From positions 1-34,584 of IMG/VR virus record IMGVR_UViG_3300037493_001919: 34,584 bases of DNA; one strand, given 5' to 3'. The notes under the pieces were generated by a model, which saw nothing but the letters and a program-made list of their open reading frames with translations, ran no database searches and was not told the DNA's origin. Below are positions 1 through 34,584 of this stretch, piece by piece (position 1 is the stretch's first letter; each line of letters opens with the position of its first letter). The DNA is from a virus. The position numbers and the translations under genes are program-made.

Positions 1-127
1 TAAGATATCCCAATCGCCCTCAACGAAACGCTGATACTGCACTGGCGGAAGTTCGCGCAAGCTCTCCAAGTACTCGGCAGGGATGTGTGGGTTGTCGGTT
101 ATCTTACTTGGTATGTAGCTCCACCTC
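1..127. repeat. Terminal direct repeat, left copy (circular join)
   Basis: These 127 bases are identical to 34458-34584. The repeat lies inside the large terminase gene, whose reading frame continues across the join. A perfect 127-base end overlap is what a de Bruijn assembler using a 127-base k-mer leaves on a circular contig. It is therefore better read as an assembly overlap of a circular or circularly permuted genome than as a biological terminal repeat. Confidence 0.95.
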
Positions 128-725
128 TCAGGCAAGCTGCCATCGCGGTATCTGTCATAGATAACAGTCTTCACCCAGTTGTTCGCAGGGTTGCAAGTCG
201 CCAAGCAAACAATCGGCGGTTTGCCGTGCGCCTTGTTCCAACTTCCGATGCGCTCCTGCACCTTGTAGAAGGTCGGCTCTTGTAGCTCGTTAACCTCATC
301 AAGTCCTGCGCCGTTCACTTCCAATCCTCTAAAGCGGTTGAGGTCTTTATCCTCATCAAAGCTCTCAGCCATAAAGATAAGCTCGCTGCCGTTGTTAAAT
401 GTAACTACATTCGTGTCTCTGTTCCAACTTCTGATATGTGCGTTTAGCCCATCGCCAAGCAAGCCAGTGAATGAAGGGAAGGTCGTGCGCTTAAGGTCGG
501 GCAAGCTCTTGCGGATGATTACCCATCGACTGCCGCCGTAAGCGAGTGCCAAGTGAGTTAGTGTAAGTAATAGCCAGTAGGTTTTTCCACCTCGTTAATC
601 TTTCCCCCTTACATTTCTGCAAGGGGAGACCATCGTATAGCACCCCCGAAAACAATTACTCGCTTGTTTCCGCTGGTTGCCATATCAAAGGCTGATGTTT
701 GTGTCTTGGTTAATGTGAAGCTCAT
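1..725 (-). CDS. terL: Large terminase, 5' part, split in Walker A by a 41-nt element
   Basis: This is the ATPase half of the phage DNA packaging motor. Codons 1-31 run from ATG 725 to 633 and end at the P-loop residues GGAIR. A 41-nt element (592-632) follows, then the frame resumes at 591 with GGKTYW. Joined, the two parts give G28-AIRG-G33-K34-T35, a perfect Walker A. Walker B (LDE, D129-E130) and the coupling motif TCNP (163-166) follow. Without removal, translation stops at TAA 609-611 after 38 codons. The downstream frame has its own TAA just before CGA, so a simple frameshift cannot join the parts. The first in-frame ATG after the break is codon 105, too late to include Walker A. The ATG overlaps the small terminase stop (ATGA). 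The gene continues at 34457-33864 for a total of 425 residues. Confidence 0.9.
592..632 (-). other. 41-nt intervening element with GNRA hairpin inside terL
   Basis: On the minus strand the element lies between the codons ATA-CGA and GGT-GGA-AAA, and itself ends in CGA. ACGA is thus repeated at both borders, and the exact borders may shift by up to 4 nt. Bases 605-626 form a 9-bp stem, CCCCTTGCA against TGTAAGGGG with one G-U pair, closed by a GAAA tetraloop. The in-frame stop TAA (609-611) lies in the 3' arm. A purine-rich GGGGGAAAG sits just upstream of the second CGA. The length of 41 is not a multiple of 3. Matching take-off and landing codons, a strong hairpin holding the stop, and a purine-rich stretch before landing are features of translational bypassing as in T4 gene 60. 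An RNA-level excision or a disrupting insertion is also possible. Confidence 0.8.
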
Positions 726-1030
726 TGCTCTGACTTACCCTCTATTGTTCTAATTATCACCAACGGGTCGCTGCTCGTGATGTTGGTCTCTTGCGTTTGC
801 TTCGGCTTGCCGTACCCTCTGTCAAGCAGCATCTCTGCCGCCTTGATGTCGCCCTTCAACGCCTTAGCTTCAATCGCCTTAAGGATGCGCTCCGCAGTCG
901 TCAGCCCGTTCTTCTCATCGCCCAAGATGTCAGCCATTAGCTTGCTCAGCTCAGGTAGCTTCTTGGGTCTGCCGTTCACGTTCTTTGTGTTGCCTGACTT
1001 CAACTTTCCGCCATTCCTACCTTCTCTCAT
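722..1030 (-). CDS. terS: Terminase small subunit-like protein
   Basis: This 102-residue protein lies directly upstream of the large terminase and overlaps it by ATGA, the usual place of the DNA-recognition subunit of the packaging motor. It has a basic N-terminus with the AT-hook-like motif NGRPKK at about residues 20-25. A helical segment follows (LTTAERILKAIEAKALKGD) with the pattern seen in small phage proteins of the DUF5681 type, which often sit next to terminases. The assignment rests on position, size and this pattern; no structure-level evidence is available here. Confidence 0.7.
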   Translation of the reverse strand: MREGRNGGKLKSGNTKNVNGRPKKLPELSKLMADILGDEKNGLTTAERILKAIEAKALKGDIKAAEMLLDRGYGKPKQTQETNITSSDPLVIIRTIEGKSEQ

Positions 1031-1042
1031 AGTACGAGTTAT

Positions 1043-1180
1043 TTACGAGTTTTTCTTTCTACTCTTAGCAGCCTCAGCGTTAGCTATTGCAATCGCCTGC
1101 AATGGGGTATAGCCTTCATCGATTAGCTTGCGAATGTTCATTGCAATTATTGCTTGGGTGTCTCCTTGAAATAGTGGCAT
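1043..1180 (-). CDS. 45-residue hypothetical protein upstream of terS
   Basis: A short gene that fills the space between the promoter at 1190-1197 and the small terminase. The product starts MPLFQGDTQAIIAMNIRKL and ends in a basic tail (AAKSRKKNS). It contains a helical stretch, GYTPLQAIAIANAEAAKS. This alanine-rich helix with a lysine/arginine end resembles the small proteins often found just before phage terminases. Its ATG lies 9 nt after the end of the -7 element, so the mRNA would have almost no leader. The function is unknown; a role with terminase is only inferred from position. Confidence 0.6.
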   Translation of the reverse strand: MPLFQGDTQAIIAMNIRKLIDEGYTPLQAIAIANAEAAKSRKKNS

Positions 1181-1186
1181 AATGTT

Positions 1187-1486
1187 TTACAAAGATACGT
1201 TTTTACTAATATCAATTTCCTCCTGCGTGAGCTTCAATCTTACAACCTTGTTGTACATTATCACATCGGCAGTCTTATAGCCGTTGTCATCGTTCCTCAG
1301 CGAGCCTATCAGGTACTCGTTAGGCACTTCGACTTGTATGTCTTGCGATGCTTCCATAATGCGCTGCATAGTTTTCAAATTAAATCTTACAAGCACATCC
1401 TGCGCATTGCCAGTGGGTGTGAGGTAGCCTATGAAGTGGTCATCTTCAATGTTGAAGTAGCCGCTGCGCCATCTATTTTTTTGCAT
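1187..1486 (-). CDS. Hypothetical protein, 99 residues
   Basis: I do not recognise this gene. The product is soluble and mixed alpha/beta in appearance, with no membrane segment or cysteine motif. Its 3' end carries the -7 element for the packaging genes, and its 5' end overlaps the preceding small RHH-like gene by 14 nt, so it is co-transcribed with it. Its place between a nuclease and the terminase suggests an early or packaging-related accessory role, but this is inference from position only. Confidence 0.7.
   Translation of the reverse strand: MQKNRWRSGYFNIEDDHFIGYLTPTGNAQDVLVRFNLKTMQRIMEASQDIQVEVPNEYLIGSLRNDDNGYKTADVIMYNKVVRLKLTQEEIDISKNVSL
1190..1197 (-). promoter_or_regulatory. Bacteroidota-type promoter (-7 TATCTTTG) for packaging genes
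   Basis: The minus strand reads TATCTTTG, a match to the TAnnTTTG -7 element of the Bacteroidota primary sigma factor. It lies in the last codons of the upstream gene and 9 nt before the ATG at 1180. A TTG lies 15 bp upstream instead of the usual 19 or so, so the -33 element is weak. It would drive the 45-residue gene, terS and terL. Confidence 0.6.
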
Positions 1487-1649
1487 TGTTAACTCGGTAT
1501 TGAAGTAAATACTGTTTTATCATTTCGCGTATCTCATCCTTGCGGCTTGCAGGAATCCTCACTGTAAGGTTGCAAGTAGCTTCGCCGTATGCAAATGGCG
1601 GACCTGCACCTTCGCGCACTCCGCCTCTACGTTCTATCTTTTGTTCCAT
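1473..1649 (-). CDS. Small ribbon-helix-helix-like protein with GGVREGAG motif
   Basis: This 58-residue protein has an N-terminal basic glycine-rich segment, RRGGVREGAGPP, like the AT-hook-type GGxRxGAGRP leader found on many small phage DNA-binding proteins. It is followed by a strand and two helices (NLTVRIPASRKDEIREMIKQ) that match the ribbon-helix-helix pattern. A DNA-binding regulatory role is inferred. The ATG at 1649 is chosen because it lies 6 nt after a strong -7 element (1656-1663), which suggests a leaderless mRNA; a TTG four codons earlier would lie inside the promoter. It overlaps the next gene by 14 nt. Confidence 0.65.
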   Translation of the reverse strand: MEQKIERRGGVREGAGPPFAYGEATCNLTVRIPASRKDEIREMIKQYLLQYRVNNAKK

Positions 1650-1655
1650 CGATTG

Positions 1656-1685
1656 CAAAGGTATAAATTATATTTGATTGTGCAA
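1656..1685 (-). promoter_or_regulatory. Bacteroidota promoter: TTG, 19 bp, TACCTTTG
   Basis: On the minus strand TTG (1683-1685) is followed after 19 bp by TACCTTTG (1656-1663). This fits the Bacteroidota -33/-7 layout and has the same spacing as the promoters at 9376-9405 and 19754-19783. The expected start of transcription is within a few bases of the ATG at 1649, so the transcript is probably leaderless. Confidence 0.7.
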
Positions 1686-2000
1686 TATCACTTCAAGAAA
1701 TTCCGCTTCACTTCTAACAATGTGGTACTCGTGCCCGAGTGAAAGGCAGAGCTGTTGGAACTTAATTTGCTCAGGCGACTGCCTGCCAGTTTCGGTCTTC
1801 CATTCAATCCAACAAGTCTTTCCGTCTTGCTTAAGGAAGCACATATCGGCTACGCCTTTTACAACCCCCATTGCTTTATTCATTGCTCCTCTTGCGCTAC
1901 CTACGGAGTTATTATTTATGGCAAACACCCTTCCACGCAAGTCGGGGCGCGAGTTCCATAGGTTTTGGAATGCTTTAGATTGGATTGATGCTTCGCTCAT
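1668..2000 (-). CDS. VRR-NUC domain nuclease
   Basis: A 110-residue stand-alone nuclease of the VRR-NUC type (PD-(D/E)XK fold). Visible features are the N-terminal helix with Q7 (SIQSKAFQ), a central glycine-rich segment (GSARGAMNKAMGVVKGVAD) with the metal-binding aspartate, and the catalytic WIEWKTETGRQSPEQ, in which E and K take the place of the ExK motif. The tail HEYHIVRS is typical. Stand-alone VRR-NUC proteins are thought to resolve or trim branched DNA. It lies downstream of the primase-helicase and the origin-like gap, consistent with a role in replication or recombination. Confidence 0.85.
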   Translation of the reverse strand: MSEASIQSKAFQNLWNSRPDLRGRVFAINNNSVGSARGAMNKAMGVVKGVADMCFLKQDGKTCWIEWKTETGRQSPEQIKFQQLCLSLGHEYHIVRSEAEFLEVILHNQI

Positions 2001-2213
<213 letters not shown>

Positions 2214-4337
2214 CTAACTGGAGAGTTTGGAAACGAAGTACATAGTTATCTTGGAATTACCCCTTAATTTGCGCTCTTTGATATAGCCGAGCGCAGTGAG
2301 GATTGAACCAATACGCTGAGTATTGAGGTAATTAAATTTGGTTTCCATCATCAAGTATTGCTGAATATCGGTGAGCGACATCCATTCGCCGAATGCTCTA
2401 TCTCCAATCTCCATCTTTTTATGTATTAAGTCCTCCTCAGGTGTTGAGTGCTTGAATGCCTCTGTGGATTGATTTAAGACCTCTATTTCCTCCTTGAGGA
2501 TAGTATACTCGACTCCTGCGCAGAACATCGCGTATAACTCACGCCATAGCGCAGCCTTGTCGCACTGGTTATAAAGCTCGTGATTGATTTCTAAGATGTG
2601 GATTGGAATCTGCCTGCGGTTGCCCGTTGGGTCGGAGAGTATCTGCGTTTCGTTGGATGTGCCGCAGAACACTGCAAGGCGGCGAAGGTCATTGGAGACT
2701 CTGCCGTATGGCTCTCGCACGTTGATGAACTCTTTTGAGGTAAGTTCTTTTAGCCGCTTCTCCTCTTTTTTGGATTTGCCGCCGTACTCATCATCGAGTA
2801 TTAGTAGCTTCTTGGTCATAAGGATTTCATCATCCTTGCCAGCATCCATCTTGCTTTCTGCAAATAGGAAGCGCAGCTCTTTGGGTAGAAGATATCTGAA
2901 CCAATGGGTCTTGCCAGTGCCTTGCTTCTCTCCTGAGAATATGAGTACCAATGGGGAATGGATGCCGTATGCGGAAGCAACAACGGAAATCAGCCACTTG
3001 GTGATGAACTTGTCAGCGTTGGGAGTGTCGGAGTTAATGCTATTAAGAAGCAGTGCCACGTTTGGGCAGTCATCGCCAACGTGCAAATCCTGCTCAAAGA
3101 ATTCGTGTAGTGGGTTATAAGTATCGATCCGATTGGAGAATAGTATTGCGGTGATTAGGTCTTTTGTTGATTCTTTGAATACTGCTTTAGAATCTAGGAA
3201 AATAGAGTTAATATCGCTATCATCAATGGGCTTGTTGTTGAGCTCCACGTTGCGAGTTATTGTATTCTTTCGCAGTGGAAAGGTCTTGACAAATACTGTG
3301 ATGTCTGCACTAACATTCTCGGACTTATACTTGATGTCTTTAGAGATAACCTGCTCAACTATCTCGGTGCTTATTGCAGTTGAATAGCCGCCAAACTTAT
3401 CGAGGTTTTTGATGATTTCCTCTGAGCTCACTCCAGCAGCACGCTGCGAAGTTGCTGCTCGCATTATCTCTTTGGTATCTTTTGAGTAGGCATCGATGCC
3501 GTTCTGCTTGGCGTAGTAGTAAATAGTACCTATGGTCGACTTTTTGCTTTTGCCATCGGAGTGATTCTTAAGGCAGGCGGTGTACTGTCTATCGCAATCA
3601 TCGGAGTTGTACTTGGAGGAGTGAGAGGATAAAGTATGGAAGTGGTCGCGCCCTTGTTCTCCAAATTCGGAGACAAGCGCATAGGCAATCTGTATCCAAT
3701 CGGAGTAATCTTCGCATAGGTTAAGTTGTTTTTTATCCATCTGCGCAATCATCGAGTCAAAGTCGTTTTTTACAACCACTACCTTCTGCGCTTTGAACTC
3801 CTTTTGTTTTGGGAGGTACTTCTTAAACACTGGAGCTTTGGTGTTAACGAAGATAAAAGGGTCATAAGATACGAAGCGAGCTCGCGCAACATTCTTGCAG
3901 GATTGGTCAACGATTAGCTGATAGCTGAGGTATAGGTATTGAGCAATAGCATTGAAGGCATCGAGATGTCTGCTACCATCAATGCGGTAGATAACACATA
4001 AACCATTTCCACTAATGGAGATAAAGCAGGCATAAGTATAGGGGTCATTACTTAGGAGCTTTCGCGTTTCCTCAATGTTTTCAACGTGGTCAATGTCGAT
4101 GGCGATAAATCCTGAGTGACTGCGCAGCGCATCATCTTTGCGAGCTGCGAATGAGCCGCTGATTGTAACAAGTGGCGCGGTCTTTTTCTTAAGGTCGCGT
4201 ATCTCTTTGTTTGGAGCAGCTCTAATGTCGAGCACTATGTCTTGCCATCTGCCAGTGCGGATGCCTTCAAGGAAGGAGTTTATTTCGATGTCAACATCTT
4301 GGTCATCCTTGATGCTCTTGTAGTAGGAAATCTGCAT
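2214..4337 (-). CDS. VirE/BT4734-type primase-helicase
   Basis: A 707-residue replication protein. The N-terminal region (about 1-180) is of the BT4734/VirE-N type, with FIAIDIDH (D81 and D83, a possible primase DxD pair) and ISGNGLCVIYRI. Residues about 205-275 (DYSDWIQIAYALVSEFGEQG and following) match a PriCT-2-like linker domain. The C-terminal half is a VirE/D5-like helicase with Walker A SGEKQGTGKTHW (about 468-479) and Walker B LLILDDE. It likely primes and unwinds phage DNA. The start overlaps the helicase gene upstream by 35 nt, and the origin-like gap lies immediately downstream. Confidence 0.85.
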   Translation of the reverse strand: MQISYYKSIKDDQDVDIEINSFLEGIRTGRWQDIVLDIRAAPNKEIRDLKKKTAPLVTISGSFAARKDDALRSHSGFIAIDIDHVENIEETRKLLSNDPYTYACFISISGNGLCVIYRIDGSRHLDAFNAIAQYLYLSYQLIVDQSCKNVARARFVSYDPFIFVNTKAPVFKKYLPKQKEFKAQKVVVVKNDFDSMIAQMDKKQLNLCEDYSDWIQIAYALVSEFGEQGRDHFHTLSSHSSKYNSDDCDRQYTACLKNHSDGKSKKSTIGTIYYYAKQNGIDAYSKDTKEIMRAATSQRAAGVSSEEIIKNLDKFGGYSTAISTEIVEQVISKDIKYKSENVSADITVFVKTFPLRKNTITRNVELNNKPIDDSDINSIFLDSKAVFKESTKDLITAILFSNRIDTYNPLHEFFEQDLHVGDDCPNVALLLNSINSDTPNADKFITKWLISVVASAYGIHSPLVLIFSGEKQGTGKTHWFRYLLPKELRFLFAESKMDAGKDDEILMTKKLLILDDEYGGKSKKEEKRLKELTSKEFINVREPYGRVSNDLRRLAVFCGTSNETQILSDPTGNRRQIPIHILEINHELYNQCDKAALWRELYAMFCAGVEYTILKEEIEVLNQSTEAFKHSTPEEDLIHKKMEIGDRAFGEWMSLTDIQQYLMMETKFNYLNTQRIGSILTALGYIKERKLRGNSKITMYFVSKLSS

Positions 4338-5793
4338 TGTATAATTGTTTAAGGGTTTGTTTTAATTTGTTATCTACGAGCTCGCGATGGAAGCGGTTAA
4401 AGTTCTTCTTTTTTTCGCGACACCAGAGCCTCGCAATTTCGTGATTCTTTTTTTCAATATGCAAGTAGTTATCTGAATTTATTTTTTTAATGTTCTTTTT
4501 AGCCATAAAAGCAACGTGCTCAACGGAAAGAAAAAGCGAGCGATATTCTTTGTGGTTGCTGTTCATTGCGATGAGCTTCTTGATATCGACACTCTCGGTC
4601 ATCAGGATAAAATCCTCGATGCCTGCATCAAGAACAATCTTTTTTGGGAACTCATAGCCGCAGGTGCAAAGCATCTTTGAGGTGTGGAGTAGTGCTTGGC
4701 ACTTAGGGCATTCTTTTACTGGCGCAACTCCACTGCTCGGCTTCTTTGGATTGTGGAATATGCTATCCCAATTGCGAGGCGATGCCCAAGAGCCGTGCGT
4801 TAGGCAGTTGCCGCCCAAGTCGATGATGGTAAATGTGAGCTTTACTGGATGTGGTCTCGCTCCTCTGCCGCACATCTGCAACCATAACGGCATTGATGCG
4901 GTTGCTTTGTTGACAATGACTGTCTCGATGTCGGGTTGGTCGAAGCCAGTTGTTGCGATGCCGATATTGTTTAGGATTGCATCGGGAGTATTTGCGAACC
5001 ATTGCAGGATTTCCTCTCGGTCTGCTGAGGTAGCATCAAGGTGCTTGGAGTTAAAGCCTGCCGCGATGAAGGCAGCATTAACTGCTTGGGAGTGTTCCAC
5101 GTTGCAATTGAAAATAATTGTTTTGCGTCCGAGTGAGTGCTGCTTGTATGCGTTGATTGTGGAGTCGATGTACTTCGGCTCTTTAAACATTGCGCCCATC
5201 TGCGCTTGGTCGAAATCTCCTGCGGTCATCTTTAGCTTAGCACGTTCTACTATCTTGGCAGCGGAATAAGTTTGCTCAGGGCAAAGAAAACCTTCATCGA
5301 TGAGTTCGGGAATATCAATGCCGCAAACGATGTCGGAAAAGTAGTTTTTCAGTGGATTTGTCTTTTTTGCTGCAAGTGGAGTGGCAGTGAAGCCGATGAT
5401 ATACTGCTCTTTGAAGTGGTCGATTACCTTAGTGAAATTTCCAATATGGCATTCATCTACTATCACCATTCCAATATTGGTGAATTGGTGCAGCCTTTTG
5501 TAAGCCGATTCCACCATCGCTACATAAACTCTTGCGTGAGGGATTGAGCGCATTCCTGCCACTACTTGCTGCGTTGGTTGTTTAATCGCTTTGCTCGCTT
5601 GTAAGAGCAGTTCTTCTCTATGGACAAGTATAAGTATATCTTGAGTTGACTTAGCGCAGAAGCGGTCACATATCGCAGAAAAGCAGACAGTCTTACCTCC
5701 TCCAGTTGCGAGCTGCGCAACCACCTTGCGATGAGTGCGGAGCTTGTCGCTGATGTTTGAGATGAAGCGTTCTTGGTAGGGGCGCAAAATCAT
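4303..5793 (-). CDS. DEAD/DECH superfamily II helicase
   Basis: A 496-residue SF2 helicase. Motifs in order are Q-like LRPYQ (3-7), Walker A ATGGGKT (29-35), DECH (113-116), TAT (136-138) and motif VI QMCGRGARP (306-314). A short zinc-binding segment follows with C362, C365, C376 and C378. This layout is common in phage replication modules, often paired with a VirE-type primase as here. It likely unwinds branched or origin DNA. The start is nested in the 3' end of the upstream small gene (ATGA-type overlap near 5790), and its 3' end overlaps the primase gene by 35 nt. Confidence 0.9.
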   Translation of the reverse strand: MILRPYQERFISNISDKLRTHRKVVAQLATGGGKTVCFSAICDRFCAKSTQDILILVHREELLLQASKAIKQPTQQVVAGMRSIPHARVYVAMVESAYKRLHQFTNIGMVIVDECHIGNFTKVIDHFKEQYIIGFTATPLAAKKTNPLKNYFSDIVCGIDIPELIDEGFLCPEQTYSAAKIVERAKLKMTAGDFDQAQMGAMFKEPKYIDSTINAYKQHSLGRKTIIFNCNVEHSQAVNAAFIAAGFNSKHLDATSADREEILQWFANTPDAILNNIGIATTGFDQPDIETVIVNKATASMPLWLQMCGRGARPHPVKLTFTIIDLGGNCLTHGSWASPRNWDSIFHNPKKPSSGVAPVKECPKCQALLHTSKMLCTCGYEFPKKIVLDAGIEDFILMTESVDIKKLIAMNSNHKEYRSLFLSVEHVAFMAKKNIKKINSDNYLHIEKKNHEIARLWCREKKKNFNRFHRELVDNKLKQTLKQLYNADFLLQEHQG

Positions 5794-6002
5794 CTGCTAT
5801 ATTTTTTATGGTAAAACTGTTCACCGATGGGCTTTCCAACGGAGATATGCCCCCTGAATATATCGGAGGCGCATTCGTTGCAGTTGTCTATTATCTGCTG
5901 CTTTTCAATTCGCTTGGCTTGCTGGAGCAGGTCGTAGTGCTCTACTGCTTTGCCGTTTTTCTTTAGCTCTTGGATGAGCCATTCTACTGGAGTAAGTGTC
6001 AT
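5790..6002 (-). CDS. Small hypothetical protein of the replication block
   Basis: A 70-residue protein starting MTLTPVEWLIQELKKNGK and rich in helices, with IEKQQIIDNCNECASD in the middle. The pattern (VEWLxxxLKKNG, a helix with KQQII, and a tail with EQFYHKK) is a recurrent small protein in Bacteroidota phages, but I know of no function for it. It overlaps the genes on both sides by about 4 nt, so it is part of the replication operon. Confidence 0.75.
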   Translation of the reverse strand: MTLTPVEWLIQELKKNGKAVEHYDLLQQAKRIEKQQIIDNCNECASDIFRGHISVGKPIGEQFYHKKYSR

Positions 6003-6277
6003 TTTTCTACGGAGTAAATGTCTGTTATAAGTGTGTTAGAGTAATATTCGATTCTTCCTTTGGTTGACCAACAGTGCTCAACATAGCGCACATCTTCGGC
6101 GAGGGTAACAAACACAGTCATATTTTCAACATTGTTGTAAAACATCCGAAGGTGTCTCTGATAAATCTCTATGTATCTGAACTTGCGATGCAGGAAGTAG
6201 TGCAGCACGTTGTTGAATGGGTAGTTCTCAAATCCTTCGCAGGACCAAGAACTCTCGGATGAGTTGTTCTGCGGCAT
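5999..6277 (-). CDS. Hypothetical protein, 92 residues
   Basis: I do not recognise this product. It is rich in aromatic and charged residues (FRYIEIYQRHLRMFYNN) with no membrane helix. The first ATG gives a 50-nt overlap with the RecE-like gene upstream, which is long; a later start is possible, for example near residue 44. It ends in an ATGA-type overlap with the next small gene, so it is translated as part of the same operon. Confidence 0.6.
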   Translation of the reverse strand: MPQNNSSESSWSCEGFENYPFNNVLHYFLHRKFRYIEIYQRHLRMFYNNVENMTVFVTLAEDVRYVEHCWSTKGRIEYYSNTLITDIYSVEK

Positions 6278-6791
6278 CGATTTCGTCTTGTGTATGTCTG
6301 TAAATAAAAAGTTCTCCTTTGAACTTGTTTGGCACTCCTATGTAGTAGAAGTTTGTTGCAGGAAAGCCAGTAAGGTATGAATACCAAACTGCTTGAATGT
6401 GATTGTAATGCTTAACCATATCGGAGGCGAATGTGCGTAGGTTAGTGCAGGAAGTAGTCTTGATGTCTGCGTTTATTTGGAACTCAGGGCAGTGCATATC
6501 AAGTATGCCTTTTGCTGCTACGATTTGCCCATCAATCTCAATATCTTTGATGAAGGTTATCTCCTTTGCGGAACGCTCAAATAGTAATTTTAATACTGGA
6601 TGCTTCATAATTGCGTGGTATATTATCGCGGCTTGCTCAGGCATCTCACTTGGCTCGGTCTCAAGCAGGTTTCTGTGGAACTCTGCTCCTCTCTCAAGAG
6701 CACCAGCAGCAAATTGAATGCTGCCAGTGTAATGTCTCTTGATGGATGATGCGTTGATTGCATCAATGTTGTTGTACTCCTCGCGGCTCAT
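6228..6791 (-). CDS. RecE/exonuclease VIII-like PD-(D/E)XK nuclease
   Basis: A 187-residue protein resembling the nuclease domain of RecE-type phage exonucleases (DUF3799-like). Motifs are an N-terminal GAEFHRNLLE, then KGILDMHC with a metal-binding Asp, then NADIKTT, the D...ExK-like site in which D-x-K is seen, and a final helix with HYNHIQAVWYSYL, the QxxxY motif. In recombination modules such enzymes resect double-strand ends and work with a single-strand binding or annealing protein, a role the SSB-like gene at 8240-8863 could partly fill. No annealing protein is recognised with certainty. Confidence 0.8.
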   Translation of the reverse strand: MSREEYNNIDAINASSIKRHYTGSIQFAAGALERGAEFHRNLLETEPSEMPEQAAIIYHAIMKHPVLKLLFERSAKEITFIKDIEIDGQIVAAKGILDMHCPEFQINADIKTTSCTNLRTFASDMVKHYNHIQAVWYSYLTGFPATNFYYIGVPNKFKGELFIYRHTQDEIDAAEQLIREFLVLRRI

Positions 6792-7303
6792 TCCTCAACT
6801 GTATTAAACCTTGCACTTTTTGCTTTTCTAATTGCTTGCTTAAAAGGTTTATAATCTGACCAATCACCGCCACCTCCTGAATAAAAAAAATCACCATAAG
6901 ATTCTTTCATTAAATATGCAAATGGTATAGCTTCTATCATTTCGTAACTATATTTATCCAAATCATTTAAAAGCCAAAAATCTTTTGCGTGTGGCAAACC
7001 AACGGCTATAAGCAATTGCTTATTTTTAGAAAATGGTTTCCATTTATATTCTAAATCATATTTATATAAATCTAAAATACCACGCATATCGTCTTGTTCT
7101 AAATTTATACTGGGTTTTACCTCTACATAACAATCCATTTTTGGAATAAAAAAATCAGGCAAATACTTAACACCATTTTCTAAAATAAATCCTTCAGGCT
7201 CATACTCCCACTTTTCGCCTAAACTATCAAAATAAACAGCCCACCTTGCCTCAAGCCTTGACCTAAAAAAATGGTCATTGTAAAATGTATCAATTGCTTC
7301 CAT
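6788..7303 (-). CDS. PD-(D/E)XK endonuclease-like protein, AT-rich
   Basis: A 171-residue protein with FFRSRLEARWAVYFDSLG (residues about 12-29), WEYEPEGF, YLPDFFIP and YVEVKP. This is the known layout of a small phage nuclease family of the PD-(D/E)XK fold, where E of the RSRLEARW helix, D of LPDF and ExK form the active site. Base composition is clearly more AT-rich than its neighbours, suggesting recent acquisition. The start overlaps the end of the 7310-7519 side only loosely (7-nt gap), while the 3' end overlaps the RecE-like gene by 4 nt. Confidence 0.8.
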   Translation of the reverse strand: MEAIDTFYNDHFFRSRLEARWAVYFDSLGEKWEYEPEGFILENGVKYLPDFFIPKMDCYVEVKPSINLEQDDMRGILDLYKYDLEYKWKPFSKNKQLLIAVGLPHAKDFWLLNDLDKYSYEMIEAIPFAYLMKESYGDFFYSGGGGDWSDYKPFKQAIRKAKSARFNTVEE

Positions 7304-7309
7304 TTTGTT

Positions 7310-7519
7310 TTAACATTTTAAATTGGTTACTAAATTCTGATTATTTCGCGGCTCATAGTGCTTTGGATAAGGTAGTCCTTGTTGTCCACTTTCGTAGGCT
7401 TCTCTCAGTGCGCATTTCATTTTCTCTTTCAGAGGCTGCGGCTTTTCGGTAGGCATTATCGTGTTGAGGTACTCAGTGAACTGATTGAACTCATCAACAA
7501 TGTTGGATAGGTAGGTCAT
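7310..7519 (-). CDS. Small hypothetical protein, 69 residues
   Basis: Not recognised. A helical, charged 69-residue product (MTYLSNIVDEFNQFTEYLN at the start) ending in a polar tail. The ATG overlaps the stop of the upstream gene (ATGA), showing coupled translation in the recombination operon. Confidence 0.7.
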   Translation of the reverse strand: MTYLSNIVDEFNQFTEYLNTIMPTEKPQPLKEKMKCALREAYESGQQGLPYPKHYEPRNNQNLVTNLKC

Positions 7520-8169
7520 CGGATTACTTGGGTTTTTACTTCGATTATTTTAATTCCTGCAATCGCAGCGGTATTTGTCAGCTCCATTGCTTTTGGGAGT
7601 TTGCGCAGTAGTTCGGAAACATCGAACAACTCAGCTCGCATTATTGTCATCAGCAGGGTGCTCCAATCAACATCGCCAGCTATCTCCGCCTTCTTGCTTA
7701 TGCGTATGTTTTTAGTATGGTCGTTGTCGAGGGTTGTTGCGGTCATTGCATCTGTAAAGTGCGCCATTATATCGGCAACAGTTCCAGCTCCACTATTTGC
7801 CAGTGCTTTTTTAGCTTCTCTTGCAATCTTAGCATCTGCTTCTGCTTTTATGCGCTCAAGCTCGTTAGAGTATGCTACCATTAAGCCTTTGCGCTGCTCG
7901 ATAAAGTCTTTTAGCGGCTGCGTTGCGTTTTTCTCGATGTCCATTAGTTGCTTCTTGTAAGCATCGAGCGGCAAGGTGATAGTCTTGCGGTGCGTTTCAA
8001 TGTGCTTGATTGCATCGTTTGCAACCTTGATTGCTTCTGCGCTTACATCATAGCTGAACTTGTCTTCGATTTTGGTAGGCACTGCCTTCATCATCTGTTG
8101 CGACTTAAGCACTTCGGCTGAATTTATCGCATTGTGGAATTGATTTAGATTATCTATATTTGTCTCCAT
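7516..8169 (-). CDS. Coiled-coil phage protein of the recombination block
   Basis: A 217-residue protein dominated by charged helices. Residues about 60-130 (HIETHRKTITLPLDAYKKQL and the following KAEADAKIAREAKKAL) look like a long coiled coil of the DUF1351-like sort found near phage recombination genes. The N-terminus and C-terminus are less ordered. Placed between an SSB-like protein and two nucleases, it may be a recombination accessory, but no catalytic motif is visible. Confidence 0.6.
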   Translation of the reverse strand: METNIDNLNQFHNAINSAEVLKSQQMMKAVPTKIEDKFSYDVSAEAIKVANDAIKHIETHRKTITLPLDAYKKQLMDIEKNATQPLKDFIEQRKGLMVAYSNELERIKAEADAKIAREAKKALANSGAGTVADIMAHFTDAMTATTLDNDHTKNIRISKKAEIAGDVDWSTLLMTIMRAELFDVSELLRKLPKAMELTNTAAIAGIKIIEVKTQVIR

Positions 8170-8210
8170 AACTGTTTAAGAGGGTTAAATTAGTTTTGAT
8201 TAGGTTAATT

Positions 8211-8232
8211 GGGAGCGCATCGCTGCGCTCCC
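8211..8232. terminator. Intergenic GC-rich hairpin
   Basis: The arms GGGAGCGCA and TGCGCTCCC form a 9-bp perfect stem around a 4-nt loop between the SSB-like gene and the next gene. The T-rich run (CCCTTTTATTTT) follows the stem on the plus strand. It is thus a good intrinsic terminator for plus-strand RNA, and only a weak one, or a processing hairpin, for the minus-strand operon. Confidence 0.5.
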
Positions 8233-8239
8233 TTTTATT

Positions 8240-8863
8240 TTAGAATGGTGCTTCGTCTTCAAAAGCGTCTTGCACTGGTGCTCCAACATTCGGATTAAAT
8301 GGCTGACTAATGCGCTTTATGTACTCATCCGAAATTTTGATTTTATCGCGAATGAACTCAGGCAATTTTAAGAATGCCACCTCATCGTGATCCTCTGTGT
8401 TATAAACAAGCGGCTCATTGAACGCAGGAGGACAAACTAAGCCTTTCGGCAGCGGAGAAATTCCAATGATGTTAGCGTAGGTTGCATCGCCTTTAGTAAC
8501 GTGGGTGATGTTAAGCATACAAGCCTTACCAAGTAAGGTGAAGATGTCGAATTTTGCAGCGAACTCATCAGCCATCTTCTTGCCTGCCCAAGACTCGATG
8601 TCTCTGCGGAGCACTGACTTGCTATTCATAGATAGGTTGTAGATGCTGCGAGCATAGAAAGGTTTTTGCCCTTCGCCCTTTTCAAATTCGTGAAGCTCTG
8701 TTGGCAGCTCGAAGATAAATTGCACTTTGCGTTTCTTTCCTGGAAACTGACCCGTTTGCATAGTCGTTCCTAAGTCTACAATTTGGTAACATCTTGCAGC
8801 GAAAGCACCCTCAGGTGCAATAGCTCGGGAGGTGTTATTCCCTACTGGTGCTGTTAAAGCCAT
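8240..8863 (-). CDS. SSB-like protein with acidic DEAPF tail
   Basis: A 207-residue beta-rich protein of the phage single-strand-binding type. It has strands around KVQFIFELPTE and CMLNITHV, and ends in the acidic tail EDEAPF. That tail is like the D-x-IPF tip through which SSB proteins bind partner enzymes. It lies at the head of the recombination and replication operon, upstream of two nucleases and two helicases. The SSB role is inferred from the tail, the fold pattern and the context. Confidence 0.65.
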   Translation of the reverse strand: MALTAPVGNNTSRAIAPEGAFAARCYQIVDLGTTMQTGQFPGKKRKVQFIFELPTELHEFEKGEGQKPFYARSIYNLSMNSKSVLRRDIESWAGKKMADEFAAKFDIFTLLGKACMLNITHVTKGDATYANIIGISPLPKGLVCPPAFNEPLVYNTEDHDEVAFLKLPEFIRDKIKISDEYIKRISQPFNPNVGAPVQDAFEDEAPF

Positions 8864-8872
8864 AGTTATTGA

Positions 8873-9169
8873 TTATTTGTTTTGAGTTGAAATTACAATT
8901 GAATCGAAGGCTATCATTGCCTCTTGAAATACTTTGCGGTAAACTTTGTGAAACTCCGCTTTTGAGCTTGTTGCATAGATGCGATTGCAGTAAGGCACGT
9001 TATTATCTTCTTCTCTCTTGTACTGCCTTGCAACAGTAATTGCATCGAGGTCGCATCGTTGGAAGATGCCTTGCTTGCAGCCATCATCTAAGATGCACAA
9101 TAGCAAGTTTTGAAGGTGGTCATACTGCCAAAATTGTTTGTTGTCGTGTGATTTGAAATAGGTTTTCAT
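8873..9169 (-). CDS. Hypothetical protein, 98 residues
   Basis: Not recognised. A soluble 98-residue protein with several cysteines (CILDDGCKQGIFQRC) but no clear zinc motif. It is the second gene after the strong promoter at 9376-9405 and precedes the SSB-like gene by 9 bp, so it is likely expressed early. Confidence 0.65.
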   Translation of the reverse strand: MKTYFKSHDNKQFWQYDHLQNLLLCILDDGCKQGIFQRCDLDAITVARQYKREEDNNVPYCNRIYATSSKAEFHKVYRKVFQEAMIAFDSIVISTQNK

Positions 9170-9171
9170 AA

Positions 9172-9342
9172 TTATTTAGAGTTTAGGGTTTTCATTTCTT
9201 GAAAATATTTAACTTGAGATATAATCCATTCTTTACTATACTCGTTTTTATCCCACCAAAATTTAGTACCTTTTAGTTTTTCTTCCCAATACCATATTGC
9301 AGTTTCGATAGTTTGCAACTTATGTTTATTTTCTGATTTCAT
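9172..9342 (-). CDS. Small early protein, 56 residues
   Basis: The first gene of the replication operon. The product starts MKSENKHKLQTIETAIWYWE and is rich in Trp, Lys and Glu (TKFWWDKNEYSKEW), with no known motif. The ATG at 9342 is preferred. A TTG at 9378 would give 12 more residues but overlaps the -7 element of the promoter at 9376-9405, so it would not be transcribed. The gene is AT-rich. Confidence 0.65.
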   Translation of the reverse strand: MKSENKHKLQTIETAIWYWEEKLKGTKFWWDKNEYSKEWIISQVKYFQEMKTLNSK

Positions 9343-9354
9343 AGTGAGTAAATG

Positions 9355-9405
9355 TTTGATTGAATAATTATAGGGCAAATGTAAAACTATTTTTTAAATA
9401 CGCAA
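9355..9405 (-). promoter_or_regulatory. Promoter of the replication operon (copy 1 of a twin promoter)
   Basis: On the minus strand TTG (9403-9405), 19 bp, then TACATTTG (9376-9383). The block from TTGCGTA to TATAATTATTCA is almost identical, with two or three mismatches and one gap, to the plus-strand block at 19754-19798. Both the spacing and the flanking bases are conserved. It should drive the genes from 9342 down to the origin-like gap and perhaps beyond. The 9406-9467 gap behind it holds no clear hairpin. Confidence 0.75.
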
Positions 9406-9467
9406 TACATTAACAAAAATAATTTTACATAGAAATGCAACTGCCTGAAAATCAGCGCAATAATTTT

Positions 9468-10091
9468 CTACTTCTGCGCAGCTCTGCTCACCCCGAAGCC
9501 GATTAAAGCTCCAACTCCGAGATTGAATGCGGTAGTTTGATACCACTTTTTTTCCTGCCTGATGTAGATATTCTCCATTCCAGTAATCTGCACTGAAGGA
9601 TTATCAACTCGCATACGGATGACTTTATCTGTGCGCTTGAATAGTCCTTTGCGAATGGTATCACCAACGGCATAGGTGAAGTCGGCATTCATAACTAAGC
9701 TATCAATGCGCAGATTTCCTTTGTTGGTTAGCTCGCCGCCTATCACCCAGTACTTATCTGACTTGTAGAACTTAAGGGGTAAGCGAAGGTGCGGAGTTCT
9801 ATCGATTATCACTGTATCTCCGACCTTAAACTCGGTTTTAACTACTGTGCGCGTTTTGAACTTTACCACCTCAACGGGGTTGTTGAGCTGCAATTCAAGT
9901 TCTGCAATCTGTCGAGCCTGCATCGCCTCCTTAGAGTCAAACTCTGCAATCACTTTTTTCTGCGTTGCAATGACTGTGCTATCCTCAAATCGCGTTGAGG
10001 TGAACTCGTGGGTGCAATCTTGGGAGCACTGCCTAATTAAGAGCAGCAGCAGTATGAGGGAGATTGCCAGTAGAGGCTTGTTCAAATCCAT
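9468..10091 (-). CDS. Membrane-anchored lysis-block protein, spanin candidate
   Basis: A 207-residue protein with an N-terminal signal anchor (LLAISLILLLLLI, residues about 7-19), a Cys-containing segment (CSQDC), and a predicted coiled coil (KKVIAEFDSKEAMQARQIAELE). A beta-rich domain follows, and the C-terminus carries a short hydrophobic glycine-rich segment (LGVGALIGFGVS). It lies at the end of the lysozyme and holin block. Proteins of this layout in Bacteroidota phages sit in lysis cassettes; a spanin role is an inference, not shown by sequence. Confidence 0.6.
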   Translation of the reverse strand: MDLNKPLLAISLILLLLLIRQCSQDCTHEFTSTRFEDSTVIATQKKVIAEFDSKEAMQARQIAELELQLNNPVEVVKFKTRTVVKTEFKVGDTVIIDRTPHLRLPLKFYKSDKYWVIGGELTNKGNLRIDSLVMNADFTYAVGDTIRKGLFKRTDKVIRMRVDNPSVQITGMENIYIRQEKKWYQTTAFNLGVGALIGFGVSRAAQK

Positions 10092-10233
10092 TTTTTATAA
10101 GTTTAAATAATTGCTTTTTGCTTTTCACCAGGATGCGCTTATCTTTAATCTCAGCCTCTAAAATGTTTAATGCCACGCACACTGGCATAAAGTTCTCAAC
10201 TACGTGAAGCGATAGCTTTTCCTCGATTGTCAT
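10033..10233 (-). CDS. Small hypothetical protein, 66 residues
   Basis: Not recognised. Helical and basic in the middle (DKRILVKSKKQLFKLIKNG). It overlaps the PAS-HisKA gene upstream by 4 nt and the membrane protein downstream by 59 nt, so it is translationally coupled. No membrane helix is seen. Confidence 0.6.
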   Translation of the reverse strand: MTIEEKLSLHVVENFMPVCVALNILEAEIKDKRILVKSKKQLFKLIKNGFEQASTGNLPHTAAALN

Positions 10234-10820
10234 ATCTCGCGTGTTGCTTTTTTCATTAATGCCTTAATCGAATCATCGAGCTTGCTCAGGCAAGTATCAA
10301 TCATATTTAGCACCCCTTGTTTTTCGCGCTCATCCATAGGTTGTTGCAGCATACTAACTAAAGAACTTAATGATGTCATCGGCTGCCTTACTTCGTGGCT
10401 TAGCATAAACCGAAACTCCTCAAGCAATGCTCTTTGCCTTTGGTATTCGTGTGCGGTAATTGAGGAGACATCGACAAGCTGGATGCCTATAAAGGTAATA
10501 TTATTTCCGATTGCAAAGCAGTTCCAAACATTGTAGCGGTGCATCAAGTTCTTATGCTTGGTCCTCGCATATACTCTTGTCGGCTCAGGAGATTGATTGA
10601 TAGCTTTGCGGATTGCCTCGATAAAATCTTCGCGGTCTGTTTCAATATCAACGATGTCAGTTATCTTCTTAGGTTGGATATGACTAACATAGCTCTTAAA
10701 TAGCGTGTTGTTAGTTATTATGTTGCCCTCCATATCGGTGACCACATAAAACAAATCCAAGTTATTCTCTAAGATGAATAATAGAGACATCTGCGAAGGT
10801 CTGAATAAAGTTTCCCCCAA
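10230..10820 (-). CDS. PAS-HisKA protein lacking the kinase ATPase domain
   Basis: The N-terminal 120 residues look like a PAS sensor domain (LDLFYVVTDMEGNIITNN, then FKSYV, later NITFIGIQLVDVSSIT). A helical histidine-kinase dimerisation domain follows, with the H-box FRFMLSHEVRQPMTSLSSL, in which H142 would be the phosphorylated histidine. The protein ends at residue 196, right after the second helix, with no N, G1 or G2 boxes of the HATPase domain. It could be a phospho-acceptor, a decoy dimer partner of a host kinase, or a remnant. It is complete, with its own start and stop and coupled overlaps. A start at Met11 (10790) would shorten the overlap with the gene upstream. Confidence 0.75.
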   Translation of the reverse strand: MGETLFRPSQMSLLFILENNLDLFYVVTDMEGNIITNNTLFKSYVSHIQPKKITDIVDIETDREDFIEAIRKAINQSPEPTRVYARTKHKNLMHRYNVWNCFAIGNNITFIGIQLVDVSSITAHEYQRQRALLEEFRFMLSHEVRQPMTSLSSLVSMLQQPMDEREKQGVLNMIDTCLSKLDDSIKALMKKATREI

Positions 10821-11185
10821 GAAGAAAGCGAGTTATACAACCAATAAGCGGTCAGCAGGATCGTGAAACTAAATAGCATCCCCATAATTGGCGCATCAAT
10901 GGTGCGCTCACAATTTACCATTGTCTTAGGCTTAATCTCGATGCGCTCGTATGGCGCAGGATGAATCAAAAATGGTGAGCTTGTTGGTGTGATTGAATCT
11001 CCAGCGTATTTTTTTTCCATAAATATAAAAATGTCAGGAATGATGTAATCCTCTTTCCTTGCAAAGATAACAATATTATGAATTGGCTCGCTGCGATTTA
11101 TTACTTGATAATGCGTGTGCCTAATGCAGCCTTTACCAACAAGGCAAGACTTGCTCAATGTAACTATGGTATCTTTCTCACTCAT
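10769..11185 (-). CDS. Hypothetical C-terminal membrane protein, lysis block
   Basis: A 138-residue protein starting at ATG 11185 (MSEKDTIVTLSKSC), 8 nt before the holin-like stop; earlier in-frame starts would overlap that gene more. It has a polar N-terminal two-thirds and one clear membrane segment near the C-terminus (MGMLFSFTILLTAYWLYNSL). Function unknown. Its place between a holin-like gene and a PAS-HisKA gene suggests an inner-membrane protein acting late. Confidence 0.65.
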   Translation of the reverse strand: MSEKDTIVTLSKSCLVGKGCIRHTHYQVINRSEPIHNIVIFARKEDYIIPDIFIFMEKKYAGDSITPTSSPFLIHPAPYERIEIKPKTMVNCERTIDAPIMGMLFSFTILLTAYWLYNSLSSWGKLYSDLRRCLYYSS

Positions 11186-11375
11186 TGGTAGTAGCTTTTG
11201 GAACATACCCCATTGCAATCATAGCAGCAACGATAGCGGCGAGAGTCTCAACTGTAATCTGCTTGAAGATTAGCAGAAATACGGAAGTCAAAACAACGAG
11301 CGAGCCGATTGTTGACCGCCAGTGTTTTACAATAATGTCGATTGCTTGCCTAAACTTGCTGACTTTTGGCCTCAT
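11178..11375 (-). CDS. Holin-like small membrane protein
   Basis: A 65-residue protein starting at ATG 11375, 6 nt after the lysozyme stop. It has a basic N-terminus (MRPKVSKFRQ) and two hydrophobic segments (IGSLVVLTSVFLLIF and TLAAIVAAMIAMGYV) joined by a short loop. Size, charge pattern and place right after the endolysin gene fit a small class II-like holin that lets lysozyme reach the cell wall. A longer in-frame start exists at 11468, but it lies within the lysozyme gene and is unlikely. Confidence 0.65.
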   Translation of the reverse strand: MRPKVSKFRQAIDIIVKHWRSTIGSLVVLTSVFLLIFKQITVETLAAIVAAMIAMGYVPKATTNE

Positions 11376-11380
11376 AACTG

Positions 11381-11836
11381 TTATACGCTTTTGCTGAAAT
11401 AAAGTTCTGCCTCCATCTTGCGGCGTGTTACTAATCCCTTGCTTTTTTTGCCGCCTGCGTTTACCCATTTATCAAATTCGCCTATGATTGTCACATCGTT
11501 TGGATTAGCCTTCACCTTCTTTAGCAATGTTGATTTAGCCAGTGCAGCAGTGCCAAGATTAAAAGCAAAACTAACCAACGCATCAAACTGATTTTGTGAG
11601 ACCACTGTGCCGTTGAGTAATGCTGCAACATTCTGCTCGAAGCTGCGCACTGTTTTGCGCAGTAGCACCTCAGCTGCCTCCTCCGTGATTTTATCTCCGA
11701 GCTTAACTTTGACATCATTCGCGTAATAGGTGCTTCCGTAGCCTATCGTTGGCACTCCTGCGCTGCAAAGGTAAGCATTGAGACGTAAGCCTTCAAAGGA
11801 TTTAATTAAGTTCAGACCCTTATCAGTCAATTTCAT
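11381..11836 (-). CDS. Phage lysozyme (GH24 endolysin)
   Basis: A 151-residue T4/P22-type lysozyme that cuts the sugar backbone of peptidoglycan. The catalytic pattern E-8aa-C-5aa-T is visible (E15, C24, T30 in FEGLRLNAYLCSAGVPTIGY), with Cys where T4 lysozyme has Asp, a known variant of the family. Further hallmarks are NQFDALVSFAFNLG and the C-terminal GLVTRRKMEAELY. ATG 11836 is chosen over one eight codons earlier because it overlaps the upstream gene less. There is no signal peptide, so it probably depends on the holin-like protein just downstream. Confidence 0.9.
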   Translation of the reverse strand: MKLTDKGLNLIKSFEGLRLNAYLCSAGVPTIGYGSTYYANDVKVKLGDKITEEAAEVLLRKTVRSFEQNVAALLNGTVVSQNQFDALVSFAFNLGTAALAKSTLLKKVKANPNDVTIIGEFDKWVNAGGKKSKGLVTRRKMEAELYFSKSV

Positions 11837-12296
11837 ACTGGAAGATGGCGTGAAATTCAACTGTGCCTAAGTCTGTTGTTAAATCTGACGTAAAAACAAT
11901 TTTATCATTATACACAAATCCATTAATATTTTCGGTTATCTCACAATTTACAACACCTCTTGTGGTATTTCCTGAACTACCAACTGGTAAAGTTGTTACA
12001 AAATATCCTTCAATATGAGATGTAAAATCTAAATCAACTGACCCAGAAATAGTACAAGTAACAATGCTTCCAATTTTTGAATACAATGCGCTACTTAATA
12101 CTGGATTTGACGCAGCTCCAACAAGGTCTGAAAATGTCGGTGTCCACGTTCCGCTTTCAACAACATTGCCAAGCTCAATCTTTTTGGTTGTTCCTGCTGG
12201 CGATTGCGAGGTATCGGATACATCAACGATGCAAAGGTAGTCGGTTGCTTCTGCTACTGAGAGAGCAGATAAGTCGGTTATTTTTATGCCTGCCAT
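11823..12296 (-). CDS. Tail fibre-associated protein with C-terminal beta domain
   Basis: A 157-residue protein whose N-terminus (MAGIKITDLSALSVAEATDYLCIVD) is the common starter of phage fibre-tip proteins. A linker and a beta-sandwich-like region starting near GTWTPTFSDL follow, seen in many distal fibre or head-fibre proteins. Base composition turns AT-rich over the C-terminal domain, suggesting domain swapping at the receptor-binding end. It is probably part of the receptor-binding apparatus. Confidence 0.65.
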   Translation of the reverse strand: MAGIKITDLSALSVAEATDYLCIVDVSDTSQSPAGTTKKIELGNVVESGTWTPTFSDLVGAASNPVLSSALYSKIGSIVTCTISGSVDLDFTSHIEGYFVTTLPVGSSGNTTRGVVNCEITENINGFVYNDKIVFTSDLTTDLGTVEFHAIFQYEID

Positions 12297-12493
12297 ATGT
12301 CGGGTGGTGTTATTGGTTTATAAGGAATCAAAGGTAGTAATTTAACCCAATCAATCGAGCACTGCTGCACCTCCTCAATAGAGATTATCCAGTTGCCATC
12401 CGCATCTTGAATTGGATTGAAGTAGTTATCGGGGATAAACTCAACCCCGATGAGCGATTGCGCTTCTTCTTCTGTGAGTAGGTGTACTATCAT
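12284..12493 (-). CDS. Small tail-fibre accessory protein
   Basis: A 69-residue protein starting at ATG 12493 (MIVHLLTEEEAQSLIGVEF), overlapping the upstream gene by 4 nt. The central DADGNWIISIEEVQQC and the proline-rich end (LIPYKPITPP) resemble small proteins found just after fibre genes in Bacteroidota phages. It may be a fibre assembly factor or a minor fibre part. Earlier in-frame starts would overlap the upstream gene heavily. Confidence 0.65.
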   Translation of the reverse strand: MIVHLLTEEEAQSLIGVEFIPDNYFNPIQDADGNWIISIEEVQQCSIDWVKLLPLIPYKPITPPDIWQA

Positions 12494-13302
12494 ACTTGGC
12501 GAGATAAGGTAGTTTGCATTGTTTGGATGTCTGTATAAAGTGTAGCTGCTTCGGCATTGGATAGACCTGCACCAATAGTAGCAAATGCGCATTGTCTATC
12601 TGTAAAGTTTATTGCTCCTATATTATCAGGGCTATTCCTACCTCCTATCCAATTGTTTAAACTTGAAGGTGCAACACTTGCATCAGCACTACTATTAACT
12701 ATTACACCATTTTTCCATAATGTTTGTAGTATTGATGTATTTCTATTTGCTAAATAAAAACCTTGAGTATTAGTTAATGCAGTAGTACTTGTTGTCAATG
12801 TTGCTGAGTTAATTACTCCAGCAGAAATATTATCTCTTTTAATAACTAACGCATTACTAATACCAGATGGCAATAGCTTTAGTAACCCCATTTCAACTAT
12901 ATAAACACCTGCCCCACCAGCAGTATTGCTTCTTGAATAGTAGCTTAGGTGTGAACTATTTTGAGCATTTACATTTCCTGCAAGAAATGTATCAGCATAC
13001 GAATTAACTCCATTAGGCAGCGCACCATTAGCTGAGTGAGTCCATCCACCAACAAAGCTCAATCGGTATGCAGCATTTAGGTCTCTTGGGTCTTTCAAAT
13101 TCCATTTTTGCTGCGAGGCGGTAGACCCTACGAAAGGATAAATCGCACTCATCTTCGCCCAAGTACCGTTAGCTTTCATACTTGTTACCAATGTGCAGAT
13201 GCCTGAGGTAATTGTTGGGTCGGTGATTCCTGCCGCAGTTAGGAACGCAACCGCATCAGGGTCGCATCCGCCATACCAATATGGATTTACTAAGAAGCTC
13301 AT
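12490..13302 (-). CDS. Tail protein, probable receptor-binding (lectin-like)
   Basis: A 270-residue protein starting MSFLVNPYWYGGCDPD. The N-terminal 85 residues include DLNAAYRLSFVGGWTHSANG, and the C-terminal part ends with AFATIGAGLSNAEAATLYTD and QTTLSRQV. Both are hallmarks of phage tail proteins with a jelly-roll, lectin-like domain. The middle (about 100-210) is Ser/Thr/Asn-rich and more AT-rich, suggesting exchange of the binding domain. It follows the large fibre gene by an ATGA overlap. Confidence 0.7.
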   Translation of the reverse strand: MSFLVNPYWYGGCDPDAVAFLTAAGITDPTITSGICTLVTSMKANGTWAKMSAIYPFVGSTASQQKWNLKDPRDLNAAYRLSFVGGWTHSANGALPNGVNSYADTFLAGNVNAQNSSHLSYYSRSNTAGGAGVYIVEMGLLKLLPSGISNALVIKRDNISAGVINSATLTTSTTALTNTQGFYLANRNTSILQTLWKNGVIVNSSADASVAPSSLNNWIGGRNSPDNIGAINFTDRQCAFATIGAGLSNAEAATLYTDIQTMQTTLSRQV

Positions 13303-15977
13303 ACGTAAGTTCCAATTAACATTACTTTCAATCCTTTTGCAGTGCCGTTGCCGATTTGGTCTATGTCGATTGTAATCTCGCTATCATCGGCGAGGGAGGT
13401 GTCGCTAATCACTGGCGGAGTTGCAGCGGTTGCGCTTGTCTTTTCGGTATTGTCAATGGTTAGCTTAGTGCTTAGGATGCTCGTGCCGCTCTCATTGATA
13501 TCCACTGTAAAGATACTTCCACTTGCTTGCGCAGTTGTGAGCGATGCTCTAACGGCAGTTAGCGTAACTGCTCGCGGCATCCTGAATGTTATCTTAGCAG
13601 TGCCAGTAGTTAGCGCAGTGCCCTCATCTGAGGCAGCAACAACAAGCTCGAAAGGTGTTGCAAGATTGCCGCTGCCAAGAATCGAACTGCCATTGATTGT
13701 CTTAATGTTTGTGCCGCTTGTTAGCGCATCCTGCTTGCCGTTGAAGGCAGTCCAATCAGCGGTGCTTAGCGCACCTCTGTTGCTTGCGCTTGCCGTTGGC
13801 AGATTGAAGGTGTGAGTGCTGCTTGCAGAAGATATCGCGAAGTCAGTTCCCGAAGTTCCAACTGCAAGGAGTTGAACTTGCTCGGTTAAGCCGTTAAGAG
13901 CAGTTAAGCCAGTTGAGAAAGTTGTAATTACTTGGCATAAGTGATTGTCCTCAGTGTGTAATTTTATGGTCTTGCTGCTATGAATTACATACACTCTAAT
14001 TGCAAGCCTATCCGCTGCAAGTAGCACAGTGCTTGGAACTGCAACAGCAGTTGTGTATAAATCAATCGCAGTTCCATTGGTGATAAACTCAGGTGTTGAA
14101 GAGTTTGAAGCAAGCAATGTCAATGTTCCTCCGCTGAGCTTGTAAAGCTCAATGTAAAATCTCGGTGAGCCTCCTGAGCTTGATGCGCTAAAGTACATCT
14201 CAAAGTTCCAATTGCCAGCAGGAATCGCAAGTTGATTAGGCACACTCGCATCGGTAATAAATGATTCAATATATCCATCTGCATTGATTGTAAAATCAGT
14301 GCCGCCTCCAATAACTGGAGTGCCGCTCATCTGCTTAAATGCCACTCCGCCAAGAGTGCCCTGAGCAACCGAGCCATTAAGATAGTAGCTAACTGATGCA
14401 CCGCCGCCGCTTGTAGTTGGGAAGTTTGCCAACTGCCCATCGCCTCTGATATATTGCGTTGATAACCCTGCCGCCGATACTGCCAATGTTCCGCTTGTTG
14501 TTACTGGATTGCCACTAACTGAAAACGCGGCAGGCATTGTAAGGTCAACCGATGTTACTGTGCCCGTTGGTATAGTTGGAAACAATGTTGGAGTTCCAGT
14601 GCCATCGAGATAGTCTGCATTTGTTCCCGTTGGTACATCAAACTTGCCATTAAAGGAAGTCCAATCGGCAGAAGTAAGATAGCCATCATCAACAGAACTT
14701 GCAGGTTGAATTGAGATGTCGGGTGTTGTTCCTCCGCTTGAAAATATCGGCGATGTTGCAGTCACGTTAGTAACTCCTCCAGTGCTTACCACCGCCCAAA
14801 CTGCTGCGCCGATTGTAGCATCGCTGCAAAGATAAACAGTGCCATCATCTAAACTCCAACGAGAGCCGTTTACGAAGCCCTTAGTTGAATCATCTGTCGG
14901 CTGAGGTACTATTGCAAAGTTATGCGTTACATCGCGAATCGTGAAGCCATCCTGCTCCATATAATAAAGCCGCCCTGCTTCCCACTTTAGCTCGTAGCTT
15001 ATCGAGCAGATTTGCGCAGTGCCCTTAGCACCGCCGTTGCCTGCATCAGTTGTGCCTTTGCGAAATATTGCGCCGTTGTCAAAAGTTAGCCCTGCATTTG
15101 CAATAAAGTCAATATCATTAGTTGTGCTATTGCCTAAGTCTGTGACCTCTTGCAATGTTCCAACTGCGCCGCTGCCGCCTGCGATATTTACCTCAACAAC
15201 TCCTGGCGATGTCAGCGATGCAGTTACCCCTTCGCCAGTGAAGTTCAATGTTGTTGCAACTGGTGTTACCTCGATGCCCTCATCCTCTACTACTATCGCT
15301 CCGCCACCTGCACCGATTGCGCTTAATGGGTCGGCAGGAGTTCCGTTTCCGATAATGGTAACCCCATCCACTGAAACCTCAGTCAAGCAAGGTGTGCAAG
15401 GTTGTAAGTCAGGAAGCGGAATGTCTCCCGTTGCGCAAGTATCGTAGCAGCCATCTTCGGAGCTCGTTATTATCTGTACATCAAAGTCAACAGATACGCA
15501 AGCCCATTCATAGTTAGCAGTTAATGTCTTAATTTCATTGATGTAGCCACTTGGTACAACCTCATAGTTAATAACCCCTATGCTCTGCTTGAACAATGGG
15601 TCAGTGCCGCTCGTGAGTTTATAAATTCTTGAGGCTAACCAATCCTGCGCATCTTCACTGTCGCAAGGTAAATGTGATTTTTTCACAATTGCGTAAGCGG
15701 TCAATGGGAATGATGTGATGTATAGCTGCTTGCATCCGCTCATCTTATAAGCATCGGTCTTGTTGACTGTTACCTTGCTGCGCTTTGCCCAAAATAGCGT
15801 ACCATTCTTTGCATCAAAGTTGGTAACAACCTCAGCCTGCCCGTTGCCGATGTAATGCACCCAAGCCTTATCGTTGCCGTTTGCGTTAAGCTCGCATAAG
15901 CCGAACTGCTTATCGAAGATATTAGCTACCTCGATGCGCTGGTTAAGTCTATCAATTATCGTTCTTAGTAAGTTCAT
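13299..15977 (-). CDS. Large tail fibre protein
   Basis: An 892-residue fibre protein. The first 180 residues are a globular anchor with cysteines near its end (DGCYDTC and CTPCL). The shaft is low-complexity, rich in Gly, Thr and Ser. It carries repeats of the form DWTxFNGKxD: SADWTSFNGKFD near the middle and TADWTAFNGKQD later. These repeats are common in Bacteroidota phage fibres. The C-terminal 110 residues form a beta-rich tip (ALTTGTAKITFRMPRAVTL). It is likely the main host-contact fibre. Confidence 0.8.
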   Translation of the reverse strand: MNLLRTIIDRLNQRIEVANIFDKQFGLCELNANGNDKAWVHYIGNGQAEVVTNFDAKNGTLFWAKRSKVTVNKTDAYKMSGCKQLYITSFPLTAYAIVKKSHLPCDSEDAQDWLASRIYKLTSGTDPLFKQSIGVINYEVVPSGYINEIKTLTANYEWACVSVDFDVQIITSSEDGCYDTCATGDIPLPDLQPCTPCLTEVSVDGVTIIGNGTPADPLSAIGAGGGAIVVEDEGIEVTPVATTLNFTGEGVTASLTSPGVVEVNIAGGSGAVGTLQEVTDLGNSTTNDIDFIANAGLTFDNGAIFRKGTTDAGNGGAKGTAQICSISYELKWEAGRLYYMEQDGFTIRDVTHNFAIVPQPTDDSTKGFVNGSRWSLDDGTVYLCSDATIGAAVWAVVSTGGVTNVTATSPIFSSGGTTPDISIQPASSVDDGYLTSADWTSFNGKFDVPTGTNADYLDGTGTPTLFPTIPTGTVTSVDLTMPAAFSVSGNPVTTSGTLAVSAAGLSTQYIRGDGQLANFPTTSGGGASVSYYLNGSVAQGTLGGVAFKQMSGTPVIGGGTDFTINADGYIESFITDASVPNQLAIPAGNWNFEMYFSASSSGGSPRFYIELYKLSGGTLTLLASNSSTPEFITNGTAIDLYTTAVAVPSTVLLAADRLAIRVYVIHSSKTIKLHTEDNHLCQVITTFSTGLTALNGLTEQVQLLAVGTSGTDFAISSASSTHTFNLPTASASNRGALSTADWTAFNGKQDALTSGTNIKTINGSSILGSGNLATPFELVVAASDEGTALTTGTAKITFRMPRAVTLTAVRASLTTAQASGSIFTVDINESGTSILSTKLTIDNTEKTSATAATPPVISDTSLADDSEITIDIDQIGNGTAKGLKVMLIGTYV

Positions 15978-16435
15978 TATTTCGATATGTTATTTGCGAT
16001 TTGTTCCGCCAATAGTTCTGCGTGTAATTGCAGCATTCGCGCCTGCTCCTCAACTGTTGGTTTGAATATTGTGCCGTATAGCTTTTCTAATCCTGCAACT
16101 TTGCCTGCCTCATCTTCTTGTATAAATATATCAGAGTTGAAACCTTGATTTAACACCGACCCCTCATTCTTTGCAAATGAACTTTTTAAGAAGCCCGTTA
16201 GTTCTAATGGTGGTCTCCCGTTCTTTGCTTTTATCTTAGCATAAGCAGGAGTATATGGCTTAGTAGGTAAGAAGTATCCTGCTTGATTTTGTCCTCTGCC
16301 AGTATCAATTCCAAAGATGCGAATGTACATCTCTCGCCGCATTTCTTGCACCGCGAAAAATAGCGGAGTAAAGCCTCCGCTCCACTCTGCAAAGAGCGCA
16401 TTGATTCTTTCGCTGACTTCCTTGACTGTTGCCAT
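15977..16435 (-). CDS. Head-tail connector / tail completion-like protein
   Basis: A 152-residue protein starting at ATG 16435, overlapping the stop of the gene before by one base (TAATG). It has a helical N-terminus (VKEVSERINALFAEWSGG), a central segment with RPPLELTGFLKSSF, and a helical C-terminus. The LxxTGxLxxSF pattern is that of gp10/Mu gpG-type neck and tail completion proteins, which close the head-tail junction. It sits between capsid and fibre genes; the assignment is moderate. Confidence 0.6.
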   Translation of the reverse strand: MATVKEVSERINALFAEWSGGFTPLFFAVQEMRREMYIRIFGIDTGRGQNQAGYFLPTKPYTPAYAKIKAKNGRPPLELTGFLKSSFAKNEGSVLNQGFNSDIFIQEDEAGKVAGLEKLYGTIFKPTVEEQARMLQLHAELLAEQIANNISK

Positions 16436-17481
16436 TATGGGAGCGCAGTTACATACTTCATATTCTTTCTGCAATCAAAGCAGTTGGTGTCATCAGGCAG
16501 TCGCATATTCTGCAACATCGCTGCAAGCTCCTCGTTGTATCTTGTTGCTGCAACATCGCGTGCTGCAATCATTCCATCGTTAGCATCTGCCGTTGCAAAT
16601 GGCTTGCTTCCAATGTTCACACTTACCGCAGTATTTACTCTTTGATTTGGGCTTATTTGCAAGCCATAGTTAAATATCTCAACCGCCGTTGCATAAGCAA
16701 GTGGCATTGCCATCAATCCTCCGATGCTGCAAAGCCAAGCCTCTCTGTCGCAGTTTACATTGTAAACCATTGACATACCTTGCGTGTATTTCTTGCTCTT
16801 AGAACTTAGCACATTGAAGCCATCTGTTGTTAGCTCAATTCCAATTGCATCTACAAATGGGCAGATGTGCGCAGCGCGAATACCGCCGCCGCAATCATAG
16901 CAACTGCCCTTCTTAGTTATCATCTTAGTAGTGTCGTATAGCGACTCATACACAAAAGCTAAATCTAACTTGCGCCGATTCGCCTTGTAAGTCCTGCCGA
17001 TAAACTCCTCAACCGCTTCCGATTGGTAGAAGAATGAACCAACCAACTTCAACGTCTGCATATCATACACAAATATCTCAACTGGCACTGCCATAGTGTA
17101 GATGTCAATCTTCAAGCTCGATAAGTAGAAGTTTAAAAAGCTCAGTTGATTTGGGTCAATTGTTACTCTGATGCCTGCGAACTTGCCAGCACCTAAAGCT
17201 AAATCGATGTTGCTTGCGTTGGTCAATACTTGTCCAATCCTCTTGCTATCGATAACAGTATCAGCCTTCATCATTGGAGACAGTCGGCTAAGCATATCGC
17301 TTGACATCTTTTTCCAAGCAAAAGCGACCTTCGCATCAAATAGCTCCACTCCGCTCATATATTGGTTAGTGATTAGCTGACCAAGTAAAGTTTGATTGAT
17401 GCCTAAATCATCTATATATAGCCCCGTTGTTGGCTCTGCCCTATCGCACCCCTTTAATCCTAATAGTTTATCGTAGCACAT
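16435..17481 (-). CDS. Virion structural protein, possible head-tail adaptor
   Basis: A 348-residue protein directly after the major capsid gene, with its own promoter. It is cysteine-rich: CYDCGGG at about residue 195, CPF, CDREAWLC, and CFDCRKN near the C-terminus. The sequence is otherwise mixed alpha/beta with no membrane segment. I do not recognise the family. The dedicated promoter behind the capsid terminator suggests a virion part made in quantity. Confidence 0.6.
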   Translation of the reverse strand: MCYDKLLGLKGCDRAEPTTGLYIDDLGINQTLLGQLITNQYMSGVELFDAKVAFAWKKMSSDMLSRLSPMMKADTVIDSKRIGQVLTNASNIDLALGAGKFAGIRVTIDPNQLSFLNFYLSSLKIDIYTMAVPVEIFVYDMQTLKLVGSFFYQSEAVEEFIGRTYKANRRKLDLAFVYESLYDTTKMITKKGSCYDCGGGIRAAHICPFVDAIGIELTTDGFNVLSSKSKKYTQGMSMVYNVNCDREAWLCSIGGLMAMPLAYATAVEIFNYGLQISPNQRVNTAVSVNIGSKPFATADANDGMIAARDVAATRYNEELAAMLQNMRLPDDTNCFDCRKNMKYVTALP

Positions 17482-17500
17482 TGGTTGATATTTTTATTTG

Positions 17501-17508
17501 CAAATATA
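17501..17508 (-). promoter_or_regulatory. Promoter -7 TATATTTG fused to capsid terminator
   Basis: The minus strand reads TATATTTG, a TAnnTTTG match, starting at the last T of the run of the capsid terminator and 19 nt before the ATG at 17481. No good -33 TTTG is seen. The terminator-then-promoter order would reset transcription between the capsid and the next gene. Confidence 0.55.
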
Positions 17509-17538
17509 AAAAAAAAAGGAGAGGCTATGCACCTCCCC
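17508..17538 (-). terminator. Intrinsic terminator after the capsid gene
   Basis: On the minus strand GGGGAGG and CCTCTCC form a 7-bp stem (one G-T pair) around a 7-nt loop, followed by a run of ten T. It stands 27 bp after the capsid stop and should end most capsid transcripts. Confidence 0.85.
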
Positions 17539-17565
17539 TTTTCCGTCGCATATTTTAAATGCTTA

Positions 17566-18609
17566 TTAAGCGTTTACAATACTCACGCAATTTACATAAT
17601 TTACTCCAGCATACTTGTCAGCAGCTTCATAAATATCTGTTGGTAACGCAGCGATTACTCCAGTCGTAGTTAATACGATTGATAAGTTACCGCAGTCATC
17701 CTTCATAGTCAAGTCAACTGGTAAGCCAGCAGGAGTGAACAATAAAGTCTTAGAGTAATTGCTTCCTGCAACTGGAGTGATTCCTGCATTCCACTCAGCT
17801 AAGTTGAATGATAACCATTGGATTGCTCCAGCAGTTGTAACTAACGCCTTGTTCTGAGAACCTTGCGCCGCAGCTAATCTCGCATCATATGCGAAACCGA
17901 AACCATTTTGCTGAGAGATAGCCAACAAATCAATTCCAAACTGAGAGCAACATCCTGCTTGAACTGCGTTTGCATAACGCTGCATTCCTGCACCGCCGAA
18001 AGCAATTGGAGCTCCAGGATAGTTTGCCATTGTTGTTGCTTGTTTGATATCAGCAAGAGCGAACTCATTGATGATGCCACTTGAAGCAATTGTGCTAATC
18101 ACTAAGCAGTCGCTTGAAACAGTGAAGAAATTCTCCACATCTGTTCCCCAGTTACCGATTGCAGCAACCGCTTGAACAGCAGCAGCAGAAGCAACTTTTC
18201 TATCTAACACATCCATCAAACGCATAATGCTTTCAAGCACATAGCGGCTATTCTCTTGGCAATGGCGAGCGATGTCCGCTGCATTGATTAATTGAGAAGC
18301 AGTGTAAGTGTCAGTAGTTTCAACTGTGTAAGTTGTAGTTGAATCGCCGTAAGTGTTATCAGAAGTACAAGTTAAGATGTTACCACCTTCCTCAACTTCT
18401 GTTTCAGGCAAACGCTGAATCCAACGAGCTTGAACAGTTTTAAGTTTGCCGTTTCCTGGCGCAACTTCGGTCTTGATTAACTTAACATTCTCAGGAGACA
18501 ATAAGTATTCTAAGAAAGGTAGTTGCTCACGTTGACCAACTTCGATAAATAATTCGCCCAACGACATCTGTACATTAGGGCATTCGGATAATATTCTTGA
18601 GATTGACAT
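17566..18609 (-). CDS. Major capsid protein
   Basis: A 347-residue protein following the scaffold gene. Its N-terminus (MSISRILSECPNVQMSLGEL) leads into a long segment with RWIQRLPETEVEEGG, as in the E-loop and N-arm of HK97-type capsids. Then come a helical spine (ENSRYVLESIMRLMDVLD) and beta-rich A- and P-domains. It is isolated between a terminator-promoter pair upstream (18717-18758) and another downstream (17501-17538). It thus has its own strong transcript with a leader of about 100 nt, as expected for the most abundant virion protein. Confidence 0.8.
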   Translation of the reverse strand: MSISRILSECPNVQMSLGELFIEVGQREQLPFLEYLLSPENVKLIKTEVAPGNGKLKTVQARWIQRLPETEVEEGGNILTCTSDNTYGDSTTTYTVETTDTYTASQLINAADIARHCQENSRYVLESIMRLMDVLDRKVASAAAVQAVAAIGNWGTDVENFFTVSSDCLVISTIASSGIINEFALADIKQATTMANYPGAPIAFGGAGMQRYANAVQAGCCSQFGIDLLAISQQNGFGFAYDARLAAAQGSQNKALVTTAGAIQWLSFNLAEWNAGITPVAGSNYSKTLLFTPAGLPVDLTMKDDCGNLSIVLTTTGVIAALPTDIYEAADKYAGVNYVNCVSIVNA

Positions 18610-18716
18610 AGTAATAGTCGTTTGTAGTTTTCACTTGTAGCATCGTATTCTAAAGGCTGATGCGATAATGCCTACTGGTTGCAGCTAAAGTCCTGCCGAC
18701 TACACATAGAGAATTG

Positions 18717-18724
18717 CAAAGATA
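18717..18724 (-). promoter_or_regulatory. Capsid promoter, -7 TATCTTTG
   Basis: The minus strand has TATCTTTGCAAT, identical over 12 bases to the promoter in front of the probable tail tube gene (26299-26306). It directly follows the scaffold terminator. The leader to the capsid ATG is about 100 nt (18610-18711), in which I see no strong hairpin. Confidence 0.65.
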
Positions 18725-18725
18725 T

Positions 18726-18758
18726 AAAAAAAGTGCTGAACATTTACGCTCAGCACTT
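18726..18758 (-). terminator. Intrinsic terminator after the scaffold gene
   Basis: On the minus strand AAGTGCTGA (18750-18758) pairs perfectly with TCAGCACTT (18731-18739) around a 10-nt loop, and is followed by a T-run. It stands just after the scaffold stop and immediately before the capsid promoter. Confidence 0.85.
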
Positions 18759-18764
18759 AAAATC

Positions 18765-19577
18765 TTACTTGGTATAAAATCTTGGGTTGATGCTTTTCAA
18801 CTTAGCATTGGTCTGCTGCTCGATAGGAACAAACGGAGTCTGCTTTGGAAACTTAGCACCAGCGTGCGGATTCTTTTGGATAATTCCTGCCTCTGTTGCT
18901 TCTTTCAATAGCACATCGGAAACGCTAAGGAACGATCCTGCTTTTTCTTTAGACTTCAATCTTTCGCCAGTCTTCTTGTCTTTAACAATGAAAGCTCCAT
19001 CTTCCTCAAGGTCTATTGCATACTTCTCAGTAACGGCAGATTTAAAACCGCGAATGGTGTACTCGTTAACTGTTGGGTCGAGCTTCAAATTCGCCAGCTC
19101 CTTCTCAAATGAATTGTTAATCTTGGAAGTCTTGATGTCGGTTGCAACCTGCGTTTTATACTGCTCAAACTGCGACATCACATCTTGGCGAGCGGAGTCA
19201 AGCTCACTGCTCTTGCGCTCAAGCGACTTATACTTCTTCTCCCATTCTTGGATTAATGCCTCACTGCCGTTGCCTGATGCTCGCTTCTCCCAATCCTCGC
19301 GCTGCTTTTCGTATTCTGATTTCGCCTTCTCCGATGCGTTGCGGATAACCTCCTCAACTTTCTGACCTTTGAAATCTTCATCGGTTAGCACAATGCCAAA
19401 CGGCTCAAATGCTTTGCGAGTAACATTGGCAATAGTGCCAGTGAGCTTGCCGATTTTGGAAGATACCTCCTCTTGCTTAATCCAATTTTCTTGGAACTTT
19501 TCTTTTGCTGCTTCGAGGTCTGTTGCCTCCTCTAAGTTTAGGAACTTCACCAGCTCCAATGCTTCCTCTTGTTTCAT
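18765..19577 (-). CDS. Scaffolding protein
   Basis: A 270-residue, highly charged helical protein, upstream of the capsid gene. Residues about 95-160 (EYEKQREDWEKRASGNGSEA and following) form a long coiled coil. The C-terminus is basic with KFPKQTPFVPIEQQTNAKL, the kind of tail that contacts capsid subunits. Capsid scaffolds direct procapsid assembly and are then lost. No protease motif is visible. The start at 19577 lies inside the 3' end of a possible small gene (19477-19698). Confidence 0.75.
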   Translation of the reverse strand: MKQEEALELVKFLNLEEATDLEAAKEKFQENWIKQEEVSSKIGKLTGTIANVTRKAFEPFGIVLTDEDFKGQKVEEVIRNASEKAKSEYEKQREDWEKRASGNGSEALIQEWEKKYKSLERKSSELDSARQDVMSQFEQYKTQVATDIKTSKINNSFEKELANLKLDPTVNEYTIRGFKSAVTEKYAIDLEEDGAFIVKDKKTGERLKSKEKAGSFLSVSDVLLKEATEAGIIQKNPHAGAKFPKQTPFVPIEQQTNAKLKSINPRFYTK

Positions 19578-19698
19578 AGTTTACTTCTATTTGTATGGGT
19601 GTTAGTTTTAACTCTCTTGCGCCACGTTTAATAAGCTCTTTGGCAAGTATGTCTGATGCTTGCTTTACTGTGCCATCGCTTAATATGTAGTAGGTCAT
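19477..19698 (-). CDS. Possible small protein overlapping the scaffold start
   Basis: A 73-residue frame starting 4 nt after a -7 element (19703-19710). The first 40 residues (MTYYILSDGTVKQASDILAK and following) look protein-like and lie outside any other gene. The last 33, basic and proline-rich, overlap the scaffold gene by 101 nt in another frame. It may be a true leaderless gene whose tail overlaps, or a translated leader for the scaffold. Confidence is limited. Confidence 0.45.
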   Translation of the reverse strand: MTYYILSDGTVKQASDILAKELIKRGARELKLTPIQIEVNYETRGSIGAGEVPKLRGGNRPRSSKRKVPRKLD

Positions 19699-19702
19699 AG
19701 CG

Positions 19703-19710
19703 CAAAGATA
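19703..19710 (-). promoter_or_regulatory. Promoter -7 TATCTTTG for scaffold transcript
   Basis: The minus strand reads TATCTTTG only 4 nt before the ATG at 19698, so that mRNA would be leaderless. It diverges from the plus-strand promoter at 19754-19783. The -33 region is AT-rich with no clear TTTG. Confidence 0.5.
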
Positions 19711-19753
19711 AATATTATTTGAAAATAAAATACATAATTATTTTGATAAGGTG

Positions 19754-19798
19754 TTGCGTAATTAAAAAATAGTATTACATTTGCATATAATTATTCAC
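19754..19798 (+). promoter_or_regulatory. Promoter of the plus-strand island (copy 2 of a twin promoter)
   Basis: TTG (19754-19756), 19 bp, then TACATTTG (19776-19783), followed by TATAATTATTCA. Over about 45 bp it is nearly the same as the minus-strand promoter at 9355-9405, including non-promoter bases such as TTAAAAAATAGT. It would drive 19807-19998 and the downstream small genes, together in time with the replication operon. Confidence 0.75.
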
Positions 19799-19806
19799 TG
19801 AAAAAT

Positions 19807-19998
19807 ATGAACATATCTAAAGGTCAATCATCAGTTAAGCAACATTTAAGCAATGGTGCTGTTACATCTTGCAACCGTAGAACATCGGGTATAGGCTCAA
19901 ATAGTTTTGATTCTTTTAAATGGTGGGCAGAAAAATACCCTAATGAATGCTGCCAAAGATGCCTAAATAAATTTAAAGAAAAATCAAATAAACTTTAA
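19807..19998 (+). CDS. Small Cys/His protein of a phage zinc-binding type
   Basis: A 63-residue protein with QHLSNGAVTSCNRR near the middle and ECCQRCLNKF near the end. The H..xG..xC.R ... C..CL pattern resembles a group of small phage proteins thought to bind zinc. It is the first plus-strand gene, right after the twin promoter with a leader of about 20 nt. It ends 2 bp before the next gene. Function unknown. Confidence 0.65.
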   Translation: MNISKGQSSVKQHLSNGAVTSCNRRTSGIGSNSFDSFKWWAEKYPNECCQRCLNKFKEKSNKL

Positions 19999-20000
19999 CT

Positions 20001-20213
20001 ATGCCAAGACTAACCCCCCGCCTTATTGACTGCACCCGATGCGAGGGTGCAGGGTTTTTAATGGAGCAGTCAGTGCGCTGCTTTGTGAACGACTGCGAAG
20101 TTGAAACAATGTGCGCCGATTGCACCGATGAGTGCAGGCGCGAACATAGTATCGAATGCAAGCAGTGCGATGGCACTGGAGAAGAATTTGAAGAAGCACC
20201 GAGTGAATGGTAA
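20001..20213 (+). CDS. Small DnaJ-like zinc-finger protein
   Basis: A 70-residue protein with two DnaJ-type repeats, CTRCEGAG (11-18) and CKQCDGTG (about 53-60). Between them are CFVNDC, CADC and C, enough for two zinc sites, and the tail is acidic (EEFEEAPSEW). Such isolated DnaJ zinc cores occur as small phage and cassette proteins; the partner is unknown. Its stop codon TAA is the first bases of attC-like site A, so the gene runs right into the cassette array. Confidence 0.7.
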   Translation: MPRLTPRLIDCTRCEGAGFLMEQSVRCFVNDCEVETMCADCTDECRREHSIECKQCDGTGEEFEEAPSEW

Positions 20214-20306
20214 CGTTTTGCAGCTTGGCGTTAGTGCCACCTTGCACGAACTTTGATTTTAGCACTAAACTATCTGGTGGCATTACGCCAAACCCGTGTT
20301 ATAGGA
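20211..20306 (+). repeat. attC-like site A
   Basis: The site starts with TAACGTTTTGC, shared with sites B and C, and ends in GTTATAGGA. Inside, TTGGCGTTAGTGCCACC (20225-20241) pairs with GGTGGCATTACGCCAA (20276-20291). The arms are 17 and 16 nt, so one base is left unpaired, as in integron attC sites. No matching GTTACCAT start was found upstream, so the left cassette is not bounded clearly. Confidence 0.65.
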
Positions 20307-20346
20307 TAGTTTTATTTTTTTGTGGGTTGGCTTAACAAATTTAAAA

Positions 20347-20529
20347 ATGAACAATACACATTTATCAAGGCGAGTTAATAAAGCCAAAAGAGATTTTGAA
20401 AGCATCATTGATGAACTAATTGCAGAGGTTGAAGAACTTGAAGGTGATAAGGACAAAATGCAAGATGAGATTGATGCTTTAAAAGAACGAATTTCAGATT
20501 TAGAAACCGACATTAGAAGTTATCAGTAG
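20347..20529 (+). CDS. Cassette ORF 1: small coiled-coil protein
   Basis: A 60-residue, highly acidic helical protein (starts MNNTHLSRRVNKAKRDFES) with heptad-like spacing through IIDELIAEVEELEGDKDKMQ and LKERISDLETDI, so it is nearly all coiled coil. The ATG at 20347 is chosen over one nine codons upstream that lies in the AT-rich leader. It fills the cassette between sites A and B. Function unknown. Confidence 0.6.
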   Translation: MNNTHLSRRVNKAKRDFESIIDELIAEVEELEGDKDKMQDEIDALKERISDLETDIRSYQ

Positions 20530-20551
20530 TGCGGTGGTAAAAAATAAAATT

Positions 20552-20690
20552 TCCTATAACGTTTTGCAACTACACGATGTTGCGTAAAAGTACAAAACAA
20601 TCTTTCAGTTTAACACGAAATTTGAAGGTACAAAATAAAGTTTAAATTAATCACAAATGTAGCAATAGCGTGTAATTGCTGTTATGTGAA
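20552..20690 (+). repeat. attC-like site B
   Basis: The site runs from TCCTATAAC (20552-20560) to GTTATGTGAA (20681-20690), about 139 bp. It carries the shared TAACGTTTTGC (20557-20567). The arms GCAACTACACGATGTTGC (20566-20583) and GCAATAGCGTGTAATTGC (20662-20679) pair at 15 of 18 positions. Its size is at the upper end known for attC sites. Confidence 0.65.
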
Positions 20691-20717
20691 GGAAGGTTTT
20701 AAAAAACTAAATATCTT

Positions 20718-20945
20718 ATGGAAATAATTAAAAAATTTACAGCAGTACAGATAAACACTAAAAAAATAGATAATACTGTTATAGTAGAATTTGAATATGG
20801 TAGAATTTCTGGACCGTACTACGATGTGACAGAACCAAAAACAGAATTTGAAACAGAGCAAGAAGCTATTGAATGGGCTTACGAAGAAGATAAATATGCT
20901 GATTGGGTTATATTGACTAAAATTTCTTTTAAACGTGAATATTAG
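20718..20945 (+). CDS. Cassette ORF 2: small acidic protein
   Basis: A 75-residue protein (starts MEIIKKFTAVQINTKKIDN) with a beta-rich first half and an acidic helix (TEQEAIEWAYEEDKYADW). It is soluble, with no known motif. It lies alone between sites B and C, as one gene per cassette is typical of integrons. AT-rich base use sets it apart from the phage genes. Confidence 0.65.
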   Translation: MEIIKKFTAVQINTKKIDNTVIVEFEYGRISGPYYDVTEPKTEFETEQEAIEWAYEEDKYADWVILTKISFKREY

Positions 20946-20948
20946 TCT

Positions 20949-21086
20949 TTCACATAACGTTTTGCGGCTTTGCTTAGTGCGGGATTGATGAAGATAAACT
21001 TACTTAAAAAACGAAAATTATGAATACAGAAAAAACAAACTTAGAAAACGAGAACCCCGCATTGAGCAAAGGTGCTGTTAGCGGTA
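20949..21086 (+). repeat. attC-like site C
   Basis: The site runs from TTCACATAAC (20949-20958) to GTTAGCGGTA (21077-21086), about 138 bp, with TAACGTTTTGC (20955-20965). The arms TTTGCTTAGTGCGGG (20969-20983) and CCCGCATTGAGCAAA (21056-21070) are an imperfect inverted repeat. The start of the next ORF (21020) lies within this site. Confidence 0.65.
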
Positions 21087-21256
21087 GTGGTTTATCGAAA
21101 GTTAAAAAGGGGACGGGATGGTATATGTTGGTATCAACAATATTATCAGGCGGTGTAATGTTTTGCATTGGGCAAATGTTTGGGACAGATGGTGCAATTA
21201 TAGCAGGTATTTTATTGTTGATAGCAATGGCTTCCGCTGTTAGATACAACGTCTGA
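21020..21256 (+). CDS. Cassette ORF 3: small membrane protein, start inside site C
   Basis: A 78-residue protein with two hydrophobic segments (MLVSTILSGGVMFCIGQMF and AIIAGILLLIAMASAV). The frame is open from ATG 21020, inside site C, across the recombination point at 21077. An internal ATG at 21122 lies inside the cassette and would give 44 residues, keeping both hydrophobic parts. The stop lies just before end D (21261). A native cassette gene starting at 21122 and a hybrid starting at 21020 are both possible. Confidence 0.55.
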   Translation: MNTEKTNLENENPALSKGAVSGSGLSKVKKGTGWYMLVSTILSGGVMFCIGQMFGTDGAIIAGILLLIAMASAVRYNV

Positions 21257-21260
21257 CCAT

Positions 21261-21270
21261 TACCGCTAAC
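21261..21270 (+). repeat. Truncated cassette end D
   Basis: TACCGCTAAC is the exact complement of the cassette start at 21077-21086. It is not followed by the GTTTTGC core or by a partner arm. Within 36 bp the sequence becomes the 3' end of the minus-strand MuF-like gene. The array thus ends in a broken attC site. Confidence 0.6.
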
Positions 21271-21305
21271 TAATGGCTACCCGCTACTTTATAGCGCATA
21301 TACAA

Positions 21306-22214
21306 CTAAGTATACCCCTCAGCCTTTGCTCTTGCTTTAACATCAGCAGGCACTCTATTCACAATCACTGGCACAAGGTAATGGCGGCAGTTCCATCCTC
21401 CAACAAAGGTGAAGATGCTGCGGCTATCAGTGCCATCAATGCGCCCATCCCAAGTGCCGTTGCGTATATCGTTAATGCCTGCGCTATTATCACCATTTCC
21501 CCAAGCCTCAATCTCTTTGCGGTGGAATATCTGCCCTTCGCGATGCTCGCAGAATGGTCTTGTTGTTGGAATCTCGCCGCCTAAATACTGGAAGTATTCA
21601 ATACCCAGCTCATCGTTAACCGCTGCCGCATAGCTTCTATCTGCAATTGCCTGAGCAGTTCCTGCAACTGTGCGCACGTTGGCAAGTAACCGCCCATCGC
21701 TTGACTCCGTTCCTTCGATAACTCCTTGCAATGCTTTGACTGCTTGGTTAAGCGGTGCTCTTGCTGCAACATTCGCAGTTAATTGCTCAACAAATGGCTG
21801 AGTAACATTCTGCTTTAAGCCCGAACCAAAGAACGCATCAATAGCATTCTGCTTGGAGATGGCAAGTAGTTGCTTCTGCACATTGTCAGGTTGGAAGCTG
21901 CTATCAATCTTCTTTGCAATGTCATCTGTGAGCTGAACCCCCTCATCTATTGAACCAAGAAACGACTGCACCGCATCGCGATACTCGCCGCCTGCCAGTG
22001 ACTTGTTAAGCTCATCTGTTATCAGTCCAATTCTTCGGATGTTGTCTTCGGTCTGAGCAATGTTTCCATCTGCATCGACATCCATATCCTGCAACATTGG
22101 GGCAATCTTTCGCCACGCATCTCGCTGTGCTTTGATGGCTGCCGTAGCAATCTCCTCAGGCACATTCTCCAGGAGCTTGATTTTCTGTTTAACGAGTTCC
22201 TCAAACGATGCCAT
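21306..22214 (-). CDS. MuF-like minor head protein
   Basis: A 302-residue protein with a helical N-terminal two-thirds. Its C-terminal MuF-type domain holds TTRPFCEHREGQIFHRKE, then FVGGWNCRHYLVPV, the Cys/His pattern of the phage Mu gpF family. MuF proteins sit at the portal inside the head and are often injected. It overlaps the portal gene by 14 nt, and the plus-strand cassette array abuts its 3' end. Confidence 0.8.
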   Translation of the reverse strand: MASFEELVKQKIKLLENVPEEIATAAIKAQRDAWRKIAPMLQDMDVDADGNIAQTEDNIRRIGLITDELNKSLAGGEYRDAVQSFLGSIDEGVQLTDDIAKKIDSSFQPDNVQKQLLAISKQNAIDAFFGSGLKQNVTQPFVEQLTANVAARAPLNQAVKALQGVIEGTESSDGRLLANVRTVAGTAQAIADRSYAAAVNDELGIEYFQYLGGEIPTTRPFCEHREGQIFHRKEIEAWGNGDNSAGINDIRNGTWDGRIDGTDSRSIFTFVGGWNCRHYLVPVIVNRVPADVKARAKAEGYT

Positions 22215-24060
22215 TCAATAAGGTTTGTTGTGCTTGTGCAATTGGGTCAAGTTGTACTCTAATCTTCTCCGCTGCCTTCTCCTGCAATAGTCTTATCTTA
22301 TCGCTCATAGGCAAGGCAAGGAATGATGTCTGCCCCTCGCTTGGAATGAAGTCTCTAATCAACTCCATAATAAGTTGAGGTGCGCTATTATGCAATACAT
22401 CCTGCCACTTCTCCACTGTGCCACTTGCGAGCCTCGCTAAGACATCAGCGTTGCTCATCAATAGCAATTCATCAGCGTTGATAATTAAATCGTATATCGC
22501 GCTTGTCTCATCATCAGTATAGTGAATCGCTCTAATGTAGTTGTATACATTGCTAAACGTAATCGATGGCGGCACTCCTGCCTTCACTCCTTCGCTGATT
22601 ACTGCAAGGTAGTCGCTCGGTGTGCTTATGTCGAATGATGTTGGATAGACTAAGTTAACTCCACCAAACAAATCGCCGTAACGCATCCTGCCAATTGTAA
22701 CCAAGCAGAATTCATAGATTGTAAATAGCTGGTCAGAGATTGGCTTAATAAACGCATACAAGCTGCGGAGCTTATTCAAGCTGCCCGTTGCAGTGGATGC
22801 CTCGCCGATTGTTCCGCTCTCATCGCTCGATGGCAAGTGCAATATCCTTCTTGATTTTGACATTTGCTGCTCAATCTCAGTGCGCAGGAAGTTCAATGTT
22901 TCCATTGGAGGAGATACGAACTTCAAGTACTCACCGCTCAACCCAGTATCGCCTTCGCTGATTGATGTCTTAGGCTTGATGAGTAGCATTCCAGTTGGTG
23001 AGAACCTGCTTTTAACTCCGCTGCCTGAACAGCTACCGCAAGTACGATAGCCTCCGTTGATAGGATCGAATATCTGCCCATCATTACAACGATTGCCTTC
23101 CTTATCTGTGAACTCGCAAATCTCGCCAAGCGCAACCATAAAAGGAAATGCACTTGTTGCTTTACTCATCTGCAAGTAGCTCTCATCAAGTATAACTTGG
23201 TCAAGCAATGGCACTGCGGTAATGAATGGCGATTGGAACGCAATCTCATCTCCAATAAGTTGTGGCGAACCCATCAATTTAATTGCAGGAACATAGCCTA
23301 AGTTATGTTGGAACACAACGTAGGGCTCACCGAATGTTAGGTCAGACTTCTTGCCAGTTTGCTCAATGCGATAGATTGCTTCCTTGTCGTATAGCTCAAG
23401 AATAATTCCGCTGCGCTCGTTCTTGCTGCCTGCCTTTACAACCGAGTAGTCATCGGTGATTACTAAGTAGTAACTGCCAAACTCCTGCCCTACAATGTTC
23501 TTGCAATTGTAATACTCAGGCATTGGTCTTATCAGCTCATTGGTAACAGTTCCATCCTCATCTGTGTAGATGTCCTCAGGGAATATCGCAATGATGCCGT
23601 TTGCATCTACGAGCTTAAGCGTTGGCAGCATATTCTTAATGAACATCTCAAGTGAGCCGAACTTCTCAATCTCATTGTTAACGTATTGCTGAAATGTCTC
23701 CTCACCGAATCGAGGGTCAATCTCCCCGTTGTACTTGATACTCCAATTTTGGTCAGCAAATGCTCGGCTGATTGTAGACTTGAAATCTTCAAACACGCTC
23801 AGTGTTGTTGCCTTGTAATTCTCTTTAATGTAATTAGCCTGCGCATCGGTTTGATTTGGAGCTCTTACAGATAATAAGTGCTCAGGATAAACATCCGAGC
23901 GGCTATGCGGTAAGATGCTATCATACATCCTTGCAGCGTAATTATAACCACTCCAATACTCAGGATACTTGCTCCCCTTTTTTGGATTGGATAAATTGTA
24001 CTGCTCCCAACCTTTGCGCTTGGAAATAAATCTATCGACAATCTTCTGTATGTCCTCCAT
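22201..24060 (-). CDS. Portal protein
   Basis: A 619-residue portal protein, the ring through which DNA enters and leaves the head. It precedes the MuF-like gene, the usual pair. Visible segments are an acidic N-terminal wing, YPDI-type strands around LIRPMPEYYNC, the stem-helix region (LDQVILDESYLQMSKATSAF) and a helical C-terminus. A short insert at about residues 325-350 holds four cysteines (CNDG, CGSCSGSG), a possible small zinc knuckle that is not usual in portals. There is a 4-bp gap to the microprotein gene upstream. Confidence 0.8.
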   Translation of the reverse strand: MEDIQKIVDRFISKRKGWEQYNLSNPKKGSKYPEYWSGYNYAARMYDSILPHSRSDVYPEHLLSVRAPNQTDAQANYIKENYKATTLSVFEDFKSTISRAFADQNWSIKYNGEIDPRFGEETFQQYVNNEIEKFGSLEMFIKNMLPTLKLVDANGIIAIFPEDIYTDEDGTVTNELIRPMPEYYNCKNIVGQEFGSYYLVITDDYSVVKAGSKNERSGIILELYDKEAIYRIEQTGKKSDLTFGEPYVVFQHNLGYVPAIKLMGSPQLIGDEIAFQSPFITAVPLLDQVILDESYLQMSKATSAFPFMVALGEICEFTDKEGNRCNDGQIFDPINGGYRTCGSCSGSGVKSRFSPTGMLLIKPKTSISEGDTGLSGEYLKFVSPPMETLNFLRTEIEQQMSKSRRILHLPSSDESGTIGEASTATGSLNKLRSLYAFIKPISDQLFTIYEFCLVTIGRMRYGDLFGGVNLVYPTSFDISTPSDYLAVISEGVKAGVPPSITFSNVYNYIRAIHYTDDETSAIYDLIINADELLLMSNADVLARLASGTVEKWQDVLHNSAPQLIMELIRDFIPSEGQTSFLALPMSDKIRLLQEKAAEKIRVQLDPIAQAQQTLLNGIV

Positions 24061-24064
24061 TTTT

Positions 24065-24175
24065 TTATGCTGCTAATTTAATTGGATTTAATGCAGTACC
24101 AGTTGTAGCTCCTGCCCAGTTGCTGCCGCATTTTTTGCCGCCGCACATCTTGATAACTTTTGGTTTTGTTTTCAT
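24065..24175 (-). CDS. 36-residue microprotein with CGGKKCG motif
   Basis: A tiny gene between the methyltransferase and portal genes. Its ATG overlaps the methyltransferase stop (ATGA), and its TAA stands 4 bp before the portal ATG. The product starts MKTKPKVIKMCGGKKCGSNW and ends ALNPIKLAA, with a C-x4-C pair in a glycine/lysine loop. Tight packing on both sides supports translation. Function unknown. Confidence 0.6.
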   Translation of the reverse strand: MKTKPKVIKMCGGKKCGSNWAGATTGTALNPIKLAA

Positions 24176-24741
24176 TTGTGTATAATTGATAAGCCTCTAC
24201 CTTCTGTGGTGTTGAGCGTTGTGTTTTTATAACCGAAACTTGCTGCATATTCAACTAAATTGCGAGGACCTTCCAAGTGAATCGTGTCGTGGTAAACAAT
24301 TACTCCGCCCCTTGCGATAACCTTCTCAACCAACTTGAACTCCTTAACGATGTGCTCCCAGCTATGGTCGCCATCAACGAAGATTAAATCGAAATGATTT
24401 GATGGGAGCTTGCTCAGCTCCTCTAATGAGTTACCAAGTATGAAGTCAATCGACTTGCCGCCGCTTGTCATTGATGCCTTAGTCGCATTAGTTCTATAAT
24501 CGTTTATGTCAATGCCGATGTACTGACCGCCTTGCGGTAGTGCTCCGATTAAATGCTGAGAGGTCTCGCCCTCGAATACTCCAATCTCAAGCACTGACCT
24601 ATACTTACTCATCTTAACAAGTGCCGCAAGAAATGCGCCGCACTCATCTTCACTGTTCCAATCGTGGCGAGCTGGCTCGGTGAATGTTACTGTTGTTACA
24701 ACCTTCTTAGGTCTGCCTCTTTTTGCTTTATCGTTTTCCAT
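24172..24741 (-). CDS. Class I SAM-dependent methyltransferase with AT-hook-like N-terminus
   Basis: A 189-residue protein. The N-terminus has AKRGRPKKVV, matching the AT-hook core RGRP. Motif I of class I methyltransferases follows (VLEIGVFEGETSQ), then YIGIDIND with the acidic ribose-binding residue, and FDLIFVDGDHSWE and GGVIVYHDT. This layout is that of the Methyltransf_24 group, often acting on sugars or small molecules. It follows a glycosyltransferase and overlaps it, so the pair may decorate the virion or a surface glycan. DNA is a possible target given the AT-hook. Confidence 0.8.
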   Translation of the reverse strand: MENDKAKRGRPKKVVTTVTFTEPARHDWNSEDECGAFLAALVKMSKYRSVLEIGVFEGETSQHLIGALPQGGQYIGIDINDYRTNATKASMTSGGKSIDFILGNSLEELSKLPSNHFDLIFVDGDHSWEHIVKEFKLVEKVIARGGVIVYHDTIHLEGPRNLVEYAASFGYKNTTLNTTEGRGLSIIHK

Positions 24742-25681
24742 CTGCAAATTTGTTTTGTACGATTCTGTTAATTAAATATATGTGCCTCTTGCCGATTGCT
24801 TGGTGGTCTGCCTTTAGTATTCTATCCAACCAATCAACATAGAATAGCGGAGTGAATCGATTGCCGCCGTAATAGCTCTGCAAGTAAAATTGCTCTGTAA
24901 CTTCTTGATAGGTTAAACCTCTTTGCATTGCAAAGTGAATCATACCGCCCTCGCTCGTTTTTACTTTATCGTATTCCTTAAGCGCAGGGTCAATGCCAAG
25001 AATCGCCATCGCAATATTCATATACAACTCATCAGGTTGACTGCCGCCCCACTTCATTCTTAAATCTTTGAGCGGTATTGGATTGTCAAAGAATAGCTCT
25101 TGCGCCTTAGCATATAGTGCCGCAGCCTTTTCGCCTTTAATTATCCACTGCATAGAGCTATTGATGGCAGGCATCACAGTGTCAGCTCCAAGTTCGTAGT
25201 GTGCCCACATCTTATCTGCCCAAGCCCACTGCATCTCTTTGAAGTCGCGCCCCTTGTCGATGGTATGGTAACCAACTGTATGGCTTATGTAATCTTTCCC
25301 TGACTGAGCAAGCTCCTCAATCATTGGCTGAATGTCTTTAAGTGCAACCGCATCTACATCAAGGTATAGGTTGCGCTCGAATGGTAAGTAATTGTATAGC
25401 TTGACCTTTAGCTTGGCAGGGTCGAGCTTGTTGTTAGTATAGATATCCTCTTGCACAATGTCGGCAAAGGTCTCAATGTACTCCCTTAGCTCAGGGCACT
25501 GGCTTATCGCCTTGCCTTTATCCTCTGCAATTAGCGCAATGCGGATATTCTTATTGAACTTCTTGATGCTGAAAGCTAAGTTATAAGCAGCCCAATAGTA
25601 TTGCACCTTGCCGAATGCAAGAAGCACCACTCCAGTTGAAGGAGTGATGCTCTGATTAAGATTTGTAGCTTCGCCGCTCAT
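24728..25681 (-). CDS. GT-A-type glycosyltransferase
   Basis: A 317-residue enzyme. It has an N-terminal Rossmann-like strand (GVVLLAFGKVQYYWAAYN), then the DxD-type motif YLDVDAVAL at about residues 107-115 that binds a nucleotide-sugar through a metal, and later GGSQPDELYMNIAMA. These are features of GT8-like transferases. It starts at the stop of the probable tail tube gene (TAATG) and precedes a methyltransferase. It may therefore glycosylate a tail or capsid protein, or phage DNA; the target is not visible. Confidence 0.75.
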   Translation of the reverse strand: MSGEATNLNQSITPSTGVVLLAFGKVQYYWAAYNLAFSIKKFNKNIRIALIAEDKGKAISQCPELREYIETFADIVQEDIYTNNKLDPAKLKVKLYNYLPFERNLYLDVDAVALKDIQPMIEELAQSGKDYISHTVGYHTIDKGRDFKEMQWAWADKMWAHYELGADTVMPAINSSMQWIIKGEKAAALYAKAQELFFDNPIPLKDLRMKWGGSQPDELYMNIAMAILGIDPALKEYDKVKTSEGGMIHFAMQRGLTYQEVTEQFYLQSYYGGNRFTPLFYVDWLDRILKADHQAIGKRHIYLINRIVQNKFADGKR

Positions 25682-26220
25682 TAACTAAATACTCCAGCAG
25701 GAGCGTCGTATTGTGCAGGAATGTCCTTGTTTCTCCAAGAGAACGTCACTTCATATCTTTGAAGTTCATTGTTCTGCTCAGGTAGAATGAAGTTAGCTGA
25801 GGTAGTAATACCTACTGGAGCAGTGATATAAATCACCTTGCCACTGTCGCACATATAAGCAAGTATCCAAGCTATGCGGCGATTGTTGACATCGTTCCAA
25901 AAAGTATTGTTCTCATCTGTTACGTTTGCATCATACAAAGTAGCAGTTCTGTCTTCGTTGATGCGGATTGAAGTACCGCAGCCGATTGGTGAATCAACTG
26001 TTATCGGTGAGCCAGCAGGAAGTGCAAAGCGAATGTCGCTAACTAATTTGGCAGTGCCAGCATTAAGTAACGCATCTACTTCAACATTATCTGATGGGTC
26101 TGTAAGTTCAGTTCCGCAAGCTCCAACTATGATGGCGGAAACTCCGCCGAGTTTGTATTCATTGCAGTTGACCAAGTTATGGTCAAGCAACGATATATCG
26201 CAATAAGAGACGCATCCCAT
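25681..26220 (-). CDS. Probable tail tube (major tail) protein
   Basis: A 179-residue beta-rich protein (starts MGCVSYCDISLLDHNLVNC) with N-terminal cysteines, AIIVGACGTEL, ALPAGSPITVDSPIG and a C-terminal QRYEVTFSWRNKD. Its size, and its own strong promoter with a leader of about 80 nt identical at the -7 to the capsid promoter, fit a structural protein made in many copies. The tail tube is the best guess. It lies after the distal tail genes, not before the tape measure as is usual, so a decoration or another tail protein is possible. Confidence 0.6.
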   Translation of the reverse strand: MGCVSYCDISLLDHNLVNCNEYKLGGVSAIIVGACGTELTDPSDNVEVDALLNAGTAKLVSDIRFALPAGSPITVDSPIGCGTSIRINEDRTATLYDANVTDENNTFWNDVNNRRIAWILAYMCDSGKVIYITAPVGITTSANFILPEQNNELQRYEVTFSWRNKDIPAQYDAPAGVFS

Positions 26221-26298
26221 TTGTTTAAAGTATTAGAAAATTGTTGCGCTGTTAGATAGGTCGCGTCAATAACACCTACTTTATTCTCTATGGTATTG

Positions 26299-26306
26299 CA
26301 AAGATA
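26299..26306 (-). promoter_or_regulatory. Promoter -7 TATCTTTG before the tail tube gene
   Basis: The minus strand reads TATCTTTGCAAT, the same 12 bases as the capsid promoter, directly after the stop of the gene at 26307. A TTG lies 15 bp upstream, within that gene. The leader to the ATG at 26220 is about 80 nt. Confidence 0.65.
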
Positions 26307-27944
26307 TTAATTTTCGTAATACAAGTTGACAGAATTTTCAGTTGTTATTCTTTGCGAATCTTCCGTTAAGATAAACGGCTCATCATTATCGAGTATCGAT
26401 GGCAAGCAGTTAGCATCTACATTGCTACATAATATCTTGCGAACCTTAGATTTTTTCAACGCAAGCGATATGTTAATCGCGCCCAAGTCATCAGCATCAT
26501 TATACTCAACATCGGGGAATTCGCCATCAATCGGGTAGTATAAATCGCCGTTGATGTAGCAATTGTCATAGTAGAAGATTGTACTAAGGAAGTCGAGCAC
26601 ATACTCAGGCAATCTGCCGAAGTTAAATGTCCACTTCTTTTCGCGGTCAACGTAGGTGCTGCTCCAATTTCCTGATGCGAATCGGAAGTTGTTTACCTCT
26701 GTTTGGTACTGCGCTCTAAACTTGCGCCCCTCCAATCTTATTGCAGGAAGAAACGAGCTGCTCCCGAATGCAAGGTTGAACTGGTCTTCTGCGTTGCAGC
26801 CTTCAATCTTATAATACTTGCAAGTGTCGTTGTAATCGCCGATGCTTAGCACTTCGGTGTAAGCATTCCAAATAATATCTTCCTCTGCTATGCTAACTCT
26901 TATTGCTCGTCTAAGTTCTGCGCTGCCTGCACTGCCGCCGAACTGCTCCACTAATATCTGCAATGGTGCATTACCTCCTGCAACTATGCTCACTGTCTGA
27001 CTGCCTGAGCCAGTGATGGCAACTTGGTTAGTGCCTACCACTGCGTATATGCGTACGTTTGATGCGCTCTCAATAAATACTGATACATTGTAAGTCAGCC
27101 CATCGCATAGCTCATTGCCAGTGTTTGATGTCATTGTTGAATCTTCGCCGATGTTAACGGCAAATACTGCGCTGCCTTGCGTTAAGGTAGGAGCGACAGT
27201 TCCGCCAACAGTCCACCCCTCAACTCCGTATAATCCTTCAAGTAGGTTGCCATTAAATAGATAGCTTTGTCCGCAAGTGTTAGTGCAGAAGTCAACAAGC
27301 GCAAGTCGGTAGCATCCTGCACCAAGCTCAAGGTCTGTAAGCGCAAAGCCGCCAGTAATCTTGTTATCCTTCACAGTGTAGGTTGGTGCAATAATATCTA
27401 CTGTTGCCAACGTCTCCGCATCAACTATTCCAACTATCATCTGCTGCTCCGATGCAAGCCCATTAACCACAATGCTCTGAACGTCTAAGCAGCCTATCCA
27501 ACTCGTTGAGGTGAATCTTAATGTGATGCTGCTCGCCGCCACTGTTGGGTTATTGAAGTATAGCGTGTAAGTTCCTGGAAGTGTAAAGGTGTAACTCGAT
27601 GAGCCAAGAATCTGCACAGTTAAGCTGCCCTGCTCCAATGATTGAATGGTGAATGTTACTTGGAACAAATCATAACTATAATTCATATACAAGTCCTGCT
27701 GATAAAAGCCGCCGCTCAATAGCGCATCCGAACACGCAAGCCCATCAACAACCGCTCCCCATCCTGCGTTGGTGATATCGTAAGCGTAAAGCTCCGATCC
27801 TTCGCAGGGTGTTGTCTCCACTTGGAAGAATATCTCATCGTTGAAATCAACGAGCTGCTGATAAGGTGTGCCGCAGCCTTCGCACTGAACCTCGCTCGTT
27901 GGGTTAAAGATTATCGGTTGGTTGGGTATGGAAGTAAAGCTCAT
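26307..27944 (-). CDS. Distal tail protein, beta-rich (carbohydrate-binding-like)
   Basis: A 545-residue protein. The N-terminus has a Cys pair (CEGCGTPYQQLVDFNDEIFF), and several beta-sandwich-like segments follow, such as QDLYMNYSYDLFQVTFTIQ and NGNLLEGLYGVEGWTVGG. The region of about 225-340 resembles carbohydrate-binding modules. The C-terminal part (KWTFNFGRLPEYVLDFLSTI) is more compact. With its neighbour it likely forms the tail tip and contacts cell-surface sugars. It overlaps the neighbour by 4 nt. Confidence 0.65.
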   Translation of the reverse strand: MSFTSIPNQPIIFNPTSEVQCEGCGTPYQQLVDFNDEIFFQVETTPCEGSELYAYDITNAGWGAVVDGLACSDALLSGGFYQQDLYMNYSYDLFQVTFTIQSLEQGSLTVQILGSSSYTFTLPGTYTLYFNNPTVAASSITLRFTSTSWIGCLDVQSIVVNGLASEQQMIVGIVDAETLATVDIIAPTYTVKDNKITGGFALTDLELGAGCYRLALVDFCTNTCGQSYLFNGNLLEGLYGVEGWTVGGTVAPTLTQGSAVFAVNIGEDSTMTSNTGNELCDGLTYNVSVFIESASNVRIYAVVGTNQVAITGSGSQTVSIVAGGNAPLQILVEQFGGSAGSAELRRAIRVSIAEEDIIWNAYTEVLSIGDYNDTCKYYKIEGCNAEDQFNLAFGSSSFLPAIRLEGRKFRAQYQTEVNNFRFASGNWSSTYVDREKKWTFNFGRLPEYVLDFLSTIFYYDNCYINGDLYYPIDGEFPDVEYNDADDLGAINISLALKKSKVRKILCSNVDANCLPSILDNDEPFILTEDSQRITTENSVNLYYEN

Positions 27945-29962
27945 CTTAGTATCTTGTTTGATTTTAATTCTATTGAAGCATCCTGCTTAACGATGCTCTT
28001 AACATTTACAGTCTTAATATATCCTTCAATAACTCGTAGAGGGTCATCCCATCTGCCGAACTTAATCGGCTTGCTCGTATTGTCGAGGATATTCTCAATC
28101 TCCTCCATCCGCAATGGGCGGTCAAACTTATAAAGGTAAGCCCTAACGTCATCGATGTTCACCGCTTCAAGTTCCTCAGGAAGTAATGGCACGCCGCTTA
28201 CATTGAAGTATGATGTATAATCAATGCCATCAATATTTGCAGTATCTAAGAATCTTTGTGCAGGTGGAAATGGACCAGTACCCGCTTGATAACTTGTTCT
28301 TGCATCAATCCTAATTAAATCACCAACATTGCAAATGAATGACCTAACATATGATGTTACAGCATCGGCTGAACCAGTATCAAATGTTGCACTTTGAGTA
28401 AATTCTTCTATTACTTGCGCATCACTATTTAGATGCGTTATAATAATTGAAAACCCCCTACCTACTACTTGAGGAGCTGATAGGTCAAAATTATCAAATA
28501 TCAATTGAGTGTCAACTGTATAGATACCAACATAAGGGCAAGCATAACTCTCGCCATCAAATAAGTTATAAGGGTCAGTCTCAGTAAAGAACTCAAGCCA
28601 ATTGCCTTCTATTACTGAATACCTATAAAATGTATTAAAATTAGCAGAAGCAGGACCAACAAGATAAACCTGAGAGCTATCACTCATCTGCGCTTCGCTT
28701 TCTGTTGTTACGGGGTCAAAGGGATTTTCTAAGAAACTAAACAAGCTATTAGGATATCCTTCTAAAAAGTTACTCGAAACCAGCGCATTTCTAAAGTTAC
28801 CATTATAAACTGTTTGACCGATATTATAAGGGTCGAAGTAATTAGCTCTGTATTCTTGACCGCTTGCAAACCATCTACAATCTACAATAAAAGGATTTAG
28901 CTTATGAGTTTCATTTGAAAACCTATATGTATTCTCAATAACATTGGTATCAAATACTACCTCATCGGTTTTAAGTTTTAAAATATTGCTTGTATTGCAT
29001 TCGCCAGTGAAACCGAATGTCTCATCTCGGAATCCTCTGAATGGTGTCTGTATAAATGTGCAAGGCATATTGCCATCATCGCAAGCCTCCTTCTCTAACA
29101 TAGGACTGCTTCCGAAATTAACCGCTTGGTAAAGTCTTGCCTTGTCAAATGTAAGGTCGATGTTAGGCTGGTCGTATAAGTTAACTAATGGATTACTTTC
29201 AAAGAAGTAAGCAGCAGGCTCGATGCGCAATAAAGGTCTGCCGTTTGCCTGCGTCTCAAATGCCATTCCTAAATTAATCTTATTTTTCAAAGCTATGTAA
29301 AGCGTCTCAAATGATACAACTGTTTCTGTTGCATTGTTTCTATTTATCGCCTCGCCATTAGTAAGAAGATTAAATGATATAACTGATGTAGCAGTATCAA
29401 AGTAATAATAGTCGCTGGCAAAGTCGATTAGGTTATCGCTCATACAAGCAACCAAGTGCTTGAACGCATCGTACACTGAAACTCCAGTAATTACTCCTGC
29501 GCCATAAGAGCCGTTAGTTGGATTAAAGAATAACCCAGTTAATGGTGTTGGTGGAACTACTGGCTGCAAGTTCTTAGTCAATGCCCCTGACATTGAGAAA
29601 GGGATGCCCTTGTTATTGTTTATCTTAGTGCTAAAGCTATTGTCATATATCTTAGTTTTAACTTGGCATCTGTCAAGTATAAAGTTGCACTCCGATAAAA
29701 CAATGTAGCCGTTTGTCAATCGTTTCCACAATCCTGCGCACTGGTATTGAACATCAACTTCTATTAAGTTGCAAAAGCCCTGCGAATCAAGTTTGTTGAA
29801 TAGATACTCATAAACTCCGCCAACAAATATTAAATCATTATCAAAGGAAACAATACGAGCATTGATGTCAGTGTTATCATTTACTGTTACTCCGAACTCC
29901 TCAGCGTTAGTCGGCTGTCCTCTATCAGTTCCATCAATCAGGAACTTTATATCTACTGCCAT
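27941..29962 (-). CDS. Tail hub / baseplate-like protein
   Basis: A 673-residue protein right after the tape measure gene, the usual place of distal tail and hub proteins. It starts MAVDIKFLIDGTDRGQPTNA, has a central region with SVYDAFKHLVACMSDNLIDF and KNKINLGMAF as in tail hub proteins, and ends with a compact domain (RPLRMEEIENILDNTSKPIK). A part in the middle (about 28260-29000) is clearly more AT-rich, suggesting an exchanged receptor or enzymatic domain. It overlaps the tape measure gene by 10 nt. Confidence 0.7.
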   Translation of the reverse strand: MAVDIKFLIDGTDRGQPTNAEEFGVTVNDNTDINARIVSFDNDLIFVGGVYEYLFNKLDSQGFCNLIEVDVQYQCAGLWKRLTNGYIVLSECNFILDRCQVKTKIYDNSFSTKINNNKGIPFSMSGALTKNLQPVVPPTPLTGLFFNPTNGSYGAGVITGVSVYDAFKHLVACMSDNLIDFASDYYYFDTATSVISFNLLTNGEAINRNNATETVVSFETLYIALKNKINLGMAFETQANGRPLLRIEPAAYFFESNPLVNLYDQPNIDLTFDKARLYQAVNFGSSPMLEKEACDDGNMPCTFIQTPFRGFRDETFGFTGECNTSNILKLKTDEVVFDTNVIENTYRFSNETHKLNPFIVDCRWFASGQEYRANYFDPYNIGQTVYNGNFRNALVSSNFLEGYPNSLFSFLENPFDPVTTESEAQMSDSSQVYLVGPASANFNTFYRYSVIEGNWLEFFTETDPYNLFDGESYACPYVGIYTVDTQLIFDNFDLSAPQVVGRGFSIIITHLNSDAQVIEEFTQSATFDTGSADAVTSYVRSFICNVGDLIRIDARTSYQAGTGPFPPAQRFLDTANIDGIDYTSYFNVSGVPLLPEELEAVNIDDVRAYLYKFDRPLRMEEIENILDNTSKPIKFGRWDDPLRVIEGYIKTVNVKSIVKQDASIELKSNKILR

Positions 29963-32412
29963 ATATATCTTGAATCTTGTTGGTTGATATTGATTGTAAC
30001 ATTGCGCTTGCCAAGTGTTCTGTTGATGGTGTCGAGCTTCTTCTCCATACTCTTACTGTTAAGTGATGCGTTGACTGTCACCCCTTGCTTATTGCGATTT
30101 CCTGCAACGTAATCCATTAACGCAGGTCTTACATACCTTTGCTCGATTAACTTTCTGAACGCATCGCTTGAGCTATTGATTGCATCAAGCTCACTGCGGT
30201 GTCTCATACTTTGTCTTCTATTTACAATGTACTCATCGCGCTCAGCCTCAACCATTGTGCCGCCATCAGTATGCCTTCTGCCGCCAATTACTCCACCTCG
30301 CTCAAACTTTGGAATCGGCTTAGATGCTACTGCTGCAAGTTGTGCAGCTCCAGTTATAGCAATTAGCGCAGCAAGAATTGGATTAGGAGGTGTTGAGCCA
30401 AGTGCAGAAATAATACCTTTAGCTGTGTTAAGTCCAATCTCAAATAATGCCAGTGCTTTATCTTGCTTTGCTTGTTGTGTTTTTTCAGCTGATATTGCTG
30501 CTGCTGTTTTCTTTGCTAATGCTATACGCTCCCTTTCTTTATCTCGCTCAAGGTCGGTGCTTGCATTAATTGCCTCAAGCTCCTTGTCGCTTGTTGCTTG
30601 TATGTCTGCAATGCGCTGCTCAGTCTGCTGCTTACTTAGCTCGTTTAAACTGCTAAATAAAGATGTAACTGCCGCAGCATATTGGAAAGCTAATTCAATC
30701 CTCTTATCAGTTTCCTTTTTATTATTCTCTGTTTCCTCTTTTGCATCTTCCTCGCGTTTTTTCTTAAAGTATTTTCTTAATCTTTCCCCTGAAGTAAGTG
30801 CGTCTTTATCATCATCTTCAATCTCATCATTCTTTTCTTTGTTGATATCAACAATATCATTTGCAGCAGTCTGCTCTGCAAGTTTTACCTTAGCTAAATA
30901 ATCTGCTCTTGCTGCATCTAAATCTGTATTTTGCTTTAATGCCGCTTGGTATTCTAATTGATACCCTAATAAATCCGCGTTTAACTTAGCTTTAACTAAA
31001 TCTTCTTGAGCTTTAACAGAATCTTTATTTCTTAAGACATTCAACTGCGCTTCCAGTACCGCAACATCTGCAAATCTTTTCTTTGATGCAGCAAGAACCA
31101 ATTGCCCGTTAACTTCTTCGTAACTCCTTTCTATTTTTATTACCGCTTCCGCTTTTTCTTTTGCTGCCTCTACTGCATTTTTTTTATCTTCTTTATTGGC
31201 TTCAATTTCCGACTTCTGTCTTTCAAGATTAAAGTTCTTTCGAGCAATGTCAATCTGATTATTAGCTTCCTGAGTTATACTTACACGCTCCTGCTCTAAC
31301 TTCTTAATGTCCTGTGCTAACTTTGCCTGCAATGCTGGAGCTAAGAAGCCAGCAATGTTAGCAGCTCTGCTTAATAATATTGCTTTATTAGTTGCTTCCT
31401 CATTTGCAACTAACCTCTTATTGTTTGCAAGTTGTATCTCTAATAACTCAGATGCGAACTTTCTTGTGGCAATGTTTCGCTCTACTTGCCGCTCACTTAT
31501 TTTACCAAGTGCTAAGTCTAACTGCTCCTGCGCCTCTATTGTTTTTACTGCGAGCTCTTGGTTAGCTTTAGTTATCTCTTTTAATGCCTGCGCTGATTTA
31601 GCAGTCGAATCTTGGAAGTCTTTATAAATATCAATCAATACTCCGATGGCAATTACCGCAGCACCGATACCAGTGGCAGCAAGTGCCCCCTTAAATATAT
31701 TCAAAGTCCTTGCAGAGAATTGAACTGATGTACCAAGTATGTTATAACTTAATGCTGATTGCCTTACGCTGGCAGCATTTATACGCTCTAATATATTCAA
31801 TGCGGCAGTCTTAACTGCACTCTCCTCCTTAATCAATGCGCTTAATTGCTGCACCGAGTTAGCAACCGCAGTTGCTGCCGTTACCTTAGCAATTGCTTTT
31901 TGCAAGTCTTCGCTCTCAGCTCCAAACAAAGTAGCCGCTCCTTGCGCAAGCTCGAAGCCTGAGGCGAGTGCTTGAGTCGCACCTACCGCCGCATCAAACT
32001 TAAAAGTGTCAGATGCAAGTATCTTAACTCGCGCCCTTGTATCTCCGATTTGGTCTTCTAACTTAGATGCTGCAATGAGCAACTGATTGAATGCCGCAGT
32101 GCCATCTTGCCCTGCTATCTCCAATGCGCTTAGCTCCTGCTTTAATCCTCTTAGCTGACCAACTAAACTCTTGCCCGACTTGCCGACATTATCAATAGCC
32201 TTCGCTTGGTTATCCAGTGCCTTCTTAGCTTGCCCCCCACTGAACGCAGCAGCAAACGAGTTGGCGATACCAGTATACTCCTTCTTAACCTTAGCCGCCG
32301 AGTCCTGCGCACCCTGAACAACCTTGTCGTTGATTTGGTTTATCTCATTGACTGTTGCCTTGAGTGACGTGGTTTCCGCTTCATAAGCGACTTGAATCGT
32401 AGCTGTTGCCAT
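29953..32412 (-). CDS. Tape measure protein
   Basis: An 819-residue protein that sets tail length and is ejected during infection. It has N-terminal helices (ATVNEINQINDKVVQG), hydrophobic segments (ALAATGIGAAVIAIGVLIDI at about 250 and LAALIAITGAAQLAAVA near 690), and long charged coiled coils between. The C-terminus has the typical GGVIGGRRHTDGGTMVEAE and DEYIVNRRQS. From the usual 1.5 angstrom per residue one expects a tail of about 120 nm. It overlaps the T-like chaperone gene by one base. Confidence 0.9.
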   Translation of the reverse strand: MATATIQVAYEAETTSLKATVNEINQINDKVVQGAQDSAAKVKKEYTGIANSFAAAFSGGQAKKALDNQAKAIDNVGKSGKSLVGQLRGLKQELSALEIAGQDGTAAFNQLLIAASKLEDQIGDTRARVKILASDTFKFDAAVGATQALASGFELAQGAATLFGAESEDLQKAIAKVTAATAVANSVQQLSALIKEESAVKTAALNILERINAASVRQSALSYNILGTSVQFSARTLNIFKGALAATGIGAAVIAIGVLIDIYKDFQDSTAKSAQALKEITKANQELAVKTIEAQEQLDLALGKISERQVERNIATRKFASELLEIQLANNKRLVANEEATNKAILLSRAANIAGFLAPALQAKLAQDIKKLEQERVSITQEANNQIDIARKNFNLERQKSEIEANKEDKKNAVEAAKEKAEAVIKIERSYEEVNGQLVLAASKKRFADVAVLEAQLNVLRNKDSVKAQEDLVKAKLNADLLGYQLEYQAALKQNTDLDAARADYLAKVKLAEQTAANDIVDINKEKNDEIEDDDKDALTSGERLRKYFKKKREEDAKEETENNKKETDKRIELAFQYAAAVTSLFSSLNELSKQQTEQRIADIQATSDKELEAINASTDLERDKERERIALAKKTAAAISAEKTQQAKQDKALALFEIGLNTAKGIISALGSTPPNPILAALIAITGAAQLAAVASKPIPKFERGGVIGGRRHTDGGTMVEAERDEYIVNRRQSMRHRSELDAINSSSDAFRKLIEQRYVRPALMDYVAGNRNKQGVTVNASLNSKSMEKKLDTINRTLGKRNVTININQQDSRYIWQ

Positions 32413-32627
32413 TACTTCTGTGCTTTAATATTCGCCTCAAATTTACGCAAATAAAAATCAATATCACCACGCATAAGTTCATTGTATTCAATCGCGCTGC
32501 CTCCGCTCAATATCATACACTGATTCTTCATATGGTCTGCTGCTTGCGCCGCTCGGTATCGCGGTGAGTATTTAATCGGAAGATGCTCTCTTTCAGCTTT
32601 CTTTGTGCTATTAGGTTGTACTCCCAT
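32412..32627 (-). CDS. Tail assembly chaperone, T-like frame
   Basis: A 71-residue frame just before the tape measure, overlapping the upstream chaperone gene by 100 nt in the -1 frame. The sequence outside the overlap (MILSGGSAIEYNELMRGDID and FYLRKFEANI) is typical of the second chaperone domain. In lambda-like phages this part is made as a G-T fusion by -1 frameshifting. I see no classic slippery heptamer; C-TGA-AAG near 32587 and AAG-AAA-G near 32598 are the nearest. Own initiation at ATG 32627 is also possible. Confidence 0.65.
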   Translation of the reverse strand: MGVQPNSTKKAEREHLPIKYSPRYRAAQAADHMKNQCMILSGGSAIEYNELMRGDIDFYLRKFEANIKAQK

Positions 32628-33157
32628 AATGTCTGAAAGTCTGCGGCTGACATAGTGAACAAGGGCATCAGCGGGTCGATACCCAAACTGTAAAAAAAAT
32701 CTTTCGCACCTCCCTTGCTCAGCTTCTCAAACACTTGCAACTTCTGCTCGTGTACATCAATGTTTATCGCCGCAGGATTCTCATCATCGCGCACAATCCA
32801 AGTCGCTGCAATGTTTAGTAAGATGTCGCGGTGTATCACTGTGTCCTGCCGCTCGCGGATGATGTGGATGTAGGCAGCAACGAGCGCAGCGTTCTTAGCA
32901 TTGCTCAGCCCTGCGCCAAGTGCCTTCTCCATTCCTTCCAGTATCAGCTCCATCTCAGTTCCGCTTAAGCCGCAGCTAAGCCGCTCAAGCAACCCCATCG
33001 ACATACTGAATCTCTCCAGTGGTAGGTTGAGCTCCTTCGGGAAGCGGTAGTAGGTGTGACCCTCGTGCTCAAATACTTTTACTAAGTTGTACTCGCTATT
33101 CTTCTTACTGCGGAATATAGATGAGGCTCGCTCTTTTAATCGCTGTATGTACTTCAT
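32528..33157 (-). CDS. Tail assembly chaperone, G-like
   Basis: A 209-residue helical protein upstream of the tape measure gene, with the overlapping T-like frame at its end. Helices such as YNLVKVFEHEGHTYYRFPKE and GMEKALGAGLSNAKNAALVA and the C-terminal FQTLWEYNLIAQRKLKES are compatible with the G-type chaperone that coats the tape measure protein before tail tube growth. The identification rests mostly on context. The start overlaps the FlbD-like gene by 53 nt. Confidence 0.65.
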   Translation of the reverse strand: MKYIQRLKERASSIFRSKKNSEYNLVKVFEHEGHTYYRFPKELNLPLERFSMSMGLLERLSCGLSGTEMELILEGMEKALGAGLSNAKNAALVAAYIHIIRERQDTVIHRDILLNIAATWIVRDDENPAAINIDVHEQKLQVFEKLSKGGAKDFFYSLGIDPLMPLFTMSAADFQTLWEYNLIAQRKLKESIFRLNTHRDTERRKQQTI

Positions 33158-33347
33158 TTATTCTTTCTTTTAAATATATCGTGTTGCCGTTATCCATAAT
33201 CAGGACTGTATCGATTCTATCCCAAAATACATAGCGGATGTTCTCTACGTTGATGAGTATCTCGGTGTAGCCCAACTGCTCCGCATCCTCCTCATTACCT
33301 TCAATGAGCTGCACCAACTTTGAATGTAACAAGACAAACGCTGCCAT
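33105..33347 (-). CDS. Small FlbD-like protein
   Basis: An 80-residue protein starting at ATG 33347, 2 nt after the stop of the zinc-ribbon gene; a start eight codons earlier would overlap it. After a short hydrophobic start (MAAFVLLHSKLVQL) it shows EILINVENIRYVF and DTVLIMDNGNTIYLKE, the pattern of the FlbD/Sm-like beta-barrel with the conserved NG turn, followed by a last helix. In phages this small domain is known but has no clear role. Confidence in the fold is moderate. Confidence 0.6.
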   Translation of the reverse strand: MAAFVLLHSKLVQLIEGNEEDAEQLGYTEILINVENIRYVFWDRIDTVLIMDNGNTIYLKERINEVHTAIKRASLIYIPQ

Positions 33348-33349
33348 CG

Positions 33350-33556
33350 CTACCAATAACCGAATGGGCACTGCGCATCTTCTACCCTTGTCTTAGCAGG
33401 CAGAAAGCATCCGCACTCATTGCAACTGTTGAGCTTCTTGTTCTTATGCTGGCATAAGTTGCATATCGCAGTTCTCGGCTTGCTTAGCTCGGTCTTCTTC
33501 TTGTTGCTGGTCAAATAGTACCACCAACCTTCTATGATTGCCATTATCCTGCTCAT
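33350..33556 (-). CDS. Zinc-ribbon protein
   Basis: A 68-residue protein starting at ATG 33556 in an ATGA overlap. The C-terminal half has CNLC (about 42-45), CNECGC (about 53-58) and CPF near the end, a zinc ribbon with FLPAKTRVEDAQCPFG. This closely resembles the CGCxLxAKTR...CPLGKW signature of small phage proteins of the DUF6171-like type. The N-terminus has an amphipathic helix (IMAIIEGWWYYL). Function unknown. Confidence 0.75.
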   Translation of the reverse strand: MSRIMAIIEGWWYYLTSNKKKTELSKPRTAICNLCQHKNKKLNSCNECGCFLPAKTRVEDAQCPFGYW

Positions 33557-33867
33557 TGTATCAATGCAGCTGAGAATGATAAACACTTGTAGATATCGCC
33601 ATCGACTGTGATGTCTTGATGGCTTTGCTCTGTTGCGGTTAGTGTTACCCATATCGTGTAGCCTTGCATCGGGTCAAGGGTCAACCCTTCAATTGTTATT
33701 ATGCCTTCGCCATCGCTCTCAGCTTCAATGAGCATCACATTGCCAGTTGCATTGTGCTGAACCCATACGAAGAACTCGGTGTTGGCTTCAACTTCGCCAA
33801 AGGTAAAACTACCCAAGCAAGCATCAATGTAATCGCCTGCATTGTAACAAGGTGTGCATACGCTCAT
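33553..33867 (-). CDS. Small beta-rich structural-like protein
   Basis: A 104-residue protein starting at ATG 33867, overlapping the terL stop by 4 nt. It opens with MSVCTPCYNAGDYIDACLG, three cysteines in 17 residues, and continues with beta strands (EFFVWVQHNATGNVMLIEAE and GYTIWVTLTAT), as in an Ig-like or head-decoration fold. The Cys-rich start resembles that of the probable tail tube protein. It is likely a virion part; no family is recognised. Confidence 0.6.
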   Translation of the reverse strand: MSVCTPCYNAGDYIDACLGSFTFGEVEANTEFFVWVQHNATGNVMLIEAESDGEGIITIEGLTLDPMQGYTIWVTLTATEQSHQDITVDGDIYKCLSFSAALIQ

Positions 33868-34584
33868 AAGTATCGCTTTAAAATTGCGTTCACAAAGTAA
33901 CGAAAACAATCTAAGAAATCGGCGCGCTCACTTAATATTTTTCTATTACTTTTTATTATGCTGCCGTTGCTATCGCACTGCACCTGCTTTGCATCAAACA
34001 CAAAGCCCTTGCATTTAACCGAGTTGGCTCGGATGTCGAGCTTCCGCAGCGCAGCATTGCAATCAATCCTGCTGTTGTAGTGCGTTGGGTTGGCTGGTAT
34101 TATTATCTGCGAATCGCTGAGGTGCAATCGGCGTTTTATTTGCGTGTATGCGCTTGAGTTGTCTCTCTGCTGCACAGTGCCGCCCTTGCCCATCGCATCG
34201 CCAGTGATACGCAGCAAGCCCATCGGTATGCCCATTCGCTCAATGTAATCGCAGAACGCATCAACGCTGCCCTTCTCAATCTTTATCTCATCGACCACCA
34301 CGCAGCCTCTCGGCAGTTGCTGAATCACCAGTGCGCATAGTGGGTTAATGTTGAAATCGACACTGATGAAGATAGGTATATTGCGATTTAGCGCAATGCT
34401 ATCATCGATATGCTTCTCATCCTGCCACTCGTAAAGGAATGGATTGGCAACATCGTCTAAGATATCCCAATCGCCCTCAACGAAACGCTGATACTGCACT
34501 GGCGGAAGTTCGCGCAAGCTCTCCAAGTACTCGGCAGGGATGTGTGGGTTGTCGGTTATCTTACTTGGTATGTAGCTCCACCTC
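33864..34584 (-). CDS. terL: Large terminase, 3' part (nuclease domain)
   Basis: The continuation of the gene that starts at 725. The frame runs off the right end and continues in the identical bases 1-127. The part holds the RNase H-like nuclease that cuts DNA during packaging: FISVDFNINP with D262, ITGDAMGKGG with D315, and ERADFLDCF with D408 and D411, numbered in the joined 425-residue protein. These acidic residues are the expected metal-binding set. There is no internal break in this part. The stop TGA overlaps the ATG of the next gene. Confidence 0.9.
   Translation of the reverse strand, partial: RWSYIPSKITDNPHIPAEYLESLRELPPVQYQRFVEGDWDILDDVANPFLYEWQDEKHIDDSIALNRNIPIFISVDFNINPLCALVIQQLPRGCVVVDEIKIEKGSVDAFCDYIERMGIPMGLLRITGDAMGKGGTVQQRDNSSAYTQIKRRLHLSDSQIIIPANPTHYNSRIDCNAALRKLDIRANSVKCKGFVFDAKQVQCDSNGSIIKSNRKILSERADFLDCFRYFVNAILKRYL
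34458..34584. repeat. Terminal direct repeat, right copy (circular join)
   Basis: Identical over 127 bases to 1-127. See the left copy; the overlap lies within terL and shows that the two window ends join. Confidence 0.95.

Follow-up and report, generated by a model that had tools for sequence, protein, structure and literature searches.

How does a phage make a terminase from a gene that is broken inside an essential motif? The window analysed here is a 34,584-nt IMG/VR virus record (IMGVR_UViG_3300037493_001919) with a 127-bp end repeat (34458-34584 repeats 1-127) and is taken as circular. Its terminase gene, terL, is split within the Walker A motif by 41 nt that shift the frame and carry a stop. 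To our knowledge, efficient long-gap ribosome bypassing in phages has hitherto been represented by one well-studied case, T4 gene 60. The anatomy of the locus and of its relatives fits programmed translational bypassing of that kind, whereas splicing, frameshifting or an artefact would account for it far less well, and we conclude from sequence comparison that the 41 nt are most probably the gap of such a bypass, over which the ribosome would hop to yield an intact terminase.

Results

The terL gene lies on the minus strand and spans the circular join. Its parts, in window coordinates, are as follows.

633..725, minus: terL ORF1, from ATG at 725 to CGA at 635-633, 31 codons, MSFTLTKTQTSAFDMATSGNKRVIVFGGAIR, ending ...FGGAIR with the takeoff codon last
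633..688, minus: upstream (5') hairpin within the coding sequence, its 3' arm finishing at the takeoff codon (MFE and pairing comparison)
633..635, minus: putative takeoff codon CGA (Arg), kept among element-bearing TerL-A genes
592..632, minus: predicted untranslated gap, exactly 41 nt, MFE -18.1
627..632, minus: spacer TGGTCT, 6 nt, from takeoff codon to gap hairpin (sequence reading)
605..626, minus: gap (takeoff) hairpin CCCCTTGCA-GAAA-TGTAAGGGG, 9 bp, GAAA tetraloop (covariation)
609..611, minus: in-frame stop TAA in the 3' arm of the gap stem (sequence)
604..609, minus: AGGGGG, Shine-Dalgarno-like, 9 nt ahead of the landing codon (sequence)
592..594, minus: putative landing codon CGA; between the hairpin and this codon no frame has a cognate codon
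1..591, minus: first part of terL ORF2, GGTGGAAAAACC (GGKTYW...), in a frame different from ORF1 and open to base 1
33864..34457, minus: remainder of terL ORF2 past the circular join, reading 34457 to 33864

From 632 to 592 the gap reads TGGTCT-CCCCTTGCA-GAAA-TGTAAGGGG-GAAAGATTAA-CGA. A sequence-only reading of the locus had described the 41-nt insert, its 9-bp GAAA stem, the in-frame TAA and the CGA at both takeoff and landing, and was right to the base; the upstream hairpin (688-633) is absent from it. ORF1 corresponds by homology to codons 1-31 in intact TerLs. Exact removal of the 41 nt restores TerL, as had been proposed: the joined protein has 425 aa and matches Pfam Terminase_6N at 1.7e-9, compared with 5.9e-5 for the downstream ORF alone. 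The record holds this one terminase match and no second terminase. A hairpin pattern drawn from the window element has an expectation of 0.01 in the shuffled window, and no tRNAs were found in the window. Elsewhere, 10230-10820 (minus) encodes a small protein in which PAS-like and histidine-kinase-like (SHEVRQPM) sequence can be made out by eye; it has no PHROG match.

The exclusion of ordinary frameshifting holds, since a stop closes each terL frame at the gap: the TAA in the stem for ORF1 and, for the downstream frame, a TAA at 597-595 immediately before the landing CGA at 594-592. A single frameshift therefore cannot join ORF1 and ORF2. Successive frameshifts or stop readthrough might be entertained for the L017 group, in which the downstream frame is open across the gap. 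Such decoding would, however, insert about 13 residues into the P-loop or another conserved motif, stops bar both frames in the window, and the matched codons described below would go unexplained; we regard such a route as vanishingly improbable.

A search for related terminases with and without the element, suggested by the sequence-only reading, returned both kinds at the same TerL codon. Among 80 viral contigs the majority have a continuous 1275-nt gene and the others an additional 41 or 39 nt at that codon. At least 43 distinct TerL-A records bear an element of 39, 40 or 41 nt at this site and have close relatives without it; this lower bound comprises 40 records from pattern scans and the TerL search, the window's included, plus L226, L237 and L240. 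By hand count, about 41 metagenome data sets contributed these records in addition to the data set of the window. In complete contigs the joined gene has 425 codons (+/-1) with or without the element, the sole exception being L016, which has the element and in which the joined TerL frame meets a stop at codon 268 while homology goes on, through sequencing error or damage. Takeoff is CGA in 40/40 element-bearing records, as the search pattern required; among full-length genes CGA stands there in 29/29 with the element versus 18/43 without. L087, a 40-nt variant among the 40 records, differs in frame and yet still meets CGA. Purifying selection acts downstream of the gap, with dN/dS of 0.034-0.054 in the element-bearing groups versus 0.044 in element-less genes. 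On the TerL-A tree the element trait changes at least nine times, at least five of them forced by well-supported branches.

An insert that disrupts the frame and adds a stop within an essential motif could signify a dead gene or an assembly or sequencing error. Dozens of data sets share the insert; this, the selection downstream, compensatory stem changes in both hairpins and the lack of other breaks in 160 TerL-C and glycosyltransferase loci all speak against such a defect, and recurrence and selection already refute it; its probability is negligible. None of the findings that the sequence-only reading had named as contrary to its proposal (an assembly error, a second terminase, a differently conserved P-loop) was obtained.

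A 52,227-bp contig (IMGVR 3300044695_002763) contains an intact and an element-bearing TerL (L034, L043), about one genome length apart and about 90% identical, and is probably two strains joined in assembly. Between L058 and L053, 93% ungapped identity starts at the TerL junction with no similarity reported upstream, possibly a recombination breakpoint at the element.

The gap hairpin, consensus CCCCU..GNAA..AGGGG, covaries strongly and includes G-U pairs, which answers positively the covariation test proposed earlier for related copies. Across 18 distinct gap hairpins 96.3% of cells are paired, double-change cells number 31 versus 10.8 when shuffled, and the covariation score is 0.539, as against 0.191 for shuffled (0/500) and at most 0.164 for slid versions. 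The four inner stem pairs were unconstrained by the search pattern and hence provide an independent test for pattern-found copies. Many G-U pairs and the GNAA loop indicate that the hairpin is active as sense RNA, because the opposite strand would have A-C mismatches. Pairing of TGGTCT with AGATTA, which would lengthen the stem at its base, lacks conservation and was rejected. With alleles of both kinds and covarying stems in hand, bypass stands as the best-supported reading.

Gap lengths are 38, 39, 40, 41 and 42 nt, with all three frames represented. In 29/29 distinct elements the last gap codon is synonymous with the takeoff codon, often with a different third base, and in 28/29 no frame offers a cognate codon between hairpin and landing. 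Takeoff codons across contexts are CGA, ATT, GCT, GGT and TCT. We estimate the coincidence of this match at about 4e-9, taking seven contexts at roughly 1/16 each, with two of the terminase families related. The decoding rule of tRNA-Arg(ICG) is established; if it applies here, the TerL-A landings (CGA, CGC or CGT, never CGG or AGR) are the set expected when this tRNA re-pairs. Landings from TCT to TCA and from GGT to GGA would need relaxed wobble, which counts against the bypass reading. The spacer between takeoff codon and gap hairpin is always 6 or 7 nt and unconserved in sequence, and the AGGGGG stretch sits 6-9 nt ahead of the landing. PMC9976891 describes Bacteroidia ribosomes as failing to recognise Shine-Dalgarno sequences; little weight is therefore put on AGGGGG as such a helper, and its role in Bacteroidota is doubtful.

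Wherever three divides the gap length, an in-frame stop lies at most two codons from takeoff, so plain read-through is blocked. Such a stop is present in many copies and absent at that place from the window and most 41-nt copies. The many early stops would suit an off-switch, with the hairpins halting the ribosome, the short peptide being the product and full TerL being rare or made by downstream reinitiation. Reinitiation products, however, would miss Walker A, and landing codons stay cognate, the match being retained even in the 40-nt variant. We consider an off-switch very unlikely.

The sequence-only reading had placed RNA excision beside bypass, and of the two only bypass is favoured by these data. 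In excision, the 41 nt would be cut from the mRNA as a tiny intervening sequence and the ends ligated, paired hairpins guiding the cut; an element that acts as sense RNA and whose exact removal restores the gene would agree with this. The gap edges, however, have no conserved sequence, and hairpin-to-edge distances vary (6-7 nt and 10-13 nt). The edge codons agree by amino acid and not by letter, for which splicing has no need. An Rfam search gave no match, and we know of no bacterial machinery for such an intron. Synonymous end codons, gaps in three frames, unconserved edges and a 5' hairpin at the takeoff codon together argue for bypass and render excision improbable.

This 5' hairpin leaves a trace in synonymous sites. 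In element-bearing TerL-A genes pS is 0.13-0.28 over codons 1-31 versus 0.38-0.44 downstream, likely owing to a long hairpin within codons 13-31, the takeoff codon forming the end of its 3' arm; element-less genes have no such reduction (pS 0.578, 0.552). The window hairpin has an MFE of -21.4 versus -13.5 for a synonymous-codon null (5/1000), and 93.9% of upstream-hairpin cells are paired in element-bearing versus 62.1% in element-less TerL-A genes. All six other contexts described below have an upstream hairpin built from unrelated sequence. In the recoding test, on a 60-nt segment (75 nt being needed for L103), no synonymous version matched the stability of the hairpin in any of the six contexts, with MFE versus null of -19.4/-7.8 for L090, -23.5/-9.6 for L119, -25.8/-10.1 for L123, -18.4/-7.1 for L111 and -26.7/-7.3 for L112 (each 0/500). 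At 41 of the 45 loci passing the hop filter, which include one bacterial false positive (L186), pairing stops 0 or 1 nt away from where the takeoff codon ends; in L103 the hairpin ends 6 nt before the takeoff codon. L240, a TerL-A variant, misfits the TerL-A upstream pairing yet folds at -23.4. L103 and L240 count against the bypass reading.

In the TerL-C/E and glycosyltransferase families the upstream hairpin is stronger than in all intact relatives tested. Intact TerL-C/E genes average -8.2 (lowest -17.0) versus -23.5 and -25.8 with the element, and intact glycosyltransferases -7.7 (lowest -17.8) versus -26.7 and -22.4. In three uninterrupted glycosyltransferase loci (L396, L397, L404) the stretch immediately ahead of the position matching the takeoff codon forms a strong hairpin (-17.8, -17.8, -16.6), possibly a relic of a lost gap or a pre-adapted site. 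Compared with an element-less gene, TerL-A genes with the 39-nt element and those of the L017 group are 91-95% identical downstream and 67-77% over codons 1-28, a drop suggesting that upstream arm and gap act as one cassette, by exchange or co-selection. By eye, no nascent peptide is common to the classes. The TerL-A residue M15 (29/29 element-bearing versus 0/43 element-less genes) is explained by the RNA arm of the upstream hairpin.

A hairpin pattern freed of any gene anchor, CCCCTNNNNGNAANNNNAGGGGGNAA, located this arrangement also in a family-B DNA polymerase, a phage glycosyltransferase and four further terminase lineages. Insertion contexts in phage genes thus number at least seven, each within a conserved motif: beside the TerL-A site, these are YGGGAGG^GKS, YGGAI^RGGKT, YGGAA^GGGKS and QGGTS^AGKT in TerL, QLA^LKLVLNGSYG in the polymerase and DDI^RMTSG in the glycosyltransferase. 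Three of the joined proteins were aligned with intact homologues and show no gap at the join, the homologues being TerL of Flavobacterium phage 11b, the glycosyltransferase of Flavobacterium phage immuto and the polymerase of huge phage LR745206. Family-wide scans free of hairpin bias found 4/80 TerL-C and 1/80 glycosyltransferase genes interrupted, and these 160 loci contain no break other than this element. Takeoff falls 25-34 codons past the likely start in all cases, including the polymerase, whose gene is split and begins just upstream; the hop may require that the nascent chain be short. For most classes the closest named phages infect Flavobacterium, Cellulophaga, Tenacibaculum, Prevotella or Bacteroides, from which we infer Bacteroidota hosts for the element-bearing phages.

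A scan of 85k prokaryote genomes gave at least 50 matches, and none among those listed is convincing as a hop site; three flagged matches sit in long continuous ORFs and were rejected. Nothing was found by a TerL search of the genome contigs collection, nor by blastn for the element in named phages. Looser gap-hairpin patterns (Y/R; R/Y fifth pair) revealed no new gene-splitting sites on inspection, so CCCCU/AGGGG appears specific. Some loci deserve separate mention. The split polymerase of L111 combines its bypass-type gap with an intein in the next conserved motif. A recurring CCCCTATCT-GCAA-CGTAGGGGG hairpin lies just 5' of a conserved, unsplit gene in L126, L127, L134, L135, L137, L145 and L147 and may be an unrelated leader element. 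In L088 (3289-3318) a similar hairpin lies immediately 5' of a gene that looks by eye like IS605-type TnpB, probably by chance.

Discussion

That the ribosome hops, how efficiently it does so and what the hairpins contribute are our interpretation of these comparisons. The ribosome would read 31 codons and come to hold peptidyl-tRNA-Arg on the weak codon CGA, where the gap hairpin, 6-7 nt downstream, may block A-site decoding or termination. The anticodon would then release, the ribosome slide ahead over the gap, and the tRNA re-pair with the first cognate codon, 7-10 nt beyond the hairpin, after which GGKTYW would be read in the new frame to give intact terminase. The ribosome would melt the upstream hairpin on its way through, and the hairpin may form again in its wake; with the takeoff codon in the 3' arm, this would hide that codon and make the slide one-way, as a putative ratchet. 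No signal of a 3' stem-loop was seen at the start of ORF2, after the landing.

T4 gene 60 has a 5' stem-loop, a takeoff codon, a tetraloop stem-loop in the gap and a cognate landing codon (PMC11194080, PMC3014915, PMC5009743), with takeoff at codon 46 (PMC11194080). The elements described here resemble this topoisomerase gene and its 50-nt bypass in being a probable hop of similar length in a phage gene, with cognate takeoff and landing codons, a tetraloop gap hairpin beside the takeoff, a coding-sequence hairpin upstream, a stop near the takeoff (in many copies, not all), a Shine-Dalgarno-like stretch 6-9 nt ahead of the landing and a takeoff near the gene start (codons 25-34 here). They differ in that a conserved hairpin sequence is common to unrelated genes, takeoff is at CGA, ATT, GCT, GGT or TCT instead of GGA, the landing codon is often merely synonymous, the nearest named hosts are Bacteroidota, and there are many instances instead of one. 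Neither a conserved nascent peptide nor a 3' stem-loop is seen here, whereas both are parts of the T4 system, in which the 3' stem-loop is described as a landing aid rather than as class-defining. Both negatives count against the bypass reading.

Three further systems can be compared. In Magnusiomyces capitatus mitochondria, byps at 81 positions are untranslated and bypassed; the inserts are likewise many, with takeoff and landing codons imperfectly matched at times, but bypass there is seemingly independent of mRNA context (PMC5009743), unlike here, where two structured elements recur. Another phage terminase gene with a proposed hop shares gene type and hop, but has a far shorter gap, a UUA codon link and no hairpin cassette in the review (PMC5009743). 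A 29-nt hop was claimed for a Bacteroidota gene, the Prevotella loescheii adhesin, which had no follow-up and was hard to reproduce in E. coli (PMC5009743). In the open-licence papers searched, we found no earlier description of such a hopping family.

The proposal that the insert is a homing-type mobile element fared less evenly. Presence and absence at a conserved site together with occurrence in unrelated genes are as for homing-type elements, and this patchy distribution agrees with it; the analysis revealed neither a mobility gene nor a mechanism of insertion, however, and among the few genes inspected around terL of the window there is no homing nuclease, only a sub-threshold VRR-NUC match. 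We give about even credence to a movable family of bypass cassettes, each of two hairpins and a synonymous landing codon, that invades conserved motifs near the start of essential Bacteroidota-virus genes and is tolerated via the hop, perhaps protecting the site against nucleases whose target is the uninterrupted motif.

In element-bearing genomes standard gene callers split an essential phage gene. T4 gene 60, seemingly near-unique, is probably one of a family, and with at least seven contexts and dozens of natural variants the rules of hopping (hairpin, codon, distance) would become readable by comparison and directly testable.
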